From Bacillota bacterium (GTDB taxonomy: Bacteria > Bacillota > Clostridia > Lachnospirales > Bianqueaceae), in NCBI GenBank assembly GCA_017634575.1, contig JAGBND010000088.1, forward strand, positions 1 through 61,733: 61,733 nt of DNA. The letters are read 5' to 3'. How positions within the stretch are numbered: the stretch's first letter is position 1; every line of letters begins with the position of its first letter. The notes beneath the pieces are model-generated. The model had not been told where the DNA came from and searched no databases. It worked only from the letters and a program-made list of their open reading frames with translations. Of this stretch, positions 1 through 61,733 are shown piece after piece. Position numbers and translations under genes: made by a program.

Positions 1-207
1 AGACCTTTTGCTTTTCATCCAGAATTTTTAAGTTTAAAGAATTGTCGGAACATTTTCCGTCTGTCAGGTCTTTCGACCTGCCATCCGTTTGTTCTTAACA
101 TCTTTTCTTGATGATGTTATACTGTTCGATTTTCAAGGTTCATGGTGCTGTACTGTTTTCATGCACAGCGCCCTTTAATAAGGCTGTTCGTTTCGGACAG
201 CTTGTAT
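1..207 (-). other. Probable leader of a leftward rRNA operon (16S gene off the left edge)
   Basis: No protein-coding frame is convincing here. Read on the minus strand, the sequence follows two strong promoters and contains GAACCTTGAAAATCGAAC (complement of 124-141), which resembles the conserved box found in pre-rRNA leaders and spacers of Bacillota. Several short stem-loops are present. The 16S sequence itself is not in the window, so the assignment is inference from the promoter architecture and this box. Confidence 0.45.
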
Positions 208-236
208 AGGATATCACGATACGGTTTAATTGTCAA
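208..236 (-). promoter_or_regulatory. Strong leftward promoter (proximal)
   Basis: On the minus strand a perfect -35 TTGACA (231-236) is followed after 17 bp by TATCCT (208-213). It reads toward the left edge and is the second of two tandem promoters in that direction, the arrangement typical of rRNA operons. Confidence 0.65.
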
Positions 237-349
237 GAACTTTTTTAAAAAATCTTGAAATTTCATATCTGACCCTTCAGAACCGATCTTCTCTTAAGAT
301 TAGCTCTGACCGTTCTTCAAAGCAACTGCTTTTTCTGTGCGGTTTATGT

Positions 350-378
350 AATTTACCACACTCTCTTTAAATTGTCAA
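350..378 (-). promoter_or_regulatory. Strong leftward promoter (distal)
   Basis: On the minus strand TTGACA (373-378) is followed after 17 bp by TAAATT (350-355), with an A/T-rich region upstream of the -35. It lies about 140 bp upstream of the second leftward promoter and shares its perfect -35. Confidence 0.6.
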
Positions 379-438
379 GTCTTTTTTTAACTTCTTTTAA
401 AAATCTTTTTATTCCTCTTCCCTTCGTCCGTGTGATTA

Positions 439-447
439 TGCTATACT
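439..447 (+). promoter_or_regulatory. Extended -10 element, possible promoter of the ABC transporter gene
   Basis: TGCTATACT is an extended -10 (TGn then TATACT). No good -35 is visible. It lies about 110 bp upstream of the chosen start of the ABC transporter gene. Confidence 0.35.
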
Positions 448-517
448 CTTATTTGCTTCTACGTACAACCCGCTTCTTAACGAAGCATTTTCTGATTACA
501 GATCTTATGCTGCTTTT

Positions 518-529
518 AGAACCGTCCCC
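518..529 (+). repeat. Core of the dispersed palindromic repeat (partial copy)
   Basis: The 12-bp core AGAACCGTCCCC, identical to the core of the copies near 10.35, 10.9, 18.45, 18.49, 34.1 and 34.3 kb. The flanking arms differ (CAAAGTGGG follows), so this is a partial or variant copy. It lies in the leader of the ABC transporter gene. Confidence 0.5.
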
Positions 530-557
530 AAAGTGGGCATTTCAAAAGAAGGTGTCT

Positions 558-2342
558 ATGAAAGTTACTTCCGATTTAAAACACGGCGAACAGACCTACA
601 GCTCCCCTGCTTTGATCAAGCGATTTCTTCCTTATATTAAGAAGTATCGCCTGCTTCTGGTTTTGGATCTGTTTTTCGCATCCCTTACCACGCTTTGTGA
701 CATTGCGCTTCCCATGATCATGCGCAGGCTTACCAACTCAGCCATGGGAACAGCCGCCCCCTTAACGGTGGAGATCGTTGTCCGGCTGGCTCTTTTATAT
801 GTTGCGCTTCGCCTGGTGGATGCCGGAGCCAACTTTTACATGCAGTCTCAAGGACATATCATGGGCGTGTATATTGAAACCGATATGCGCAGGGCCGCCT
901 TTGATCATCTCCAGCGTTTATCCGGGACTTACTACAGCAATCATAAAATCGGTCAGATCATGGGCCGCATCACCAACGACCTTTTCGATGTCACCGAATT
1001 CGCGCACCACTGCCCCGAAGAGTTTTACATCGCCATTATTAAGATAGTCGTTTCCTTTATTATATTGGCGAAATCATCTCTCTCGCTGACGCTGCTGATA
1101 TTCATGTGGCTTCCCCTTATGTTTTTCGTCTCCGTCAAGATCAACCACTGGCTGCGGGCTACCCAGAAAGCCCAGCGTTTCCAGGTAGGCGAGCTGAACG
1201 CCGCCATCGAAGACAGCCTGCTCGGCGAGCGGGTCGTCAAAGCCTTCACCGCAGAAGACGAGGAAAAGAAGAAGTTTGAACAGGGCAACCTGGATTTCCA
1301 GCGGATCAAGAAGAAATCTTATTACGCCATGGCCACCTTCGGCACATCCACCAGGCTTTTTGATGGTCTGATGTACACGGTGGTTATTGTGGCCGGCGGC
1401 CTGTTCCTGATTAACGGTCTCATCAATGCCGGCGACCTGGTGGCATATATTCTCTATGTATCCACCCTGATCGCCACGATTCGAAGAATCGTCGAGTTTA
1501 CAGAGCAGTTCCAGCGGGGCATGACTGGTATTGAGCGATTCCTGGAGATCCTGGATACGCCCATCGAGATAAAGGACAGCAAAAACGCCGGCACGCTGAA
1601 GGTCACAGACGGCGGGATCGAATTCGAGCATGTCTATTTTGAATATCCGGACGATCACAACAAGGTTCTCCATGATTTGAATCTGAAGATTCGTCCCGGG
1701 GAAAATCTCGCGATTGTCGGTTCATCAGGCGGCGGAAAAACTACCATCTGCAATCTGATTCCTCGTTTCTACGATCTCACCAGTGGAAAAATCCTGATCG
1801 ACGGCCAGGATATAAAGGAAGTAACCCTGAAGTCCCTTCGCCAGTCCATCGGTATGGTTCAGCAGGACGTGTATCTGTTCAGCGGAACCATTCGTGAAAA
1901 TATTGCATACGGAAGGCAGGGCGCCACAGAAGAGGAAATTCTCGAAGCCGCCAGGCTTGCCGGCGCCACAGAATTTATCGACAAGCTCGAACACGGTTTA
2001 GATACCTATGTCGGCGAAAGAGGCGTCAAACTCTCAGGCGGTCAAAAGCAGCGCCTTTCCATTGCCCGGGTTTTCCTGAAGAATCCCAAAATCCTCATTC
2101 TCGACGAGGCTACCTCCGCGCTGGATAACGAGAGCGAACTGCTGGTGACCCAAAGCCTGAAGAATCTGACCAAGGGACGCACCACACTGACCATTGCCCA
2201 TCGTCTGACCACAGTTCAAGACGCCGACCGCATTCTGGTGCTGGACAAGCACGGCATCGAAGAGGAAGGCACCCACGAGCAGCTTTTAGCCAAGGGAGGA
2301 ATGTACTATCGTCTCTGGAACCGAATGGCAGAGCTCGATTAA
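558..2342 (+). CDS. ABC transporter, fused permease and ATPase (type I half-exporter)
   Basis: A 594-residue half-transporter of the MsbA/LmrA-like class that should work as a dimer in the membrane, using ATP to export a small molecule or lipid; the substrate cannot be read from sequence. The N-terminal half (about 30-310) carries several hydrophobic spans. The C-terminal ATPase has Walker A GSSGGGKTT, signature LSGGQ, Walker B ILILDEATSALD and the switch histidine in IAHRL. The frame is open further upstream (from 372), but that part is basic and phenylalanine-rich and has no ribosome site. The ATG at 558 has AGAAGG just upstream and starts a normal exporter N-terminus. The next gene follows after 7 bp. 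Confidence 0.9.
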   Translation: MKVTSDLKHGEQTYSSPALIKRFLPYIKKYRLLLVLDLFFASLTTLCDIALPMIMRRLTNSAMGTAAPLTVEIVVRLALLYVALRLVDAGANFYMQSQGHIMGVYIETDMRRAAFDHLQRLSGTYYSNHKIGQIMGRITNDLFDVTEFAHHCPEEFYIAIIKIVVSFIILAKSSLSLTLLIFMWLPLMFFVSVKINHWLRATQKAQRFQVGELNAAIEDSLLGERVVKAFTAEDEEKKKFEQGNLDFQRIKKKSYYAMATFGTSTRLFDGLMYTVVIVAGGLFLINGLINAGDLVAYILYVSTLIATIRRIVEFTEQFQRGMTGIERFLEILDTPIEIKDSKNAGTLKVTDGGIEFEHVYFEYPDDHNKVLHDLNLKIRPGENLAIVGSSGGGKTTICNLIPRFYDLTSGKILIDGQDIKEVTLKSLRQSIGMVQQDVYLFSGTIRENIAYGRQGATEEEILEAARLAGATEFIDKLEHGLDTYVGERGVKLSGGQKQRLSIARVFLKNPKILILDEATSALDNESELLVTQSLKNLTKGRTTLTIAHRLTTVQDADRILVLDKHGIEEEGTHEQLLAKGGMYYRLWNRMAELD

Positions 2343-2349
2343 AATCATC

Positions 2350-2922
2350 ATGACGTACATATATATTTTTAGCACGCTGCTGATCGCATTTTTTCTGATC
2401 AGAAACTGTATCGCAGCATCTCATTTCAAAAGCAGGCGGGCAAGCTGCATCGTTTGCTTTGACGACACCCGCAAGGCGCGCCGCATCAGCCGAATCGCAT
2501 TTATCACTTTGTTTGGACTGATGCTCCTGTTTTTGGCATACTGCATTTTCTCCCGGGCCGGCCTGAACATTCTTCAGCTGTCCATTGTGATCTGTCTGAT
2601 ACTGTGCTTTGCCCTGTTCGGCTTTGTCCCCTATTCCTCCGCCAGATGGCTTGTGGAAAAAGACGGCATCTACCTGTACAATCAGGACCGTTTTATTCCC
2701 TGGGAGGAGCTTCTTTCCTGCCGGATCAGCGGACAAGGCAAAAAAGCTTATCTTCAGCTCGATCTGATCAAAACAGAGAGCGACAGGCTGAAAAAAGGCA
2801 CCTATATGGTGCAGATTCCGCCTGACAAAGCCCGAGACACGGTCGATATGATCAGAGATTTTATTAACATGGAGAATGCCGCCCGCGCCAGAAGACGCCG
2901 CGAGCGGCTCTCCTCTACCTGA
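2350..2922 (+). CDS. Small membrane protein with a C-terminal PH-like domain
   Basis: A 190-residue protein of unknown function. Three hydrophobic segments (about 1-20, 48-67 and 72-95) are followed by a soluble tail from about residue 97 (WLVEKDGIYLYN, then IPWEELLSCRI), which has the alternating pattern of a bacterial PH-like domain. The extreme C-terminus is strongly basic (RARRRRERL). It starts 7 bp after the ABC transporter and ends at a terminator, so the two are probably co-transcribed. No good Shine-Dalgarno is visible, which suggests translational coupling. The family cannot be named with confidence. Confidence 0.75.
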   Translation: MTYIYIFSTLLIAFFLIRNCIAASHFKSRRASCIVCFDDTRKARRISRIAFITLFGLMLLFLAYCIFSRAGLNILQLSIVICLILCFALFGFVPYSSARWLVEKDGIYLYNQDRFIPWEELLSCRISGQGKKAYLQLDLIKTESDRLKKGTYMVQIPPDKARDTVDMIRDFINMENAARARRRRERLSST

Positions 2923-2940
2923 TTTTCCATAATACTTTTT

Positions 2941-2969
2941 AAAATCCAGCATCCCCTGCTGGATTTTTT
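2941..2969 (+). terminator. Intrinsic terminator after the ABC transporter operon
   Basis: AATCCAGCA and TGCTGGATT form a 9-bp stem with a short loop, followed by a T run. Confidence 0.85.
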
Positions 2970-3077
2970 GCTTCGTGCGCGATGATCTGTCAGGCCATAC
3001 ACCTTTGGGGCCACCAGAATACGCCCGCCGCGCAATCGTGTTTTCTCAAATATTATCAAAAAGTATCATTATATATC

Positions 3078-3119
3078 TTTACATTTCACATCCAGATGAT
3101 ATAATAAGATCATATGATC
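3078..3119 (+). promoter_or_regulatory. Promoter with a palindrome at the start region
   Basis: TTTACA (3078-3083) and TATAAT (3100-3105) are spaced by 16 bp. Immediately downstream lies the perfect 12-bp palindrome GATCATATGATC (3108-3119), which overlaps the expected transcription start and could be an operator. It drives the sugar isomerase gene at 3185. Confidence 0.6.
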
Positions 3120-3184
3120 CATATAATCTAATGAACAGAGATTGAATGTTTTATCTTTTGAGTTAGCAAGGAGGTTTTACAGCA

Positions 3185-4054
3185 ATGGCTCTCAAATTAG
3201 GCTTGGAACTGTACTCTCTGCATTGCGTGCAGAAAGAACTGAACGAAAACCCAAGACAAGTCATTAAAAAGGTCCTGGATCTGGGTTTCCGCCACCTGGA
3301 ACCGGCAAACGCGCATGCCGAGAAAGATCCCGGAACCGGTTATCATATTCCGGCAGAAGAACTCCGTGATATGCTGGAGCCCTACGGCGCCAGGATCGGA
3401 AGCCATCACATCGGCAACCTGAATGACGAGACCCTGCCGGCCGTCATGGCGTACAACCGGATCCTGGGCAACCGCAATCTGGTGGTTCCGATCTATTTCT
3501 ATACCAGCTACGATCATATTATGCGGATGTGCGAGCATTACAACCACGTGGGCAAGGTGCTGATCGAGAACGGTTTCAACCAGCTGGTCTACCACAATCA
3601 CTATCATGAATATCAGCTTGTAAACGGCAAGCCCATTCTGTATTGGCTGATCGAAAACACAGCGCCGGAATATGTCCATTTCGAGATGGACTGCGGCTGG
3701 GATGTGCGCGCCGGCGAGGATCCGATTACCGAAATGAAAAAAATCGGCAACCGTCTGCGCCTGATTCACATCAAGGACTACAAGACGCGTCCCGCTAATT
3801 TGCTGATCGGCCGCACCGAGATGGTCAACTGGGAAAACTTCGGCGCGAATCATCAGGAAGGCGACAAGATGACCCCCGGCGATTTCGTCAGCGCAGGCGA
3901 AGGCATGATGCCGCTGGCCGAAATTCTCAAGACAGCGGATGAACTGGGCGTGGAGGCCGCCGTCTGGGAGCAGGATGATTGCGGCGAGAACCTATATGAT
4001 TCCCTGGCGAAGACGATCGAATATCTGAAACAGTTCAAACATCTCTATATCTAA
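3185..4054 (+). CDS. Sugar phosphate isomerase/epimerase (xylose isomerase-like TIM barrel)
   Basis: A 289-residue protein of the AP-endonuclease-2/xylose-isomerase-like TIM-barrel superfamily, which isomerises or epimerises sugars, inositol derivatives or keto acids using a divalent metal. Likely metal ligands lie in LVYHNHYHEY, HFEMDCGWD, LIHIKDYK and the late VWEQDD. Length is normal. The start follows AAGGAGG with good spacing. It stands alone between its own promoter and a terminator. Two further members of this superfamily are in the window (22300-23355 and the N-terminus of 10914-13427). The substrate is unknown. Confidence 0.85.
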   Translation: MALKLGLELYSLHCVQKELNENPRQVIKKVLDLGFRHLEPANAHAEKDPGTGYHIPAEELRDMLEPYGARIGSHHIGNLNDETLPAVMAYNRILGNRNLVVPIYFYTSYDHIMRMCEHYNHVGKVLIENGFNQLVYHNHYHEYQLVNGKPILYWLIENTAPEYVHFEMDCGWDVRAGEDPITEMKKIGNRLRLIHIKDYKTRPANLLIGRTEMVNWENFGANHQEGDKMTPGDFVSAGEGMMPLAEILKTADELGVEAAVWEQDDCGENLYDSLAKTIEYLKQFKHLYI

Positions 4055-4065
4055 TTAAGTGATGA

Positions 4066-4113
4066 AAAAAGAGCTATTCATCCTTTTTTATCGAAGGAAT
4101 GAATAGCTCTTTT
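4066..4113. terminator. Intrinsic terminator
   Basis: A 15-bp stem (AAAAGAGCTATTCAT paired with ATGAATAGCTCTTTT) ends in a T run and closes the sugar isomerase transcript. The stem has A and T runs on both sides and may work in both directions. Confidence 0.85.
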
Positions 4114-4213
4114 AGTATGTGGTTCATTACGGCTTATTCGGGTTGCCCTTATCACAAAACCGGCGGCCTGTATAGCTCTAATGGCACAAATTGCGCTAAG
4201 GGAGCATCGGCAC

Positions 4214-4242
4214 TTGCATTCTGGCTGTTTTTCAGTTATAGT
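4214..4242 (+). promoter_or_regulatory. Promoter of the NifX-like/SlyD-like fusion gene
   Basis: TTGCAT (4214-4219) and TATAGT (4237-4242) are separated by 17 bp, about 110 bp upstream of the start codon. The rest of 4114-4351 holds no gene that I can see. Confidence 0.55.
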
Positions 4243-4351
4243 AACATGTGCCTTTACATCTAGTCTATGAGGCGCATGCTGAGCTTTGCCGCTTTGCCGG
4301 CAAAACACGGTTAATGATTCGTTACTAATAAAGACAGGAGATCTTTTATCA

Positions 4352-5203
4352 ATGAGAATTGCAGTAACCTACGAAAACGGAAATATATTCCAGCATTTCG
4401 GTCACACAGAACAGTTTAAGGTCTACGAGGTGGAGGATGGAAAGATCCTTTCCTCTCAGGTCATGGGTTCCGATGGGAACGGTCACAGTGCTCTGGCGGC
4501 CCTTTTGGAGGACAAAGGCATCGATGTGCTGATCTGCGGCGGCATCGGCGGCGGCGCGCAGGCAGCCCTTGAGCAAAGAGGCATCGAGCTTTGCGCAGGC
4601 CAAAGCGGAGACGCGGACGAAGCCGTAGAAGCCTATCTTCGCGGCGAGCTCGAGAACACCGGCGCCAATTGCGATCATCATGGCGAGGGTCATTCCTGCC
4701 ACGAGGATGACGAAGGATGCGAAGGCAGCTGCGAGGGTTGCCCGGGTTGTCACGAACCGGAGCCCATCGAGGGGAAAAATGTAGGCAAGAAATGCCGCAC
4801 CCATTACAGAGGCACCTTCAACGACGGAACACAGTTTGACTCCTCCTACGACCGCGGCGAGCCGCTGGAATTCGTTTGCGGCGCCGGGATGATGATCCGT
4901 GGATTTGACCAGGCCGTCGCAAACATGGAAGTCGGTCAGGTCCTCGACGTCCATCTGATGCCTTCCGAAGCTTATGGCGAAGCGGATCCGCAGCAGATTT
5001 TCAGTGTCAATATCAAAGATCTGCCCGGCGCCGAGACCGTCGAAGCCGGTCAGCAGATTTATCTGCAGAACGCCTATGGCCAGCCTATTCCCGTGCTGGT
5101 GGCCGCCAAGGACGAGACCACCATCACCTTCGATGCCAATCACCCCATGGCCGGCAAGGAGCTGAACTTCCAGATAGAACTCGTTGAAGTGCTGGATCAG
5201 TGA
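4352..5203 (+). CDS. Fusion of NifX/NafY-type cofactor-binding domain, Cys/His linker and SlyD-like FKBP prolyl isomerase
   Basis: A 283-residue protein with two recognisable domains. Residues 1-105 match the dinitrogenase FeMo-cofactor-binding (NifX/NafY/NifB C-terminal) fold: MRIAVTYENG, FQHFGHTEQF, GIDVLICGGIGGGAQ. Residues about 108-140 are a metal-binding-like linker rich in Cys, His, Asp and Glu (CDHHGEGHSCHEDDEGC, then CEGCPGCH). The remainder is an FKBP-type isomerase of the SlyD kind (GTQFDSSYDRGEPLEFVCG, then MIRGFDQAVANMEVGQ) with an insert-in-flap region. Classic SlyD carries its metal-binding tail at the C-terminus; here a comparable segment sits between the domains. A metallochaperone role is inference. 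The ATG at 4352 follows ACAGGAG. No nitrogenase genes are nearby. Confidence 0.85.
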   Translation: MRIAVTYENGNIFQHFGHTEQFKVYEVEDGKILSSQVMGSDGNGHSALAALLEDKGIDVLICGGIGGGAQAALEQRGIELCAGQSGDADEAVEAYLRGELENTGANCDHHGEGHSCHEDDEGCEGSCEGCPGCHEPEPIEGKNVGKKCRTHYRGTFNDGTQFDSSYDRGEPLEFVCGAGMMIRGFDQAVANMEVGQVLDVHLMPSEAYGEADPQQIFSVNIKDLPGAETVEAGQQIYLQNAYGQPIPVLVAAKDETTITFDANHPMAGKELNFQIELVEVLDQ

Positions 5204-5337
5204 TACTGCCGCCCACAGAAATGAAAGCATTCCCGGCGCGTTTTGTTAATCATAACGCTATTTGATCTTATGCGCCGCATATAAAAGAATAAAGCGATGC
5301 GGGCGCCGAAAGCGCCTTAGTCGGAATGGAGGTAAAC

Positions 5338-7245
5338 ATGAGCGACAATACGGTCCGAATTCAGGACGATCTTTTTCAGGCTGTCAATGGCGAATGGCTG
5401 AAAACGGCTGTTATTCCGGATGACAGGCCCACAGCCGGCGGATTTGCCGAGCTGGACCAGAATGTAGAAAAACTGATGATGGCCGATTTCGAGGCCTTCG
5501 CGAAGGGCGAAAAGACATCGGACATTCCCGAGATGAAATATGCCATCCGGCTCTATCAGAAAGTGCTGGATGTGCAGGAGCGAAACGAAAAGGGCATCGC
5601 CCCCGTTCTGCCGCTACTGGAGAAAATCCTGACCCTGAAAAGCCCCGCTGATCTGAGCGAAAATGCAGCCGGCTTTTTGCTGGACGGCATCCGTCTGCCC
5701 CTGCAGTTGTTTGTGGATACCGATATGAAGGACGCCACCCGGCACGCCCTGAATGTGATGGGACCGGATATCATTCTGCCTGACACCACCTACTACGAGG
5801 AAGGAAATCCCGCCGGCGGGCAGCTTCTTGAAATCTTTTCCGGCATGGCGGCATCTGCATTGTCCAAGACGCCTCTTTCCGAACAGGAACAGCAGGCGTT
5901 CCTGGCGGATACCCTGGCCTTCGACGCGCTGGTCGCCAAGAAGGTCAAGAGCCAGGTGGAATGGGCCGACTATGTCGCTATGTACAATCCGATGGATCTG
6001 GAGGAGGCTGCCGCCTATGCTGCTCCCTTTGATCTGAAGAAGGTCCTCTCGGATCTCTTCGGCGATCATGCGCCTTCCGTGATTATCGCAAATGATCCAA
6101 AGGCTCTTAAGGAAATGAATGGCTATTTCAGCGAGGAGACCTTCACAAAATATCTTCACTGGGCCTACGTCCGGACGCTACTGGATCACACGTCGCTCTT
6201 GTCCGAAGAACTGTATGCCATCGGCACCACCTACCGTCGGGCCCTGATGGGCATTCCTACGGATCCCACCCTGCAGAAACGGGCCTATCAGACCGCTTCC
6301 CAGATTTACTCAGAGGCTGTTGGCGTTTATTACGGCCGCACCTATTTCGGCGAGGAAGCCAAGCAGGATGTGGTAAATCTGGTTAAAAAGGTAATCGAAA
6401 CCTACAAGCTTCGTGTCAGTAAGAACACCTTCCTCTCTCCTGCCACCAAGGAAAAAGCAATCCTCAAGCTGTCCACCATCACCATCAAGATGGGCTATCC
6501 GGATGCGGTGCATCCCTTCTTCTCCACGCTGGTCTTCGATGAGGCCGATTCCTATTTCGATCTGAGGAAGAAGCTTTCCCGGATCCGTCTGCAGTTTGAG
6601 CTGGATCAGCTGACAATGCCCGTAGACCGCAGGCGCTGGGGCATGCCCGGCCACATGGTCAACGCATGCTACAATCCCTTTGTCAACGATATCACTTTCC
6701 CGGCTGCTATTTTGCAGAAGCCTTTCTACTCCATCCATCAGAGCATCAGCGAGAACCTGGGCGGCATCGGCGCGGTGATCGGTCATGAGATCTCCCACGC
6801 CTTTGACAACAACGGCGCCAAGTTTGATGAAAACGGCAATCTCGCCAACTGGTGGACCGAGGAAGACTTCAAGGCCTTTAATGCCCTGACCAAAGATATG
6901 ATCGATCAGTTTGACGGCATTCCCTTCCATGGCGGTACGGTAAACGGCGAGCTGGTAGTCAGTGAAAACATCGCCGACAACGGAGGACTGGGCGTCACCC
7001 TGGAAATCATGCATACGCTTCCGGATCCTGATTTTAAAGCTTACTTCATCAACTGGGCCAAGGTCTGGTGCCTGAAAGCCAAGGATGAATATATCCAGCT
7101 GCTGCTTGCCAGCGATGTCCACTCTCCCAACGAGCTGCGCGCCAATATGGCTCCCCGCAACTTTGACGAATGGTACGAAGCCTTCGATGTCGTCAGCACC
7201 GATCAGATGTACATCGCCCCCGAAAAGAGGATTTCCATCTGGTAA
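5338..7245 (+). CDS. M13 family zinc metallopeptidase (PepO/neprilysin-like)
   Basis: A 635-residue peptidase that cleaves oligopeptides. The zinc site is HEISH (His483, Glu484, His487) with the third ligand in ENIADNGG (Glu543, with Asp547), the full M13 signature. The usual M13 NAF(V)NP-type substrate loop is represented by VNACYNPFVNDITFPAAILQ. There is no signal peptide or membrane anchor, so it is probably a cytoplasmic endopeptidase. The ATG at 5326 overlaps the GGAGGT ribosome site, so the ATG at 5338 is preferred. Genes for a VOC protein, Nif3, a YhhN-like protein and a lipid kinase follow in the same direction. Confidence 0.92.
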   Translation: MSDNTVRIQDDLFQAVNGEWLKTAVIPDDRPTAGGFAELDQNVEKLMMADFEAFAKGEKTSDIPEMKYAIRLYQKVLDVQERNEKGIAPVLPLLEKILTLKSPADLSENAAGFLLDGIRLPLQLFVDTDMKDATRHALNVMGPDIILPDTTYYEEGNPAGGQLLEIFSGMAASALSKTPLSEQEQQAFLADTLAFDALVAKKVKSQVEWADYVAMYNPMDLEEAAAYAAPFDLKKVLSDLFGDHAPSVIIANDPKALKEMNGYFSEETFTKYLHWAYVRTLLDHTSLLSEELYAIGTTYRRALMGIPTDPTLQKRAYQTASQIYSEAVGVYYGRTYFGEEAKQDVVNLVKKVIETYKLRVSKNTFLSPATKEKAILKLSTITIKMGYPDAVHPFFSTLVFDEADSYFDLRKKLSRIRLQFELDQLTMPVDRRRWGMPGHMVNACYNPFVNDITFPAAILQKPFYSIHQSISENLGGIGAVIGHEISHAFDNNGAKFDENGNLANWWTEEDFKAFNALTKDMIDQFDGIPFHGGTVNGELVVSENIADNGGLGVTLEIMHTLPDPDFKAYFINWAKVWCLKAKDEYIQLLLASDVHSPNELRANMAPRNFDEWYEAFDVVSTDQMYIAPEKRISIW

Positions 7246-7339
7246 GGCGCCCCTTCCATACTGCGGCAGCTGCATGCGCTACCGGTTTTTGCAGCGAATA
7301 GGCTGTTATGACACCACGAGAATTGAAAAGGAGACCATC

Positions 7340-7693
7340 ATGTCTGAAGTCAAATACGAACTTGCCCACGTTGGCATCAATGCTGAGAACGCCGCCCAGG
7401 CCGAAGAAATCGCCACCCTCTTTGCCGGAATTTTCGGCTTGAATGTGAAGGTTGGAAACAGCTCTGTCTTTGCCGGAAAGGCCGTCGAGGTAATGAAAAC
7501 GCCTTATCTGGGAAAGAACGGCCATATTGCCATGGCTGTAGCGGACTGCGTCGAGGCCGTGGAGGATCTGAAGGCACGGGGTTTTGAAGTCGATATGGAC
7601 ACTGCCAAGTATAAGCCGGATGGAACCTTAAATGCGGTTTATCTGAAGCAGGAAGTGGCGGGCTTCGCCATTCATATCGTCAAAAAGGCATAA
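7340..7693 (+). CDS. VOC (glyoxalase-like) family protein
   Basis: A 117-residue single-domain protein. It resembles the VOC-type domain that is fused to the C-terminus of some Bacillota 2-keto-3-deoxy-6-phosphogluconate/4-hydroxy-2-oxoglutarate aldolases (AHVGINAENAAQAEE, GKNGHIAMAV, FAIHIVKKA), here as a stand-alone gene. The reaction is unknown. The start at 7340 follows AAGGAGACC with good spacing; an open frame further upstream overlaps the end of the peptidase gene and is not credible. It lies 94 bp after the peptidase gene and 17 bp before the Nif3 gene. Confidence 0.75.
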   Translation: MSEVKYELAHVGINAENAAQAEEIATLFAGIFGLNVKVGNSSVFAGKAVEVMKTPYLGKNGHIAMAVADCVEAVEDLKARGFEVDMDTAKYKPDGTLNAVYLKQEVAGFAIHIVKKA

Positions 7694-7710
7694 GGACAGC
7701 CTGCGCAATT

Positions 7711-8580
7711 ATGACCATTCGCGAAGTTATACAAACCATTCTTTCCTATCATCCGTTTTTGTTCGACTATCAGGGCTGCGATGATTTCAAATGCGGTGAT
7801 CCCGATGTGGAATGCACCGGTATTGTGACGGCTATTTCCCCAACAATCGAAGTCATCCGTCAGGCGGCCTTGCTTGGCGCGAATTTGATTGTCACCCATG
7901 AACCAACCTTTTACACATCCGAGGACAGCCCGGGCTGGTTTGAAGACTTTCCCAACAGCGTGTACGAGGAAAAAGCCGCACTTTTAGCCAGACATGGGAT
8001 CGTCATCTGGCGGGACCATGACCATCTGCATTTTCATCAGCCGGACGGCATTTTCGAGGGTGTTCTCCGTTATACGGGATGGAAGCCCTATGCAAAGGCG
8101 GTTCGCCCACCCTACGGCGGCTTTGGTCATTTTCTCATTGAATTGCCTCAGCCGATGAGTGTTTCTGCCGTCGCCGATCATCTGATGCGGTGCATCGGAA
8201 TGAACGGATGCCGCTATGTGGGACGGCCGGATGATATGATCCGAAAAATACTGATCGTCGGTCATCTGTATCCCATGATGTCCGCATCCTCTCCCAGCCG
8301 CCGTGACGGAAAGCCCAAAGAATACAGCGTTCAGATTATTGGTGATATGGAGGATGGCGTTGACTTGATTTTGCCGGGCGAAACCATCGACTGGACCGTT
8401 CTTTCCTATATCCGCGATGCAAATGAACTCGGTCACAGCAAGGCAATGATCTCCCTTGGGCATTACAATTGGGAAAGTCTGGGTATGAGATATGCCGCCG
8501 ACTGGCTGAAGGATCTGATTCCCGCTTTACCGGTCACGTTTGTTGACGCCGGGGACTTGTTTCGCTATCGTCTTAGCTGA
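7711..8580 (+). CDS. Nif3-like dinuclear metal centre protein
   Basis: A 289-residue member of the NIF3/YbgI (DUF34) family, soluble proteins that bind a pair of metal ions. Visible ligands are in LIVTHEPTFY, RDHDHLHFHQPDGI and the C-terminal GHYNWESLGM (His-x4-Glu). Members have been called GTP cyclohydrolase 1 type 2, but their cellular role is unsettled. The middle insertion found in long Nif3 proteins is short here. It follows the VOC gene by 17 bp, so the two are probably co-transcribed. Confidence 0.85.
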   Translation: MTIREVIQTILSYHPFLFDYQGCDDFKCGDPDVECTGIVTAISPTIEVIRQAALLGANLIVTHEPTFYTSEDSPGWFEDFPNSVYEEKAALLARHGIVIWRDHDHLHFHQPDGIFEGVLRYTGWKPYAKAVRPPYGGFGHFLIELPQPMSVSAVADHLMRCIGMNGCRYVGRPDDMIRKILIVGHLYPMMSASSPSRRDGKPKEYSVQIIGDMEDGVDLILPGETIDWTVLSYIRDANELGHSKAMISLGHYNWESLGMRYAADWLKDLIPALPVTFVDAGDLFRYRLS

Positions 8581-8676
8581 TTGCCCCGCTTAATCCATGG
8601 AATGATCGAAATAAAAGATCAATGCACCGCTTTCCCGGATCACTTTCCTATCCGGCCGGTCCCGAGGAGCCATCCT

Positions 8677-9321
8677 ATGAAATACGTTTTCTTAACGATC
8701 TTTTCGCTTTCTGCTGCCATCCATCTCTATGCCTCTCATAAGAACAACAAAAAGATCCGAAATATCACCAAGCCTTTCCTTTTGCTCGCACTGCTGGGCT
8801 TTTATCTGCTCGCCACAGAAAAAGTCCAGATCCTGATTGTCCTCGCGCTGATCTTCAGCTGGCTAGGCGACGTCCTGCTGATTCCGCATGGCGTCAAGTG
8901 GTTCACGGCTGGCGGGATCGCGTTCATGATCAGTCATTTTTTCTTTATTCTCGGATATCGCACCGACGTCGTCTTTGCCAGGGTGCCTGTCTGGCTGATC
9001 GTACTGCTCGGCGCTATCTTTGTCTGCCTCGTCAGCGTGATCTTTTCCAGGCTCCGGAAGCATCTGCCGAAGGCGCTTTTCTACCCGATGTTCCTGTATC
9101 TGCTGATCAACGGGACAATGAACTGTTTTGCCCTTTTCAGACTGTGCAGCCTTCAGAACCTGGCCGGAGCGGTCACAGGCATCGGCGCCGCGCTGTTTTT
9201 CGTTTCGGATTCATGTCTGTTCTTTGTCCGTTTTAACAAGGAGAGCCGCATGAAGAGTCATTTCTGGGTCATGCTGACCTACTGCCTCGGCGAGTTTCTG
9301 ATCGTTCTGGGACTGGTCTAG
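8677..9321 (+). CDS. YhhN/TMEM86-like membrane protein
   Basis: A 214-residue integral membrane protein with about seven to eight hydrophobic helices, matching the YhhN family, whose animal member TMEM86 is a lysoplasmalogenase. The family pattern is visible in FSWLGDVLLI and GAALFFVSDSCLFF. A role in lysophospholipid or plasmalogen breakdown would fit an anaerobic clostridium, but this is inference. The ATG at 8677 follows GAGGAG at 7 bp; the upstream open extension is not hydrophobic and has no ribosome site. A lipid kinase gene follows 80 bp downstream. Confidence 0.8.
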   Translation: MKYVFLTIFSLSAAIHLYASHKNNKKIRNITKPFLLLALLGFYLLATEKVQILIVLALIFSWLGDVLLIPHGVKWFTAGGIAFMISHFFFILGYRTDVVFARVPVWLIVLLGAIFVCLVSVIFSRLRKHLPKALFYPMFLYLLINGTMNCFALFRLCSLQNLAGAVTGIGAALFFVSDSCLFFVRFNKESRMKSHFWVMLTYCLGEFLIVLGLV

Positions 9322-9401
9322 CGCGCCTCTTCCATCATGGCTATTCGGAAAAGACCAACGATGCACATCAACATTGATTAACTACAGGAGGAGTATTTGC
9401 C

Positions 9402-10220
9402 ATGAAACACTATCTATACAACTCTTTAGCAAACAACGGGATCCGGCCGAAGCTGCCGGACGACGTCAAGCCTGTCGATGCGCGCGGCATAGACTATGCC
9501 GCGTTCCTGGAAACGCTGCCGCCGGAGGATGAAGTGGTGCTCATCGGCGGTGACGGTACGCTGAACTATTTTGTCAATGCGATCGATCCGGATCAGCTCC
9601 GTCATAACATCTACCTGCTTGGCAGCGGCACCGGCAACGATTTCTTCACAGATATCGGAAAGAAGGCCGGCGATGAGGTGCTAATCAATCCATATATCCG
9701 AAATCTCCCGACGGTGCGCGTGAAGGGGATAGAAAAACGCTTCCTCAACAACATGGGCTTCGGGATCGACGGTTACTGCTGCGAAGTGGCGGATCAGATC
9801 AAAGAAAAGACGCCCGGCAAGAAGATCAACTATCCCGGAATCGCCATTAAAGGGCTTCTGTTCCATTTCAAGCCATGTCACGCCGAGATCACCATCGACG
9901 GCCAGAAGCAGGAATTTGATCATGTATGGATCGCCCCGACCATGAAGGGCCGCTACTACGGAGGCGGAATGAACATGGCGCCCGACCAGGACCGCTCGCA
10001 GAACAGGGTGAGCGTTGTCGTGTATCACTGCCGTTCCAAGCTGAAAGCCCTGATCGTCTTTCCCTCCATCTTCAAGGGCGAACATGTAAAGCGGACGGAT
10101 ATGGTCAGCATCTTCACAGGACGCGAGATCCATGTGCGTTTTTCCCGTCCCTGCGCCGCCCAGATCGATGGCGAAACGGTGCTGGGCGTCACAGAGTATT
10201 CCGTAAGCCAGAAAGAATAA
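9402..10220 (+). CDS. Diacylglycerol/lipid kinase family protein
   Basis: A 272-residue cytosolic lipid kinase of the DagK/YegS type. The nucleotide-binding motif GGDGTLNYFVNAI is at about residues 49-61, followed by LLGSGTGNDFF and a C-terminal beta-sandwich with CAAQIDGETV. It would phosphorylate a membrane lipid such as diacylglycerol. The N-terminus is a little short compared with other members. The ATG follows CAGGAGGAG. The gene is the last of a rightward series and ends at a strong terminator. Confidence 0.85.
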   Translation: MKHYLYNSLANNGIRPKLPDDVKPVDARGIDYAAFLETLPPEDEVVLIGGDGTLNYFVNAIDPDQLRHNIYLLGSGTGNDFFTDIGKKAGDEVLINPYIRNLPTVRVKGIEKRFLNNMGFGIDGYCCEVADQIKEKTPGKKINYPGIAIKGLLFHFKPCHAEITIDGQKQEFDHVWIAPTMKGRYYGGGMNMAPDQDRSQNRVSVVVYHCRSKLKALIVFPSIFKGEHVKRTDMVSIFTGREIHVRFSRPCAAQIDGETVLGVTEYSVSQKE

Positions 10221-10283
10221 ATCCCTGTCCGTTTTCCCCCTTCCGGCAGATCCCGGTCCGGCTCGGCAACGAATGTGCGTACC

Positions 10284-10322
10284 AAAAAAGCTCCGATCAG
10301 AAATTCTGATTGGAGCTTTTTT
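10284..10322. terminator. Bidirectional intrinsic terminator
   Basis: AAAAAGCTCCGATCAGA pairs with TCTGATTGGAGCTTTTT in a near-perfect stem with A and T runs on both sides. It separates the convergent lipid kinase and GNAT genes. Confidence 0.88.
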
Positions 10323-10328
10323 CAGGCA

Positions 10329-10376
10329 ATTTGGGGACGGGGAAGGGAATTTGGGGGACGGTTCTCAAAATTCCCT
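10329..10376 (-). repeat. Variant copy of the dispersed repeat, with an internal duplication
   Basis: On the minus strand the core AGAACCGTCCCC (complement of 10354-10365) is flanked by AATTTTG-type arms, and a second CCGTCCCCAAATTG follows 20 bp later. It overlaps the stop codon of the GNAT gene. Confidence 0.55.
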
Positions 10377-10860
10377 ATTTCAGATGAATCCAGTACCGCT
10401 CGATCCGGCTCCGGCTTTCGGGCTCATAAACGACGCCTTCAAATTCACCGCCGTTTGCCAGGATTGTCTTTTGGCTGGCTTCATTTCCCGCCAGGCAGGT
10501 GATCAGAACATCCCGGATATCCAATGTCCTGCACGTCTGTAGAGCAAGGGACAGCATCTGCGTCGCATAGCCCTTGCGTCTTTCCGATGGCAGCACACAG
10601 TATCCGATGTGCCCGCCATACTGACTGAGATATTCATTCAGCCGGTGGCGAATCTGAATCAGCCCGACGATCTTCCTATCCTCTTCCCTGACGAAAATGA
10701 ACTCTGATTCCAGCTCGTCCAGTTGATTCAGCCAGTCCCGGGTATTCTCAAACTTCCGCAAGGAGGCGCCGCCATCCATGGACTCCCCGCTTTTCAGATA
10801 TTCCCGGCGGAAAGCCTGAATCTCCCGGTCGAATTCCATTGTCGGTGTTAGCAGCTTCAT
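10375..10860 (-). CDS. GNAT family N-acetyltransferase
   Basis: A 161-residue acetyl-CoA-dependent acetyltransferase. The acetyl-CoA-binding motif A is GYCVLPSERRKGYATQML (about residues 87-104) and motif B is the region NEASQKTILANGGEFEG. It resembles ribosomal-protein or small-molecule acetyltransferases; the substrate is not predictable. The start follows GGAGGTGATTTC. Its last codons run into a variant dispersed repeat, and another copy lies between it and the upstream fusion gene, with no obvious promoter between the two. Confidence 0.85.
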   Translation of the reverse strand: MKLLTPTMEFDREIQAFRREYLKSGESMDGGASLRKFENTRDWLNQLDELESEFIFVREEDRKIVGLIQIRHRLNEYLSQYGGHIGYCVLPSERRKGYATQMLSLALQTCRTLDIRDVLITCLAGNEASQKTILANGGEFEGVVYEPESRSRIERYWIHLK

Positions 10861-10890
10861 GAAATCACCTCCTGTTTTCCGGATTTAGTG

Positions 10891-10915
10891 AACACAGAGA
10901 ACCGTCCCCTGTGTT
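10891..10915 (+). repeat. Dispersed palindromic repeat, full copy
   Basis: A 25-bp imperfect palindrome: AACACAG at one end, CTGTGTT at the other, core AGAACCGTCCCC in between. On the minus strand its first two bases form part of the TAA stop codon of the 837-residue fusion gene, so the repeat begins exactly at the end of that gene. Confidence 0.8.
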
Positions 10916-13427
10916 AGATCTGCTGCGTACTCTTCGCAGTGTCGATGCCTGCGGCGTTCTCCAGGCCAAGCTCAGCGGTATACTGCTCCCGCATCTTGTA
11001 TTTCAGGATCTTGCCGGCAGCATTCATGGGGAACGCATCCACAAACCTGATGTAGCGCGGCACCTTATGACGGGCAAGAGATGCCTTGATGTATTTCAGC
11101 ATCTCCTCCTCGGTGCAGGTCTGGCCCTCCTTCAGGATAATGCAGGCCAGCGCCTCTTCGCCGTATTTCTTGTCGGGAACGCCGATGACCTGAACATCCT
11201 GCACGGCCGGATGGGTATAGATAAACTCCTCGATCTCCTTGGGATACACATTCTCGCCGCCGCGGATGATCATATCCTTCAGACGGCCGGTAATTCTGTA
11301 ATAACCGTTCTCGCGGCAGGCCAGGTCTCCGGAATGGAGCCATCCGTCCTTGTCCACCGTGGCGGCCGTGGCTTCGGGCATTTTGTAATAGCCCTTCATG
11401 GTATTGTAGCCGCGGGAGCAGAACTCGCCGTTCACACCGTCCGGAACCTCTTCCCCGGTCTCCGGATCGATAATCTTGCATTCCACATTCGGGAAATCCG
11501 ATCCGACCGTTTCGGTGCGTAGATACAGATCCTCCGTCCATTCACCCATGGTGCTGCCGGGCGAAGACTCGGTCTGGCCGTACACACTGACAATACCGGT
11601 CATATGCATTTCATCTTCCCTCGCCGCGCGGCGCATCAGCTCCGGCGGGCAGCCGGATCCGGCCATAATACCGGTGCGCATATGGGAGAAGTCTGTTTTG
11701 CGGTAGTCCTCGTGGTTGAACATGGCGATAAACATGGTAGGCACGCCGTTGAAGCAGGTAATTTTCTCCTGCCGGATACAGGCCAGGGAGTTTTTCGCGG
11801 AGAAATAAGGCATCGGGCACAGGGTGGCGCCATGGGTCATGGAGGAAGTCATGGACAGCACCATGCCAAAGCAATGGAACATGGGCACCTGGATCATCAT
11901 CCGATCCGCCGTGGACAGCTCCATGCGGTCGCCGATACATTTACCGTTATTCACCACGTTGTAGTGGGTCAGCATAACCCCCTTCGGGAAGCCGGTGGTT
12001 CCGGAGGTATACTGCATGTTGCAGACATCGTCCGCCCTGACCTGGGCGGCCATCCGGTACACCTCTTCCCTGGGCACCAGCGGCGCACGGTCCATGGCCT
12101 CATCCATGGTCAGACAGCCTTTCATCCGGAAACCAACCGTGATGACATTGCGAAGGAAGGGCAGCTTCTTGGACCGAAGCGGCTCACCCGGCTTGGTGGA
12201 TGCCATCTCCGGGCACAGGGTTTCCATAATCTGCTTATAATTGGAATCCAGACAGGACTCGATCATGACCAGGGTATGGGTATCCGACTGACGCAGCAGA
12301 TACTCCGCCTCATGAATTTTGTAGCCTGTATTCACGGTTACCAGTACCGCGCCGATTTTGGTGGCGGCCCAGAAGGTGATATACCAGGCAGGCACGTTGG
12401 TTGCCCAGATGGCTACCTTGGAGCCCCGCTTAACGCCCAGGGAAATCAAGGCCCGGGCAAAATCATCCACATCGTCCCTGAATTCGCTGTAGGTACGGGT
12501 ATAATCCAGCGTCGTATATTTGAAGGCATATTGGTCGGGGAATTCCTCCACCATACGGTCCAGTACCTGGGGGAAGGTCTCGTTGATCAGCTCATATTTT
12601 TTCCAGACATACTGGCCGGTATGGGCGGTATTGTCGTACAGGGTTTTCTTTTTGCCCCGGGTGTTTTCGAACCGGCTCATATAGTTCACAAAATGAGGGA
12701 AAATAATCTCCGGATCGTCCACCTCTTCCAGGTAGCCCGGTTTCCACTCCAGGGAGATAAAGCCATCGTAGTCGATGGAATACAGCGCGCGCATCATATC
12801 GGCGACGGGCAGGGTGCCTTCGCCGATCAGCTCGTAGCTGCCGTCCTCCAGGGAGTCCCGCAGATGAACATGGCAGACATAGGCGCCAAGATTTTTGATG
12901 GTGGTATCTGCGCTCTCGCCAAAATCGCGGTAAGGATGATGCATGTCCCACAGCACTGCCAGCTCGTCGTAGGCATATTCATCCATCAGGCGGCGCAGCC
13001 TGGAGGTATCGGCGTAGATGCCGCTGGTTTTAATCAGAATCGTCACCTTTAAGGCGATGGCCGACTGCAGCAGGGCATCGATGGAAGCGCGGACCACGTC
13101 TTCATGATCCGAGAGGGCAACCACACTGACATAGGGCACGGACGCATCGTGGGCCAGCTGCAGCATGCTGCGGATTTCCTCCACAGTGCCCTCCTCCGAC
13201 AGATCCAGCGACGTGTCAAAGCAAGGAATGGAAAGCCCTTTTGAACGGAGATTCCGGATGGTGCCGGCCACCGCATATTTGTGGAAGGGGCCGCCCCGGC
13301 CGATCAGAGCCTCTTCTTTTTGAATATTATAAAGCTCGATACCGGCAAATTTCATGGTGACAGCTGTATCGATATTTTCATCCCAGCTGAAATTCTGCCA
13401 GCCGCGCGTCGAAAAAGATAATTTCAT
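10914..13427 (-). CDS. Fusion of TIM-barrel sugar isomerase-like domain and AMP-forming acyl-CoA synthetase
   Basis: An 837-residue two-domain protein. Residues 1-260 are a xylose-isomerase-like TIM barrel (AP-endonuclease-2 family) with likely metal ligands in AVLWDMHHPY (about 157-166), HVHLRD (186-191) and SLEWKP (225-230). Residues about 275-820 are a complete adenylate-forming acyl-CoA synthetase: YTSGTTGFPKG (473-483), YGQTE (616-620), HSGD, GRLKDMIIRGGENVYP and the catalytic lysine in NAAGKILK (near 805). Both halves look intact and no stop or frame change separates them. The linker contains RGKKKTLYDNTAHTGQYVWKK. Such a fusion is unusual to me and suggests activation of a sugar-derived or hydroxy acid, which is inference. 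The start follows GAGGAG. Confidence 0.88.
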   Translation of the reverse strand: MKLSFSTRGWQNFSWDENIDTAVTMKFAGIELYNIQKEEALIGRGGPFHKYAVAGTIRNLRSKGLSIPCFDTSLDLSEEGTVEEIRSMLQLAHDASVPYVSVVALSDHEDVVRASIDALLQSAIALKVTILIKTSGIYADTSRLRRLMDEYAYDELAVLWDMHHPYRDFGESADTTIKNLGAYVCHVHLRDSLEDGSYELIGEGTLPVADMMRALYSIDYDGFISLEWKPGYLEEVDDPEIIFPHFVNYMSRFENTRGKKKTLYDNTAHTGQYVWKKYELINETFPQVLDRMVEEFPDQYAFKYTTLDYTRTYSEFRDDVDDFARALISLGVKRGSKVAIWATNVPAWYITFWAATKIGAVLVTVNTGYKIHEAEYLLRQSDTHTLVMIESCLDSNYKQIMETLCPEMASTKPGEPLRSKKLPFLRNVITVGFRMKGCLTMDEAMDRAPLVPREEVYRMAAQVRADDVCNMQYTSGTTGFPKGVMLTHYNVVNNGKCIGDRMELSTADRMMIQVPMFHCFGMVLSMTSSMTHGATLCPMPYFSAKNSLACIRQEKITCFNGVPTMFIAMFNHEDYRKTDFSHMRTGIMAGSGCPPELMRRAAREDEMHMTGIVSVYGQTESSPGSTMGEWTEDLYLRTETVGSDFPNVECKIIDPETGEEVPDGVNGEFCSRGYNTMKGYYKMPEATAATVDKDGWLHSGDLACRENGYYRITGRLKDMIIRGGENVYPKEIEEFIYTHPAVQDVQVIGVPDKKYGEEALACIILKEGQTCTEEEMLKYIKASLARHKVPRYIRFVDAFPMNAAGKILKYKMREQYTAELGLENAAGIDTAKSTQQI

Positions 13428-13450
13428 AGTCTATCTCCTCAAGAATAAAC

Positions 13451-13518
13451 GCCTCTGTTGAACAATCGGTACACTTCGGAGTTTTGACTTTAGTCAAAAC
13501 TCACACAGAGGCTCTGTA
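13451..13518 (-). other. Intergenic inverted repeats between the LeuA-like and fusion genes
   Basis: GAGTTTTGACT and AGTCAAAACTC form an 11-bp stem with a 2-base loop (13480-13502), enclosed by GCCTCTGT/ACAGAGGC (13451-13458 and 13505-13512). There is no T run, so it is not a classic terminator. It could be an operator, an mRNA-processing site or a repeat remnant. Confidence 0.45.
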
Positions 13519-13537
13519 ATTTGAATCCTTATATTTT

Positions 13538-14950
13538 TCAAGCCTCTGTTTCATAAACTATCTTATTCACTGCATTCAGATAAGCATGGATGCTGGCGCC
13601 CACGATATCCGTGGAAATGCCCTGTCCGGAGTACAGCTTGCCTGCGGAACGCAGCTTCACGACCGCTTCACCCATGGCCTCCCGGCCCTCGGTCACGGCC
13701 TGAATCTGGAAATCATCCAGCTCGTAATGATAGCCGATAATCTCGTCGATGGTATGGAAGGCGGCGTCAATCGGTCCGTCTCCCATGGAAATGCCGCTGA
13801 GGGTTTCGCCGTTTTTCATCAGCTTCATCTGGGCGGAGGCGCCGATGGTGTTGCCGGTATTGATGACGTAGGTATCCAGGATGTACGTAGGAGGCACCTG
13901 CATGGCCGCCGAAGCTACGATCGCATCCAGCTCCTTCATGGAGACCTTTTCTTTATGCGCCGCGATCCGTGTAAAGGCATCAAAAACCTGGCCTTCATCT
14001 TCTTCGGACAGGTCGTAGCCCAATTCCGCTACCGCCTTCAAAACAGCTTCTTCCGTATCGTGAGCGGTCAGAAATACATCCTCATCGCCTTCCGCAGCTG
14101 CCTTTTGTCCGGAGGCAGCATTTCCGGTGCGGCACAGGCGCTCAATCTGCCCGACCATCCGGTGAAGCTGCGCATAATGGATCCCTGTTTCAGCGCCAAT
14201 GCTTTCGCCGCGGGTCGCAATGAGGAAAGCGACATGCTCCAGATTGATGGAGTTCAGATCGTAGGCGGCAGCTTTGATTTCTGTAACGCCGGCACTGGTG
14301 ATGGCAGCCACCGCATTCGCATCTGCCATGGAGAGCTTATTGCTGCAGTCCACGCCCAGTCTGACTCTTTCAAGCGAAGGCACATTTTGTCTGACTTCAT
14401 TAATAAAGCCTGCAAACTCTCCCGGGAGCATATCCCCGGCGTTATCCACCAGCGTGATCAGGGACGCACCGCTTTTTACCGCTGCTTCCAGTGCTTCTTT
14501 GAGGAAGGACATGTCTGCGCGGGTTGCATCCACAGCGACAAATCCCACATCCTGACACTGAGCCGAAGCTTTGGAAACCGTGTCCTCGATCGCCGCCAGA
14601 AGCGCTGCCGGCTTTTTGCCTGCCAGATATTCCATCTGCACGGCGCTGACCGGTGCTTCCACCACCAGACGGGGATGAACCGCTTCCTGCAAGGCTTTCA
14701 CTGCGATATCAACGTTAGCCGGTTCGAGGCCGACGGGAACGGCCACGATGCTTTCCTTCACCGCAGAAGAAATGGATTTGATCAGCAAAGAATCAATCCG
14801 GTTCTCAGATATCGGGGTTGTCAGAATTGCATCCACACCCAGCTTGTCCAAAAGCTTGGCAAGCTCAATTTTTTCCCGGAAATTCAGGGAAAAATCGGCA
14901 CGGCGTGTGTTCTGGTTCATTGTCACATCTGTCATGGTGATCTGGTTCAT
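13538..14950 (-). CDS. LeuA-like protein with isopropylmalate synthase regulatory domain, catalytic motifs missing
   Basis: A 470-residue protein. The C-terminal 120 residues match the LeuA allosteric/dimerisation domain (GISMGDGPIDAAFHTIDEII, then GQGISTDIVGASIHAYLNAVN). The N-terminal part keeps the HMGL-like barrel pattern (FREKIELAKLLDKLGVDAI) but I see neither the RDGEQ motif nor the metal-binding HxH/CHND motif of real isopropylmalate or citramalate synthases; the equivalent places read NTRRADFSLNF and GVDCSNKLSMADANAVA. It is probably not a standard synthase and may be a regulatory or scaffold paralogue. An upstream in-frame TTG overlaps the GGAGG site, so the ATG at 14950 is the start. 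It is controlled by the T-box upstream. Confidence 0.85.
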   Translation of the reverse strand: MNQITMTDVTMNQNTRRADFSLNFREKIELAKLLDKLGVDAILTTPISENRIDSLLIKSISSAVKESIVAVPVGLEPANVDIAVKALQEAVHPRLVVEAPVSAVQMEYLAGKKPAALLAAIEDTVSKASAQCQDVGFVAVDATRADMSFLKEALEAAVKSGASLITLVDNAGDMLPGEFAGFINEVRQNVPSLERVRLGVDCSNKLSMADANAVAAITSAGVTEIKAAAYDLNSINLEHVAFLIATRGESIGAETGIHYAQLHRMVGQIERLCRTGNAASGQKAAAEGDEDVFLTAHDTEEAVLKAVAELGYDLSEEDEGQVFDAFTRIAAHKEKVSMKELDAIVASAAMQVPPTYILDTYVINTGNTIGASAQMKLMKNGETLSGISMGDGPIDAAFHTIDEIIGYHYELDDFQIQAVTEGREAMGEAVVKLRSAGKLYSGQGISTDIVGASIHAYLNAVNKIVYETEA

Positions 14951-15046
14951 GTTTTTTATTTCCTCCAAAGAGTTTTCAGGCCGGATCCGAATTCCTGCCT
15001 GCTCATATCGAATTGGGTAAAGCTGCCTCGGATTGTCCCGCAGCGG

Positions 15047-15376
15047 ATAAAATAATAAATCCCTGAGGCTATTGACAGCCTCAGGGACGAAATTTCCGCG
15101 GTACCACCCTAATTCCTTCTTTTCCTAAGTCTGCCGGCATCAGGTCCGGCCATCTTAAGGATTGGAAGACAACTTTTCTCGGACTCCAACAAGTCCATGG
15201 CCTGTATCGGGGCCTACCGGGCTCACCTACTAACCGGTTTCAGATAAACTGATCGGCGTTGGGAAAACCTGCTCCGGAACCAGAATGCCTTGTGTTAAAA
15301 CCTGCTGCCTCGCACCACCCGGCAGCTCTCTGAAAGCCCTTTAACACTGCAAATTTCCTTCATCGCATTAAATTGT
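15047..15376 (-). promoter_or_regulatory. T-box leader (tRNA-sensing riboswitch) upstream of the LeuA-like gene
   Basis: The minus strand carries the T-box antiterminator sequence AGGGTGGTACCGCG (complement of 15097-15110), followed by a terminator whose 10-bp arms are CCCTGAGGCT and AGCCTCAGGG (complement of 15061-15086) and a T-rich tail. Upstream lies Stem I with AGAGAG and a distal GGTG-containing loop between GCTGCC/GGCAGC arms, and GTGTTAAA/TTTAACAC pair lower down. The leader would let transcription continue when the cognate tRNA is uncharged. The specifier triplet is uncertain: ATT (Ile) or CTG (Leu) in GGCATTCTGG are candidates, and both would fit branched-chain amino acid control. 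Confidence 0.92.
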
Positions 15377-15387
15377 TGCACCTCGTT

Positions 15388-15416
15388 ATTAAACCATGTT
15401 TTGAAACCAAAGTCAA
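15388..15416 (-). promoter_or_regulatory. Promoter of the T-box transcript
   Basis: On the minus strand TTGACT (15411-15416) and TTTAAT (15388-15393) are spaced by 17 bp, just upstream of Stem I. The 130 bp between this promoter and the MATE gene hold no credible gene. Confidence 0.6.
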
Positions 15417-15544
15417 CTATTATTTTTTGACGGAAAGCATGCGCCTTTTTTTCAGGCTTTTTAGCAAAATTGCTCTTTGCCATATTGCTCTCTTTGAAGC
15501 TTGCCAGGATGAATGCAGGAGACGGCGCTGTACTTAGTTTCTCA

Positions 15545-16984
15545 TTACCCTACCCGATGATATTTCACGGAATGCTTTTCCGGATCCTTCGCCCACCACA
15601 AAAGCCAGCATAAGGATGGAAGAATGCCCAGCACCCAGCCTAAAGGCGCCGCCAGCCAGATGCCCCGCGTCCCGATAATGGGAGAAAGAAGCAGGGTGCA
15701 GCCGATTTTGCTGATCAATTCAAAGAGGCCGGAAAGCAAAGTGATGTTCACCACTCCGATACCGCGAAGGGTGCTGGTCAGGGTATAGATGATGCCCAGA
15801 GCGATGTACAAAATGGCTTCCATGCGGATCATGTCCGTGGCCTGCGCCAGGGCCTCACTGCCGCTGTCCGACAAAAAGAGCGATGCCAGCGGTCCGGCGA
15901 AGGCCAGAACAACAACCGATGAAAGGATTGCCAATCCGGCGACCATGGGAATTCCCTTTTTCAGGCCTTCTTTGATGCGATCATATCGGCGCGCACCGAA
16001 GTTCTGTCCGGTATAGACAGAGAAAGCGAAGGCCAACCTCGAGAAGGCCACAGCCGCCAGCGCCTCCACCCGGCTTCCGATGGCATAGGCCGCCACGGTA
16101 TCCTTGCCGAAAGAGTTAATGACAGCCGTGATCACGAACATGCCCATGGTAAGCACCGATTCCTGGATCATCATAGGAAGCGCGAAATGAACCAGATCCC
16201 GGATCATGGTAAGATCCACTTGCCAATCTCCTGCCTGGGGACGCAGCCTGGGATACCGCTTCAGCATATAAACCGTGCAGATCAGTGCGGAAACGGCCTG
16301 CGAGATGACCGTTGCCCAGCCTACGCCGGCCACGCCCTGTTTCAGAGCCAGCACGAATACCAGATCCAGCACCACGTTCAGGACCGAGCTGAAAATCAAA
16401 AAGTACAACGGGGTTTTGCTGTCCCCGATTCCGCGAAGAAGAGCCGCGCTGCCCTGATACCAAAGGGAAAAGATGGTCAGCCCGCATACAATGTGAAGAT
16501 ACAGCACCGACAGGTCAATAATCGAGGGATCGCATCCTAAAAAACGCATAAACGGTCTGGCGCCGAAGAAAGAAACAAGGCCAAGAATGACACCCACTGC
16601 CGTTACCATATAGACGGAGTGGGTCATGGCCTGCCTGATTCTCTTCGACAATCCCGCTCCCTCCGCCTGGGATGCAATAATGGTAATGGCATTGGTGAAA
16701 GAATTGCCCAATACGTTGATCAGCAGCGTACTGGTGCTGGTGGCTCCGATGGCCGCCAGCGCATCCTCGCTGACAAACCGGCCAACCACGATCGTATCGA
16801 CCGTATTGTATAAAAGCTGGAAAACACCACCTAAAATCATAGGGATGGCAAATAAGATCAGCAGCTTCTGCGGCTGTCCATGGGTCATATCCATGGTTTG
16901 GGCCGATGACGCCCCGCCTGAGGCGACGCGATTTTCTTGATTGGCTTGTCTACCCTGTGTTTCTTGTCTACCCGAATCGTTCAT
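15545..16984 (-). CDS. MATE family multidrug/sodium antiporter
   Basis: A 479-residue inner-membrane exporter of the NorM/DinF class with about 12 hydrophobic helices in two similar halves, expected to expel drugs or metabolites in exchange for Na+ or H+. Family patterns include YNTVDTIVVGRFV in helix 2, LRGIGDSKTPLYF in the first half and the matching LRGIGVVNITLLSG in the second half. The open frame extends upstream, but the ATG at 16984 is the most likely start; the extra N-terminal 40 residues before the first helix are polar. The gene is monocistronic, with a promoter about 70 bp upstream. Confidence 0.9.
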   Translation of the reverse strand: MNDSGRQETQGRQANQENRVASGGASSAQTMDMTHGQPQKLLILFAIPMILGGVFQLLYNTVDTIVVGRFVSEDALAAIGATSTSTLLINVLGNSFTNAITIIASQAEGAGLSKRIRQAMTHSVYMVTAVGVILGLVSFFGARPFMRFLGCDPSIIDLSVLYLHIVCGLTIFSLWYQGSAALLRGIGDSKTPLYFLIFSSVLNVVLDLVFVLALKQGVAGVGWATVISQAVSALICTVYMLKRYPRLRPQAGDWQVDLTMIRDLVHFALPMMIQESVLTMGMFVITAVINSFGKDTVAAYAIGSRVEALAAVAFSRLAFAFSVYTGQNFGARRYDRIKEGLKKGIPMVAGLAILSSVVVLAFAGPLASLFLSDSGSEALAQATDMIRMEAILYIALGIIYTLTSTLRGIGVVNITLLSGLFELISKIGCTLLLSPIIGTRGIWLAAPLGWVLGILPSLCWLLWWAKDPEKHSVKYHRVG

Positions 16985-17051
16985 GATCTTTTTTACACTT
17001 TCTAACTCGCATATGGTCCCTATGCATACCCTTTGAATCAAAAACGATACT

Positions 17052-17080
17052 ATCTTACCCGATTCTTTTGCCTCAGGCAA
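17052..17080 (-). promoter_or_regulatory. Promoter of the MATE gene
   Basis: On the minus strand TTGCCT (17075-17080) and TAAGAT (17052-17057) are spaced by 17 bp. The -35 lies in the small inverted repeat TTGCC/GGCAA. Confidence 0.5.
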
Positions 17081-17108
17081 GGTTTTTTTATCTGTTTGTT
17101 TTATGGGT

Positions 17109-17190
17109 GATGCCAAATGGCCGTTTTTATGATTTTTGGCATCACGCCGGCCCTCTTTTCATTGATTCTTTTTTTCCACAGGGGTACAAT
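17109..17190 (+). promoter_or_regulatory. Inverted repeat and promoter of the radical SAM gene
   Basis: TTGATT (17162-17167) and TACAAT (17185-17190) are spaced by 17 bp. Upstream is the inverted repeat GATGCCAAA (17109-17117) and TTTGGCATC (17135-17143), positioned between the divergent MATE and radical SAM promoters, a plausible regulator-binding site. Confidence 0.5.
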
Positions 17191-17246
17191 ACAAATCATA
17201 CCATAGAAAATCTTCAATACTCTTCTCCAAAAAAAGGATAAATCCC

Positions 17247-18425
17247 ATGAAAAGCATCACCTTTCTTATTAAGCCTGCCTCCAGCCTTTGCAATCTTCGC
17301 TGCCGCTATTGCTTTTACGAGGATGAAGCCGAAAACCGTTCCATGCCCTCCATGGGGATAATGAATCAGGAAACGGCTGAGCTGTTAATCAACGAAGCCT
17401 ATCAAGAAGCCGGCAGCAAACTGATCAGTTTTGCATTTCAGGGAGGCGAACCAACCGTCTGCGGTCTTGATTTCTTTAAACATTTTACAGCCTATGCTAG
17501 GGCAAATAAACCGCAAAATGTTCAGCTGGCCTTCTCCATTCAAACCAACGGAACCTTGCTGGACGATGAATGGGCTGATTATTTTCATAAGGAAGAATTT
17601 CTTGTCGGGCTGTCCATCGATGGCCACAAGGATCTGCATAACCGTCACAGAGTCGATTCTTCCGGAAAAGATACCTGGAATAAAGTTATCCGCGCTGCAG
17701 AGCTTTTGAAAAAACACCGGGTAGAAACCAACGCCCTTTGCGTCGTAACCGGTCCCCTCTCCAGAAGCGCCGCCAAGGTTTATCAGAATCTCAAAAAGCT
17801 GGGATTCCGATACCAGCAGTATATCGCCTGTCTTGATCCCATCGGCGTTTCACGCGGTTCGACGCCCTGGTCCCTGACGCCAAAAGCATATGGGGAATTT
17901 CTCTGCCAGCTGTTTGATTTATGGTATCGGGATTGGGAAAATGGTGATTACCACAGCATACGGCTGTTTGAAGACTATATTCACATTATGCTCGGAGATG
18001 AGGGGAGCACCTGCGCCACCTGCGGAAAATGCGGCAGCTACTTTGTGGCCGAGGGTGACGGCTCTCTCTATCCCTGTGACTTTTTTGTACTGGATGACTG
18101 GAAAATGGGAATGCTGGGAGAAGCTTCTTTATCAGAACTGCAAAACGGAGAGGTCTGTCAGCGTTTTCTGTCTTTCGGCACACAAAAACCCGCCGAATGC
18201 CAAACCTGCCCCTATAGACAGCTTTGCAACGGCGGGTGTAAGAATGACTGGATCACCGAAGACGGCAGGCCCTTTACCTGGAAGAATGCCCTATCCCAGG
18301 ACACAGGCGCTCATGCCCCTCACAACTACTTCTGTGAATCCTTCCGGATGCTTTTTAACTATGCCGGTGATCGGATGAACATCATCGCCCGGGAAGAATA
18401 CCGGGCAAGATCGCAATACAGCTGA
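17247..18425 (+). CDS. Radical SAM/SPASM enzyme, anaerobic sulfatase-maturase-like
   Basis: A 392-residue radical SAM protein of the anaerobic sulfatase-maturating enzyme type, which oxidises a Cys or Ser of a target sulfatase to formylglycine. The SAM cluster is CNLRCRYC (Cys15, Cys19, Cys22). The SPASM region has CATCGKCGSYFVAEGDGSLYPCD and the late CQTCPYRQLCNGGCKND and YFCESF, which would hold two more 4Fe-4S clusters. Family landmarks include FAFQGGEPTVCG and SIQTNGTLLDDEW. No sulfatase gene is in this window, so the substrate lies elsewhere or is a different peptide. It converges with the aldo/keto reductase gene. Confidence 0.9.
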   Translation: MKSITFLIKPASSLCNLRCRYCFYEDEAENRSMPSMGIMNQETAELLINEAYQEAGSKLISFAFQGGEPTVCGLDFFKHFTAYARANKPQNVQLAFSIQTNGTLLDDEWADYFHKEEFLVGLSIDGHKDLHNRHRVDSSGKDTWNKVIRAAELLKKHRVETNALCVVTGPLSRSAAKVYQNLKKLGFRYQQYIACLDPIGVSRGSTPWSLTPKAYGEFLCQLFDLWYRDWENGDYHSIRLFEDYIHIMLGDEGSTCATCGKCGSYFVAEGDGSLYPCDFFVLDDWKMGMLGEASLSELQNGEVCQRFLSFGTQKPAECQTCPYRQLCNGGCKNDWITEDGRPFTWKNALSQDTGAHAPHNYFCESFRMLFNYAGDRMNIIAREEYRARSQYS

Positions 18426-18446
18426 TCTCCTGATCTCACTAAATAA

Positions 18447-18470
18447 AACACAAAGAACCGTCCCCTGTGC
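18447..18470 (+). repeat. Dispersed palindromic repeat, copy with one mismatch
   Basis: AACACAAAGAACCGTCCCC then TGTGC. It is the first of two direct copies between the convergent radical SAM and aldo/keto reductase genes. Confidence 0.8.
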
Positions 18471-18482
18471 AACCCTAAAGAA

Positions 18483-18506
18483 AACACAGAGAACCGTCCC
18501 CTGTGC
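18483..18506 (+). repeat. Dispersed palindromic repeat, second tandem copy
   Basis: AACACAGAGAACCGTCCCC then TGTGC, in the same orientation as the copy 36 bp upstream and identical to the copy at 34327-34350. Confidence 0.8.
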
Positions 18507-18514
18507 AGCTTAGG

Positions 18515-19627
18515 TTATCCTTCCAGAACGCGGCATTTCTCCAGCAGCTCGATGATGGGCAGATGCTGGGGGCAGGCGGCTTCGCACTGGCCGCACTGGA
18601 TACAGTCGCTGGCGCGGCCTTTACCCTGGGTAACATTATTGTATTCACGGATGGTCCTGAATTCAGGACTTCCTTTTTTGCGGTTTTCCACATTGAAGAT
18701 TTCCGGAATCGGAATATTCATGGGGCAGCCCTTGGTGCAGTAATGGCAGGCTGTGCAAGGAATGGACTGGTCCTTGTTCAGCGCCTCCTGCGCCTCGCGG
18801 ATCACGGCCTGCTCATGCTCATCAAGCGGTTTAAAGTCTTTCATATAGCTCAGGTTATCCATCATCTGCTCCAGAGAACTCATGCCGGACAGCACCACAT
18901 GGATGTTTTCCTGGCTGGCAACAAACCGGACAGCCCAGCTGGAATAGGAAAGACCGTTGTTTTCTTTATCGAAAACAGCCTTCACGGTATCAATCGGATC
19001 CGCCAGGATGCCGCCCTTGATGGGCTCCATAACGGTAACCGGTTTGCCATGGGCCTTACAGATCTCCAGATTGCGTTTGGAAGCAACGCCGGGGTTCTCC
19101 CAGTCGGCATAATTGATCTGCAGCTGGACAAATTCAGCTTCCGGGTGTTTGTTCAGAATCTCTTCCAACAGCTCGGGATCGGCATGAAAAGAAAAGCCAA
19201 GATGCTTGATCAGGCCTTTTTCCTTCTGCTCTTTGGCAAAATCCCAAAGGCCATATTCATCATAAAGATGATAGGAATTGCGCTGGAAAGCGTGAAGCAG
19301 ATAATAATCAAAATAGCCGGCTCCGGTTCTCTCCAAAGACGTGTAGAATTCCTGCTTCAACGCTTCGGGATCGGTATCTCCCGCGCGGGCAATCAGCTTG
19401 GTAGCCAGGGTATAGCTGTCTCTGGGATAGCGCTCCACCAGCGCTTTTTTTATTGCCTCTTCCGAGCCCTGATAGGCAAAGGCTGTGTCAAAATAGATGC
19501 CGCCGGCTTCCATAAAGCGGTCTACCATCTGTGAAACCTGGGGAACATCGATTTCCCCGTTTTCCAGTCTGGGCAGTCTCATCAGGCCAAAACCGAGTTT
19601 AAATTTAACAGGTTCAAGATTTGCCAT
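18515..19627 (-). CDS. Aldo/keto reductase with C-terminal ferredoxin-type domain
   Basis: A 370-residue NADPH-type oxidoreductase. Residues 1-270 are the aldo/keto reductase barrel (KLGFGLMRLP, YFDTAFAYQGSEEAI, LATKLIARAG, HLGFSFHAD). The C-terminus has two 4Fe-4S binding motifs, CTACHYCTKGCP and CIQCGQCEAACP, as in the YgbL/MviM-like clostridial branch. The substrate is unknown. The start at 19627 follows AGGAAGG; the open extension upstream has no ribosome site. The C-terminal 35 residues are clearly homologous to the short remnant at 53582-53698. Confidence 0.9.
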   Translation of the reverse strand: MANLEPVKFKLGFGLMRLPRLENGEIDVPQVSQMVDRFMEAGGIYFDTAFAYQGSEEAIKKALVERYPRDSYTLATKLIARAGDTDPEALKQEFYTSLERTGAGYFDYYLLHAFQRNSYHLYDEYGLWDFAKEQKEKGLIKHLGFSFHADPELLEEILNKHPEAEFVQLQINYADWENPGVASKRNLEICKAHGKPVTVMEPIKGGILADPIDTVKAVFDKENNGLSYSSWAVRFVASQENIHVVLSGMSSLEQMMDNLSYMKDFKPLDEHEQAVIREAQEALNKDQSIPCTACHYCTKGCPMNIPIPEIFNVENRKKGSPEFRTIREYNNVTQGKGRASDCIQCGQCEAACPQHLPIIELLEKCRVLEG

Positions 19628-19782
19628 AAGAATCCTTCCTTTCGTTCCTCTGACCGGGCTTGCTTTCACCATGGACAACAAATAACAGTCAAGCATCGCC
19701 GCCAGTCTTCATTACTAATTTCCCTTTTTCACATACAAAGTTCTGCCTAAGACATCTGCCGGCCAAACTCCGCTGTGCTGTC

Positions 19783-19811
19783 ATTATACCACACTTTTTC
19801 CATCTTGTCTT
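19783..19811 (-). promoter_or_regulatory. Promoter of the aldo/keto reductase gene
   Basis: On the minus strand TATAAT (19783-19788) is preceded by TG at one base and, 17 bp upstream, by AAGACA. Confidence 0.5.
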
Positions 19812-19875
19812 GGCACATCCCAAGAAACGATCACTTTTTAGTAAGAGGCCTTTTCCCGCCGGAAATTCTTCCGTC

Positions 19876-19904
19876 TTGACACGGCTCCCGGAAACAAGTA
19901 AGAT
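19876..19904 (+). promoter_or_regulatory. Promoter of the tex gene
   Basis: A perfect -35 TTGACA (19876-19881) is followed after 17 bp by TAAGAT (19899-19904), 54 bp upstream of the start codon. Confidence 0.65.
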
Positions 19905-19957
19905 ATATACTGCATTTTTTAAACCATCCTCCATGCAAGACAAAGGAGTACAGCTAA

Positions 19958-22162
19958 ATGGATCAGAATCTGATAAACAAACAGCTCATGGAAGAGCTTT
20001 CGTTAGAACAGTGGCAGGTCGAGAATGTCATCGCCCTGCTGGATGAAGGAAACACCATTCCCTTCATCGCCCGCTACCGCAAAGAAGCCCATGGCACCCT
20101 CTCCGACGAGGTGCTGCGCGCCTTCAGCGAACGCCTCACCTATCTGCGCGCCCTGGCGGAAAAGAAAGACCAGGTCATCCGCACCATCGAAGAGCAAGGC
20201 AAACTGACCGAGGAGCTGAAGGCTCAGATCGAGAACGCCAAGACCCAGGTGGAGGTAGACGATCTGTATCGTCCCTTCCGTCCGAAACGCCGGACCAGAG
20301 GCTCCATCGCCAAAGAACGCGGTCTTGAGCCCCTTGCCAAGGCTCTGCTGGATCCGAATCAGCCGGACGAGCCCGAAGCGCTGGCCGCTCCCTATGTGGA
20401 CCCCGAGAAAGAAATCCCGGACATCGCCGCTGCGCTTTCCGGCGCTTCGGATATTATTGCCGAGGATATTTCCGATCAGGCCGAATACCGCGCCCGGATC
20501 CGCAAACTGACCTTTGATCAGGGAACCCTCACCTCCAAGGCCAAAGATGCGGATGCCGAGAGCGTTTATGAAATGTATTACGATTTCCAGGAGCTGGTAA
20601 ACAAGCTTCCCGGCCACCAGGTCCTGGCGCTGAACCGCGGCGAAAAGGAGAAATTCTTAAAGGTAGATATTCTCTCTCCCATCGAGCAGATCGAAGCCTA
20701 CCTGCTCAAGAAGATCGTTCCTGCAGGCATCAAATCCCCCGGCAGAATCGCTGTCCTGGAGAATGCCGCCAAGGATGCGTACAAACGTCTTATCGCTCCC
20801 TCCATTGAAACCGAAATCCGGAACGAGCTGACGGAAAAAGCACAGGACGGCGCCATTAAGGTCTTTGGTCAGAACCTGATTCAGCTGTTGATGCAGCCGC
20901 CCATTTCCGGGCAGACCGTGCTGGGCTTCGACCCGGGTTACCGAAACGGCTGCAAGCTGGCGGTGGTCGACTCAACCGGCAAGGTGCTGGATACCGGCGT
21001 CATTTACCCCACCATGGGCAAAGGCCAGCAGGCAGAAGCCAAAGTCACCTTCGTCAAGATGATGGCCAAAAACCGCGTCTCCCTGATCTCGCTGGGCAAC
21101 GGCACCGCCTCCCGCGAATCCGAGCAGTTTATCGCAGATGTGCTGTCGGAGTACAATCCTCTGGCAAAAGCGAAAAACGCGCCTACGGTTTCCTACGTGG
21201 TGGTGTCAGAATCGGGCGCCAGCATTTATTCCGCATCCAAGCTGGCCGCAGAGGAATTTCCGGACTACGATGTAAACCTGCGCAGCGCGGTTTCCATTGC
21301 CCGCCGGCTGCAGGATCCGCTGGCTGAGCTGGTAAAAATCACGCCGGAATCCATTGGCGTAGGCCAGTATCAGCATGACATGGATCAGAAGAAGCTTTCC
21401 GAAGCTCTGGGCGGCGTCGTGGAAACCTGCGTCAACCGGGTCGGCGTGGATCTGAATACCGCGTCCCCCTCACTGCTGAGCTATATTTCAGGCATCAGCA
21501 AGCCCATTGCTAAAAATATTGTCGCCTATCGTGAAGAGAACGGTCCCTTCCCCTCCCGGAAGGCTTTGCTGAAGGTCCCCAAGCTTGGTCCCAAGGCCTT
21601 CGAGCAGTGCGCTGGCTTCCTCCGCGTTCCGGGTGGTCAGGAGCCTCTGGACAACACGGCCGTGCACCCCGAATCCTACGAGGCCGCCCGGGGCATGCTG
21701 ACAAAGATGGGCTATTCGCTTGATGAGCTCATCGAAAAAGGGTCGCTTCGCTCCGGCATGCCGCTGGTTCAGATCCAGCTGAAGGGCATGGACCGGGATG
21801 CGCTGGCCGAAGAGCTGGGTGTGGGCGTTCCCACCCTCACGGACATTGCCCAGGAGCTGGCTAAACCCGGCCGGGATCCCCGCTCCGAGATGCCCAAGCC
21901 GGTCCTTCGCACCGATGTGTTATCCATGGAAGACCTGAAGGTGGGCATGGTACTCAAGGGAACCGTGCGCAATGTCATCGATTTCGGCGCCTTTGTGGAT
22001 ATCGGCGTTCATCAGGACGGTCTTGTTCATATCAGTCAGCTGTCCAACAAGTTCGTAAAGCATCCGCTGGACGTGGTCAAAGTAGGCGATGTGGTGGATG
22101 TAAAGGTCGTTTCACTGGATATCGCCAAGAAGCGCATCGGTTTGTCCATGAAAAATCTGTAA
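19958..22162 (+). CDS. tex: Tex family RNA-binding transcription accessory protein
   Basis: A 734-residue cytoplasmic Tex/YdcI homologue that binds nucleic acid and is linked to transcription. Domains in order: helical Tex N-terminal region (1-200, with IPFIARYRKEAHGTLSDEVL), YqgF/RNase-H-like domain (about 325-450, VLGFDPGYRNGCKLAVVDST), tandem helix-hairpin-helix motifs (about 490-560, LNTASPSLLSYISGI and FPSRKALLKVPKLGPKAFEQ) and a C-terminal S1 domain (about 652-734, GTVRNVIDFGAFVDIGVHQ). Length and domain order are normal. The ATG follows AAAGGAG, and the gene has its own consensus promoter. Confidence 0.95.
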   Translation: MDQNLINKQLMEELSLEQWQVENVIALLDEGNTIPFIARYRKEAHGTLSDEVLRAFSERLTYLRALAEKKDQVIRTIEEQGKLTEELKAQIENAKTQVEVDDLYRPFRPKRRTRGSIAKERGLEPLAKALLDPNQPDEPEALAAPYVDPEKEIPDIAAALSGASDIIAEDISDQAEYRARIRKLTFDQGTLTSKAKDADAESVYEMYYDFQELVNKLPGHQVLALNRGEKEKFLKVDILSPIEQIEAYLLKKIVPAGIKSPGRIAVLENAAKDAYKRLIAPSIETEIRNELTEKAQDGAIKVFGQNLIQLLMQPPISGQTVLGFDPGYRNGCKLAVVDSTGKVLDTGVIYPTMGKGQQAEAKVTFVKMMAKNRVSLISLGNGTASRESEQFIADVLSEYNPLAKAKNAPTVSYVVVSESGASIYSASKLAAEEFPDYDVNLRSAVSIARRLQDPLAELVKITPESIGVGQYQHDMDQKKLSEALGGVVETCVNRVGVDLNTASPSLLSYISGISKPIAKNIVAYREENGPFPSRKALLKVPKLGPKAFEQCAGFLRVPGGQEPLDNTAVHPESYEAARGMLTKMGYSLDELIEKGSLRSGMPLVQIQLKGMDRDALAEELGVGVPTLTDIAQELAKPGRDPRSEMPKPVLRTDVLSMEDLKVGMVLKGTVRNVIDFGAFVDIGVHQDGLVHISQLSNKFVKHPLDVVKVGDVVDVKVVSLDIAKKRIGLSMKNL

Positions 22163-22206
22163 AGCCGGATAAAAACGCACCTTATTAAAACATTTTTAAA
22201 AAACGC

Positions 22207-22268
22207 TTGAAATTAACCCTGGTTTGGTGTATCCTCTAGATAGTTAATATCCGTAACACTATCGTTAC
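22207..22268 (+). promoter_or_regulatory. Promoter and small inverted repeat upstream of the second sugar isomerase gene
   Basis: TTGAAA (22207-22212) and TATCCT (22230-22235) are spaced by 17 bp. GTAAC (22253-22257) and GTTAC (22264-22268) form an inverted repeat just downstream of the likely start of transcription. Confidence 0.5.
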
Positions 22269-22299
22269 AAGTATTATTATTGATAAGGAGATTTTTCCT

Positions 22300-23355
22300 A
22301 TGGCTATGAATTTAGGCATCAGCAGCTATTGCCTTTGCAACAAGCTCTATTCCAAGGAATGGACAATTTTTGATATCATGAACTGGGCCAAGGAGCACGA
22401 CTGCACCCATATGGAAGTCGTTCCCTTCGGTCTGCCCCTTTTCAAAGAAGACGGCGTCGCCGACATGGACTTCGCCAAAGCTATCGGCGAGCATGCTGAC
22501 AAGATCGGCCTTCCCCTTTCCGCTTTCTCTCTGAACGCCTGCTTTATCCGCCCCGGCGACGATGAAGAACAGGGTTCCTCCAACCGCGAGCGCAACGTTA
22601 CCGTTCAGTATCATGGCAGCCGCGAAGACAAGTTCCAGCAGGAGCTGGTTCGTGTAGAGACGGTTATGAACATGGCAAAGGAAATGGGCATCAAGAACTT
22701 TCGTTCCGACGTTTGCTCCGGCGCTCATCCGCTTCGCATCAACACCCCCGAGCAGTTCGAAGAGGACTTCCCGGTATTCGTAAAAGCCGTTAAAGAGCTG
22801 GCTGACTATGCCGCAGGCCTTGGCATGAACCTCACCTTGGAAAACCATGGTCTGTATGTAAACGGCGCTGATCGCGTGATCCGTATTCTGCGCGCTGCGA
22901 ACAAAGAGAACATCGGCCTGACCGTTGATGTCGGCAACTATCTGTGCGTCGATGAAGAGCCGGTTGTTTCCGTAGCCAAAGCCATTAAATATGCTGACAT
23001 GATCCATCTGAAAGACTTCTATATCCGTAAGGTTGAGAAGATGTATCCCCAGAACGGTATGTATGTCAACTTCCCCGAGATTCCGAATGTCAAACCCAGA
23101 AAACGTCCCACCACTCCCGAAGAGTGGAAAGCCATGATCCCCAGCTTCGGCTATGTGGGAACTGCCGCTGGCAACACCATCCTGCGCGGCGCTATCATCG
23201 GCCAGGGCGATATGGATATGTGGAAGATTATTTCCATCATCAAGAATTCCGGTTATGAGAAGCAGATTTCTCTGGAGTTCGAGGGCATGGAAGACTGCAT
23301 TGCAGGTACGACTTACGGTCTGGAGACCGCCCGTTATATCTGGGAGCGCGTCTAA
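22300..23355 (+). CDS. Sugar phosphate isomerase/epimerase
   Basis: A 351-residue xylose-isomerase-like TIM-barrel protein. Likely metal ligands are in LTLENHGLYVNG, GLTVDVGNYLC, MIHLKDFY and the late ISLEFEGMED. It is longer than the member at 3185, with an insertion between the histidine loop and the last strand (residues about 245-290). Codon use is strongly biased toward GCx/CCC and other frequent codons of the window, which fits good expression. The ATG at 22300 follows ATAAGGAG. It is monocistronic, between its own promoter and hairpins. The substrate is unknown. Confidence 0.88.
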   Translation: MAMNLGISSYCLCNKLYSKEWTIFDIMNWAKEHDCTHMEVVPFGLPLFKEDGVADMDFAKAIGEHADKIGLPLSAFSLNACFIRPGDDEEQGSSNRERNVTVQYHGSREDKFQQELVRVETVMNMAKEMGIKNFRSDVCSGAHPLRINTPEQFEEDFPVFVKAVKELADYAAGLGMNLTLENHGLYVNGADRVIRILRAANKENIGLTVDVGNYLCVDEEPVVSVAKAIKYADMIHLKDFYIRKVEKMYPQNGMYVNFPEIPNVKPRKRPTTPEEWKAMIPSFGYVGTAAGNTILRGAIIGQGDMDMWKIISIIKNSGYEKQISLEFEGMEDCIAGTTYGLETARYIWERV

Positions 23356-23445
23356 GCGAGGCTTCACTTCTTTCTGAACCCAAGTTTTTTGGGCCTCGCT
23401 GTGAGAATGCCTGCGGCATTCTCTGATGTATGTCAACGTGATATG

Positions 23446-23484
23446 AAAAAAACAGGACCTTCCTTTTATGGAGGGTCCTGTTTT
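23446..23484 (+). terminator. Intrinsic terminator
   Basis: AAAACAGGACC pairs with GGTCCTGTTTT around a 17-base loop, ending in a T run. Two smaller hairpins (GCGAGGC/GCCTCGC and GAATGCC/GGCATTC) lie upstream. It separates the sugar isomerase gene from the glycosylase gene. Confidence 0.75.
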
Positions 23485-23505
23485 GAAATTTATAAGGAGT
23501 GTTTT

Positions 23506-24012
23506 ATGCCGGGCGAATATCAATCATTGACTCATCCTTTTGGGCCGCTTTTTGACGGGGAAAGCCGGGTGCTGATTCTTGGGAGCTTTCCTTCGGTTAA
23601 ATCCCGGGAGCAGGCCTTCTTTTACGGTCATCCGCAAAACCGATTCTGGCCGCTCATTGCGGCCCTTCTGGGAGAGGATATTCCCCTGAGGGAAGATATC
23701 GAAGCCAAGAAGCGAATCATCCTTTCCCATCACCTGGCGCTGTGGGACAGCATCGGCAGCTGTGAGATTATCGGCTCCTCCGACAGCTCGATCCGGAACG
23801 TTAAGGCGAATGATCTTTTCCTGATCACCAGCCAAGCGCCGATCCAGATGATTTTCTGCAATGGAGCCGCATCTTACCAGATGCTTAAAAAATATGGCCA
23901 GGTTCCGGAGGGCATTCCGGTGACCAAGCTTCCCTCCACCTCACCCGCCAACGCTGCATGGTCGCTGGAGCGGCTGACTGCGGAATGGAAGCAGATTCTG
24001 CAATATCTTTAA
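23506..24012 (+). CDS. DNA-deoxyinosine glycosylase (uracil-DNA glycosylase superfamily)
   Basis: A 168-residue base-excision repair enzyme of the hypoxanthine/deoxyinosine DNA glycosylase branch of the UDG superfamily. Family landmarks: RVLILGSFPSVKSREQAFFY (about 19-38), HPQNRFWPLI, ALWDSIGSCE and LPSTSPANA near the C-terminus. It would remove deaminated adenine (or uracil) from DNA. The start at 23506 follows ATAAGGAG; the frame is open further upstream but crosses the terminator. The gene converges with the MBL/GNAT gene, with only 6 bp between the two ends. Confidence 0.85.
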   Translation: MPGEYQSLTHPFGPLFDGESRVLILGSFPSVKSREQAFFYGHPQNRFWPLIAALLGEDIPLREDIEAKKRIILSHHLALWDSIGSCEIIGSSDSSIRNVKANDLFLITSQAPIQMIFCNGAASYQMLKKYGQVPEGIPVTKLPSTSPANAAWSLERLTAEWKQILQYL

Positions 24013-24018
24013 TCCATA

Positions 24019-25422
24019 TTATTTTCTGATAAACAGCGGAACACCCCATTCATCTTCGCCGTTTTCCACGAAGCCGTGGGCTTTCCAGAAGCGGGTGGGG
24101 TCGGTGAGGGAACAGTTCAGTTCGTAGTAGGCTGCTCCCTGCGCCTTGGTATGCTCGAAGAAGGCCGTGACGCAGTGATGGCCGCAGCCGTCCCCCCTGT
24201 ATGGTTTGAAAACCCAGAAGTCCAGCAGGAAGCATTTTCCGTCTTCCCTGTCGTAGATACAGTAGGAGCAGGCTCCGATCCGCTTTCCTTCCCGGACAAA
24301 CCAGGCTAGATGATGCCGGTTTTCATCCCGCTTCATATGGGCCTCGATGACGGACCGGTATTCCTCTCCGGAAAAGTAATCGATATCCTCCGCAGAAGAG
24401 ATAATGCCATCCTCTATCAAGTACCGGATGTGAAGCTTCCAGAACTCATTCAATTCCGCAGCAAAGCGTTCGTTTGCCGCCTCATCATCCGCTGCCGGCT
24501 CGATCTCCTCCAGGGTAATCTCCGGCACCTTCTGGATTTCTTCGTAGGACAGCTGACCGTTCGTTCCGAGAGTGAATACATAGCCGCAGCGGTCTGAAAT
24601 CAGCAGCCTGACATCTTCTCTGGCCGCCTTCAGCATGTTCACGTTTCCTTTAAACTGACTGTAAACCGATGCTGTCCAGTTCGTGGCTACCACATACCGC
24701 GGCCGGTAAAAGGCAAGCGCCTCTTCACTGAAAAGATTGCCGCACAAATGATGCGGCGCCTTCATCAGATCAATAGGGCCATCCGTAAGGGCTTTAACCG
24801 CCTCGCAGTACTGATCATTCAGACGGTCGTATTTGGGGTAATCCAGCGATTCGTTGTTTGCGTCTCCGCCTAAATAAATATTAGTTCCATTCAGCCGGCA
24901 GAACAGCGCGGCGGAATTGGTGTTTTCTCCAAACCGGATCTGACCTTTGTAGGGAGAAGCCGGGTCCTCGTACATTTCACGGATCGCATTGGTATTGCCA
25001 AAAACCCTGAAATCGAAATCCCCGAGCCTCACATGCTCCAGGCTTTCATCGATCATCACCAGGTTTGACACATTTCTGGCCTGTTCGCACATATCCGCGC
25101 ACAAGGCCGACTCCGTCCGGTTGTATTCGTCGGTCGCCTGCCGGCCATTCGAAGTGGAGCTGTTCAGTCCCGAAAAGCCCTTCATGTACACCGTCCCTAC
25201 CGGATAATCCCTGAGAATCGCCGGCAGGGAGCCATAGTGATCCCGGTGAAAATGGGTAATCAGGATGAACTCCAGCCTCTCAAGCCCAATCTCCTGAAAA
25301 TACGGCCTGATCCGAAGCTCATAGGCCTCTTTGATTCCTGTATCAATCAGTCCGTAAAGACCATCCGACTCAATCAGTATCACATCATTCCATACCGCTC
25401 TCAGAAAATGAATTTTATTCAT
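24019..25422 (-). CDS. Fusion of metallo-beta-lactamase-fold hydrolase and GNAT acetyltransferase
   Basis: A 467-residue two-domain protein. Residues 1-290 are an MBL-fold hydrolase of the ComEC/Rec2-like type, with HFHRDH at 57-62, a lone GGDANNES motif and MKAPHHLCGN. Residues about 325-467 form a GNAT acetyltransferase (FLLDFWVFKPYRGDGCGHHC with the acetyl-CoA loop, and ELNCSLTDPTRFWKAHGF). The combination of hydrolase and acetyltransferase is unusual. Its ATG overlaps the TGA of the upstream gene (TGATG), so the two are translationally coupled. It is the last gene of an operon of unknown function. Confidence 0.85.
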   Translation of the reverse strand: MNKIHFLRAVWNDVILIESDGLYGLIDTGIKEAYELRIRPYFQEIGLERLEFILITHFHRDHYGSLPAILRDYPVGTVYMKGFSGLNSSTSNGRQATDEYNRTESALCADMCEQARNVSNLVMIDESLEHVRLGDFDFRVFGNTNAIREMYEDPASPYKGQIRFGENTNSAALFCRLNGTNIYLGGDANNESLDYPKYDRLNDQYCEAVKALTDGPIDLMKAPHHLCGNLFSEEALAFYRPRYVVATNWTASVYSQFKGNVNMLKAAREDVRLLISDRCGYVFTLGTNGQLSYEEIQKVPEITLEEIEPAADDEAANERFAAELNEFWKLHIRYLIEDGIISSAEDIDYFSGEEYRSVIEAHMKRDENRHHLAWFVREGKRIGACSYCIYDREDGKCFLLDFWVFKPYRGDGCGHHCVTAFFEHTKAQGAAYYELNCSLTDPTRFWKAHGFVENGEDEWGVPLFIRK

Positions 25423-27116
25423 CAGTGTAAGCCTATCCCTCCGGCATTCTTTTCGGCTTGTTTTTCAGCCTGGGCTGTTTCGGCGCCTTGCTGGATATTT
25501 TCTAAATACTTATGGCCGCCGGTTTTGATATCCTCTAAAAGCTTCTCATAGGGTACATTGCGCATGATCTGTTTAAAATTCTCATCCTGCATCATGAGGT
25601 CTGTTGCCTGACGTATCGATCTGGCATCATGCTCTCCATTTGGATCCGGCTCGAAGCCACGAGGGGTTTCAATCAGGGGGCTCTGCTGATACAGCACACA
25701 CATTCTGGCAACATCCCTGTACGTTCCCTTCTTGCCTTCTAAATTCTTGGTAATCTCTTCCATATAGGAGCGAACGCTGGTATCCTTTTTGAAATCTTCA
25801 GGAGAAACATAATCCTCGTCCAGCGGATCCTGTGAAACGCCTCTGGCTTCATTGAGCTGATCGCAGTATTTCTTAAAATCCGCTTTTTGCATGGCCACGC
25901 TCAGATAGTTCAGCATCAACGCGACGCGCTGGTTGCCAAACCCTCTGTTGCGAACGGTCTGCTTGTCCTGCAGATAGGCTTTTACGCGCAGAACAGACTG
26001 GTAAACATCCTCAGGTTCCGCATTCGGTTTCGTTGCCGTTTCGATTGCGCTCAGCGCATTTTCGTATCGCTGATGATTCCGAAAGCGCGGAATAAACCCT
26101 CCGTAGGTTCCCTTTCCGGTGGCCTTCAGCTGTTTCAGCGTTTCTGTGGCCGCAGACCGAAAAGCTTCCTGTTTTTTCCCCGAAAAGCCATATTTTACCT
26201 CGATCCGGCTGTTCCTGAATTCCTCGACCATATCATCGGGCTTCATATCAACAAAAACCGACGGATATCGGGTATTGAACATGTTTTCGATGGTCTTTTC
26301 ATTCTTCGTATAGAAGCGAATCGTCTCCGGCCAAAGACTGTTTTCCGGCTGTAATCCATGTCTGGCGGGATTTCTTTTGTACAGCTCTTCCTGTCTTTTC
26401 GCATAAAGAATAGCCACGACTCTCTGTTTAATCGCATTGTGGGAAATGTCAGGCTCTTTAATGGCTTTTAATTGCTTCTCTATATACTCATGATAGGGAG
26501 AACCCACTGTTTTCTGTTCATCTGTAAGCTCCGGTTCAAATTCCTCCGCCTCGGCGCCCTCGTAGTCGTCCTCAAGTTCGGAAATGTCTGTCTCCTGATA
26601 TTCCTGATATACACTTGGGTCGATTAGCTTAGGGACATCCGTCGCCATATCGTCCGTATATTCATCCTCTTCTTCTTCCTTATCCAGGTCTCTGCCTCTG
26701 GATTCTGCAAAAGTGTGTCCCATCTCAAAGGAAGACTCATCCCAGTTTTTCAGGAATCGTCCGGCATATTTCCCTGTTTGCTGTTCACCCACATAGCCTT
26801 TTGCGCGGCATCTTTCCAAAGCGCTTTCAAAGGTGTTGCCAAAGGAGGTGGCAATAACGCTGCTTTTTTGATGCAGTTCCTCGTTTTTAAACTCCGACAA
26901 ATCCTTTCGTATGTCAACGATATGGTCATAGAATGCTTGTCCTGCCCCAAGCAGGTGTTTCAGATCTTTGGCTTTGTCGGCTTCTTTGTCTTTATCTTTA
27001 ATCCGATTGTACTGATTTTCAATCTCTATCAGGAAACGGCGGAAAATCTCCAGCTGCATTCCCCGAAGGGAAAAATCCAGGGCAACTTCATGAAGGTTTT
27101 TATTGTTCTTTGGCAT
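25422..27116 (-). CDS. Large soluble protein of unknown function
   Basis: A 564-residue, highly charged, largely helical protein that I do not recognise. It has no signal peptide or membrane span. An acidic stretch at about 135-210 (DKEEEEDEYTDD and SELEDDYEGAEAEEFEPEL) separates two helical regions, and the C-terminus is Ala/Gln/Glu-rich. It resembles the split gene upstream in composition and in style (long charged helices, acidic linker), but I cannot show homology by eye. It follows the split gene by 64 bp, with AAAGGAAAAGG as ribosome site, and overlaps the MBL/GNAT gene by one base, so the three form one operon. Confidence 0.8.
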   Translation of the reverse strand: MPKNNKNLHEVALDFSLRGMQLEIFRRFLIEIENQYNRIKDKDKEADKAKDLKHLLGAGQAFYDHIVDIRKDLSEFKNEELHQKSSVIATSFGNTFESALERCRAKGYVGEQQTGKYAGRFLKNWDESSFEMGHTFAESRGRDLDKEEEEDEYTDDMATDVPKLIDPSVYQEYQETDISELEDDYEGAEAEEFEPELTDEQKTVGSPYHEYIEKQLKAIKEPDISHNAIKQRVVAILYAKRQEELYKRNPARHGLQPENSLWPETIRFYTKNEKTIENMFNTRYPSVFVDMKPDDMVEEFRNSRIEVKYGFSGKKQEAFRSAATETLKQLKATGKGTYGGFIPRFRNHQRYENALSAIETATKPNAEPEDVYQSVLRVKAYLQDKQTVRNRGFGNQRVALMLNYLSVAMQKADFKKYCDQLNEARGVSQDPLDEDYVSPEDFKKDTSVRSYMEEITKNLEGKKGTYRDVARMCVLYQQSPLIETPRGFEPDPNGEHDARSIRQATDLMMQDENFKQIMRNVPYEKLLEDIKTGGHKYLENIQQGAETAQAEKQAEKNAGGIGLH

Positions 27117-27180
27117 GTCTTAGTCCTTTTCCTTTCTGCATACAGCAGGTAAAATAAAGCTTTTTCTATCGGTACAGGTT

Positions 27181-28074
27181 TTACGGATTAAGCCCCTTCT
27201 TCACGCCTTCCTGGCCAGCTTTATTGTCAAGCTGGTTCTCTTTCTCCTCAATCTTCCCGTTCTCAGCGGCTTCGCCTGCTTCTTTCGCATCTTCTTCGGG
27301 TGCGTCCTGTTGTTTATATTGATTCAGGAGCTTCTGATACATCCGATTCACATAGATGCGGGCATTTTCTTCTGCGTCTTTAGACATATCCTCTTCCCGA
27401 GCAGTGCCGCGGGCACTTTGTTCAGAAGCGATAATCAGCTGCTTGGCATGTTGTCCATTATTCATAAGAAGTCCGTCAGCGATCTCTGCGATCAGTTTGT
27501 CCTTCTTAAGCTCCGCCTGGCGCTTTTGGAACAGCTGCTCGTCGACCTTTACGGTATATTCTTCATCTTCCGCATAAATATCCGTAAATTTCAGTTCCTG
27601 AACGGCAACCATGGTAGCCAGCGCATCAACCACGTTATTTTTCTCCAGAGCGCCCATGTTTTTCACTGTCTGATAAAAATCGTGGGCAGGACCGGAAACC
27701 TGCGATACAGGGACATAATGAGCGGCGTCTTCCTTTTCTTCCGGGATGATGCTGCCCGACATTTCTTTGGGCGCCTCAATATTCAAAGGTACCACACGCG
27801 GGGGCCGGTTCTCTCCGTTCTGAAGCTCTTCCTGTTTGTTAGGCTTTTTCAGCAGATTTTTCGCGATGAGATCGCTGTCTTCCAGTTTGTACTTCTTATC
27901 CGGAACAATTTTTGTCCGATTGCTTTCCTTATTCAGAATCACCTGGGGCTGGTTGATTTCCGGATTCAAAACATCCTTAGGTTTTTTTGCATTGACAAAC
28001 AGTTCTTGGTCTTCCGGTCCCGCTGCGCTTAAATAATGCTCTTCCAGTTCAACCGCGTCCTGGAACAGATGGCG
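27181..28074 (-). CDS. 3' part of a gene split by an in-frame TGA (unknown function)
   Basis: An open frame of 297 codons plus stop that continues in exactly the same frame as the gene at 28075-29118 after its TGA. The first possible start is a TTG at 27969 without a good ribosome site, but the codons upstream of it (HLFQDAVELEEHYLSAAGPE) look like ordinary coding sequence. This points to one original 645-codon gene. The product is hydrophilic and helical, with a Pro/Asn-rich N-terminal part, a helical core (DALATMVAVQELKFTDIYAE) and a charged Glu/Lys/Gln tail. It has no membrane segment, and the family is unknown. Confidence 0.6.
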   Translation of the reverse strand, partial: RHLFQDAVELEEHYLSAAGPEDQELFVNAKKPKDVLNPEINQPQVILNKESNRTKIVPDKKYKLEDSDLIAKNLLKKPNKQEELQNGENRPPRVVPLNIEAPKEMSGSIIPEEKEDAAHYVPVSQVSGPAHDFYQTVKNMGALEKNNVVDALATMVAVQELKFTDIYAEDEEYTVKVDEQLFQKRQAELKKDKLIAEIADGLLMNNGQHAKQLIIASEQSARGTAREEDMSKDAEENARIYVNRMYQKLLNQYKQQDAPEEDAKEAGEAAENGKIEEKENQLDNKAGQEGVKKGLNP

Positions 28075-29118
28075 TCAGCGCACCGTATTGAACCGGTCAA
28101 TCAACGGTTTAACACTGGGGTTGTTTTTGGCATCCGGGACACAGTCGGATAAAGCTCTCAAGGCCAGGTCCACACAGGTCTGTGTCAGCATATTGCTCTG
28201 CTTGCTTTTTTTGCCCTTGGTGAACTTTTCCACGGCGACCAGCACATTAGCGCTCAGATCAATGGCTTTTACAGGATCGTTTTCCTGATTGAAGGCTTCC
28301 ACGGCCTTGAGCAGCTGCCGCCACTCGTTGGATGCTGCGACGCCGCTGTGATAGATTTTCATCTCTTCCAGAAGAGGGATCGTGTCCGCCTGGGCGCGGC
28401 CGAGCGTATCTCTGTTTGCAAATTTGAAGGAACGTCTGAGCTTAAGCATTTCCTCTTTGACTTCTTCCAATTCGCCTCGTTTCAGCTTTTCAACCGTGCG
28501 CTTATTGCGCATCAGCAGCTGACTTGTGGCGGATTTTTTTACACTCGCTACTTCCTGATCGGATACGGGGTACCCGGCTGATCTGCCAAGCAGCCTGTTT
28601 CCGGCAACAAACAGCTTCCAGCTGTCCTGGTCCGCTTCGTATTCGTAGGTGAATCTGTCGCGGTGTTTATAAGGCTCCGCCAGCTCCGGTTTTTTGGTAT
28701 TTTCTTCCCAAAAGTCGGCATAGTTAGGACGAATCGTCTGAAGCTTCGTCTTTAACTGGGCCTTTCTTTCCGCGACCTGGTTGGGACTCAGGAAGCCATC
28801 CAGCACGATCCGGTCCATTACCTGATTTAAAAAGTATTCATAATGCGGTCTGACATGCTGGGAAACCTTCGTATAACACTTTTTGGCATATTCCATAATG
28901 CCCAGGGTCTTTAACTTCTTCACAAGCTCATCTGCGGCGGTTGTATGGATCTTATCCTCTGCTCCCGCTTCTTTTTCCGGTCCGTTCAGCAGAAAGCAGG
29001 CTGCTTCATAGGCTAAATATTCGCCGACTCGTTCATGAACCGGAACATCCTTCTTTTTTTGCTCTTCTAATATCTCCGCTAAAAATTCATCGCGGTTCAT
29101 TATCAAAAATCTGGGCAT
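28075..29118 (-). CDS. 5' part of a split gene, unknown helical protein
   Basis: A 347-codon frame starting at an ATG preceded by TTAAAGGAGAAAAC. The product is a charged helical protein without signal peptide or membrane span (MNRDEFLAEILEEQ, HERVGEYLAYEAACFLL, VDLALRALSDCVP). It ends at a TGA (28075-28077), after which the same frame stays open for another 297 codons. Either a nonsense mutation has split the gene, or the two parts are now separate, or the stop is read through; a sequencing error is also possible. The gene begins an operon with the 564-residue unknown and the MBL/GNAT fusion. The family is unknown. Confidence 0.7.
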   Translation of the reverse strand: MPRFLIMNRDEFLAEILEEQKKKDVPVHERVGEYLAYEAACFLLNGPEKEAGAEDKIHTTAADELVKKLKTLGIMEYAKKCYTKVSQHVRPHYEYFLNQVMDRIVLDGFLSPNQVAERKAQLKTKLQTIRPNYADFWEENTKKPELAEPYKHRDRFTYEYEADQDSWKLFVAGNRLLGRSAGYPVSDQEVASVKKSATSQLLMRNKRTVEKLKRGELEEVKEEMLKLRRSFKFANRDTLGRAQADTIPLLEEMKIYHSGVAASNEWRQLLKAVEAFNQENDPVKAIDLSANVLVAVEKFTKGKKSKQSNMLTQTCVDLALRALSDCVPDAKNNPSVKPLIDRFNTVR

Positions 29119-29157
29119 TTTGGTTTTCTCCTTTAATCAGATACGTTTGTATATCGT

Positions 29158-29229
29158 AAAACCAGATGGGATCATCTGGTTTTGCATTTTTCTGATCCCA
29201 TTATACCCTTTTGGGGCCCGCTCTGTCTA
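29158..29229 (-). promoter_or_regulatory. Promoter and leader hairpin of the unknown operon
   Basis: On the minus strand TAGACA (29224-29229) and TATAAT (29200-29205) are spaced by 18 bp. The leader then contains a strong hairpin with 11-bp arms AAAACCAGATG and CATCTGGTTTT (29158-29183). An upstream GGGATCA near the start of the transcript can instead pair with TGATCCC inside this hairpin, so two mutually exclusive folds are possible. The remaining bases between 29230 and 29436 hold no gene that I can see. Confidence 0.55.
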
Positions 29230-29437
29230 TCCTTTACGGAACTTCAGCATAAAATCGGCATAAAAAACAGGAGATCCAAAGCGAGCGGCATCCCTCTGCA
29301 GACTCTTGCTCACTCCGTCCGTCTCTTTGCCGGAAGGATTCTCCTGCAAAGCTGCACGGCTGCGCGGATGCCTTCCGGGTGCTTTTCGGATGCTTTTGAG
29401 ATGTTTTTGCAGACAGCATTCGGTTTTTCACGATCCG

Positions 29438-29483
29438 AAAAAAAAGAACGGATGCATTTTGCATAACAGCAAAAATGCATCCG
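29438..29483 (-). terminator. Intrinsic terminator, minus strand
   Basis: CGGATGCATTTTTGC pairs with GCAAAATGCATCCG on the minus strand, followed by TTCTTTTTTTT. It lies just downstream of the aquaporin remnant and now ends the SAM hydrolase transcript. Confidence 0.8.
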
Positions 29484-29511
29484 CATGGCAGAAGATGTCT
29501 ATTATTCTTCC

Positions 29512-29670
29512 GGCTTTTCCAGGAATCCGTAGAGAGCTGCGGCCAGTCCTGCGCCGGCCAGGGGCCCGAAAACGAAGATCCACAGCATGTTCAGCGTGCT
29601 GGTATTGCCAAAAATACAGGCAACGATAGCCGGACCAAGGCTTCTCGCCGGGTTGACGCTGGTTCCGGTC
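29512..29670 (-). pseudogene. 3' remnant of an aquaporin/glycerol facilitator gene
   Basis: About 52 codons in one frame give LTGTSVNPARSLGPAIVACI, then WIFVFGPLAGAGLAAALYGF and EKPEE before TAA. This is the second NPA motif and last helix of a MIP-family channel. The rest of the gene is missing: the frame meets the last codons of the SAM hydrolase gene directly, overlapping in another frame. No start codon remains, so it is a truncated remnant left by a deletion. It keeps its own terminator. Confidence 0.85.
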
Positions 29671-30505
29671 AGGCTTTTACGATTTCCATCGTCCAGTCGG
29701 GACCGGCCTTAATATCAAATTCCGTGCTGATATCCCTCAGATTTTTGGCCAGCTCCACATGCTTCGTCTCGCTGATCATAATCAGCGGCTCCCCCTCGGG
29801 CACAAAACCAAAGCTGGGAGCGTAGGTCACCTGTCCCTCAAAAACCACATTTCCTTTATGCAGCACCTTCAAAAACGCCTGATCGCCATGGCGCACGCCG
29901 ATTTCTTCCAGCATCCGGTAAGGAATGTTGGTATCCACCAGGCCAAAGCCGCGCTCAGAGGTTTCGATCATCCCGACGAGTTTTTGATCTTTGATGGCGG
30001 GCTCTACCGTCTCGTGCATGACAATTTCTTCCACCGGATAGGCAGGGCCAACTTCCTCGTAGGTGATCAGTCCCGCCGCCAGTTTTCCGGCGCAATAGGC
30101 AAACAGATCCCGTCCGTGAAAAATGCTGACTTCCCTGGTGGTGGGCAGGCGGTTGATGGTTTCGTCAATCTGACGCACCTCTTCCACGCCGATGCGGCGT
30201 TTCACATGGCTCAGGGCGCCATTGTCCGGCGTAACCACATAGCTGCCGTTCTTCAGTTTTGCCACGCAGGCGCGGCGCGCGGTTCCCACTCCCGGGTCTA
30301 CCACCGATACAAAGATGGTTCCCGCCGGCCAGAAATCCACAACAAAATCCAGACTGGCCGATGCGGCGTAGGTGTCGAAGGGCGGGATGGTGTGGCAGGC
30401 ATCATAGGTGCGAATGGCAGGATCCAGGCTGCAGATCACGCCATCCATGGTGCATGTGGCAGGGCCTTTCGTAAAATCTGTTTGCATGACGATGGCAGGT
30501 TTCAT
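29669..30505 (-). CDS. SAM hydrolase / SAM-hydroxide adenosyltransferase (DUF62)
   Basis: A 278-residue enzyme that hydrolyses S-adenosylmethionine to adenosine and methionine. Family landmarks: MQTDFTKGPATCTMDGVI at the N-terminus, VVDPGVGTARRACV (about 68-81), VVTPDNGALSHV and FHGRDLFAYCAG, and the C-terminal barrel with FVPEGEPLIMI. Length is complete. The start follows AAAGGGG. It lies 124 bp downstream of the NYN gene in the same direction, with a tandem repeat between them. The 3' end abuts the aquaporin remnant, so the deletion junction lies right at this gene's stop codon without damaging it. Confidence 0.9.
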   Translation of the reverse strand: MKPAIVMQTDFTKGPATCTMDGVICSLDPAIRTYDACHTIPPFDTYAASASLDFVVDFWPAGTIFVSVVDPGVGTARRACVAKLKNGSYVVTPDNGALSHVKRRIGVEEVRQIDETINRLPTTREVSIFHGRDLFAYCAGKLAAGLITYEEVGPAYPVEEIVMHETVEPAIKDQKLVGMIETSERGFGLVDTNIPYRMLEEIGVRHGDQAFLKVLHKGNVVFEGQVTYAPSFGFVPEGEPLIMISETKHVELAKNLRDISTEFDIKAGPDWTMEIVKA

Positions 30506-30552
30506 CTTTTTCCCCTTTCCGGCTTCTGCGGGTTTTCGTTTTCTTTGCTTGC

Positions 30553-30642
30553 TGTCAGATTGTCTTAAAGTGACAGATGTCAGATTTCCTTAAAGTGAAA
30601 GCTGTCAGATTCCCTTAAATTGGCAGCTGTCAGATTTCCTTC
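30553..30642. repeat. 25-bp tandem repeat, 3.6 units
   Basis: Units start at 30553, 30578, 30603 and 30628, each beginning TGTCAGATT and continuing CTTAAA. The last unit contains the final codons and stop of the NYN gene (its KEI-stop), so the array seems to have grown from that gene's 3' end by slippage or duplication. Confidence 0.85.
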
Positions 30643-31964
30643 TTGATCAGATTATAATACGTCAAGCCGTTCTTCTGTCCAAATTGGCCGATCATTGCGC
30701 GGTAGATGATGGCTTTGTGGTTTTTCTCCATCATAGCCTTGCGGACCATGGATGTGGTAAACGCAATGACTGTCTGGTCCACCTTTTCCTTGCTCAGGAT
30801 GGACTGAAGCTTATTGTTTAGTTCCGTAACCTGGGCGCCGCTCCGCTTCTCCGGCTGCGAAGATGGCGTGGGCTGTTTGGGCTGTGAAGACGGTGCAGGC
30901 TGTTTGGGCTGCTCGGCTTTTGCCTGGTCATTCTCGCTCTCAGCCTTTTTCGGTCTGCGGCCGCGTTTCTTTTTCTCAGTTTTGGCAGGTTTTTCCGTAT
31001 TCTCCGTCAGGGCGGGCGACTGAACGGCGTCTGCCGCCTGTTTTTCATTGGCATCGCTGCTTTCAGAAACAACGGGGGCCTGCTTTAATTCTGTCTCGTT
31101 CAGGCCTGGGGCTTTGTCATTGTCGCCGGCGCTCTTTGCGCCTGCCGGTTCCTGATTCGGAAGGCTTCCCGCTTCTCTTTCCTGAGAATCCATATTTTCG
31201 GATGCCTGTTTCTCGGGAAACGGTTCGGTTTTCTCGGCCGAAGCGCCTTCCTTTTGTTCCGGAGCATTCTTATCGGCCAAGCTTTCCTTTTGCTCTGGCG
31301 CAGGCGCATCCGTCTTTTTCGTGGGCATCAAAAGTTCAATGGCCGCCTGAGACAGCATCAGTGGTCCGGGCGATTTTTCAACATCCACCAACAGCTCAGC
31401 TGATTTTTGGACTGCCGGCACCTGCAGCTTCTTCGATCCCGTATCCGCCGGCGTCTGCGGCTTCTTCGCGCCCGCATCTGCTGCCACACTGGTGTCCGGA
31501 TTTGTCTCTGCATTTGCCGCCGCTAAAGCCGGCTTTTCCTTCGCCGGCGCATTTTTGATCGTGCGTTTAATGCGGGTGGTGCCGGTCCTGGCGCGGGTTG
31601 ACCTGGGTTTAGCCGGGGTCTGCATTTGAACATTCATGCGGGAAACATCGTATTTGCGGCTGCGCCAGAATTCGATGACATTGTCAAAATCGGTATCGTT
31701 GCTGACGATAATGTATTTGGCGCTTTTTCCTTTTTCGTGGAATACGAAGCCCAGGTAGGATACCAGATGCATATCCAGAGACTGCTTGCCCGGCGCAACG
31801 CCGATTACCCGCAGGGATGCGTGGATATCCGTCAGGGAATCCAATCCGATTTTCTTCGCATTGGAAGTATAAATTACCACAACAAGGTCGTCCTCCGTGG
31901 TTTGAATCGCGCGCAGGCCGGCCTCATTCACATTTTCAAAGTCGATTAAAAAAACTGTAGTCAT
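30630..31964 (-). CDS. NYN/PIN-like domain protein with long Pro/Ala/Lys linker
   Basis: A 444-residue protein. Residues 1-115 match the NYN (LabA/DUF88) RNase-like fold, with acidic active-site positions in FLIDFENVNEAG, SLDMHLVSYLG and IIVSNDTDFDNVIEFW. Residues about 120-375 are low-complexity (Ala, Lys, Glu, Pro, Gln), with repeats such as QPKQPAPSSQPKQPTPSSQP and a basic KKKRGRRPKK patch that could bind nucleic acid. The last 65 residues are a compact helical domain. A role in RNA cleavage is inferred from the fold. The ATG at 31964 follows GGAGATT; upstream in-frame ATGs are too close to the promoter. It has a perfect consensus promoter. Confidence 0.8.
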   Translation of the reverse strand: MTTVFLIDFENVNEAGLRAIQTTEDDLVVVIYTSNAKKIGLDSLTDIHASLRVIGVAPGKQSLDMHLVSYLGFVFHEKGKSAKYIIVSNDTDFDNVIEFWRSRKYDVSRMNVQMQTPAKPRSTRARTGTTRIKRTIKNAPAKEKPALAAANAETNPDTSVAADAGAKKPQTPADTGSKKLQVPAVQKSAELLVDVEKSPGPLMLSQAAIELLMPTKKTDAPAPEQKESLADKNAPEQKEGASAEKTEPFPEKQASENMDSQEREAGSLPNQEPAGAKSAGDNDKAPGLNETELKQAPVVSESSDANEKQAADAVQSPALTENTEKPAKTEKKKRGRRPKKAESENDQAKAEQPKQPAPSSQPKQPTPSSQPEKRSGAQVTELNNKLQSILSKEKVDQTVIAFTTSMVRKAMMEKNHKAIIYRAMIGQFGQKNGLTYYNLIKKEI

Positions 31965-32039
31965 GTAAAAAATCTCCATCTCCGCTGCAGGCCGGACGCA
32001 TTTCCGGTCTCTTTTGCGGAGGTTCTATATATCAGGGGA

Positions 32040-32068
32040 ATTATACTAGCTGGCAGGAAAAATGTCAA
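32040..32068 (-). promoter_or_regulatory. Perfect consensus promoter of the NYN gene
   Basis: On the minus strand TTGACA (32063-32068) and TATAAT (32040-32045) are separated by exactly 17 bp. Confidence 0.8.
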
Positions 32069-32098
32069 ATCCGGGCGCAGGGGAGGCTGCCTTTTTAC

Positions 32099-32127
32099 TT
32101 GCAAATGTCCCTGTCACCTGTTATATT
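32099..32127 (+). promoter_or_regulatory. Promoter of the alpha-mannosidase gene
   Basis: TTGCAA (32099-32104) and TATATT (32122-32127) are spaced by 17 bp, about 60 bp upstream of the start and divergent to the NYN promoter. Confidence 0.6.
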
Positions 32128-32187
32128 GAAAACACCGATGCTTTCGACATATATACATAGTAAAAATTCATTCAGGAGGAACACCTC

Positions 32188-35100
32188 ATGTTTTTTGCAG
32201 TAGAAAAATTCCAACGCAGAGCCCAGGAAATGGCTCAGCGGCGGTACGTCGATATGATCCCCATCTCGCCCATGACGGCCATGGACGATCCGCTGGATGG
32301 CGATACGGTCCACACCGAGGCGCCGGCCAAGGTGGAAGGGCGCCCTTATGTTCAGGGCGATGCCTTTATTGGCCGCGATCGGTATCTTTGGATTGAGAAG
32401 ACCCTTACGCTGCCCCCGGCCCGGGAGGGCTTTGATGTGGTGGGCCGGTTCGATTTCGGCGAAACCGGCGGCGGTTTCTGCAGGGCGTTCGAGTCGCTGC
32501 TCTATGTAAACGGCACCCGCTATCAGGGCGTTGACACCTATCACAACGACGTGGTTCTGCAGGATTACGCGGGGCTTGAGACCCGCCTGACTTTCCTTCT
32601 GTGGACCGGGCTGGAGGGCGGCGGCGAGCCCCGCACCTTCCGTCACGAATACCGTCAGGCCGAGGTGGGCTATCTTCACAAGGCCGCCGACGAAATGTAT
32701 TACTTCACCCGGGCAATCGCGGGGACGCTGCCGCTGATGAGCGAGTCCGATCCCATGCGCTACCGGCTGGAGGAGGCGCTGGACCGGGCGCTGGCTCTGA
32801 TCAACTGGGACAAGGATCGTTACCTGGATACTGTCGGCGCTGCGCTTGCCAGGCTGATGGAGGAATTTGACCGGATCGGCTCCAAAACGGATCTGACCGC
32901 CTATGTGGTGGGTCATTCTCACATTGATGTGGCGTGGCTGTGGCGGTTAAAGCACACCAGGGAAAAAGCCCAGCGCACCTTCTCTACCGTGCTTCGCTAT
33001 ATGGAAGAGTTTGACGAGTACGTGTTTATGCATTCTTCGCCTCAGGTTTACAAGGATCTCAAAACCGATGCCCCTGAGCTGTATGAGCGCATCAAACAGC
33101 GGGTGGCAGAAGGCCGTTGGGAGCCGGAGGGCGGCATGTGGCTGGAGGCGGACTGCAATCTGACTTCCGGCGAGAGCCTGGCCAGGCAGCTGGAGCATGG
33201 CATCCGGTTCTTCCGGGAGGAATTCGGCAAGCCCTCCACCTATCTGTGGCTGCCGGATGTGTTCGGCTACAGCTGGGCGCTGCCGCAGATCCTGAAGCTT
33301 ACCAATATCAAGACCTTCGTGACCACTAAAATCAGCTGGAACCAGTTCAACTCGATGCCAAACGATATTTTCAAGTGGCGCGGGCTGGATGGTTCCGAGG
33401 TTTTGACTTACTTTATTGATGTTCCGGGAAGCGAGCAGGAAATTCCCATGCGCTTCTCCACTTATAATGGGAACATTTCCCCAGCGTCGGTTCTCGGAAG
33501 CTGGACCAAACAGCGCAATAAAGATATTTCCACCAATTATCTGATTGCCTATGGCCACGGCGACGGCGGCGGCGGCGTGGATCACGATATGCTGAAGATG
33601 CGCCGGGCCATGGATAAGATTCCCGGCATTCCGCATGTGAAGAGTGCCCGGGCCGGCGAGTTCCTGGATCAGCTGCATCAGGATATCGTTTCCTGGGAAG
33701 ATAAGCCGTTAAAGGAGGTTCCTGTCTGGGACGGCGAGCTCTATCTGGAATACCACCGCGGCACCTATACCTCCCAAGCCCACAACAAGCTAAACAACCG
33801 TCTGAGCGAATTTGCGCTTTCTCAGGCTGAATGGCTTTCTTCCCTGGCCTATGTGCTGGGTGGTCCATATGACAGAAAAGCCCTGTATGATAACTGGGAA
33901 ACCGTTCTGGAGCTGCAGTTCCACGACATCATCCCCGGCTCCTCCATCCGCGAGGTCTACGAGGATTCCGACCGGATGTATCAGCAGGTCCTCGAAAACA
34001 CCGAAGCCATCACCCGCCAGGCCCTTTCCCGCCTGGTGAAAAAAGAGGATGACACCTACACCGTTTACAACTTCTCCGGCTTCCCCCGCACCAGCCAGGT
34101 ATTCGTCCCGGTTAACACAGGGGACGGTTCTCTGTGTTCGGCCGAAGATCAGTCCGAAGGCCGTCTGTCTGATCCCAACGACCTGGCCGCCGAAGAGGCT
34201 TCTTATCAGTTCCGTCTGGTAACCGGCAAGGCCTTGAACGCCCAAAAGACCGAAGGCGGTTATCTGGTAGAGGTACCCGCAAAGCCCTTGTCTCTCACGA
34301 GTTTTATCGCCGAAAAAACGGAGGCGAACACAGAGAACCGTCCCCTGTGCAAATTCGACGGCAAGCACGTGAGCACACCTCATTACGAGCTTACTTTCAA
34401 TGAGCAGAACTTTATCTGCCGGCTGTACGATAAAGATCTGGACCGGGAAGTGCTCAGCGGTCTTGGCAATGCGCTGGAAATTTTTGAAGATAAGCCCATC
34501 AACTACGACAACTGGGATATCGATATCTTCTACACCCAGAAGAAGGAGTATCTGACGCCTGCGGGTCCCATTCTGCTGAAAGAAAACGGACCTCTTGGAA
34601 TGGTGCTGGAGCTTGCCTTCACATATGGACATTCCGTCCTGACCCAGCAGATCATCCTCCACAACAATTCGCGGCGGATTGACTTTGTGACCCATGTGGA
34701 TTGGCATGAGGATCACCGGCTTTTGAAGACGGCCTTCGAAACCAGTCTTCGCACCACGAAAGCCACATACGATATCCAATACGGCCATGTGGAACGCCCC
34801 ACCCACTTCAACAACAGCTGGGATTACGCCCGGTTCGAGGTAGTCGGCCACAAATGGGGCGATCTGTCCGAACAAAATTACGGCGTCGCGCTGCTTAATA
34901 ACTGTAAATATGGCTACAACGCCAAGGATGGCACCATCAAGCTCTCCCTGTTAAAGAGCAGCAAGCAGCCGGACATTCAGGCCGATATGGGCGAGCACGA
35001 TTTCACCTATTCCCTGCTTCCCCACGCAGGCGGACCCATCGATGGCGGCGTAATCCAGGAAGCGGATTTCCTGAATCTGCCTTACCATCTGGTAAGCGGC

Positions 35101-35379
35101 ATTTCTCCGGTTGCCGGACTGGATCTGTTCCGGATCGAAGGCGAAGGCATCCATGTGGACGCCATCAAGAAAGCCGAAGATACCGGCGATCTGGTGCTCC
35201 GCTTCCACGAATGCTTCGGCGGAACACAGAAGATCCGCATCACCTCCGATTTTCAGATCAAGTCCTTCACAGAAGCGAACCTGCTCGAGCAGCCCATCGG
35301 CGAGACCATCGAGGCCTCCGAGATCAGCCGGACGGTGAAGCCTTTTGAAATCGTGAACTATCTGGTGAAGATCAGATAA
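32188..35379 (+). CDS. GH38 family alpha-mannosidase
   Basis: A 1063-residue cytoplasmic zinc glycosidase that removes alpha-linked mannose. The catalytic domain has the zinc-site motif HSHIDVAWLW (from His243) and the likely nucleophile Asp357 in WLPDVFGYSWALPQ; another site element is GHGDGGGG. The beta-rich C-terminal half is complete. Two copies of the dispersed palindromic repeat lie inside the frame, encoding NTGDGSLC (about 643-650) and NTENRPLC (about 714-721) in regions that are probably surface loops. Both keep the frame open. The start follows CAGGAGG. It stands alone between its promoter and a terminator. Confidence 0.93.
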   Translation: MFFAVEKFQRRAQEMAQRRYVDMIPISPMTAMDDPLDGDTVHTEAPAKVEGRPYVQGDAFIGRDRYLWIEKTLTLPPAREGFDVVGRFDFGETGGGFCRAFESLLYVNGTRYQGVDTYHNDVVLQDYAGLETRLTFLLWTGLEGGGEPRTFRHEYRQAEVGYLHKAADEMYYFTRAIAGTLPLMSESDPMRYRLEEALDRALALINWDKDRYLDTVGAALARLMEEFDRIGSKTDLTAYVVGHSHIDVAWLWRLKHTREKAQRTFSTVLRYMEEFDEYVFMHSSPQVYKDLKTDAPELYERIKQRVAEGRWEPEGGMWLEADCNLTSGESLARQLEHGIRFFREEFGKPSTYLWLPDVFGYSWALPQILKLTNIKTFVTTKISWNQFNSMPNDIFKWRGLDGSEVLTYFIDVPGSEQEIPMRFSTYNGNISPASVLGSWTKQRNKDISTNYLIAYGHGDGGGGVDHDMLKMRRAMDKIPGIPHVKSARAGEFLDQLHQDIVSWEDKPLKEVPVWDGELYLEYHRGTYTSQAHNKLNNRLSEFALSQAEWLSSLAYVLGGPYDRKALYDNWETVLELQFHDIIPGSSIREVYEDSDRMYQQVLENTEAITRQALSRLVKKEDDTYTVYNFSGFPRTSQVFVPVNTGDGSLCSAEDQSEGRLSDPNDLAAEEASYQFRLVTGKALNAQKTEGGYLVEVPAKPLSLTSFIAEKTEANTENRPLCKFDGKHVSTPHYELTFNEQNFICRLYDKDLDREVLSGLGNALEIFEDKPINYDNWDIDIFYTQKKEYLTPAGPILLKENGPLGMVLELAFTYGHSVLTQQIILHNNSRRIDFVTHVDWHEDHRLLKTAFETSLRTTKATYDIQYGHVERPTHFNNSWDYARFEVVGHKWGDLSEQNYGVALLNNCKYGYNAKDGTIKLSLLKSSKQPDIQADMGEHDFTYSLLPHAGGPIDGGVIQEADFLNLPYHLVSGISPVAGLDLFRIEGEGIHVDAIKKAEDTGDLVLRFHECFGGTQKIRITSDFQIKSFTEANLLEQPIGETIEASEISRTVKPFEIVNYLVKIR
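34114..34138 (-). repeat. Dispersed palindromic repeat inside the alpha-mannosidase gene, copy 1
   Basis: A 25-bp copy in inverse orientation (AACACAGGGGACGGTTCTC then TGTGTT), the exact complement of the copy at 10891-10915. It is read in frame as codons 643 to 651. Confidence 0.85.
34327..34350 (+). repeat. Dispersed palindromic repeat inside the alpha-mannosidase gene, copy 2
   Basis: AACACAGAGAACCGTCCCC then TGTGC, identical to the copy at 18483-18506. It is read in frame as codons 714 to 721. Confidence 0.85.
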
Positions 35380-35395
35380 AAAGAAAACTCATCGG

Positions 35396-35475
35396 TTTTG
35401 GACAACTGCTGTCCAAAAAATGAGGCGCTGTCTCCATTCAGCTGTATTGGCTGTTTTGAGACAACGCCTTTTTTA
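35396..35475 (+). terminator. Terminator region after the alpha-mannosidase gene
   Basis: A first stem (TTTTGGACA/TGTCCAAAA, 35396-35418) is followed by a larger one, AGGCG-CTGTCTC paired with GAGACA-ACGCCT, ending in TTTTTT (35423-35475). Confidence 0.75.
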
Positions 35476-35508
35476 TTGAATGAGAAAAACGAGACGCTCC
35501 ATTTCGTT

Positions 35509-35940
35509 TCATCGGAGCATCCGAAGCTGATTCACGATCATCTGGACGCGGCTGATCGCCTCATCCACCTGTCGTTTCGCCTCGGAGATCTTCGACTGGA
35601 CGAACAGATCGGCCAGCAGGCCGTCGAAGAAGAAATCGGCAAAGGTCAGAAAACCGCCGATCTCAACGTTCAGATAGTTCAGATCCTGCACGTCCCTCAG
35701 CTCATTCTGAAAGCGGGACAGATCCCTTTTCGCAAGCTCGATATTCCGCTGGGCATCGCTCATTTTGGAATGCTTGAAAAGGCCGGAGATCAGGCCGCCG
35801 TTCTTGCCGCCCAGAATGTCCAGAAGACCCCAGTTTCCGGCGCTGTCCAGCGCTCTTCTGGCTTCCCGAAGCGACCGCAGTGACTGCTCGCCCGCCTGAA
35901 TCGCTTCATTAACTTCTCTCATATATGTAATACTTTCCAT
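35509..35940 (-). CDS. Small conserved helical protein of unknown function
   Basis: A 143-residue protein with N- and C-terminal amphipathic helices (AIQAGEQSLRSLREARRALD and AKRQVDEAISRVQMIVNQLR) around a Gly-rich central stretch (GLLDILGGKNGGLISGLFKH) and a hydrophobic patch (GFLTFADFFFDGLLADLF). It is probably soluble or peripherally membrane-bound. I do not recognise the family, though its composition looks like a real conserved protein. Two ATGs in a row (35943 and 35940) follow AGGAGG; the second has better spacing. A strong hairpin lies in its 5' leader. It lies downstream of rsmA in the same direction. Confidence 0.7.
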   Translation of the reverse strand: MESITYMREVNEAIQAGEQSLRSLREARRALDSAGNWGLLDILGGKNGGLISGLFKHSKMSDAQRNIELAKRDLSRFQNELRDVQDLNYLNVEIGGFLTFADFFFDGLLADLFVQSKISEAKRQVDEAISRVQMIVNQLRMLR

Positions 35941-35962
35941 CATGATCCTCCTGTGTATCTTC

Positions 35963-35997
35963 AATGAGACAACCAGACCCGGTCCATTTGTCTCATT
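35963..35997 (-). promoter_or_regulatory. Hairpin in the leader of the small helical protein gene
   Basis: AATGAGACAA and TTGTCTCATT (10-bp arms) enclose GACC/GGTC, giving a two-stage stem. It starts just upstream of the ribosome site of the gene at 35940 and has no T run. It may affect translation or bind a regulator. A possible -10 TATACT lies at 36015-36020. Confidence 0.45.
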
Positions 35998-36046
35998 TCA
36001 ATCTTCATGAACAAAGTATATATCATTCCATGGGAAAGTCTGCGCT

Positions 36047-37087
36047 TCATGCCTGTTCGGTCAAATTGTTTGCTAATTTGGCGAAGTCCTGTAGGAAAAG
36101 AGCCTCTCCTCGAATGGTTGGTGAAAGATTTTCTTTTTCAAGTGCCTGCTGGATCACTTCTTTTGTGAGCGGGATCAGGCGGCCGTTAGAAAGACGCACC
36201 TGTGATCCCAATTCCGGACTGCCCGCCAGAGAGTTGACCAGCGTTTTGCGCCGCTGACCGAAGGCAGCGCGGATCAGCTTAAACATAAAGTGAGCGTCAC
36301 AGACTTCAACCGGCGGAGCCGATCTTCTTGTCAGCCGGATGACGGCGGAGCCGACATTCGGTCTCGGCATGAAGCAGTTAGGCGGCACATGCGCGGCGAT
36401 ATAAGGCTCGGCATAGTACTGGACCGCTAAAGACAGCGCGCCGTAGTCCTTGGTGCCGGGCTTTGCCTGCATGCGTCTGGCCACCTCTTCCTGGACCATG
36501 ACCGTCACCGATGCAAGTGGCACGCCGCTCTCAAACAGCGCCATAATAATCGGCGTCGTAATATAATAAGGAAGATTTGCTACCACCTTCACCGGTCGGC
36601 TGATCTGCTGTTCCTCAAAAAAAGCGGGCAGATCGATCTTCATAAAATCCGTATGGAGGATCGTTAAATGGGGATAGTCCCCCAGATTCTCCTGAAGAAT
36701 CGGGATCAGCCTGTCGTCAATTTCAACGGCATATACATGGCCAATGGCATCATTTCCGGCCGAGGCCACGCCAGCATCCGCAGCCGCATCCACAGCGGCG
36801 TCAACGGCTTCCCCCACAGAACCATCCACGGTATCATCCGGACGCGCATCACCTGCTTCTGCCGGCAGCGTCGCCTCGCACAGGGCCTGGGTCAGGGATC
36901 CGATGCCCGGACCGATTTCCAGACAGATGTCCCCCGGGCCGATGTCGGCGGCGCGGATGATCTTATCCAGCACATGCATGTCGATCAGAAAGTTCTGACC
37001 GAGCTGCTTTTTAAACTGAAAGCCGTGCTTCTGAAGCACCTGGATGGTGTTTTTGGGCACGGCTATAAATTCGTCTCTGCTTTTCAT
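36047..37087 (-). CDS. rsmA: 16S rRNA dimethyladenosine transferase
   Basis: A 346-residue homologue of RsmA/KsgA, which dimethylates two adenines near the 3' end of 16S rRNA. Landmarks: QNFLIDMHVLDKII, SAM motif LEIGPGIGSLTQAL (about 56-69), acidic motif VEIDDRLIPIL and catalytic NLPYYITTPI. Between the SAM motif and the acidic motif there is an Ala/Asp/Gly-rich insertion of about 40 residues (DGSVGEAVDAAVDAAADAG is part of it) where normal RsmA has under ten; this accounts for the extra length over the usual 270-300. The frame is intact on both sides. It is the third gene of the metG-tatD-rsmA series. Confidence 0.92.
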   Translation of the reverse strand: MKSRDEFIAVPKNTIQVLQKHGFQFKKQLGQNFLIDMHVLDKIIRAADIGPGDICLEIGPGIGSLTQALCEATLPAEAGDARPDDTVDGSVGEAVDAAVDAAADAGVASAGNDAIGHVYAVEIDDRLIPILQENLGDYPHLTILHTDFMKIDLPAFFEEQQISRPVKVVANLPYYITTPIIMALFESGVPLASVTVMVQEEVARRMQAKPGTKDYGALSLAVQYYAEPYIAAHVPPNCFMPRPNVGSAVIRLTRRSAPPVEVCDAHFMFKLIRAAFGQRRKTLVNSLAGSPELGSQVRLSNGRLIPLTKEVIQQALEKENLSPTIRGEALFLQDFAKLANNLTEQA

Positions 37088-37193
37088 ATATTCGGAATAA
37101 TTTCTCTGATGTCATCTGTTTACTCTATTTGGACAGCCATCCCTCTGCCGGCAGCGAAGCATATTTTATCTTCATCTTCAGCGCTAAGAGCCG

Positions 37194-38036
37194 TTACCTG
37201 ACTTTGATACCGAAGAGCTTTTCCATATTGGCATTGGTCACGCGGTAAACCTCTTCCACACTGATTTCCTTCAGTTCAGCGATCTTCTGTGCAACAAAAG
37301 GAATGTTCCGGGAATCATTGCGCTTGCCTCTGTTCGGCACCGGCGCCAGATAAGGCCCATCGGTTTCGAGCAGCAGAGAGGTTAGCGGGATTTCCTTTAC
37401 GGTGCGCAGAATTTTCTTAACATCCGGGAAGGTCAGCATGCCTCCGATTCCCAAATAGAATCCCATATCCACATATTTCTCAGCCATTTCCAGATTGCCG
37501 GTATAGCTGTGAATCACGCCGGTTAGGTCCGCCTGGGCATATTCGCTGACAATATCGAAGGTATCCTGCACGGCCTCCCGGCTGTGAACGATGACCGGTT
37601 TTTCCAGCTCGATGGCCAGCTCGCATTGCTCACAGAAGAAATCCTGCTGCATGTCCCTCGGCGAAAAATCATAGTGATAATCCAGTCCGATCTCGCCGAT
37701 GGCAACAACCTTGGGATGGCTGGTGGCATAAGCAAAAATCTCTTCCAGATCGTCAACCGTAAGTCCCTTCACATCATGGGGATGGACACCCATAGCCCCA
37801 TAGACGAAAGGATATTTTTCCATCAGCTTCAGGGTCTTTTCACAGCTTTTAAGATCCGTCGCGCAGTTGATCACCGCATGGCAGCCTGCCTCGTATACGG
37901 CTTTCAGCAGGCTGTCACGGTCCTGGTCGAATTTAGGGTCATCATAGTGAATATGACTGTCCGCAAATACAAAATGATTATCAACCGGACGTGCCTCTTC
38001 GTTCCCCCGGTTCTCCTTTTGACTCACTTCGCTCAT
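37194..38036 (-). CDS. tatD: TatD family metal-dependent deoxyribonuclease
   Basis: A 280-residue amidohydrolase-fold nuclease that degrades DNA from the 3' end. Metal ligands are in DSHIHYDDPKFDQD (near residue 25), GEIGLDYHYD, PVIVHSREA, GVIHSYTG and LLETDGPYLAP. There is an extra polar N-terminus of about 20 residues (MSEVSQKENRGNEEARP) compared with usual members. Its ATG overlaps the metG stop codon as TGATG, so it is coupled to metG. The metG-tatD-rsmA order is common in Bacillota. Confidence 0.93.
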   Translation of the reverse strand: MSEVSQKENRGNEEARPVDNHFVFADSHIHYDDPKFDQDRDSLLKAVYEAGCHAVINCATDLKSCEKTLKLMEKYPFVYGAMGVHPHDVKGLTVDDLEEIFAYATSHPKVVAIGEIGLDYHYDFSPRDMQQDFFCEQCELAIELEKPVIVHSREAVQDTFDIVSEYAQADLTGVIHSYTGNLEMAEKYVDMGFYLGIGGMLTFPDVKKILRTVKEIPLTSLLLETDGPYLAPVPNRGKRNDSRNIPFVAQKIAELKEISVEEVYRVTNANMEKLFGIKVR

Positions 38037-40054
38037 CAGGATACGATGCTCCCGGCAGGGAAGTCCTTTTCAGGGCTCAGCAGGCAGACATTCCCTTCTG
38101 CATCTTCTGCGCAGAGGATCATGCCCTCCGACAATGTGCCGGCCAGCTTGGCAGGGGCAAGATTCGTCACAACAATCACTTTCTTGCCAACCATCTCTTC
38201 CGGGCTGTACCACTTGGCGATGCCGGATACGATCTGACGGACTTCGCTGCCGATCTTCACCTGGGAGCAAAGCAGCTTCTTGGATTTCTCCACCTTCTTA
38301 CATTCCAGAATCTCGCCAACCTTCAGCTCCACTTTTGCAAAATCGTCAATGGTAATCTGCTCTTTGGCAGGCTCCGCCTCAGCCGCAGCGGATGCCTTTG
38401 TCTCGGCGCCGGGCTTGCTTCCGGCAGATTTAGCTGCTTCTGCTTTGGCAGCCGCCTCTTTTGCCTTGGCTGCCGCCTCGTCTCTGGCCTCGATCTCCGC
38501 CAGAATCTTCTTTTCGTCCACACGCTGGAATAGAGCAACCGGCTCGCCGATTTCTTCTCCCGCCTTCAGAAGGCCGAAGCTCTCCAGGGATTCAAGCCCT
38601 CTGTTTTCTTCCGCAACATTCAAATGATCCAGAATGGCTTTCGCGCTGTCCGGCAGATAGGCGCCCAGCAGCGTTCCGATAAACCGGATTGCCTCCAGCA
38701 GATTGTACATGACGGATCCAAGACGGGCCTTCTGGGACTCATCCTTAGCCAGGGCCCAGGGCATGGTCTCGTCAATATATTTATTGCAGCGGCGGGAAAG
38801 CTCGATGACCGCCTCCAGCGCATCCGCAATATGCAGATCCACCATCGCCTCGTTCACGGTTTTAGCTGTGGAAAGAGACAAATCCACCAGCTCCTGATCA
38901 AGGGATGCCACCTCGCCCTGCTCCTGAAGAACAGGTCCGAAGTACTTCTGCTGCATGGACAGGGTACGGTTCACCAGGTTGCCCAGGGTGTTGGCCAGGT
39001 CGCTGTTGTAACGGGCCATGAAGGTAGCATAGGTGATGTTGCCGTCGCTGGCAAAGGGCATCTCATGCAGCATGAAATAACGCACCGCATCGACGCCAAA
39101 ACGCTCCACCATCTCGTCCGCATAGATCAGGTTGCCCTTGGATTTACTCATTTTATCGTTGTTCATCAGCATCCACGGATGGCCGAACACCTGCTTTGGC
39201 AGCGGCTCGCCCATAGCCATCAGGAAAATCGGCCAGTAGATGGTGTGGAAACGCAGGATGTCCTTGCCGATCAGATGCAGATCCGCAGGCCACAGATATT
39301 TGTACTTATCTGAGCTGTTCTCGCCGTCGTAACCGATGCCGGTGATGTAGTTGTTCAGCGCGTCCATCCACACATACACCACATGCTTGGGATCAAAGTC
39401 CACAGGAATGCCCCAGGTAAAGGAGCTTCTGGACACGCACAGATCCTGCAGGCCGGGCTTCAGGAAATTGTTGACCATCTCGCGTTTTCTGGCCTCAGGC
39501 TGGATAAACTTCGGATGATCTTCAATATACTGCATCAGGCGGTCCTGATATTTGCTCATTTTGAAGAAATACGCCTCTTCCTTGGCTTTGGTAACCGGCC
39601 GGCCACAGTCCGGGCACTTGCCGTCCACCAGCTGGGACTCGGTAAAGAAGCTCTCGCAGGGGACGCAGTACCAGCCCTCGTAGGCTCCTTTGTAAATATC
39701 ACCCTGATCGTACAGCTTTTTGAAAATATGCTGCACGCTCTTCACATGATCCTCGTCGGTGGTGCGGATAAACTTGTCATAGCTGGTATTCATCAGATCC
39801 CAGATCCGCTTCACCTCGCCGGCCACGCGGTCTACATACTGTTTGGGGGTGATGCCTTCGGCCTTAGCCTTCAGTTCCACCTTCTGACCATGCTCGTCGG
39901 TACCGGTCATAAAGAAAACATCGTATCCTTCCAGGCGGCGATAGCGGGCAATAGCATCCGCAAGCACAATCTCGTAGGTATTGCCGATATGCGGCTTGCC
40001 GGAAGCATAGGCAATGGCTGTGGTTAAATAATACTTTCCTTTGTTTTTCATCAT
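38036..40054 (-). CDS. metG: Methionyl-tRNA synthetase
   Basis: A 672-residue class I synthetase that charges tRNA-Met. HIGN (His22, in SGKPHIGNTY) and KMSKS (in NNDKMSKSKGN) are present. The zinc knuckle is CVPCESFFTESQLVDGKCPD, with one CxxC pair on each side. An Ala/Lys-rich linker (about 520-570) leads to a C-terminal tRNA-binding domain (FAKVELKVGEILECKKVEKS, then LAPAKLAGTLSEGM). This is the long form. Two ATGs in a row (40054 and 40051) follow GGAG at 3 and 6 bp, so the start may be 40051. A consensus promoter lies upstream. Confidence 0.97.
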   Translation of the reverse strand: MMKNKGKYYLTTAIAYASGKPHIGNTYEIVLADAIARYRRLEGYDVFFMTGTDEHGQKVELKAKAEGITPKQYVDRVAGEVKRIWDLMNTSYDKFIRTTDEDHVKSVQHIFKKLYDQGDIYKGAYEGWYCVPCESFFTESQLVDGKCPDCGRPVTKAKEEAYFFKMSKYQDRLMQYIEDHPKFIQPEARKREMVNNFLKPGLQDLCVSRSSFTWGIPVDFDPKHVVYVWMDALNNYITGIGYDGENSSDKYKYLWPADLHLIGKDILRFHTIYWPIFLMAMGEPLPKQVFGHPWMLMNNDKMSKSKGNLIYADEMVERFGVDAVRYFMLHEMPFASDGNITYATFMARYNSDLANTLGNLVNRTLSMQQKYFGPVLQEQGEVASLDQELVDLSLSTAKTVNEAMVDLHIADALEAVIELSRRCNKYIDETMPWALAKDESQKARLGSVMYNLLEAIRFIGTLLGAYLPDSAKAILDHLNVAEENRGLESLESFGLLKAGEEIGEPVALFQRVDEKKILAEIEARDEAAAKAKEAAAKAEAAKSAGSKPGAETKASAAAEAEPAKEQITIDDFAKVELKVGEILECKKVEKSKKLLCSQVKIGSEVRQIVSGIAKWYSPEEMVGKKVIVVTNLAPAKLAGTLSEGMILCAEDAEGNVCLLSPEKDFPAGSIVS

Positions 40055-40098
40055 CTTCTCCTATCCGGATACAGTCAAATTAAGGGATAATCTTATAT

Positions 40099-40127
40099 AG
40101 TTTACACTTTTATGAATGAAGTGTCAA
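40099..40127 (-). promoter_or_regulatory. Promoter of the metG-tatD-rsmA genes
   Basis: On the minus strand TTGACA (40122-40127) and TAAACT (40099-40104) are spaced by 17 bp. No T-box is visible in the short leader. Confidence 0.65.
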
Positions 40128-40173
40128 TATTCATTTAAAAGGCGGCTAATCATCTTGACGCGGCGTTCCTTCC

Positions 40174-40202
40174 TTTACTTAGCCCATTGCCTGTGATATA
40201 CT
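40174..40202 (+). promoter_or_regulatory. Promoter of the HIT protein gene
   Basis: TTTACT (40174-40179) and TATACT (40197-40202) are spaced by 17 bp, with an extended -10 TG one base upstream of the -10. Confidence 0.55.
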
Positions 40203-40227
40203 CAAAAAAACGATTGGAGGTATCGTT

Positions 40228-40650
40228 ATGAAAGACCCTAATTGCGGTTATTGCGCCGGCGGAGCCCCTCTGGCAGCCTTTGGCATTAAAATCTGCGATC
40301 TCAGCGTTTCCCAGCTGATCCTGTTCAAGGAGCAGTCTCATCCGGGACGGTGCATCGTCGCCTATAAAGATCACGTCAGTGAAATCGTTGATATTTCCGA
40401 AGAAGACAGAATCGCCTTTTTTGCCGATGTGGCCACGGCAGCCCGGGCGATTCATGCCGCTTTTCATCCGGATAAGCTCAATTACGGCGCCTATGGAGAT
40501 ACCGGATGCCACCTGCACTTTCATCTGGTTCCCAAATATAAGGACCAGTTCGAATGGGGCGGCGTTTTCGCCATGAATCCCGGTCAGCGTTTTCTGTCAG
40601 ATGAAAAATACGAAAAAATGATTGAACAAATTAAAGCGAATTTAGACTAA
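40228..40650 (+). CDS. HIT family nucleotide-binding hydrolase
   Basis: A 140-residue histidine-triad protein that cleaves nucleoside phosphoramidates or dinucleotides. The triad is HLHFHLVPK (about 93-101). An N-terminal CGYC (Cys6-x2-Cys9) may be half of a zinc site. Other family features are HPGRCIVAYKDHV and the tail SDEKYEKMIEQI. Length is typical. The start follows TTGGAGG. It is a single gene ending at a long hairpin with a T run. Confidence 0.88.
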   Translation: MKDPNCGYCAGGAPLAAFGIKICDLSVSQLILFKEQSHPGRCIVAYKDHVSEIVDISEEDRIAFFADVATAARAIHAAFHPDKLNYGAYGDTGCHLHFHLVPKYKDQFEWGGVFAMNPGQRFLSDEKYEKMIEQIKANLD

Positions 40651-40675
40651 CTATCTGCGCGCAGCATAACGCATG

Positions 40676-40730
40676 AAGATGAAGGGGACAGGAACTGTAT
40701 GAGCAGCAATTCCTGTCCCCTTCATCTTTT
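40676..40730 (+). terminator. Long hairpin after the HIT gene, terminator or repeat-derived
   Basis: Perfect 19-bp arms (40676-40694 and 40710-40728), with GAAGGGGACAGGAA at the heart of the left arm, around a 15-base loop and followed by a T run. The GGGGACAGGAA sequence recalls the GGGGACGG core of the dispersed repeat, so it may be a second repeat family acting as a terminator. Confidence 0.65.
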
Positions 40731-40792
40731 TGAGCGAAGCCATCCAGCAGGCTCTTGTTGCTTCTGCACAAAAGCAGCCGCTGATTTTTGGA

Positions 40793-40844
40793 TTGCAAAG
40801 AACAAACTATACGATATATAATAGACAAAATGAAATCGTTATCA
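40793..40844 (+). promoter_or_regulatory. Promoter and LacI/CcpA-type operator of the GH13 gene
   Basis: TTGCAA (40793-40798) and TATAAT (40817-40822) are spaced by 18 bp. TGAAATCGTTATCA (40831-40844) follows at the start of transcription. It fits the pattern TGnAAnCG...CA of LacI-family and catabolite-control operators and resembles the operator upstream of the EIIBCA gene. Confidence 0.6.
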
Positions 40845-40861
40845 AAAAGGAGGAAACGCTT

Positions 40862-42700
40862 ATGACGGATCCGATATTTGATTCCAGACTGAAAGCCAGA
40901 CAGGATGAACTCCGCTGGCTGTACATGGAGCTATATAATGATGCCCATGCGTATGATTATTTTATCAGCATGCTTCAGCGCATGTATCAGGGGCGCCGTC
41001 AGGAACTGAAAGACATTGACGCCGGACGCGAAGTTTTTCCGGAATGGTATAAAGATAAGAATACGCTGGGCGTGCTGATGTACACCCAGTGCTTCGGGGG
41101 CACCCTGAAGGGCGTCAAACAGCATCTGGACTACCTGGAAGAGACCGGCATCAACTATGTGCATCTGATGCCTCTTCTGGAAAGCCCGAAAGACCGCAGC
41201 GACGGCGGTTATGCCGTGGCGGATTTCCGCACGGTGCAGCCGGAACTTGGGACTATGGAGGATCTGGCCGACCTCTCCGATGAATGCCACAAGCGCGGCA
41301 TGTCTGTCTGCCTGGATTTCGTTATGAACCACACTTCCGAGGATCATGAATGGGCCAGACGCGCCCGGGCCGGAGAGAAAGAATATCAGGACCGGTATTT
41401 CTTCTATGACGACTGGTCAATCCCCTATCAGTACGAGCGCACGGTTCCCCAGGTCTTTCCGACCACCGCGCCCGGAAATTTCTCCTGGTGCGACGAGGCA
41501 AAGAAGGTAGTCATGACAACCTTCTACCCCTACCAGTGGGATCTGAACTACGCAAATCCGACGGTCTTTAACGATATGACCGAAAATATGCTCTATCTGT
41601 GCAATCAGGGCGTCGATATAATCCGGCTGGACGCAACGCCCTACATCTGGAAGGAGCTGGGCACCAGCTGCCGCAACCTGCCCAAGGTTCACACCCTGGT
41701 GCGCATGATGCGTCTGGCGGGAGAAATCGTCTGTCCGGGCATGCTGCTTCTGGGCGAAGTGGTCATGGAGCCCTCCAAGGTGGTGCCCTATTTCGGCACC
41801 GTCGAAAAGCCCGAATGCCATATGCTGTATAACGTGACCACCATGGCCAGCACATGGCACACCGTCGCAACCCACGATGTCCGTCTGTTAAGACATCAGA
41901 TGGACGCCGTTTTTGCCCTTCCCAAGGTCTACACCTTCCTCAACTACCTTCGCTGCCACGACGATATCGGCTGGGGCCTGGACTATCCCTTCCTTGCCCG
42001 GTTCGGCATGCAGGAAGTCCCGCACAAAAAGTTCCTGAATGACTATTTCCAGGGCAAGTTCCCGGGAAGCATCGCGCGCGGGGAGCTGTACAACGACGAT
42101 CCAAGGCTGGGCGACGCAAGGCTGTGCGGAACCACCGCCTCTCTTTGCGGCATCGAAGGCGCCCTGGAGACGGGAGATCCGGAAGCTTTGGAAAAAGCGC
42201 TCCGGCTGGATATTACGCTGCATGCCTTTTTGCTTAGCCAAAGCGGAATCCCTGTCCTCTATTCCGGCGACGAGGTGGCGCAGTTCAATGACATGTCCTA
42301 TCATCAGGACCCCTTCAAGCAGGAGGACAGCCGGTATCTTCACAGAGGCGAATTCGACTGGAAACGGGCGGGCCATCGCCATGACAAGGAAACCGTGGAG
42401 GGCCGGATCTATGAGGCTCTTCGCCAGCTGGAAAACATCCGCTTTAATACGCCGGTCTTCGACGCGGATGCGGATGTGTGGACCATGGAGCCCTACAACG
42501 ACAGCATCCTGGCCATCGGCCGTTATTACGAAGGACAAAAGCTCGTCGCTTTGTTTAATTTCTCGCCGGATGATCAGATCGCCTGGCTGAACGAGCCGGA
42601 ATCCTATACCGACATACTAACAGGAGAAGAAAGAGATGCCCGCGGAGTGCAGCTGAAAGGCTATGACTTCTGCTGGCTGATCACAGGAAATAAAGGATAA
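40862..42700 (+). CDS. GH13 glycosidase, amylosucrase-like (sucrose-active type)
   Basis: A 612-residue (beta/alpha)8 alpha-glucosidase-family enzyme. The N-terminal helical region and RWLYMELYNDAHAYDYF resemble subfamily GH13_4 (amylosucrase and sucrose hydrolase). Active-site regions: YAVADFRTV, LDFVMNHTS, the nucleophile in VDIIRLDATPYIW, the acid in LLLGEVVMEP and the transition-state Asp in RCHDDIGW. It would act on sucrose, making glucan or free sugars, in the cytoplasm (no signal peptide). It is the first gene of the sucrose-type locus, but a PTS delivers sucrose 6-phosphate, so its true substrate is uncertain. The start at 40862 follows AAAGGAGG; the open frame upstream crosses the promoter. 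Confidence 0.88.
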   Translation: MTDPIFDSRLKARQDELRWLYMELYNDAHAYDYFISMLQRMYQGRRQELKDIDAGREVFPEWYKDKNTLGVLMYTQCFGGTLKGVKQHLDYLEETGINYVHLMPLLESPKDRSDGGYAVADFRTVQPELGTMEDLADLSDECHKRGMSVCLDFVMNHTSEDHEWARRARAGEKEYQDRYFFYDDWSIPYQYERTVPQVFPTTAPGNFSWCDEAKKVVMTTFYPYQWDLNYANPTVFNDMTENMLYLCNQGVDIIRLDATPYIWKELGTSCRNLPKVHTLVRMMRLAGEIVCPGMLLLGEVVMEPSKVVPYFGTVEKPECHMLYNVTTMASTWHTVATHDVRLLRHQMDAVFALPKVYTFLNYLRCHDDIGWGLDYPFLARFGMQEVPHKKFLNDYFQGKFPGSIARGELYNDDPRLGDARLCGTTASLCGIEGALETGDPEALEKALRLDITLHAFLLSQSGIPVLYSGDEVAQFNDMSYHQDPFKQEDSRYLHRGEFDWKRAGHRHDKETVEGRIYEALRQLENIRFNTPVFDADADVWTMEPYNDSILAIGRYYEGQKLVALFNFSPDDQIAWLNEPESYTDILTGEERDARGVQLKGYDFCWLITGNKG

Positions 42701-42708
42701 GCAAGACC

Positions 42709-43698
42709 ATGAACCTGAAAGAAATTGCTGCGCTGGCCGGTGTTTCACCCGCAGCCGTCAGCCGCTTTTTCAACGACGGGTCCTTAAGCGCCGATAAACA
42801 GGAACGCATAAGGAAAGTAATCGAGGAAACGAATTTCAGCCCGAACCGGTTGGCCCGGGATCTTCGCAAAGGCCATGTTCCTCAGGTCGGGGTAATCGTG
42901 CCGAAAATCCATTCGATTTCGGTAAGCGAAGTACTTTCCGGCATCAATGAAATCCTTTCCCAGAAGCACTATCTGACACTGCTCGGCTGTACCGACGAAA
43001 GCGACGAGCGGGAGGAGGAATACCTTTCCCGCATGGAAGCCTATCGGTTGGCCGGACTGATCGTCATGGCAACCTCGGTGACCCCGGAAAAAGAAAAACG
43101 ATACCGGGAAATCAACATGCCGGTGGTCATTACCGGTCAGTATTATCCAAGTCTTGACTGCATCTTCCACGACGATTATCATGCGATGGCTATGCTCACC
43201 GAACGGATGGTCCGGGCCGGACGAACCCATTTTGCCTATATCGGGGTATCCGACAAGGATCCGGCCGTCGGACTGAACCGCAAGCTGGGGGCCCTCGATA
43301 CGCTGAAAAACCATGACATTAAGACCGACAAGGTACCGGTCCGTATTGCCGAATTCACCATGGAAAGCGGATACCGCTGCATGCAGGACATACTCGAGGG
43401 CGGATATCAGCCGGACGGGGTTCTCTGCGCCACAGCCACCATCGCCCATGGCGCGATGCTTGCCCTTCGGGAGGCAGGCATTCGTGTGCCGGACAAGGCC
43501 AGCATCGCCGGGATCGGCAACAATGAGGCGAACCGGATCTCCTCCCCTGCCCTGACCAGCGTCCGGCTGTATCAAAACGAATGCGGCAGGGAGGCTGCCC
43601 GGATGCTGCTTCGGCGGATCGAAGAAAAATCCGAAGACAGACTTCCGTCCAGGCACACTATGCTGGGATATACCTTTGTAAACAGAAACTCGATATAA
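42709..43698 (+). CDS. LacI family transcriptional regulator (probable sucrose-locus regulator)
   Basis: A 329-residue repressor. The N-terminal helix-turn-helix is MNLKEIAALAGVSPAAVSRF with the hinge NFSPNRLARDLRKG, followed by a periplasmic-binding-like effector domain (VGVIVPKIHSISVSEVLSGI, and GIGNNEANRISSPALTSVRL). It starts 8 bp after the GH13 gene and is followed by a HAD phosphatase gene 12 bp later, so it is inside the operon. The palindromic operators near 40.84 and 44.66 kb are its likely targets, which is inference. The effector is probably a sugar or sugar phosphate. Confidence 0.92.
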   Translation: MNLKEIAALAGVSPAAVSRFFNDGSLSADKQERIRKVIEETNFSPNRLARDLRKGHVPQVGVIVPKIHSISVSEVLSGINEILSQKHYLTLLGCTDESDEREEEYLSRMEAYRLAGLIVMATSVTPEKEKRYREINMPVVITGQYYPSLDCIFHDDYHAMAMLTERMVRAGRTHFAYIGVSDKDPAVGLNRKLGALDTLKNHDIKTDKVPVRIAEFTMESGYRCMQDILEGGYQPDGVLCATATIAHGAMLALREAGIRVPDKASIAGIGNNEANRISSPALTSVRLYQNECGREAARMLLRRIEEKSEDRLPSRHTMLGYTFVNRNSI

Positions 43699-43710
43699 AA
43701 GGAGTCAAAC

Positions 43711-44535
43711 ATGGCAGATAAAAAGCTGATCTTTCTTGACATCGACGGGACATTGACGCCGGCCGGCAGCAATGTCCCGCCTGAAAGCGCGCTCAAAGCC
43801 ATTCGAGCCGCGCAGGAAAAGGGTCATAAAGTGTTCCTGTGCACCGGCCGCAACCGGGGAATGCTTGCTCCCGTCCTGCAGTACGGCTTTGACGGATTCA
43901 TCGGATCCGCCGGAGGGTTTATCGTGGTGGACCAAAAGGTGATCTACGACCACCCCATGGACCGTGAACAGTTTGAGCTGGCGCTGAACGCTTTGCACGA
44001 AAGCGGCGTCTTCTGTACCATCGAAGGCCGGGACCGTACCTTCGGCGACGAGGATCTGGGAGAATTTTTGAAAAACACCGAGGGCGGCAATTCGGAGATC
44101 GAGCGCTGGCGCAAGGCTCTGGCCGAAGATCTCGGCATTCGCCCCATGAAAGAATACGACGGATGCGACATCTACAAGATCGTATTCATGTGCCTTCAGA
44201 AAGAACAGCTGGACAAGGCCCGTTCATTGGTGGAGAAGGATTTTTCCTTTGTATTCCAGACCGTAGCGGCCCACGGCTGCCTGAACGGAGAGCTGATTAA
44301 CCGGGCCTTCGATAAAGGCCGGGGCATTCTCAGGGTATGTGACTATCTCGGGGTAAGCGTAGAAGATACCTATGGGTTCGGCGACAGCATGAACGATCTG
44401 GAAATGATCAATACCGTCGGCTTCAGTGTCTGCATGGCGAACGGGGATCCTGTGGTCCAGTCTCACAGCGATTATATCTGTCCGTCGGTCGAAGAAGACG
44501 GGCTTGCAATCGCTTTCAAAAAACTCGGATTGTAA
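43711..44535 (+). CDS. HAD superfamily Cof-type phosphatase
   Basis: A 274-residue hydrolase that dephosphorylates sugar phosphates or similar small molecules. Motif I is FLDIDGTLTPAG (nucleophile Asp10), motif II FLCTGRN, motif III the lysine region near FDKGRGILRV, and motif IV GFGDSMNDLEMI. The C2-type cap lies between motifs II and III. It starts 12 bp after the LacI gene with AAAAGGAGT as ribosome site. In this locus it may remove phosphate from accumulated sugar phosphate. Confidence 0.92.
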   Translation: MADKKLIFLDIDGTLTPAGSNVPPESALKAIRAAQEKGHKVFLCTGRNRGMLAPVLQYGFDGFIGSAGGFIVVDQKVIYDHPMDREQFELALNALHESGVFCTIEGRDRTFGDEDLGEFLKNTEGGNSEIERWRKALAEDLGIRPMKEYDGCDIYKIVFMCLQKEQLDKARSLVEKDFSFVFQTVAAHGCLNGELINRAFDKGRGILRVCDYLGVSVEDTYGFGDSMNDLEMINTVGFSVCMANGDPVVQSHSDYICPSVEEDGLAIAFKKLGL

Positions 44536-44608
44536 GTCTGCTTCCATTTTCAAATGCTGTGGTGGAAATAGACAAATTCAAGAAAAGAAATTCATAAAAA
44601 TTGCCATA

Positions 44609-44637
44609 TTTACATAATATACAGAAAGAATTATAGT
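44609..44637 (+). promoter_or_regulatory. Promoter of the EIIBCA gene
   Basis: TTTACA (44609-44614) and TATAGT (44632-44637) are spaced by 17 bp in an A/T-rich stretch. Confidence 0.65.
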
Positions 44638-44649
44638 ATATAGAAGGGA

Positions 44650-44673
44650 TGAAAACGATTACAATCGTTTTCA
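44650..44673 (+). promoter_or_regulatory. 24-bp perfect palindromic operator
   Basis: Arms TGAAAACGATTA? are best given as GAAAACGATT (44651-44660) and AATCGTTTTC (44663-44672) around the dinucleotide AC, with T and A closing the ends. It sits just downstream of the -10, so a repressor bound here would block transcription. The embedded TGAAAACGATTACA also fits a catabolite-control site. Confidence 0.75.
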
Positions 44674-44713
44674 AACGGAGCATTACTATACGTTTTCTTA
44701 AGGAGGCAGTATT

Positions 44714-46579
44714 ATGGCGCTCGATTACAGAAAGTGCGCGGAAGAGATCGTTGCCAATATCGGAGGAGCCGGCAACGTCGTCAGTGCCGCCCACTGCGCG
44801 ACAAGACTTCGCCTGGTCATCGCCGACAACGCCAAGGTCAACAAGGCTGTGTTGGAGAACATCGACGGAGTCAAGGGTATGTTCGAGTCCAATGGTCAGC
44901 TGCAGCTGATCATCGGAACCGGCACCGTTAACAAGGTGTATGATGAATTTCTGGCGGTCACCGGCCTGACAGCCGCTTCAAAGGCAGATGTCAAGGCAGC
45001 GGCAGCCGCCAAGGATCCACTCTGGAGAAGGATCTTAAAGGTCCCGGGCGATGTGTTCGTACCGATCCTTCCCGCGATCGTAGCTTCCGGTCTGATGATG
45101 GGTCTTGTGGAAGCCATTCCGAAATTCTGGCCGGCCTTTGGCCAGAGCGACTGGTTCTCCTTCCTCGACCTGGTCGCCAATACCGCATTTGCGCTGCTCC
45201 CTGTTCTGGTTGCCATCTCTTCGGCCAGAGTCTTCGGCGGCAATATTTTCCTGGGCGCTGTCATCGGTCTGATGATGGTCCATCCGGCTCTGATCAATGC
45301 CTGGACGGTGGGCAACTACGCAGCCGGGGAAATCCCCACATGGCACCTGTTCTTCTTTAATGTCCAGCAGGTGGGTTATCAGGGACATGTTATCCCGGTC
45401 ATTTTGGCCGTCCTTCTGATGTCAACGATTGAAAAATGGCTGCACAAGAAGGTGCCGGAGATGATCGACCTCTTCGTTACGCCTCTGTGCACCGTTCTCA
45501 TCACGGCCTTTGTTACCTTTACCATCATCGGCCCCGTCTTCTCTTTGCTGGAGAACTGGGTGCTGGCCGGCGCCAAGTGGCTGGCAAGCAGCCTGCCCGG
45601 CGCGGTGGTCATGGGCGCGATCTACCCCTGGACGGTTGTCATGGGTCTGCACCATATGTACAACGTCATCGAAGCCGGCATGATCGCTCAGACCGGTCTG
45701 AACACCTGGATGCCTATCGCATCCGCTGCCAACTTCGCTCAGTTCGGCGCCTGCCTTGCGGTTGCGCTGAAGGTTAGAAACCAGAAGACCAAGTCCGTGG
45801 CTCTTCCCGCTTCCCTTTCCGCTTCTCTGGGTATTACCGAGCCTGCCATCTTCGGTGTCAACTTCCGTTTCATGAAGCCCTTCCTTTGCGGTATGGCCGG
45901 CGGCGCTGTGGGTTCCCTGTTCGGCGCTTTGTTCGGACTGGGCGCTCCGGTTTACGGTGTAACCGGTATCCCTGCTATTCCCGCAGTCAACAATGTTCCT
46001 TTATATCTGGTTGAGCTGCTGATCTCTGCCGGCGTTGCCGCCGGACTGACCTGGTTCATCTGGAAAGAAGATGCCCCGGCAGCTGCTGCTCCCACTGAGG
46101 CAGCCAAGTCCGAGGCCAAGGCTCCGGAAGCCAAGATCGAAGTTCCCACCAATACCGTTATCTCCTGCTCCGCAGGCGAAATCAAAGCTCCCGTGGCCGG
46201 TAAAGTCATTCCTTATACCGAGATTCCGGACCAGACCTTTGCGGCCGGTGTTCTGGGCGAAGGCGTTGGCATCTGGCCGGAGGCGGAAGTAGTCGTAGCA
46301 CCCTACGACGGCGAGATTTCTTCCGTGGCTGAGTCCAAACATGCTATTGGCATCACCGGCGCCGAGGATATGGAACTGCTGATCCATATTGGCGTGGATA
46401 CCGTAGCCATGAACGGCGATGGTTTTGAAGTGCTGGTGGCGGAAGGCGATCAGGTTAAGGCCGGACAGCCGCTGGTGAAATTCAGCAAAGAAAAAATCAA
46501 AGCTGCCGGTCATCCGGATGTGGTTGTCACCCTGCTGACCAACAGCGACGATTATGAAAATGTAACCATCCATCAGTAA
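44714..46579 (+). CDS. Sucrose-type PTS permease, EIIBCA
   Basis: A 621-residue three-domain PTS permease that takes up and phosphorylates a sugar. EIIB (1-85) has the phosphorylated Cys28 in SAAHCATRLRL. EIIC (about 100-450) has about ten helices and the sucrose/trehalose-family signature GLMMVHPALINAW, with GITEPAIFGVNFRF. After a linker rich in Ala, Pro and Lys (about 457-478) comes EIIA, with His543 (ESKHAIGI) and the phosphorylated His558 (LLIHIGVDT). The sugar is probably sucrose, but trehalose or a related glucoside is possible. It starts after AAGGAGG and is followed closely by HPr. Confidence 0.93.
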   Translation: MALDYRKCAEEIVANIGGAGNVVSAAHCATRLRLVIADNAKVNKAVLENIDGVKGMFESNGQLQLIIGTGTVNKVYDEFLAVTGLTAASKADVKAAAAAKDPLWRRILKVPGDVFVPILPAIVASGLMMGLVEAIPKFWPAFGQSDWFSFLDLVANTAFALLPVLVAISSARVFGGNIFLGAVIGLMMVHPALINAWTVGNYAAGEIPTWHLFFFNVQQVGYQGHVIPVILAVLLMSTIEKWLHKKVPEMIDLFVTPLCTVLITAFVTFTIIGPVFSLLENWVLAGAKWLASSLPGAVVMGAIYPWTVVMGLHHMYNVIEAGMIAQTGLNTWMPIASAANFAQFGACLAVALKVRNQKTKSVALPASLSASLGITEPAIFGVNFRFMKPFLCGMAGGAVGSLFGALFGLGAPVYGVTGIPAIPAVNNVPLYLVELLISAGVAAGLTWFIWKEDAPAAAAPTEAAKSEAKAPEAKIEVPTNTVISCSAGEIKAPVAGKVIPYTEIPDQTFAAGVLGEGVGIWPEAEVVVAPYDGEISSVAESKHAIGITGAEDMELLIHIGVDTVAMNGDGFEVLVAEGDQVKAGQPLVKFSKEKIKAAGHPDVVVTLLTNSDDYENVTIHQ

Positions 46580-46602
46580 ATCCATACAGGAGGAAATATA
46601 TC

Positions 46603-46863
46603 ATGACAGAATTCAAGTATCTCATTCAGGATCCCATCGGCATCCATGCCCGTCCGGCCGGCCTGCTGGCCAAGCTTGCCAAGTCCTTCGAAGGAACCAC
46701 CGTCTACCTGACCAAAGGCGAGAGCACCGTTAAGGCTTCTCAGCTGATGAAGCTGATGGGTCTGGGCGTCAAGGCCGGCGACGAAGTCACCATCGGCTGC
46801 GAAGGCGGCGATGAGGCAGCAGCTGCTGAGGCCCTGGAGAAGTTCTTCAAAGAGAATCTGTAA
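46603..46863 (+). CDS. ptsH: Phosphocarrier protein HPr
   Basis: An 86-residue PTS phosphocarrier. The phosphorylated His15 lies in GIHARPAG. Ser46 is present in KASQLMKLMGLG, the site used by HPr kinase in Bacillota; relative to Bacillus HPr one residue is added in the following helix, a form I associate with Lachnospiraceae. It starts 23 bp after the EIIBCA gene with AGGAGG as ribosome site. Having ptsH and ptsI next to a sugar-specific EII suggests that they are either the general PTS genes or a dedicated pair. Confidence 0.95.
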   Translation: MTEFKYLIQDPIGIHARPAGLLAKLAKSFEGTTVYLTKGESTVKASQLMKLMGLGVKAGDEVTIGCEGGDEAAAAEALEKFFKENL

Positions 46864-46883
46864 GTCAGTCACCAACAACAATG

Positions 46884-46926
46884 AAAAAAGCCGATGCCTC
46901 GCTTTTGCAGCAGGCATCAGCTTTTT
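46884..46926 (+). terminator. Terminator between ptsH and ptsI
   Basis: AAAAAAGC-GATGCCT pairs with AGGCATC-AGCTTTTT, with a T run. It sits inside the operon and should reduce ptsI transcription relative to ptsH. Confidence 0.75.
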
Positions 46927-46947
46927 CACTATAAGGAGATGAATCTT

Positions 46948-48603
46948 ATGATTTTAATTCAAGGCAAGGGTGTATCCCGCGGCGTTGTCAAGGGCCCTCT
47001 GTACTTCTATAAAAAACCGGATACCACCGTCGTAAAGATCGAAGGGGCGGATCTGGAAGCGGAGAAGAGCCGTTTGGAAGAAGCCAAGAAAAAATCCATC
47101 GAGCAGCTGGAGGTCCTGGCAGAAAAGGCCCGCGAGGAAGCCGGCGACGAGAGCGCCATTCTTTTTGAAACTCACGCGATGTTTGTGGAAGACGATGACT
47201 TTGTCGAGTGCATCAATGACTGCCTGGAGGGCGAAAACTGCAACGCAGAATACGCCGTCAAGGAAGCCGGCGAGCAGTTTGCAGCCATGTTTGCGGCCAT
47301 GGACGATGCCTACATGCAGGCCCGCGCCGCAGATATCCGCGATGTATCCCAGCGAATCCTCAACAATCTGATGGGCGTCGTGGACGGCGGCATCGATTCC
47401 GATGTTCCCGTTGTCCTGGCGGCTGACGATCTGGCTCCCTCCGAGACCCTGCAGCTCGACAAAAGCAAGATCTCCGGATTTGTGCTTCGGGAAGGCTCCA
47501 GCAACGGCCATACCGCCATTCTGGCCCGCACCATGGGCATTCCGGCCATCTGCGGCGCCGGCGCTGACCTCGTGGAGGCTTATCAGGGCCGCGAATGCTA
47601 CGTAGACGGCGAAACCGGACAGGTTATTCTGGACCCGGACGAGCTGACCCTGCAGGCGCTTCGCGAAAAGTACGAGAAGCAGCAGGAAATGAAAAAGCTG
47701 ATGGAAACCATGCGCGGTCAGGAAGACGTGACCCTGGACGGCCGCAAAATCAAGCTGTACTGCAACATCGGTTCTCCCGATGACGTCGCCGCTGTCAAGA
47801 GCAACGACGGCCAGGGCATTGGCCTTTTCCGTTCCGAGTTCCTGTACCTGAAATCCGATGATTATCCCACCGAGGATGAACAGTTCGAAGCCTACAAAGC
47901 GGTGGCTGCTGCCATGGAAGGCAAGCGGGTCATCATCCGCACCCTGGACATCGGCGCCGACAAGCAGGTTCCCTACTTCAACCTTCAGAAAGAAGAAAAC
48001 CCCGCCCTGGGCGTTCGCGCTATCCGCATCTGCCTGAACCGTCCGGAAGTCTTCCGCACCCAGCTGCGCGCCCTGTACCGCGCCTCCGCCTATGGCAAGG
48101 TGGCCATCATGTTCCCGATGATTACTTCCGTCTGGGAAGTCCGCGAATGCAAACGGGCCTGTGCCGCCGTGATGAAAGAGCTGAAGGAAGAAGGCATTCC
48201 CTTTAATCCGGATACCGAGATCGGTATTATGATCGAAACCCCGGCTTCGGTCTTCATGGCCTCCAACCTGGCGAAGGAAGTGGATTTCTTCTCCGTAGGC
48301 ACCAACGATCTGACCCAGTATACCCTCGCCTGCGACCGTCAGGCCAATGACCTGGGCAAGTTCTTTGATCCCCATCACCCCGCAGTCCTGCGCGCGCTGA
48401 AAATGGCGGCGGATGCGGCCCACGAGAATGGCATCTGGATCGGTATCTGCGGCGAGCTTGGCGCGGATGTCAGCCTTCTGCCCACGTTCCTTGCGATTGG
48501 AATCGATGAGCTCTCTGTGAGCCCCTCTTCCGTGCTTCCCCTTCGCGCAGAGATCCGCAAGTCCATCGCTCAGCTTTGCAATCTGGAAAAGCTGGAGTGG
48601 TAA
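46948..48603 (+). CDS. ptsI: PTS Enzyme I (phosphoenolpyruvate-protein phosphotransferase)
   Basis: A 551-residue cytosolic enzyme that moves phosphate from phosphoenolpyruvate to HPr. The phosphorylated His188 is in SSNGHTAILARTMGIPAICG. The PEP-binding barrel has GIGLFRSEFLY, IIRTLDIGADKQVPY, MFPMITSVWEVR, VDFFSVGTNDLTQYTLA and the catalytic Cys region GICGELGAD. Length is slightly shorter than the usual 570 residues. The start at 46948 follows ATAAGGAG; the open frame upstream crosses the terminator. Confidence 0.96.
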   Translation: MILIQGKGVSRGVVKGPLYFYKKPDTTVVKIEGADLEAEKSRLEEAKKKSIEQLEVLAEKAREEAGDESAILFETHAMFVEDDDFVECINDCLEGENCNAEYAVKEAGEQFAAMFAAMDDAYMQARAADIRDVSQRILNNLMGVVDGGIDSDVPVVLAADDLAPSETLQLDKSKISGFVLREGSSNGHTAILARTMGIPAICGAGADLVEAYQGRECYVDGETGQVILDPDELTLQALREKYEKQQEMKKLMETMRGQEDVTLDGRKIKLYCNIGSPDDVAAVKSNDGQGIGLFRSEFLYLKSDDYPTEDEQFEAYKAVAAAMEGKRVIIRTLDIGADKQVPYFNLQKEENPALGVRAIRICLNRPEVFRTQLRALYRASAYGKVAIMFPMITSVWEVRECKRACAAVMKELKEEGIPFNPDTEIGIMIETPASVFMASNLAKEVDFFSVGTNDLTQYTLACDRQANDLGKFFDPHHPAVLRALKMAADAAHENGIWIGICGELGADVSLLPTFLAIGIDELSVSPSSVLPLRAEIRKSIAQLCNLEKLEW

Positions 48604-48626
48604 GATCTAAAACCCTCTAAAAAATC

Positions 48627-48667
48627 AACAGGGCGTGTGAAAACAAATTTCACACGCCCTGTTTTTG
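48627..48667 (+). terminator. Intrinsic terminator after ptsI
   Basis: AACAGGGCGTGTGAAA pairs with TTTCACACGCCCTGTT around a 5-base loop, followed by a T run. It is the strongest terminator of the window and ends the sucrose-type locus. Confidence 0.92.
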
Positions 48668-48717
48668 TCTGTCATGACAATCCGAAAATCCGATCTGCAG
48701 ATATGAAACATATCGCA

Positions 48718-49461
48718 TCAGGATGTCTTCAGGCTGCAATACTCTTCCATCTTCTTTTTGAACCTGACTATAATGACGATCTGCAGCACAAAGAGCGCGA
48801 TCGCTCCTGCCACGGATAAAATAATACCCATCATCTGCTGAAATTCATCACTGCTCTCCAGCAGGAGGCTGGTCCCATTGGTGGCATCAAACAGGCTATG
48901 AATAAGGATAGGAATCACAACCGCCAAAATATATTCCTTTGCGATGCCCCCTTTTCCAATGGCCCTGTTATGCGCAGCCATTCCAAGATGCTTCGCCATG
49001 ATCATTCCAAATATCATATGGGCGCCCACCGTAGGCAATCTCAGAAAAGCAATGAATCCATCCGAGCCATAAAAGAATTCTTCCAGCAGGGTAAATCCTA
49101 TTCCGACGCCGGCGCCGATAAGAATATATTCGTACACATTTCGGATTTTGGAACGAAAGATCCTGATCGTAAGGAGCATCATCAAAAGCTTGGTGATCTC
49201 TTCCGGGAGACCTGCCATGATGAACGCCCTGAGAACCGAACCTGCCACAGCCGGGAGATCTTTAAAAGATTTGCCCATCTTAACCAGCGCATATCCTACT
49301 CCAAGAAACACAATAAAGGAAAGCGGTACGGATAAGACGCCCAAACCCACCGGGGTTATCGCCTGCCCCTTTGAAACCTGGTCCGGCGTTTCCCTTCTGA
49401 CCATTCTCACATACAGCAGCCCTAATACGATAAGTGAAACCAACAATTGAATGATAGCCAT
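48718..49461 (-). CDS. PrsW family intramembrane metalloprotease
   Basis: A 247-residue membrane protein with about seven helices. The family motifs are visible: AGLPEEITKLLMM (two Glu), GVGIGFTLLEEFFYG, GAHMIFGMIMAKHLG (His) and LIHSLFDATNG (His, Asp). PrsW of Bacillus cleaves the anti-sigma factor RsiW; the target here is unknown. The start at 49461 follows CGGAGGAG. Its promoter lies just upstream. It is monocistronic and divergent to an AraC regulator gene. Confidence 0.88.
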   Translation of the reverse strand: MAIIQLLVSLIVLGLLYVRMVRRETPDQVSKGQAITPVGLGVLSVPLSFIVFLGVGYALVKMGKSFKDLPAVAGSVLRAFIMAGLPEEITKLLMMLLTIRIFRSKIRNVYEYILIGAGVGIGFTLLEEFFYGSDGFIAFLRLPTVGAHMIFGMIMAKHLGMAAHNRAIGKGGIAKEYILAVVIPILIHSLFDATNGTSLLLESSDEFQQMMGIILSVAGAIALFVLQIVIIVRFKKKMEEYCSLKTS

Positions 49462-49500
49462 TTTCTCCTCCGGGATATTTTTTCACTTTAAGCATACTTC

Positions 49501-49529
49501 AGTATACCATTGCCTTGTGCATAGTTCAA
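49501..49529 (-). promoter_or_regulatory. Promoter of the PrsW gene
   Basis: On the minus strand TTGAAC (49524-49529) and TATACT (49501-49506) are spaced by 17 bp. Confidence 0.6.
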
Positions 49530-49564
49530 GAAGAGACCTCCTCGTTGCCATATACGGCCCTAGA

Positions 49565-50626
49565 ATGAGTTCCAATGATGAATTGTTAAGCAGTCTGCTG
49601 CCCCTTACCGAAGAAGAACAGGTTTATAAACATTTCTATGAACTGCGCAGCGATCCTGTGCAAAGAAAGATCTATGCGGAACAAATGGAGGACTATGTCC
49701 GTACTCACCGTCTTCTGATCTTTGATTATCCCTTTGTCACCCATCCGACACTTCTGCGGGAAGAAGATCTATACCAGCATCTTTCCATCACCAAAGGCTC
49801 CAATGTTAATGTGGTGCGGCATCTCAGATATACGCCGGTCTTCCGGCACAGCCATACCTTCTTTACGGTGCTGTATGTGCTGCGCGGTCAATGCGGGCAC
49901 ACGGTCGATGGCGAGGACCTGCCCATGAAGCAGGGCGACCTGTTCTTCCTTCCGCCCTATGTCATGCAGACCATTGAAGTCTTTGATGACAACAGTATTG
50001 TACTGAATCTTCACATTCGCAAGGATACCTTTGACGACGTGTTTTTTAATGCCCTTCGCTACAACAATATCCTGTCCGATTTCTTTATGAGCTGCCTCTA
50101 CTCTCAGGAGCCCGTCAGCGGCATTCTGTTCCATACGGGAGAAGATAAAGCCATCGAAAGCCAGATTCTGGAAATGTACGGGGAAGTGCTGCTGGATGAC
50201 GGATACAGCTGGCGTCTTTTGAACAATATGGTCCCGCTGCTGTTTGCCAGAATCCTTCGGGGCTACTCCGACAGGGCGAACTTTATCGACCCTAAGAACA
50301 GCCGAAAATCAGACAGCATCAAGCTCCGGATTCTCAGCTTCATCAACGATCACTACCGAACGGTAACACTGGAGGATGTGGCCTCCCATTTCAACTACTC
50401 TGTCCCCCACTGCTCTAAGCTGATCCGGGAAGAAACGGGCATAGGTTTTGTCGCCTTCGTGCGCCGCATCAAAATGAATCACGCGGTGGCGCTTCTGATG
50501 AATACCCGCTCTTCGGTGGCGGAAATTGCGGGTATGGTGGGCTACGAAAATCCCGAATCATTTATACGGGTGTTTCAGAAAGTCTATCAGATGTCCCCGA
50601 CCGCCTACAGAAAACAGCACAGTTAA
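49565..50626 (+). CDS. AraC family transcriptional regulator with cupin sensor domain
   Basis: A 353-residue regulator. An N-terminal helical region is followed by a cupin-like sensor (about 85-175, with FRHSHTFFTVLYVLRGQCGH and QGDLFFLPPYVMQTIEV) and a C-terminal AraC double helix-turn-helix (about 255-353: TVTLEDVASHFNYSVPHCSK and SSVAEIAGMVGYENPESFIR). It is of the sugar-sensing kind. No clear ribosome site precedes the ATG at 49565, and the frame is open further upstream, so the start is uncertain. It lies immediately before an MFS transporter gene it may control. Confidence 0.88.
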   Translation: MSSNDELLSSLLPLTEEEQVYKHFYELRSDPVQRKIYAEQMEDYVRTHRLLIFDYPFVTHPTLLREEDLYQHLSITKGSNVNVVRHLRYTPVFRHSHTFFTVLYVLRGQCGHTVDGEDLPMKQGDLFFLPPYVMQTIEVFDDNSIVLNLHIRKDTFDDVFFNALRYNNILSDFFMSCLYSQEPVSGILFHTGEDKAIESQILEMYGEVLLDDGYSWRLLNNMVPLLFARILRGYSDRANFIDPKNSRKSDSIKLRILSFINDHYRTVTLEDVASHFNYSVPHCSKLIREETGIGFVAFVRRIKMNHAVALLMNTRSSVAEIAGMVGYENPESFIRVFQKVYQMSPTAYRKQHS

Positions 50627-50654
50627 TCATATTTGCAGGATGAACGTACTAATA

Positions 50655-50663
50655 TGCTATAAT
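50655..50663 (+). promoter_or_regulatory. Extended -10 promoter of the MFS transporter gene
   Basis: TGCTATAAT, a perfect -10 with the extended TG, about 105 bp upstream of the start codon. TTGCAG lies 19 bp upstream of the -10, a little far for a -35. Confidence 0.45.
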
Positions 50664-50769
50664 CCGTAGATATATGATATTTTTCTTTCCTTTTTTGACG
50701 TATACTTTCATTGTCAAAACAAAACACACAGCATTGTGCAGACTGAAGGAAAGAGAGATAAACAAGGAA

Positions 50770-51984
50770 ATGAAAAGAGTGTTTGGCAGATTTTGTATCA
50801 TGCAGGCAGCTTATTGGAGCTTCTATGCTTCCTTACCCGGCTATATCACTGCCTATATGCTGGATCAGGGAATGAGCGCAGCTACTCTGGGAATTCTGCT
50901 GGCCTTACAGATGGGTGCTGCCTTTCTTGGTTCAATCTTCTGGGGGCGTTTCGTTGACCGTCATACAGCCAGCCGGCGTTTTTTCCTGATCGGTACTATG
51001 GCGGTCGGCCTACGGGGGGTACTGCGTTTTGTCTTCGCTGGTACACCAACCGTTCTTTTCATGCTTTATCCGTTGTTTGGCTTTATGAATGGTCCGATCG
51101 CTACAACACTGGACAGTTGGGCGATCGCAGCCATGCATCAGGTGGAGGCCGGCGCTAAGTCTCGTACTTTCGGGACGCTTGGATTTGCCTTTACTATGCT
51201 TCTCTCCGGGCAGGTAATCAACCGGGCGGGATATGGTTATATGCCCTATATCGCACTAACGCTGCTGACAGTGGGTATTCTGACTGCACTTTCCCTTCCT
51301 GAGGTCGAACGGGAGAAGACCCTCCAGCCAAAAAAGAATGCAGCAGATCAAGAAACAAAGTCGGATCTTCGACAGCTGCTTAATGCACCCAAGTATCTAC
51401 TTTTGGCAGCGGTAGTTTTCTTTACCGGTATGGCTATCGGTCCTATTAACAATATGAAAGTGCTGATCTTCGAATCGGTTGGCGGCGATGTCAGTTTTTT
51501 GGGATGGGATGCATTTATCGGATGTCTCATTCAGAGTCCCTTCCTGATCTTCTCTGGAAAGATCCGTCGGATTAAATCGGAATACCGGTTGATTGGCGGA
51601 GCCGTTGCAGCTCTTGCTTACGCACTCCTGGTTTTTCTCGCCAGGAATCCGGTCATGGTAGTCATGGGAACCATCTGCACCAATATCAGCTTCGGACTTC
51701 TGTTTCCTACGATGCGTGAAATCACAGAGGAGAGTGTCAGCAGTGATATTCGGACGAGCGCCAACAGCATCATAGATGTGGCTTATGGTTCCGTTGCCAA
51801 TATGATCGCATCCGCCTGGAGCGGTATTGTTATGGAAAGATTCGGTACCGAAATGATGTCCAGTATCTGTATGGGACTGGAATGTGCAGCAATTCTGTTT
51901 TGTGTCATGCTGATTAGCCGCAGCAAAAAGAGTTCCGGTTTTGCTGTGCCGTCTCAGACACTGGCCCAACGGACGTGCTTGTGA
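50770..51984 (+). CDS. MFS transporter (MFS_1/LacY-like)
   Basis: A 404-residue membrane protein with about 12 helices in two halves and a polar central loop (about 200-220, LPEVEREKTLQPKKNAADQ). The signature between helices 2 and 3 is FWGRFVDRHTASRR. It resembles the nucleoside/sugar proton symporters of the LacY-like branch. The substrate is unknown. The start at 50770 follows AAGGAA; the open frame upstream has no ribosome site. The 3' end overlaps the convergent AraC gene by about 30 bp. Codon use (more TTx/ATx) is slightly different from the genes left of 50 kb, which may mean later acquisition. Confidence 0.85.
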   Translation: MKRVFGRFCIMQAAYWSFYASLPGYITAYMLDQGMSAATLGILLALQMGAAFLGSIFWGRFVDRHTASRRFFLIGTMAVGLRGVLRFVFAGTPTVLFMLYPLFGFMNGPIATTLDSWAIAAMHQVEAGAKSRTFGTLGFAFTMLLSGQVINRAGYGYMPYIALTLLTVGILTALSLPEVEREKTLQPKKNAADQETKSDLRQLLNAPKYLLLAAVVFFTGMAIGPINNMKVLIFESVGGDVSFLGWDAFIGCLIQSPFLIFSGKIRRIKSEYRLIGGAVAALAYALLVFLARNPVMVVMGTICTNISFGLLFPTMREITEESVSSDIRTSANSIIDVAYGSVANMIASAWSGIVMERFGTEMMSSICMGLECAAILFCVMLISRSKKSSGFAVPSQTLAQRTCL

Positions 51985-52802
51985 TAGTTTTCCTTTTTGA
52001 ACTGCTTCGGTGTACGACCGGTTTCTGCCTTAAAAATCCGGATAAAGTGACTTGGTGTAGAGAAAGCCAAAAATTCACTGATCTCTGTCTCCGAATAATC
52101 AGAATAAAGCAGCATGTTCTTTGCTGCGGTGATCCGCTGACCCCGAATATAGGCCTGCACGCTCAGGCCTTTTTCTTTTTTAAACAGCGTCGAAAGGTAG
52201 TTGGGGGACAGATGAACATGGTCTGCCAGATCACTTAAAGAAATCCGCTCATGCAGATGATAGTAGATATAATCGATGCAGGACGCAATGATGGGATGGA
52301 CGGACTGCCCTTCGGAAGCAGGATAGATGGCAGGATCACTGGGATCTTCCTTCGGCCGGTTTTCTGCCAGGTCTGCTTTGGTTTTCTTCAGTTCAATGAT
52401 TTTCTCCGTAAAATCCCGAATCATTTCTGTATGTAAACTATCGATTTGTTCAACACTCTGAAGTTTATCCATCTGACGGATATAGAGATCCGAAATATTA
52501 AAAGCATCCGGGTCCCAGAGGCCGCCCTCGATGGCAAAACGGGTGGCCAGGGTCACTGAAGCAACAAAAAGATACCGCCGGTCCCTGACAGGATCATCGG
52601 AAAGATCTCCTTTGGCACCCAATGCAAACATCCGCTTTGATTCCGGGATGCTGCGAAGATCTCCATCACGCAGGTATTCATACTGCAGAAGTTCTTCGTT
52701 GTAGCCGAAGTGCTGATCACCTTCCTCCCGCTGAAGAAAAGTGGTATAGACCAACTGTTTATCCTTCGGGGATACGTTGGATTGATGCGAAAATTGGGAC
52801 AT
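51954..52802 (-). CDS. AraC family transcriptional regulator
   Basis: A 282-residue regulator. The N-terminal 170 residues are a divergent sensor with no recognisable cupin pattern (ALGAKGDLSDDPVRDRRYLF, FAIEGGLWDPDAFNISDLY). The C-terminal 100 residues are a typical AraC DNA-binding domain (ISLSDLADHVHLSPNYLSTL, SETEISEFLAFSTPSHFIRI). The N-terminal layout resembles the AraC regulator at 55353-56621. It is divergent to the acetyltransferase gene, and its 3' end overlaps the MFS gene tail to tail. Confidence 0.88.
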   Translation of the reverse strand: MSQFSHQSNVSPKDKQLVYTTFLQREEGDQHFGYNEELLQYEYLRDGDLRSIPESKRMFALGAKGDLSDDPVRDRRYLFVASVTLATRFAIEGGLWDPDAFNISDLYIRQMDKLQSVEQIDSLHTEMIRDFTEKIIELKKTKADLAENRPKEDPSDPAIYPASEGQSVHPIIASCIDYIYYHLHERISLSDLADHVHLSPNYLSTLFKKEKGLSVQAYIRGQRITAAKNMLLYSDYSETEISEFLAFSTPSHFIRIFKAETGRTPKQFKKENYHKHVRWASV

Positions 52803-52878
52803 GGTTCTTTCCTTTCCATGGTCACAGATGGATTGTTAAAAGTATTGTATCATAAATCGTAGAAAAATGCTATTTTCT

Positions 52879-52910
52879 TTTCTGATCGGTTGATATAATT
52901 GGATCAGAAA
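52879..52910 (+). promoter_or_regulatory. Promoter with inverted repeat around the -10
   Basis: TATAAT (52894-52899) with an upstream TG is bracketed by the perfect 9-bp inverted repeat TTTCTGATC (52879-52887) and GATCAGAAA (52902-52910). This lies between the divergent AraC and acetyltransferase genes and is a good candidate regulator site. Confidence 0.6.
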
Positions 52911-52939
52911 CAAAAAGACCGAAACGCAAGGAGGTTATC

Positions 52940-53551
52940 ATGGCTGAATACTTAGAGAACACAACAGGGAAGAAACCGGAAGAAATGACGGAAGTGGAGA
53001 AACTGAACGCAGGCTTGGAATATAATTTCTGGGATGATGGCGTGGACGCTTTGAAATTACATGCTGTGCAAGGCTGTCAGAAGCTGAACGCTATTCCTGT
53101 CACGGATTATGCGGCTCGCCGGCAGGCAGTAAAGGATCTCTTGGGAAGCACCGGTGAGAATCCGGAAATTCTGCCCATCTTCAACTGTGATAATGGAAAA
53201 AATATCCATGTGGGTGACAACTTTCTGGCTAACTATAATGTCACCATTCTGGATATCGCTCCAGTATATATTGGCAATCATGTAATGATCGGTCCCGGAA
53301 CGCTGATTGTCACTGTCAATCATCCCACCCGGCCTTCCGGACGAAGAGCCCATCTGGGAATTGCCCGTCCGGTACGGATCGGCAACGATGTGTGGATCGG
53401 CGGTCACGTGACGATTCTGCCGGGAGTAACCATCGGAAACAATGTGATTGTAGCTGCCGGGGCGGTGGTAACCAAAGATGTGCCGGATAACGTGATCGTC
53501 GGCGGTGTGCCTGCAAAAGTGATCAAAACTATTGAAAATGATATTGACTAA
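52940..53551 (+). CDS. Maltose/galactoside O-acetyltransferase-like hexapeptide protein
   Basis: A 203-residue left-handed beta-helix acetyltransferase (Maa/LacA/NodL family) that acetylates sugars using acetyl-CoA. The N-terminal Mac domain is followed by hexapeptide repeats ([40 protein letters not shown]) with the catalytic His in VNHPT, and the end cap [20 protein letters not shown] and [10 protein letters not shown]. The start follows AAGGAGG. It is next to the AKR remnant and an intact aldo/keto reductase gene and is divergent from the AraC gene. Confidence 0.93.
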
Positions 53552-53581
53552 TCTTATATAGTCAAGTTATTATTATATTAT

Positions 53582-53698
53582 CAAGACGGCGGCAAAGCGG
53601 GAGACTGTATCCAGTGCGGTCAGTGCATGGAGCATTGTCCGCAGCACATCGAGATAATCGAAACTCTGCAGAAAGCAGCAGAGGTTTTCGGCGAATAA
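53582..53698 (+). pseudogene. 3' remnant of a ferredoxin-type aldo/keto reductase gene
   Basis: A 38-codon open stretch encodes DGGKAGDCIQCGQCMEHCPQ, then HIEIIETLQKAAEVFGE and TAA. It matches the C-terminal iron-sulfur tail of the aldo/keto reductase at 18515-19627 (CIQCGQCEAACPQH). There is no start codon and no ribosome site; the sequence just upstream is A/T-rich and unrelated. It is a truncated remnant next to the intact aldo/keto reductase at 53724, but the latter has a different tail, so this is not a simple partial duplication of it. Confidence 0.85.
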
Positions 53699-53723
53699 AA
53701 CGTAGTCTTTGGAAGGACAACAG

Positions 53724-54818
53724 ATGAAATACAGAATAAATGCGCGAACCGGTGACCGAATCAGTGAGATCGGTATGGGCACCGCTTATCTTCATGAAAC
53801 AGAAACTGCCGAGGCGGTCCGTGCTGCTCGCCATGCCTTCGAAAAAGGGATCAACTATTTTGATCTGGCTGCGAGTGATGTAAAAGCACATCAGTGTTTT
53901 GGCGAGGCACTTCGTGATGTCAGACACGATGTCATGTACCAGATCCACTTTGGTGCCGACTATTCACACGGCGCATACGGCTGGTCACTGAGCCTTGACA
54001 ATATCAAACATTCCATCGCCATCCAACTGGATGCACTGAAGACTGACTATATCGACTACGGTTTCATTCACTGCCAGGACAAGATCTCCGACTGGAAACT
54101 ATTCCAGAAGAACGGCGTGCTGGACTACCTGCTGGAACTGAAAAAACAGGGGATCGTGCGCCATATCGGCATGGGATCTCATACTCCGTCTGTTGCAGAA
54201 GAGATCCTGGATACAGGCGTCGTCGATATGATGATGTTCTCAATCAATCCGGCTTATGACTATCAGCACGGCGATTTTGCCTTTGGTGAGGTCGAAGAAC
54301 GTGAACAGTTATTCCGCCGATGTGAGAAGGAAGGGATCGGTATTTCAGTCATGAAACCTTTCTCTGGCGGTCAGCTGCTGGATGCAAAGACTTCGCCTTT
54401 CGGTGAGGCACTGACGATTTATCAGTGCATACGGTACGCTCTGGATAAGCCGGGCGTTCTGACGCTGGTTCCTGGTGTACGAACCGTTTCAGACGTAGAT
54501 CGGCTGGCTGCCTACTATGATCAGCCGGACGAGGCGCTGGATTACAGCATCGTGGGTACCTTCGCACCGCCGCAGGCCAGAGGCAGATGTGTCTACTGCA
54601 ATCACTGCGAACCCTGTCCCATGGGGTTGGATATCGGAACGATCAACAAGTTCTATGATCTGGCAAAAATCGGTGACGAGATGGCAAAGGAACACTATCT
54701 GGCGCTGGATAAAACAGCTTCCGACTGTATCCAGTGCAGTCACTGCAATTCCCGCTGTCCTTTCAGGGTCGACCAGATGGCTCGTATGAATGAGATTGCA
54801 TCATATTTCGGGAAGTAA
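53724..54818 (+). CDS. Aldo/keto reductase with ferredoxin-type tail
   Basis: A 364-residue oxidoreductase. The barrel has GDRISEIGMGTAYLHE, the motif KGINYFDLAASDVKAHQCFG (the usual Tyr of the DxxxxY pattern seems replaced) and IVRHIGMGSHTPS. Two 4Fe-4S motifs follow: CVYCNHCEPCPMG and CIQCSHCNSRCPF. It belongs to the same clostridial group as the gene at 18515 but is diverged. The start at 53724 follows GGAAGGACA. It probably acts with the AraC/acetyltransferase region; the substrate is unknown. Confidence 0.9.
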   Translation: MKYRINARTGDRISEIGMGTAYLHETETAEAVRAARHAFEKGINYFDLAASDVKAHQCFGEALRDVRHDVMYQIHFGADYSHGAYGWSLSLDNIKHSIAIQLDALKTDYIDYGFIHCQDKISDWKLFQKNGVLDYLLELKKQGIVRHIGMGSHTPSVAEEILDTGVVDMMMFSINPAYDYQHGDFAFGEVEEREQLFRRCEKEGIGISVMKPFSGGQLLDAKTSPFGEALTIYQCIRYALDKPGVLTLVPGVRTVSDVDRLAAYYDQPDEALDYSIVGTFAPPQARGRCVYCNHCEPCPMGLDIGTINKFYDLAKIGDEMAKEHYLALDKTASDCIQCSHCNSRCPFRVDQMARMNEIASYFGK

Positions 54819-54848
54819 AAGAAACAGACAATTCACAAATGTACTGAT

Positions 54849-54889
54849 AAAAACCGAGGTTGAACAAATATTGTCAACCTCGGTTTTTT
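54849..54889 (+). terminator. Intrinsic terminator
   Basis: AAAAACCGAGGTTGA pairs with TCAACCTCGGTTTTT around a short loop, with a T run. Confidence 0.88.
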
Positions 54890-54929
54890 GTTTTCGGGGA
54901 TTATCTTGTTCCAACCCGAAAAAAAGAAA

Positions 54930-55052
54930 CTAATACCCTGCACAGAGCACACGATCATTCAGTTCCTTTATTTTATATCCTACATCTTCAGGATAATGGG
55001 CATCTTTATGTTCGAATAGTTTGATTGAATCGGGATGACCTATCCCACACTT
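54930..55052 (-). pseudogene. Possible 3' end of another gene (weak)
   Basis: A minus-strand frame of about 40 codons reads GHPDSIKLFEHKDAHYPEDV, then GYKIKELNDRVLCAGY before TAG. It looks like the C-terminus of a protein, but I cannot name the family. It is in a different frame from the GH43 remnant, which stops just upstream, and has no start codon. It could also be chance. Confidence 0.3.
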
Positions 55053-55053
55053 T

Positions 55054-55408
55054 TCAACGAAGCAGAAGGCTTGCGCCCTCAGTTACACCGCCCTCGCCGA
55101 ATGCATCCACTGCGGCATAATATGTCTGTCCCGTGTTGAGCATGGTGAGCAGCACCTCGGCCTGACCGCAGACCATGTGGCTGCTGTACAGCTTGTCCGG
55201 GGCAATGCCGTAACGGACATTATATCCGGTGGCACGGTCGACGGCTTTCCAGCTGGTACCATTCCCCGGCGCTGCTCCTGGCACACCAGCAGGAGCGGAT
55301 ATCCTCGTCCAGCGCTTTGGCCGGATCTGCAGCCTCCCGGGAGGCCTGCTTGTTATAGTGCTGGAACTGATAGGGGATGTTCAGCGGATTGATCAGAATT
55401 CGGCTCAT
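55054..55408 (-). pseudogene. Internally deleted GH43 glycosidase gene (xylosidase/arabinofuranosidase type)
   Basis: Three pieces of one GH43-type gene remain in order on the minus strand. The normal N-terminus, MSRILINPLNIPYQFQHYNK with QASREAADP, ends where the beta-propeller should continue. It is joined in frame to part of a discoidin-like domain (ALDEDIRSCWCARSSAGEWY), and then with a frame change to a fibronectin-like tail (WKAVDRATGYNVRYGIAPDK, GQTYYAAVDAFGEGGVTEG). The whole catalytic propeller is missing. The start codon keeps an AAAGGATGG ribosome site and overlaps the end of the AraC gene. Two deletions, one out of frame, explain it. Confidence 0.85.
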
Positions 55409-56621
55409 TGTGAGTTCCATCCTTTCTGTATTTTGACGGCGAAACGCCAAATTGCTTACGAAAGCTGTCAGTGAAGTAGCTTTGAGAGCAGAACTGCAGC
55501 CGCATCGCGATCTGCTGTACATCCAGCTCTGTGGCACGCAGCAGCATTGCTGCCTTCTCCAGACGCTTCTTCCGCAGATATTCCGACAGAGTCATGCCGA
55601 CCTCCCGCTTGAATTTTCTGGAAAAATAGTATTCTGCATAGCCGGCGTAGGCGGCAAGAGAGGCAAGGCTCAATTCCTCCTCCAGATGCCGATCAATATA
55701 GCTGCAGGCCGACTCAATTTCACGGGAGAGCTTCTGCGTGCGGACGGCATGAACCCGTTCGACAAAATCGTGATGCATGGTCTGAGCGACAACTGTAAGT
55801 TCCGAGAGAGACTTTGCTGTCTCAACGCTTTGAAAATAACGGTCACAGAGTGTATAAGCAGTTTCCGGGCTGAGGCCGCCCTCGATCGCGGAACGGGAAA
55901 AGAGCGTCACACTGACGAGAACCGCATTTTTCATCTGACGCAGCGTGTCGCCGGACTTTGCAAGCTGTCCAATGGTGCCGGTGACTGCCGCGCGGTCTAT
56001 ATATTGAAGTAAGGAGAGATCACCCTCGCGCACCATACGCAGCATCTCCTGCTCCGCCTGATAGGTGCCGTGGGTATCCATGACCGGCTGTTCTCCGGCA
56101 CTGATGGGAGAGAGCTCCCCGGAACCGTAAAAGCGCAGATCAGACTGGCGCAGCTTTTCGCCTGTGACGAGATAATGCAGCATCAGCGCATATTCCTGAA
56201 TTCGACTCCAGCTAAGGATCGGGAGCTGGCGAATCAGCTTCTCTGCGCTCCTCCGCAGTTGGTGAGAAGCTCCTGCTTCCGCCAATCCGGCGCTGACGGC
56301 ATTCGTCGAGAAGTCATCCATAAACAGTGGACCAAGGGCGTGAACCCGGTGCAGCTTCTCTTCCGCAAACTCCGGACAGCAGACCCATACCATATTGACT
56401 CTGTTGGTAAACAGCAGCGGCGTTGGTCCGGCGACAAGCGCGGTCTGCAGCTTCGATCGGCTTCGGGAGAGGGCAAACAGCTCCTCTGCCAGCCGTTCCT
56501 CTTCTGTCTCGTTGCCCAGGCTGTAAAAATCATTGTCATAGCTGCGCAGAAAGAGCTTATGGCAGGTGGAAAGCATTCCCTGAAATACCTTCAGCCGGTC
56601 AGCGATGATCTGATCTGTCAT
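55353..56621 (-). CDS. AraC family transcriptional regulator
   Basis: A 422-residue regulator. The N-terminal 310 residues are a divergent sensor domain (LLFTNRVNMVWVCCPEFAEE, FMDDFSTNAVSAGLAEAG, FSRSAIEGGLSPETAYTLCD), similar in layout to the gene at 51954. The C-terminal AraC domain is complete (LSLASLAAYAGYAEYYFSRK, LDVQQIAMRLQFCSQSYFTD, FGVSPSKYRK). The last 25 residues (GTHNEPNSDQSAEHPL and on) are atypical and overlap the start of the GH43 remnant, so they may come from the deletion. The ATG at 56621 follows GGAGGG. It is divergent to the GPH transporter gene and probably controlled this glycoside locus. Confidence 0.9.
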   Translation of the reverse strand: MTDQIIADRLKVFQGMLSTCHKLFLRSYDNDFYSLGNETEEERLAEELFALSRSRSKLQTALVAGPTPLLFTNRVNMVWVCCPEFAEEKLHRVHALGPLFMDDFSTNAVSAGLAEAGASHQLRRSAEKLIRQLPILSWSRIQEYALMLHYLVTGEKLRQSDLRFYGSGELSPISAGEQPVMDTHGTYQAEQEMLRMVREGDLSLLQYIDRAAVTGTIGQLAKSGDTLRQMKNAVLVSVTLFSRSAIEGGLSPETAYTLCDRYFQSVETAKSLSELTVVAQTMHHDFVERVHAVRTQKLSREIESACSYIDRHLEEELSLASLAAYAGYAEYYFSRKFKREVGMTLSEYLRKKRLEKAAMLLRATELDVQQIAMRLQFCSQSYFTDSFRKQFGVSPSKYRKDGTHNEPNSDQSAEHPLSVPAL

Positions 56622-56682
56622 GTCCGTCCCTCCGATGATAGAATACCTTGGTTTTATGATTATTCTATCATAAATTTGCTTT

Positions 56683-56734
56683 ATTTTCAGTATATCAGTC
56701 TTATACTTGAAAATCAATCTAATTTACTGAAAAT
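56683..56734. promoter_or_regulatory. Regulatory region between the AraC and GPH transporter genes
   Basis: ATTTTCAGTA (56683-56692) and TACTGAAAAT (56725-56734) are a perfect 10-bp inverted repeat, with a third related site ATACTTGAAAAT between them. On the minus strand TTGATT (56712-56717) and TATACT (56689-56694), 17 bp apart, form the AraC gene's promoter. These are likely AraC-protein sites. Confidence 0.6.
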
Positions 56735-56769
56735 ATGGCAAAAAAATTATAGTTGCAGAATGGATTTCC

Positions 56770-56778
56770 TGCTATACT
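56770..56778 (+). promoter_or_regulatory. Extended -10 of the GPH transporter gene
   Basis: TGCTATACT, about 35 bp upstream of the start codon. No good -35 is visible at the proper distance, which fits activation by the AraC regulator. Confidence 0.4.
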
Positions 56779-56812
56779 GCGCTTGTCCAGACAAAACGAT
56801 GGAGGTGCTCAC

Positions 56813-58258
56813 ATGAACAAATCGGACAAAGTCGGCTTCCGGGAATACTTCGGAACCGCAACTATGGGGCTGACCGACGGCATGACGGCGGCTTTGATGA
56901 CCTCGTTTTTCATGCTGTACTTGACGGACTATTCGGGTCTAGGCGCATTCGGAGCCATTATGGGGTCCACTGTTTTGCTGCTGTCCCGAATCTTTGACGC
57001 GGTAAATGACCCCATCGAGGGCTGGATCATGGACCGCGCCAGAGTAGGAAAATACGGAAAATATAAGCCGTTCATCATTCTTTCGATTCTGACAGGGCTC
57101 ATCGGCGTTACGTCCCTGTTCTTTATCCCGTCCGGCGCTTCCCACTGGGTCGCTATTGTGTGGGTTGTCTTTTTCTATCTGCTCTATGACATGGGCTCCT
57201 CCTTCTATGCTCCAAATCTGATCTTCCGTTCCATCACGCTGGATCAGAATGAGCGCAGCAAGCTGCTGGTTGCCCCGCGTATTGTTTCCATGATGACCGG
57301 TATGATTACGGTCGCTCTGATCGTCATGGTATCCGGCGTCAACAGCTTTGTCGGCAATATGCATACCTCGTGGGCCCTTACCGTCGGCGGCCTGCTGCTG
57401 ATTACCTCCGCAATCTCTCTCATTGGCATCGGCCTGGTGCGGGAGCGCCATCACGCCGAGCGGGACGAAGATGAAAAAATCAAACTCACAGATTTCTTCC
57501 GGCTGCTGAAGGAAAACAAGCCTCTGCGCGTCAACACGCTTGCGGCGCTCTTCTCCGGCTTTATCTAGACTTTCCTGTTTGCTACCATGCTCTATTACAT
57601 CAAGTGGGGACTCAGTACTGATTTGACGACCGGAGTCGTGGATAACGCCAAATTCGCGATGTACTCCGGCATTGCCGGCATTCTGCAGTTCATTCCGCTG
57701 ATCGGAGGCACGATCATTGCCGTACCGATCATGAAGAAGATCGGCGACCCGATGAAATTTCTACGGATTCTTCTGCTGATGCAGGCAATTCCCTGCGGCA
57801 TCCTGTTCCTGCTTCAGATTCTCGGCGTTCTCGCAAAAATGCCCTGGCTGTTTTTGATCTGCGCAGCCATCACGACCACTGCGGTGGGTATGGGCTACAT
57901 CCCGGGTTCAACGGTTGATATTGAGATCATGGACTATGACATTTACAAGAACGGCAAGGAACGGTCCGGCCTTTGCAATTCCATGAATCGCTTCATCTCC
58001 AAGACCCAGACTGCAATCGGCGCCAGCGTGATTCCGATGATCCTTGTCGCAATCGGTTATGTGGTGGACTCGGAAACCGGCGACTTCGCAGGCGAGCTGA
58101 GCCAGATGCCGGTCATGCTTAACTGGTTCATCGTCATCATGGGCCTCGTTCCCTTTGTGCTGGGCGTCGTTGCTTACCTGATCGAGCGCAGCTATCCCAT
58201 CACGAATGATGTGCGTGCCAAAATGCGGGCAAGTCTGCACAAGGCAGAAGAAAGCTAA
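56813..58258 (+). pseudogene. GPH-family sugar:cation symporter gene interrupted by a TAG codon
   Basis: A frame of 482 codons for a melibiose-carrier-type (GPH) symporter with about 12 helices. The N-terminal half has MTSFFMLYLTDYSGLGAFGA, RIFDAVNDPIEGWIMDRA and KYKPFIILSI. Codon 252 is TAG (57566-57568) inside a helix (LAALFSGFI, stop, TFLFATMLYYIKWG); the frame then continues without further damage to the normal end (DVRAKMRASLHKAEES). A Trp TGG to TAG change would explain it. Without readthrough the product is half a transporter. The start follows GGAGGT. It lies 31 bp before the intact GH1 gene and would have imported its substrate. Confidence 0.85.
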
Positions 58259-58289
58259 AAAAGGCCTCTGTTTTAGAAAGGAATTCAAA

Positions 58290-61733: not shown

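Follow-up and report, generated by a model that had tools for sequence, protein, structure and literature searches.

It has long been known that branched-chain amino acids can be made from branched fatty acids by bacteria of the rumen and gut, with 2-methylbutyrate and isobutyrate as the acids for isoleucine and valine. The conversion of isovalerate to leucine by carboxylation and amination is old biochemistry of the rumen, credited to Allison and colleagues (1962 and 1966) in PMC7356843. In Staphylococcus, the ligase MbcS prefers 2-methylbutyrate and isobutyrate and is poor with isovalerate, according to PMC10026030. The locus described here, in which a barrel-ligase fusion follows a LeuA-like gene under a leucine T-box leader, borrows from several described protein families. 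With the ANL superfamily (PRK12583, FadD-like, 4-coumarate-CoA ligase fold) it shares a whole ligase domain, the ATP stretch and the C-terminal Lys, but differs in its N-terminal barrel, its leucine T-box and a PRK12583 score below cut-off. AP_endonuc_2 barrels (AsbF and Art22) resemble its barrel in Pfam and profile matches, whereas the clade of the window carries Lys for the metal Glu. The upstream protein resembles 2-isopropylmalate synthase (LeuA) in its HMGL-like and LeuA_dimer domains and in the LeuA fold, yet it has no metal site, and its regulatory half is better conserved than its catalytic half. HTH/cupin ligases encoded near such fusions resemble MbcS (below cut-off) and carry Ile or Val T-boxes, while the ligase of the fusion belongs to another family. 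The conversion that we propose is the one described by Allison and colleagues, to which the present analysis adds the fusion, the LeuA-like partner and the T-boxes. The domains used and the conversion of acid to amino acid are therefore familiar, and the surprise lies in the Leu, Ile and Val T-boxes and in an apparently dead LeuA partner. A search of one collection of open-access papers returned no description of a barrel-ligase fusion or of a dead isopropylmalate synthase and, for T-boxes that control acyl-CoA synthetases, pointed to one Staphylococcus paper.

The window, meaning the whole stretch of 61,733 nucleotides that was analysed, carries the fusion gene and its upstream neighbor as follows.

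10914 to 13427, minus strand: fusion gene of 837 aa, xylose-isomerase-like TIM barrel plus AMP-forming acyl-CoA synthetase (single ORF, Pfam, 50-sequence alignment)
12669 to 13427, minus strand: barrel domain, about residues 1 to 253 of the fusion (Pfam, metal-ligand columns)
12585 to 12668, minus strand: conserved linker, about residues 254 to 281 of the fusion (alignment)
10965 to 12584, minus strand: acyl-CoA synthetase domain, about residues 282 to 821 of the fusion (Pfam, alignment, structure matches)
13538 to 14950, minus strand: LeuA-like gene, HMGL-like domain without metal site plus LeuA_dimer regulatory domain, ORF open to TTG 14968 (Pfam, alignment)

The original prediction of one 837-codon frame joining a whole barrel to a whole AMP-forming ligase agrees with the ORF and the Pfam matches, and the strand, which it did not name, is the minus strand. 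AP_endonuc_2 matches residues 20 to 229 (51 bits against a cut-off of 31.1), AMP-binding residues 290 to 681 (306.8 bits) and AMP-binding_C residues 731 to 806 (68.2 bits). The best NCBIfam model is PRK12583, which scores 662.2 bits and so stays under its curated cut-off of 832. Forty-nine full-length relatives with 43 to 95% identity can be aligned across the linker. Among these 50 sequences, including that of the window, the junction residues D290 and P297 are invariant and W275 and L280 nearly so; invariant in the ligase domain are the ATP-binding stretch 473 to 483 and K806, which we take to be the catalytic C-terminal Lys of AMP-forming acyl-CoA synthetases. With both Pfam domains, the ATP-binding stretch and the C-terminal Lys, the synthetase half is, by its sequence, an AMP-forming acyl-CoA synthetase. 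The AlphaFold2 model of the fusion has a mean pLDDT of 85.3 and a pTM of 0.59, with pLDDT falling below 50 at linker residues 256 to 260. Its fold matches are CoA ligases (e.g., 5bsr and 3r44) that span residues 276 to 820; the structure search effectively covered these residues and hardly probed the barrel, so that the lack of barrel matches is meaningless.

The fusion is widespread. At E 1e-20, the barrel-linker profile hits 31 of the 392 genomes in the order sample, 25 with the fusion and 6 with something barrel-like only; 22 of the 25 fusions are one uninterrupted match, and the other three (G006, G016, and G066) are truncated where their contigs end. In the phylum sample, 48 of 398 genomes match at E 1e-25, and 21 have the whole fusion, including the source genome of the window (G000); one fusion copy, in G595, is disrupted by a stop or frame shift. 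Scanning named genomes yielded at least 572 related loci, and the best 80 of the 572 all span residues 1 to 350 (barrel, linker and start of the ligase) and come from metagenome-derived Clostridia, Oscillospiraceae, Lachnospiraceae and others, largely from the ruminant gut. The original prediction had left the conservation of the domain order open and had named separate close homologues, together with a frame error near residue 265, as what would overturn it. Because whole fusions recur (25 of the 392 order genomes; the best 80 of the 572 loci), a frame error at the junction of barrel and ligase is ruled out, and the close homologues are fused in many genomes.

Unfused relatives also exist. 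At nine loci by ORF calls, and at L145 by coordinates, an acyl-CoA synthetase gene is followed by an adjoining barrel gene, which is the reverse of the fused order (barrel, then synthetase). Six of the nine run on into a Por/Vor-type 2-oxoacid oxidoreductase operon, with families typed in L219. One unfused pair, L021, adjoins PaaK-like ligases (Pfam) and genes resembling, by eye, indolepyruvate oxidoreductase. A ligase-domain tree of 73 sequences (33 of the 80 LeuA-like rows, 28 other fusions, 11 unfused and 1 outgroup) places the fusions with a LeuA-like gene in a single clade (support 100/98) adjacent to other fusions; its outgroup sits on a very long branch, which leaves the root unsure; two distant fusions, L143 and L144, fall outside the remaining fusions.

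A profile search of solved structures matched the barrel to 3dx5 (AsbF) at E 2.7e-18 and also to 8z1i (Art22). In the alignment to AsbF, the window barrel has K133 at the metal-binding Glu position and retains D161, H188 and E227, thus reading Lys, Asp, His, Glu instead of Glu, Asp, His, Glu at the columns that we assume to be the metal-binding positions. With L192 (real LeuA) and the duplicate L035 left out of the counts, the metal-Glu column of 93 fusions with a LeuA-like gene holds Lys in 85 cases, against 6 with Glu and one each with Arg and Ser, and KDHE is read in 80. The metal Glu and all four ligands are present in 28 of 29 fusions without a LeuA-like gene, a class to which two of the comparisons assign G066 although its upstream side lay unseen; the single exception comes from a fragment of the disrupted gene in G595. 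The same holds for 10 of 10 barrels adjoining an unfused ligase, and the metal Glu is found in 13 of the 15 remaining barrels. Glu-bearing fusions with a LeuA-like gene (L025, L026, L030, L147, L150, and L209) include the earliest branch of the clade as well as a basal group within it, apart from L030, which is outside the tree. Since the Glu-bearing members lie at the base of the clade, the LeuA-like partner gene seems to be older than the Lys substitution. That most members retain the other three ligands hints at a preserved site in which Lys stands in for the metal, rather than at free decay.

These columns bear on the two-step channel of the original prediction, taken broadly as a barrel that isomerises, epimerises or dehydrates a sugar acid or keto acid, whose product the ligase would then activate. 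Barrel and ligase genes adjoin even when unfused, the metal site is intact in the 28 fusions and 10 barrels just mentioned, and the nearest solved barrel, AsbF, is presumably a 3-dehydroshikimate dehydratase, all of which would suit such a channel. In the protein of the window, however, as in 85 of the 93 members of its clade, Lys occupies the position of the metal Glu, which speaks against a sugar-isomerase step feeding the synthetase, and the leucine T-boxes and branched-chain neighbors described below point elsewhere. We consider the channel improbable for the window protein; the idea could still apply to the 28 of 29 fusions that lack a LeuA-like gene and have all four ligands, and catalysis is possibly alive wherever the barrel metal site is kept. 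The barrel of the LeuA-like clade, presumably a metal enzyme formerly, would now most likely be structural or regulatory, which is the weakest part of our interpretation.

The LeuA-like gene probably starts at ATG 14950, behind GGAGGA. Among 91 loci (counted without the duplicate L035 and the real-LeuA locus L192), 64 have its stop codon overlapping the fusion start by 4 nt and 8 by 1 nt; in the window, 110 nt separate the two. The LeuA_dimer domain scores 102.6 bits in Pfam (cut-off 24.9). The LRD metal Asp and both HxH His residues are lacking throughout a set of 39 LeuA-like proteins, whereas all 10 real homologues of the comparison set, which were picked by the LRDG string and mix LeuA with related synthases, keep the metal Asp and both His. 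Mean pair identity among the LeuA-like proteins is 67% in the regulatory half versus 54% in the catalytic half, the regulatory value being higher in 98.5% of 741 pairs. The ten real homologues show the reverse trend (39% regulatory versus 50% catalytic; regulatory higher in 11% of 45 pairs). The AlphaFold2 model of the protein (mean pLDDT 90.3; pTM 0.61) has LeuA and methylthioalkylmalate synthase as its best fold matches, and when the regulatory domain was compared with solved structures, the single genuine match was 3f6g (E 6.2e-4). The best explanation of these sequence patterns is that the LeuA-like protein can no longer catalyse the isopropylmalate synthase reaction. It may instead be a regulatory partner with a putative leucine-sensing domain, perhaps setting the activity of the ligase.

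Upstream of the LeuA-like gene lies a leader with the following elements.

15080 to 15372, minus strand: T-box leader (RF00230) with specifier CUG (Leu) (Rfam covariance match of 84.7 bits; specifier by script)
15059 to 15088, minus strand: 13-pair hairpin resembling a terminator, where the T-box leader ends (consensus scan)

The T-box match has an E value of 4.3e-19 on a short stretch and 6.3e-17 for the whole window, and its bit score is under the gathering score of 93; Rfam at gathering scores gave nothing in window positions 1 to 30000, and the T-box surfaced only under an E-value threshold. The leader contains the conserved antiterminator box GGTGGTACCGCG, and its stem I loop carries a specifier codon; the hairpin that ends the leader has the longest stem listed in a terminator scan that returned 7 sites against 5.4 expected. 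In relatives, the gathering score is passed by 10 of 12 T-box matches from 9 loci and by both matches in a set of 3 loci. Specifiers were read by a script that locates the lower stem of stem I purely from base pairing and takes the three bases ahead of this stem and one spacer, a position that we assume from the T-box layout and that fits the printed Rfam alignments.

With one mismatch allowed in the motif search, 72 matches were found before LeuA-like genes, of which 52 were decoded, all as Leu (CTG 38, CTC 12, and CTT 2), and 20 were undecoded. Directly before the fusion-cluster genes there are 15 matches, 11 decoded as CTC (Leu) without exception and 4 undecoded, among them the match before the unfused ligase of L213, which is not a T-box according to Rfam. 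Two leaders undecoded by the script, L147 and L194, read CUC by eye in the printed Rfam alignments. The MbcS-like ligases are preceded by 69 matches, with ATC (Ile) in 42, Val in 8 (GTA 5 and GTC 3) and 16 undecoded; three further reads (GTT twice and GGT once) were rejected as misreadings located in the distal loop. Elsewhere, 44 matches comprise 3 CTG and 41 undecoded, and many of these are probably due to chance. Counted by gene, 67 of 92 LeuA-like genes have the motif within 900 nt upstream, 20 have none, and for 5 the upstream sequence is too short. Eight of the 20 (L052, L068, L080, L085, L087, L090, L097, and L113) have vor and aminotransferase genes as their immediate upstream neighbors, so that a leader could sit further up.

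The neighboring genes also point to branched-chain acids. Among 94 LeuA-like loci, an MbcS-like ligase with HTH and cupin domains is present in 54, a P-loop protein in 40, a PFOR-like gene in 17, and VorB, VorA, VorC and a branched-chain aminotransferase in 13 each; at least one ligase, oxidoreductase or aminotransferase gene is found in 72. An amidohydrolase was dropped as a constant partner, being present in only 4 of the 94. The 29 fusion loci without a LeuA-like gene contain a single MbcS-like gene and no Vor, aminotransferase, PFOR-like or P-loop genes. Family typing gave 536.7 bits for VorB (cut-off 399) and 501.5 bits for the aminotransferase (cut-off 307), and the best NCBIfam match of the MbcS-like ligases is MbcS at 421.5 bits, below its cut-off of 850. 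The locus of the window is one of 22 with none of the MbcS-like, oxidoreductase or aminotransferase genes nearby. Its genome encodes VorB on contig C129, at 548.1 bits, and the aminotransferase on C60, at 451 bits, against the same cut-offs of 399 and 307. In G005, of the same genus, an MbcS-like ligase, a P-loop protein and a vorB-like start lie downstream on the same contig, and VorB is found at G005:C25. Over the 16 genomes with the LeuA-like pair, VorB exceeds its cut-off in 12 and the aminotransferase in 13, both in the genome of the window. No VorB was detected at E 1e-60 in G001, G003 and G333, and G012 has only a sub-cut-off piece; no aminotransferase of the branched-chain family was detected in G001, G008 and G018. 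Specifiers and neighbors thus point to leucine and branched-chain acids, rather than to sugar acids.

A leucine specifier might merely report leucine demand, with the ligase acting on 4-methyl-2-oxopentanoate, an aryl acid or some other leucine-related acid. The closest solved ligases by sequence, feruloyl-CoA and fatty-acyl-CoA synthetases, lean in this direction, as do the PaaK-like and indolepyruvate-oxidoreductase-like neighbors of L021. However, both of these synthetase matches are distant, and the Ile and Val T-boxes of the MbcS-like neighbors suit a set of three isoacid ligases working in parallel, and we regard such a substrate as unlikely.

The ordinary leucine route is depleted where the LeuA-like/fusion pair occurs. 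In all 15 pair-bearing genomes of the order sample (G000, G001, G003, G005, G006, G008, G009, G012, G016, G018, G263, G318, G333, G335, and G373), the LeuA-like protein is the sole LeuA_dimer protein; G444, which lies outside the order, carries a second LeuA_dimer protein besides the pair. Ketol-acid reductoisomerase is missing in 12 of the 15 versus 79 of 377 other order genomes (Fisher p 3e-6, kinship ignored), being kept in G001, G318 and G333 versus 298 of the 377. The same three are the only pair-bearing genomes with dihydroxyacid dehydratase at E <1e-130, and the weaker matches in the others would be sugar-acid dehydratases. LeuC-size matches occur in G001 (in pieces), G009 and G016. Within the same family, the fusion-less G010 and G014 have LeuA with both motifs, reductoisomerase, dehydratase and LeuC. 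G004 and G011 have HxH without an exact [ST]LRDG; among G004, G007, G010, G011 and G014, only G010 and G014 show both motifs. The fusion, LeuA_dimer and reductoisomerase are all absent from G015, and the fusion and reductoisomerase from G013. Genome completeness in these comparisons ranges from 68 to 100%, and at 77.66% for G000 single absences in the source genome are weak.

The ligase might instead salvage or activate branched acids for other ends, such as branched membrane lipids or acid removal. MbcS of Staphylococcus feeds branched lipids, according to PMC10026030, and 3 of the 16 pair-bearing genomes are without VorB at E 1e-60. Such salvage is given a low probability here, because the leucine T-boxes imply a need for leucine, VorABC and the aminotransferase co-locate with the pair, and a real LeuA is missing.

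How, then, might these bacteria make leucine? The leucine-specific control, the LeuA relic as partner, the vor and aminotransferase genes, the MbcS-like sisters with Ile and Val specifiers and the loss of the ordinary route lead us to propose that the LeuA-like/fusion pair is probably the leucine branch of an isoacid pathway, with an isovalerate-type CoA ligase feeding reductive carboxylation. During leucine shortage, uncharged tRNA-Leu would bind the T-box leader and allow transcription into the pair. The ligase domain of the fusion would then spend ATP on joining CoA to a short branched acid, most probably isovalerate, giving a CoA ester that VorABC or a PFOR-like 2-oxoacid:ferredoxin oxidoreductase would reductively carboxylate to 4-methyl-2-oxopentanoate, and the branched-chain aminotransferase would complete leucine. 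Sister ligases of the MbcS type, under Ile or Val T-boxes, would serve the isoleucine and valine branches. The substrate preference of MbcS suits this division of labor, with MbcS-like enzymes for Ile and Val and the fusion for Leu.

Some observations sit less easily with the leucine scheme. Twenty of the 87 LeuA-like genes with enough upstream sequence have no T-box motif within 900 nt. The VorB and aminotransferase genes of the window genome lie on other contigs than the pair, and its own T-box is under the gathering score. VorB was not detected at E 1e-60 in G001, G003 and G333, nor the aminotransferase in G001, G008 and G018; the reductoisomerase and a strong dehydratase persist in G001, G318 and G333 and LeuC-size matches in G001, G009 and G016. 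Finally, MbcS is poor on isovalerate, and the ligase of the fusion is not of the MbcS family.

A bolder version of the leucine scheme would unite the dead LeuA and the Glu-to-Lys barrel-ligase in one complex, so that the ligase answers to leucine itself on top of the tRNA-Leu T-box; with the Ile and Val sister ligases, this would amount to three-branch, tRNA-controlled synthesis of branched-chain amino acids from fermentation acids. We put this forward tentatively, as a conceivable arrangement that we would not yet favor.

If the proposed leucine branch is true, a candidate ligase is named for each branch of branched-chain amino acid synthesis, and the T-box codon becomes a sequence sign that predicts the product, making the assignment of ligase to amino acid directly testable. 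The LeuA-like protein would then be an example of a biosynthetic enzyme that lost its catalysis and yet survived, perhaps as a sensor.

Acyl-CoA synthetases with N-terminal HTH and cupin domains occur in 54 of the 94 related loci that carry the LeuA-like gene, two of which are as follows:
L061:797-3082, minus strand, acyl-CoA synthetase with N-terminal HTH and cupin domains
L108:4895-7171, plus strand, acyl-CoA synthetase with N-terminal HTH and cupin domains
The closest family of these proteins is MbcS (methylbutyryl-CoA synthetase), and their genes often lie in tandem pairs, with an Ile T-box on one and a Val T-box on the other. A DNA-binding-type domain on a CoA ligase is an odd architecture in itself.

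In the window, 110 nt separate the LeuA-like gene from the fusion gene (13428-13537, minus strand), and reading by eye revealed one element there:
within 13428-13537, minus strand, inverted repeat, GAGTTTTGACT then AGTCAAAACTC
The same by-eye reading found no T run with this repeat. Elsewhere in the family, an Amidohydro_2 protein adjoins the pair in some genomes (loci L025, L026, L029, and L031), assigned by Pfam for L025 and L026 and by cluster for the four-locus set. An RNA lies a few kilobases beyond the fusion in genome G335:
L147:12883-13048, Clostridiales-1 RNA, 117.6 bits
In one genome (G595, locus L227), a stop or frame shift interrupts the fusion gene, which is intact in G570 and G642 of the same genus.

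Barrel genes outside the fusion include the following:
window 3185-4054, plus strand, second xylose-isomerase-like barrel, Pfam 30.5 bits (slightly below the cut-off of 31.1)
L222:8213-9031 and following, stand-alone barrel gene with Por/Vor-type oxidoreductase genes directly after it
The former, a weak match to IolE, is unconnected with the fusion operon as far as seen. No ligase gene is present among the neighbours retrieved around the latter, and this gene order, with a barrel abutting oxidoreductase genes without a ligase, hints that the barrel is linked to the oxidoreductase itself.
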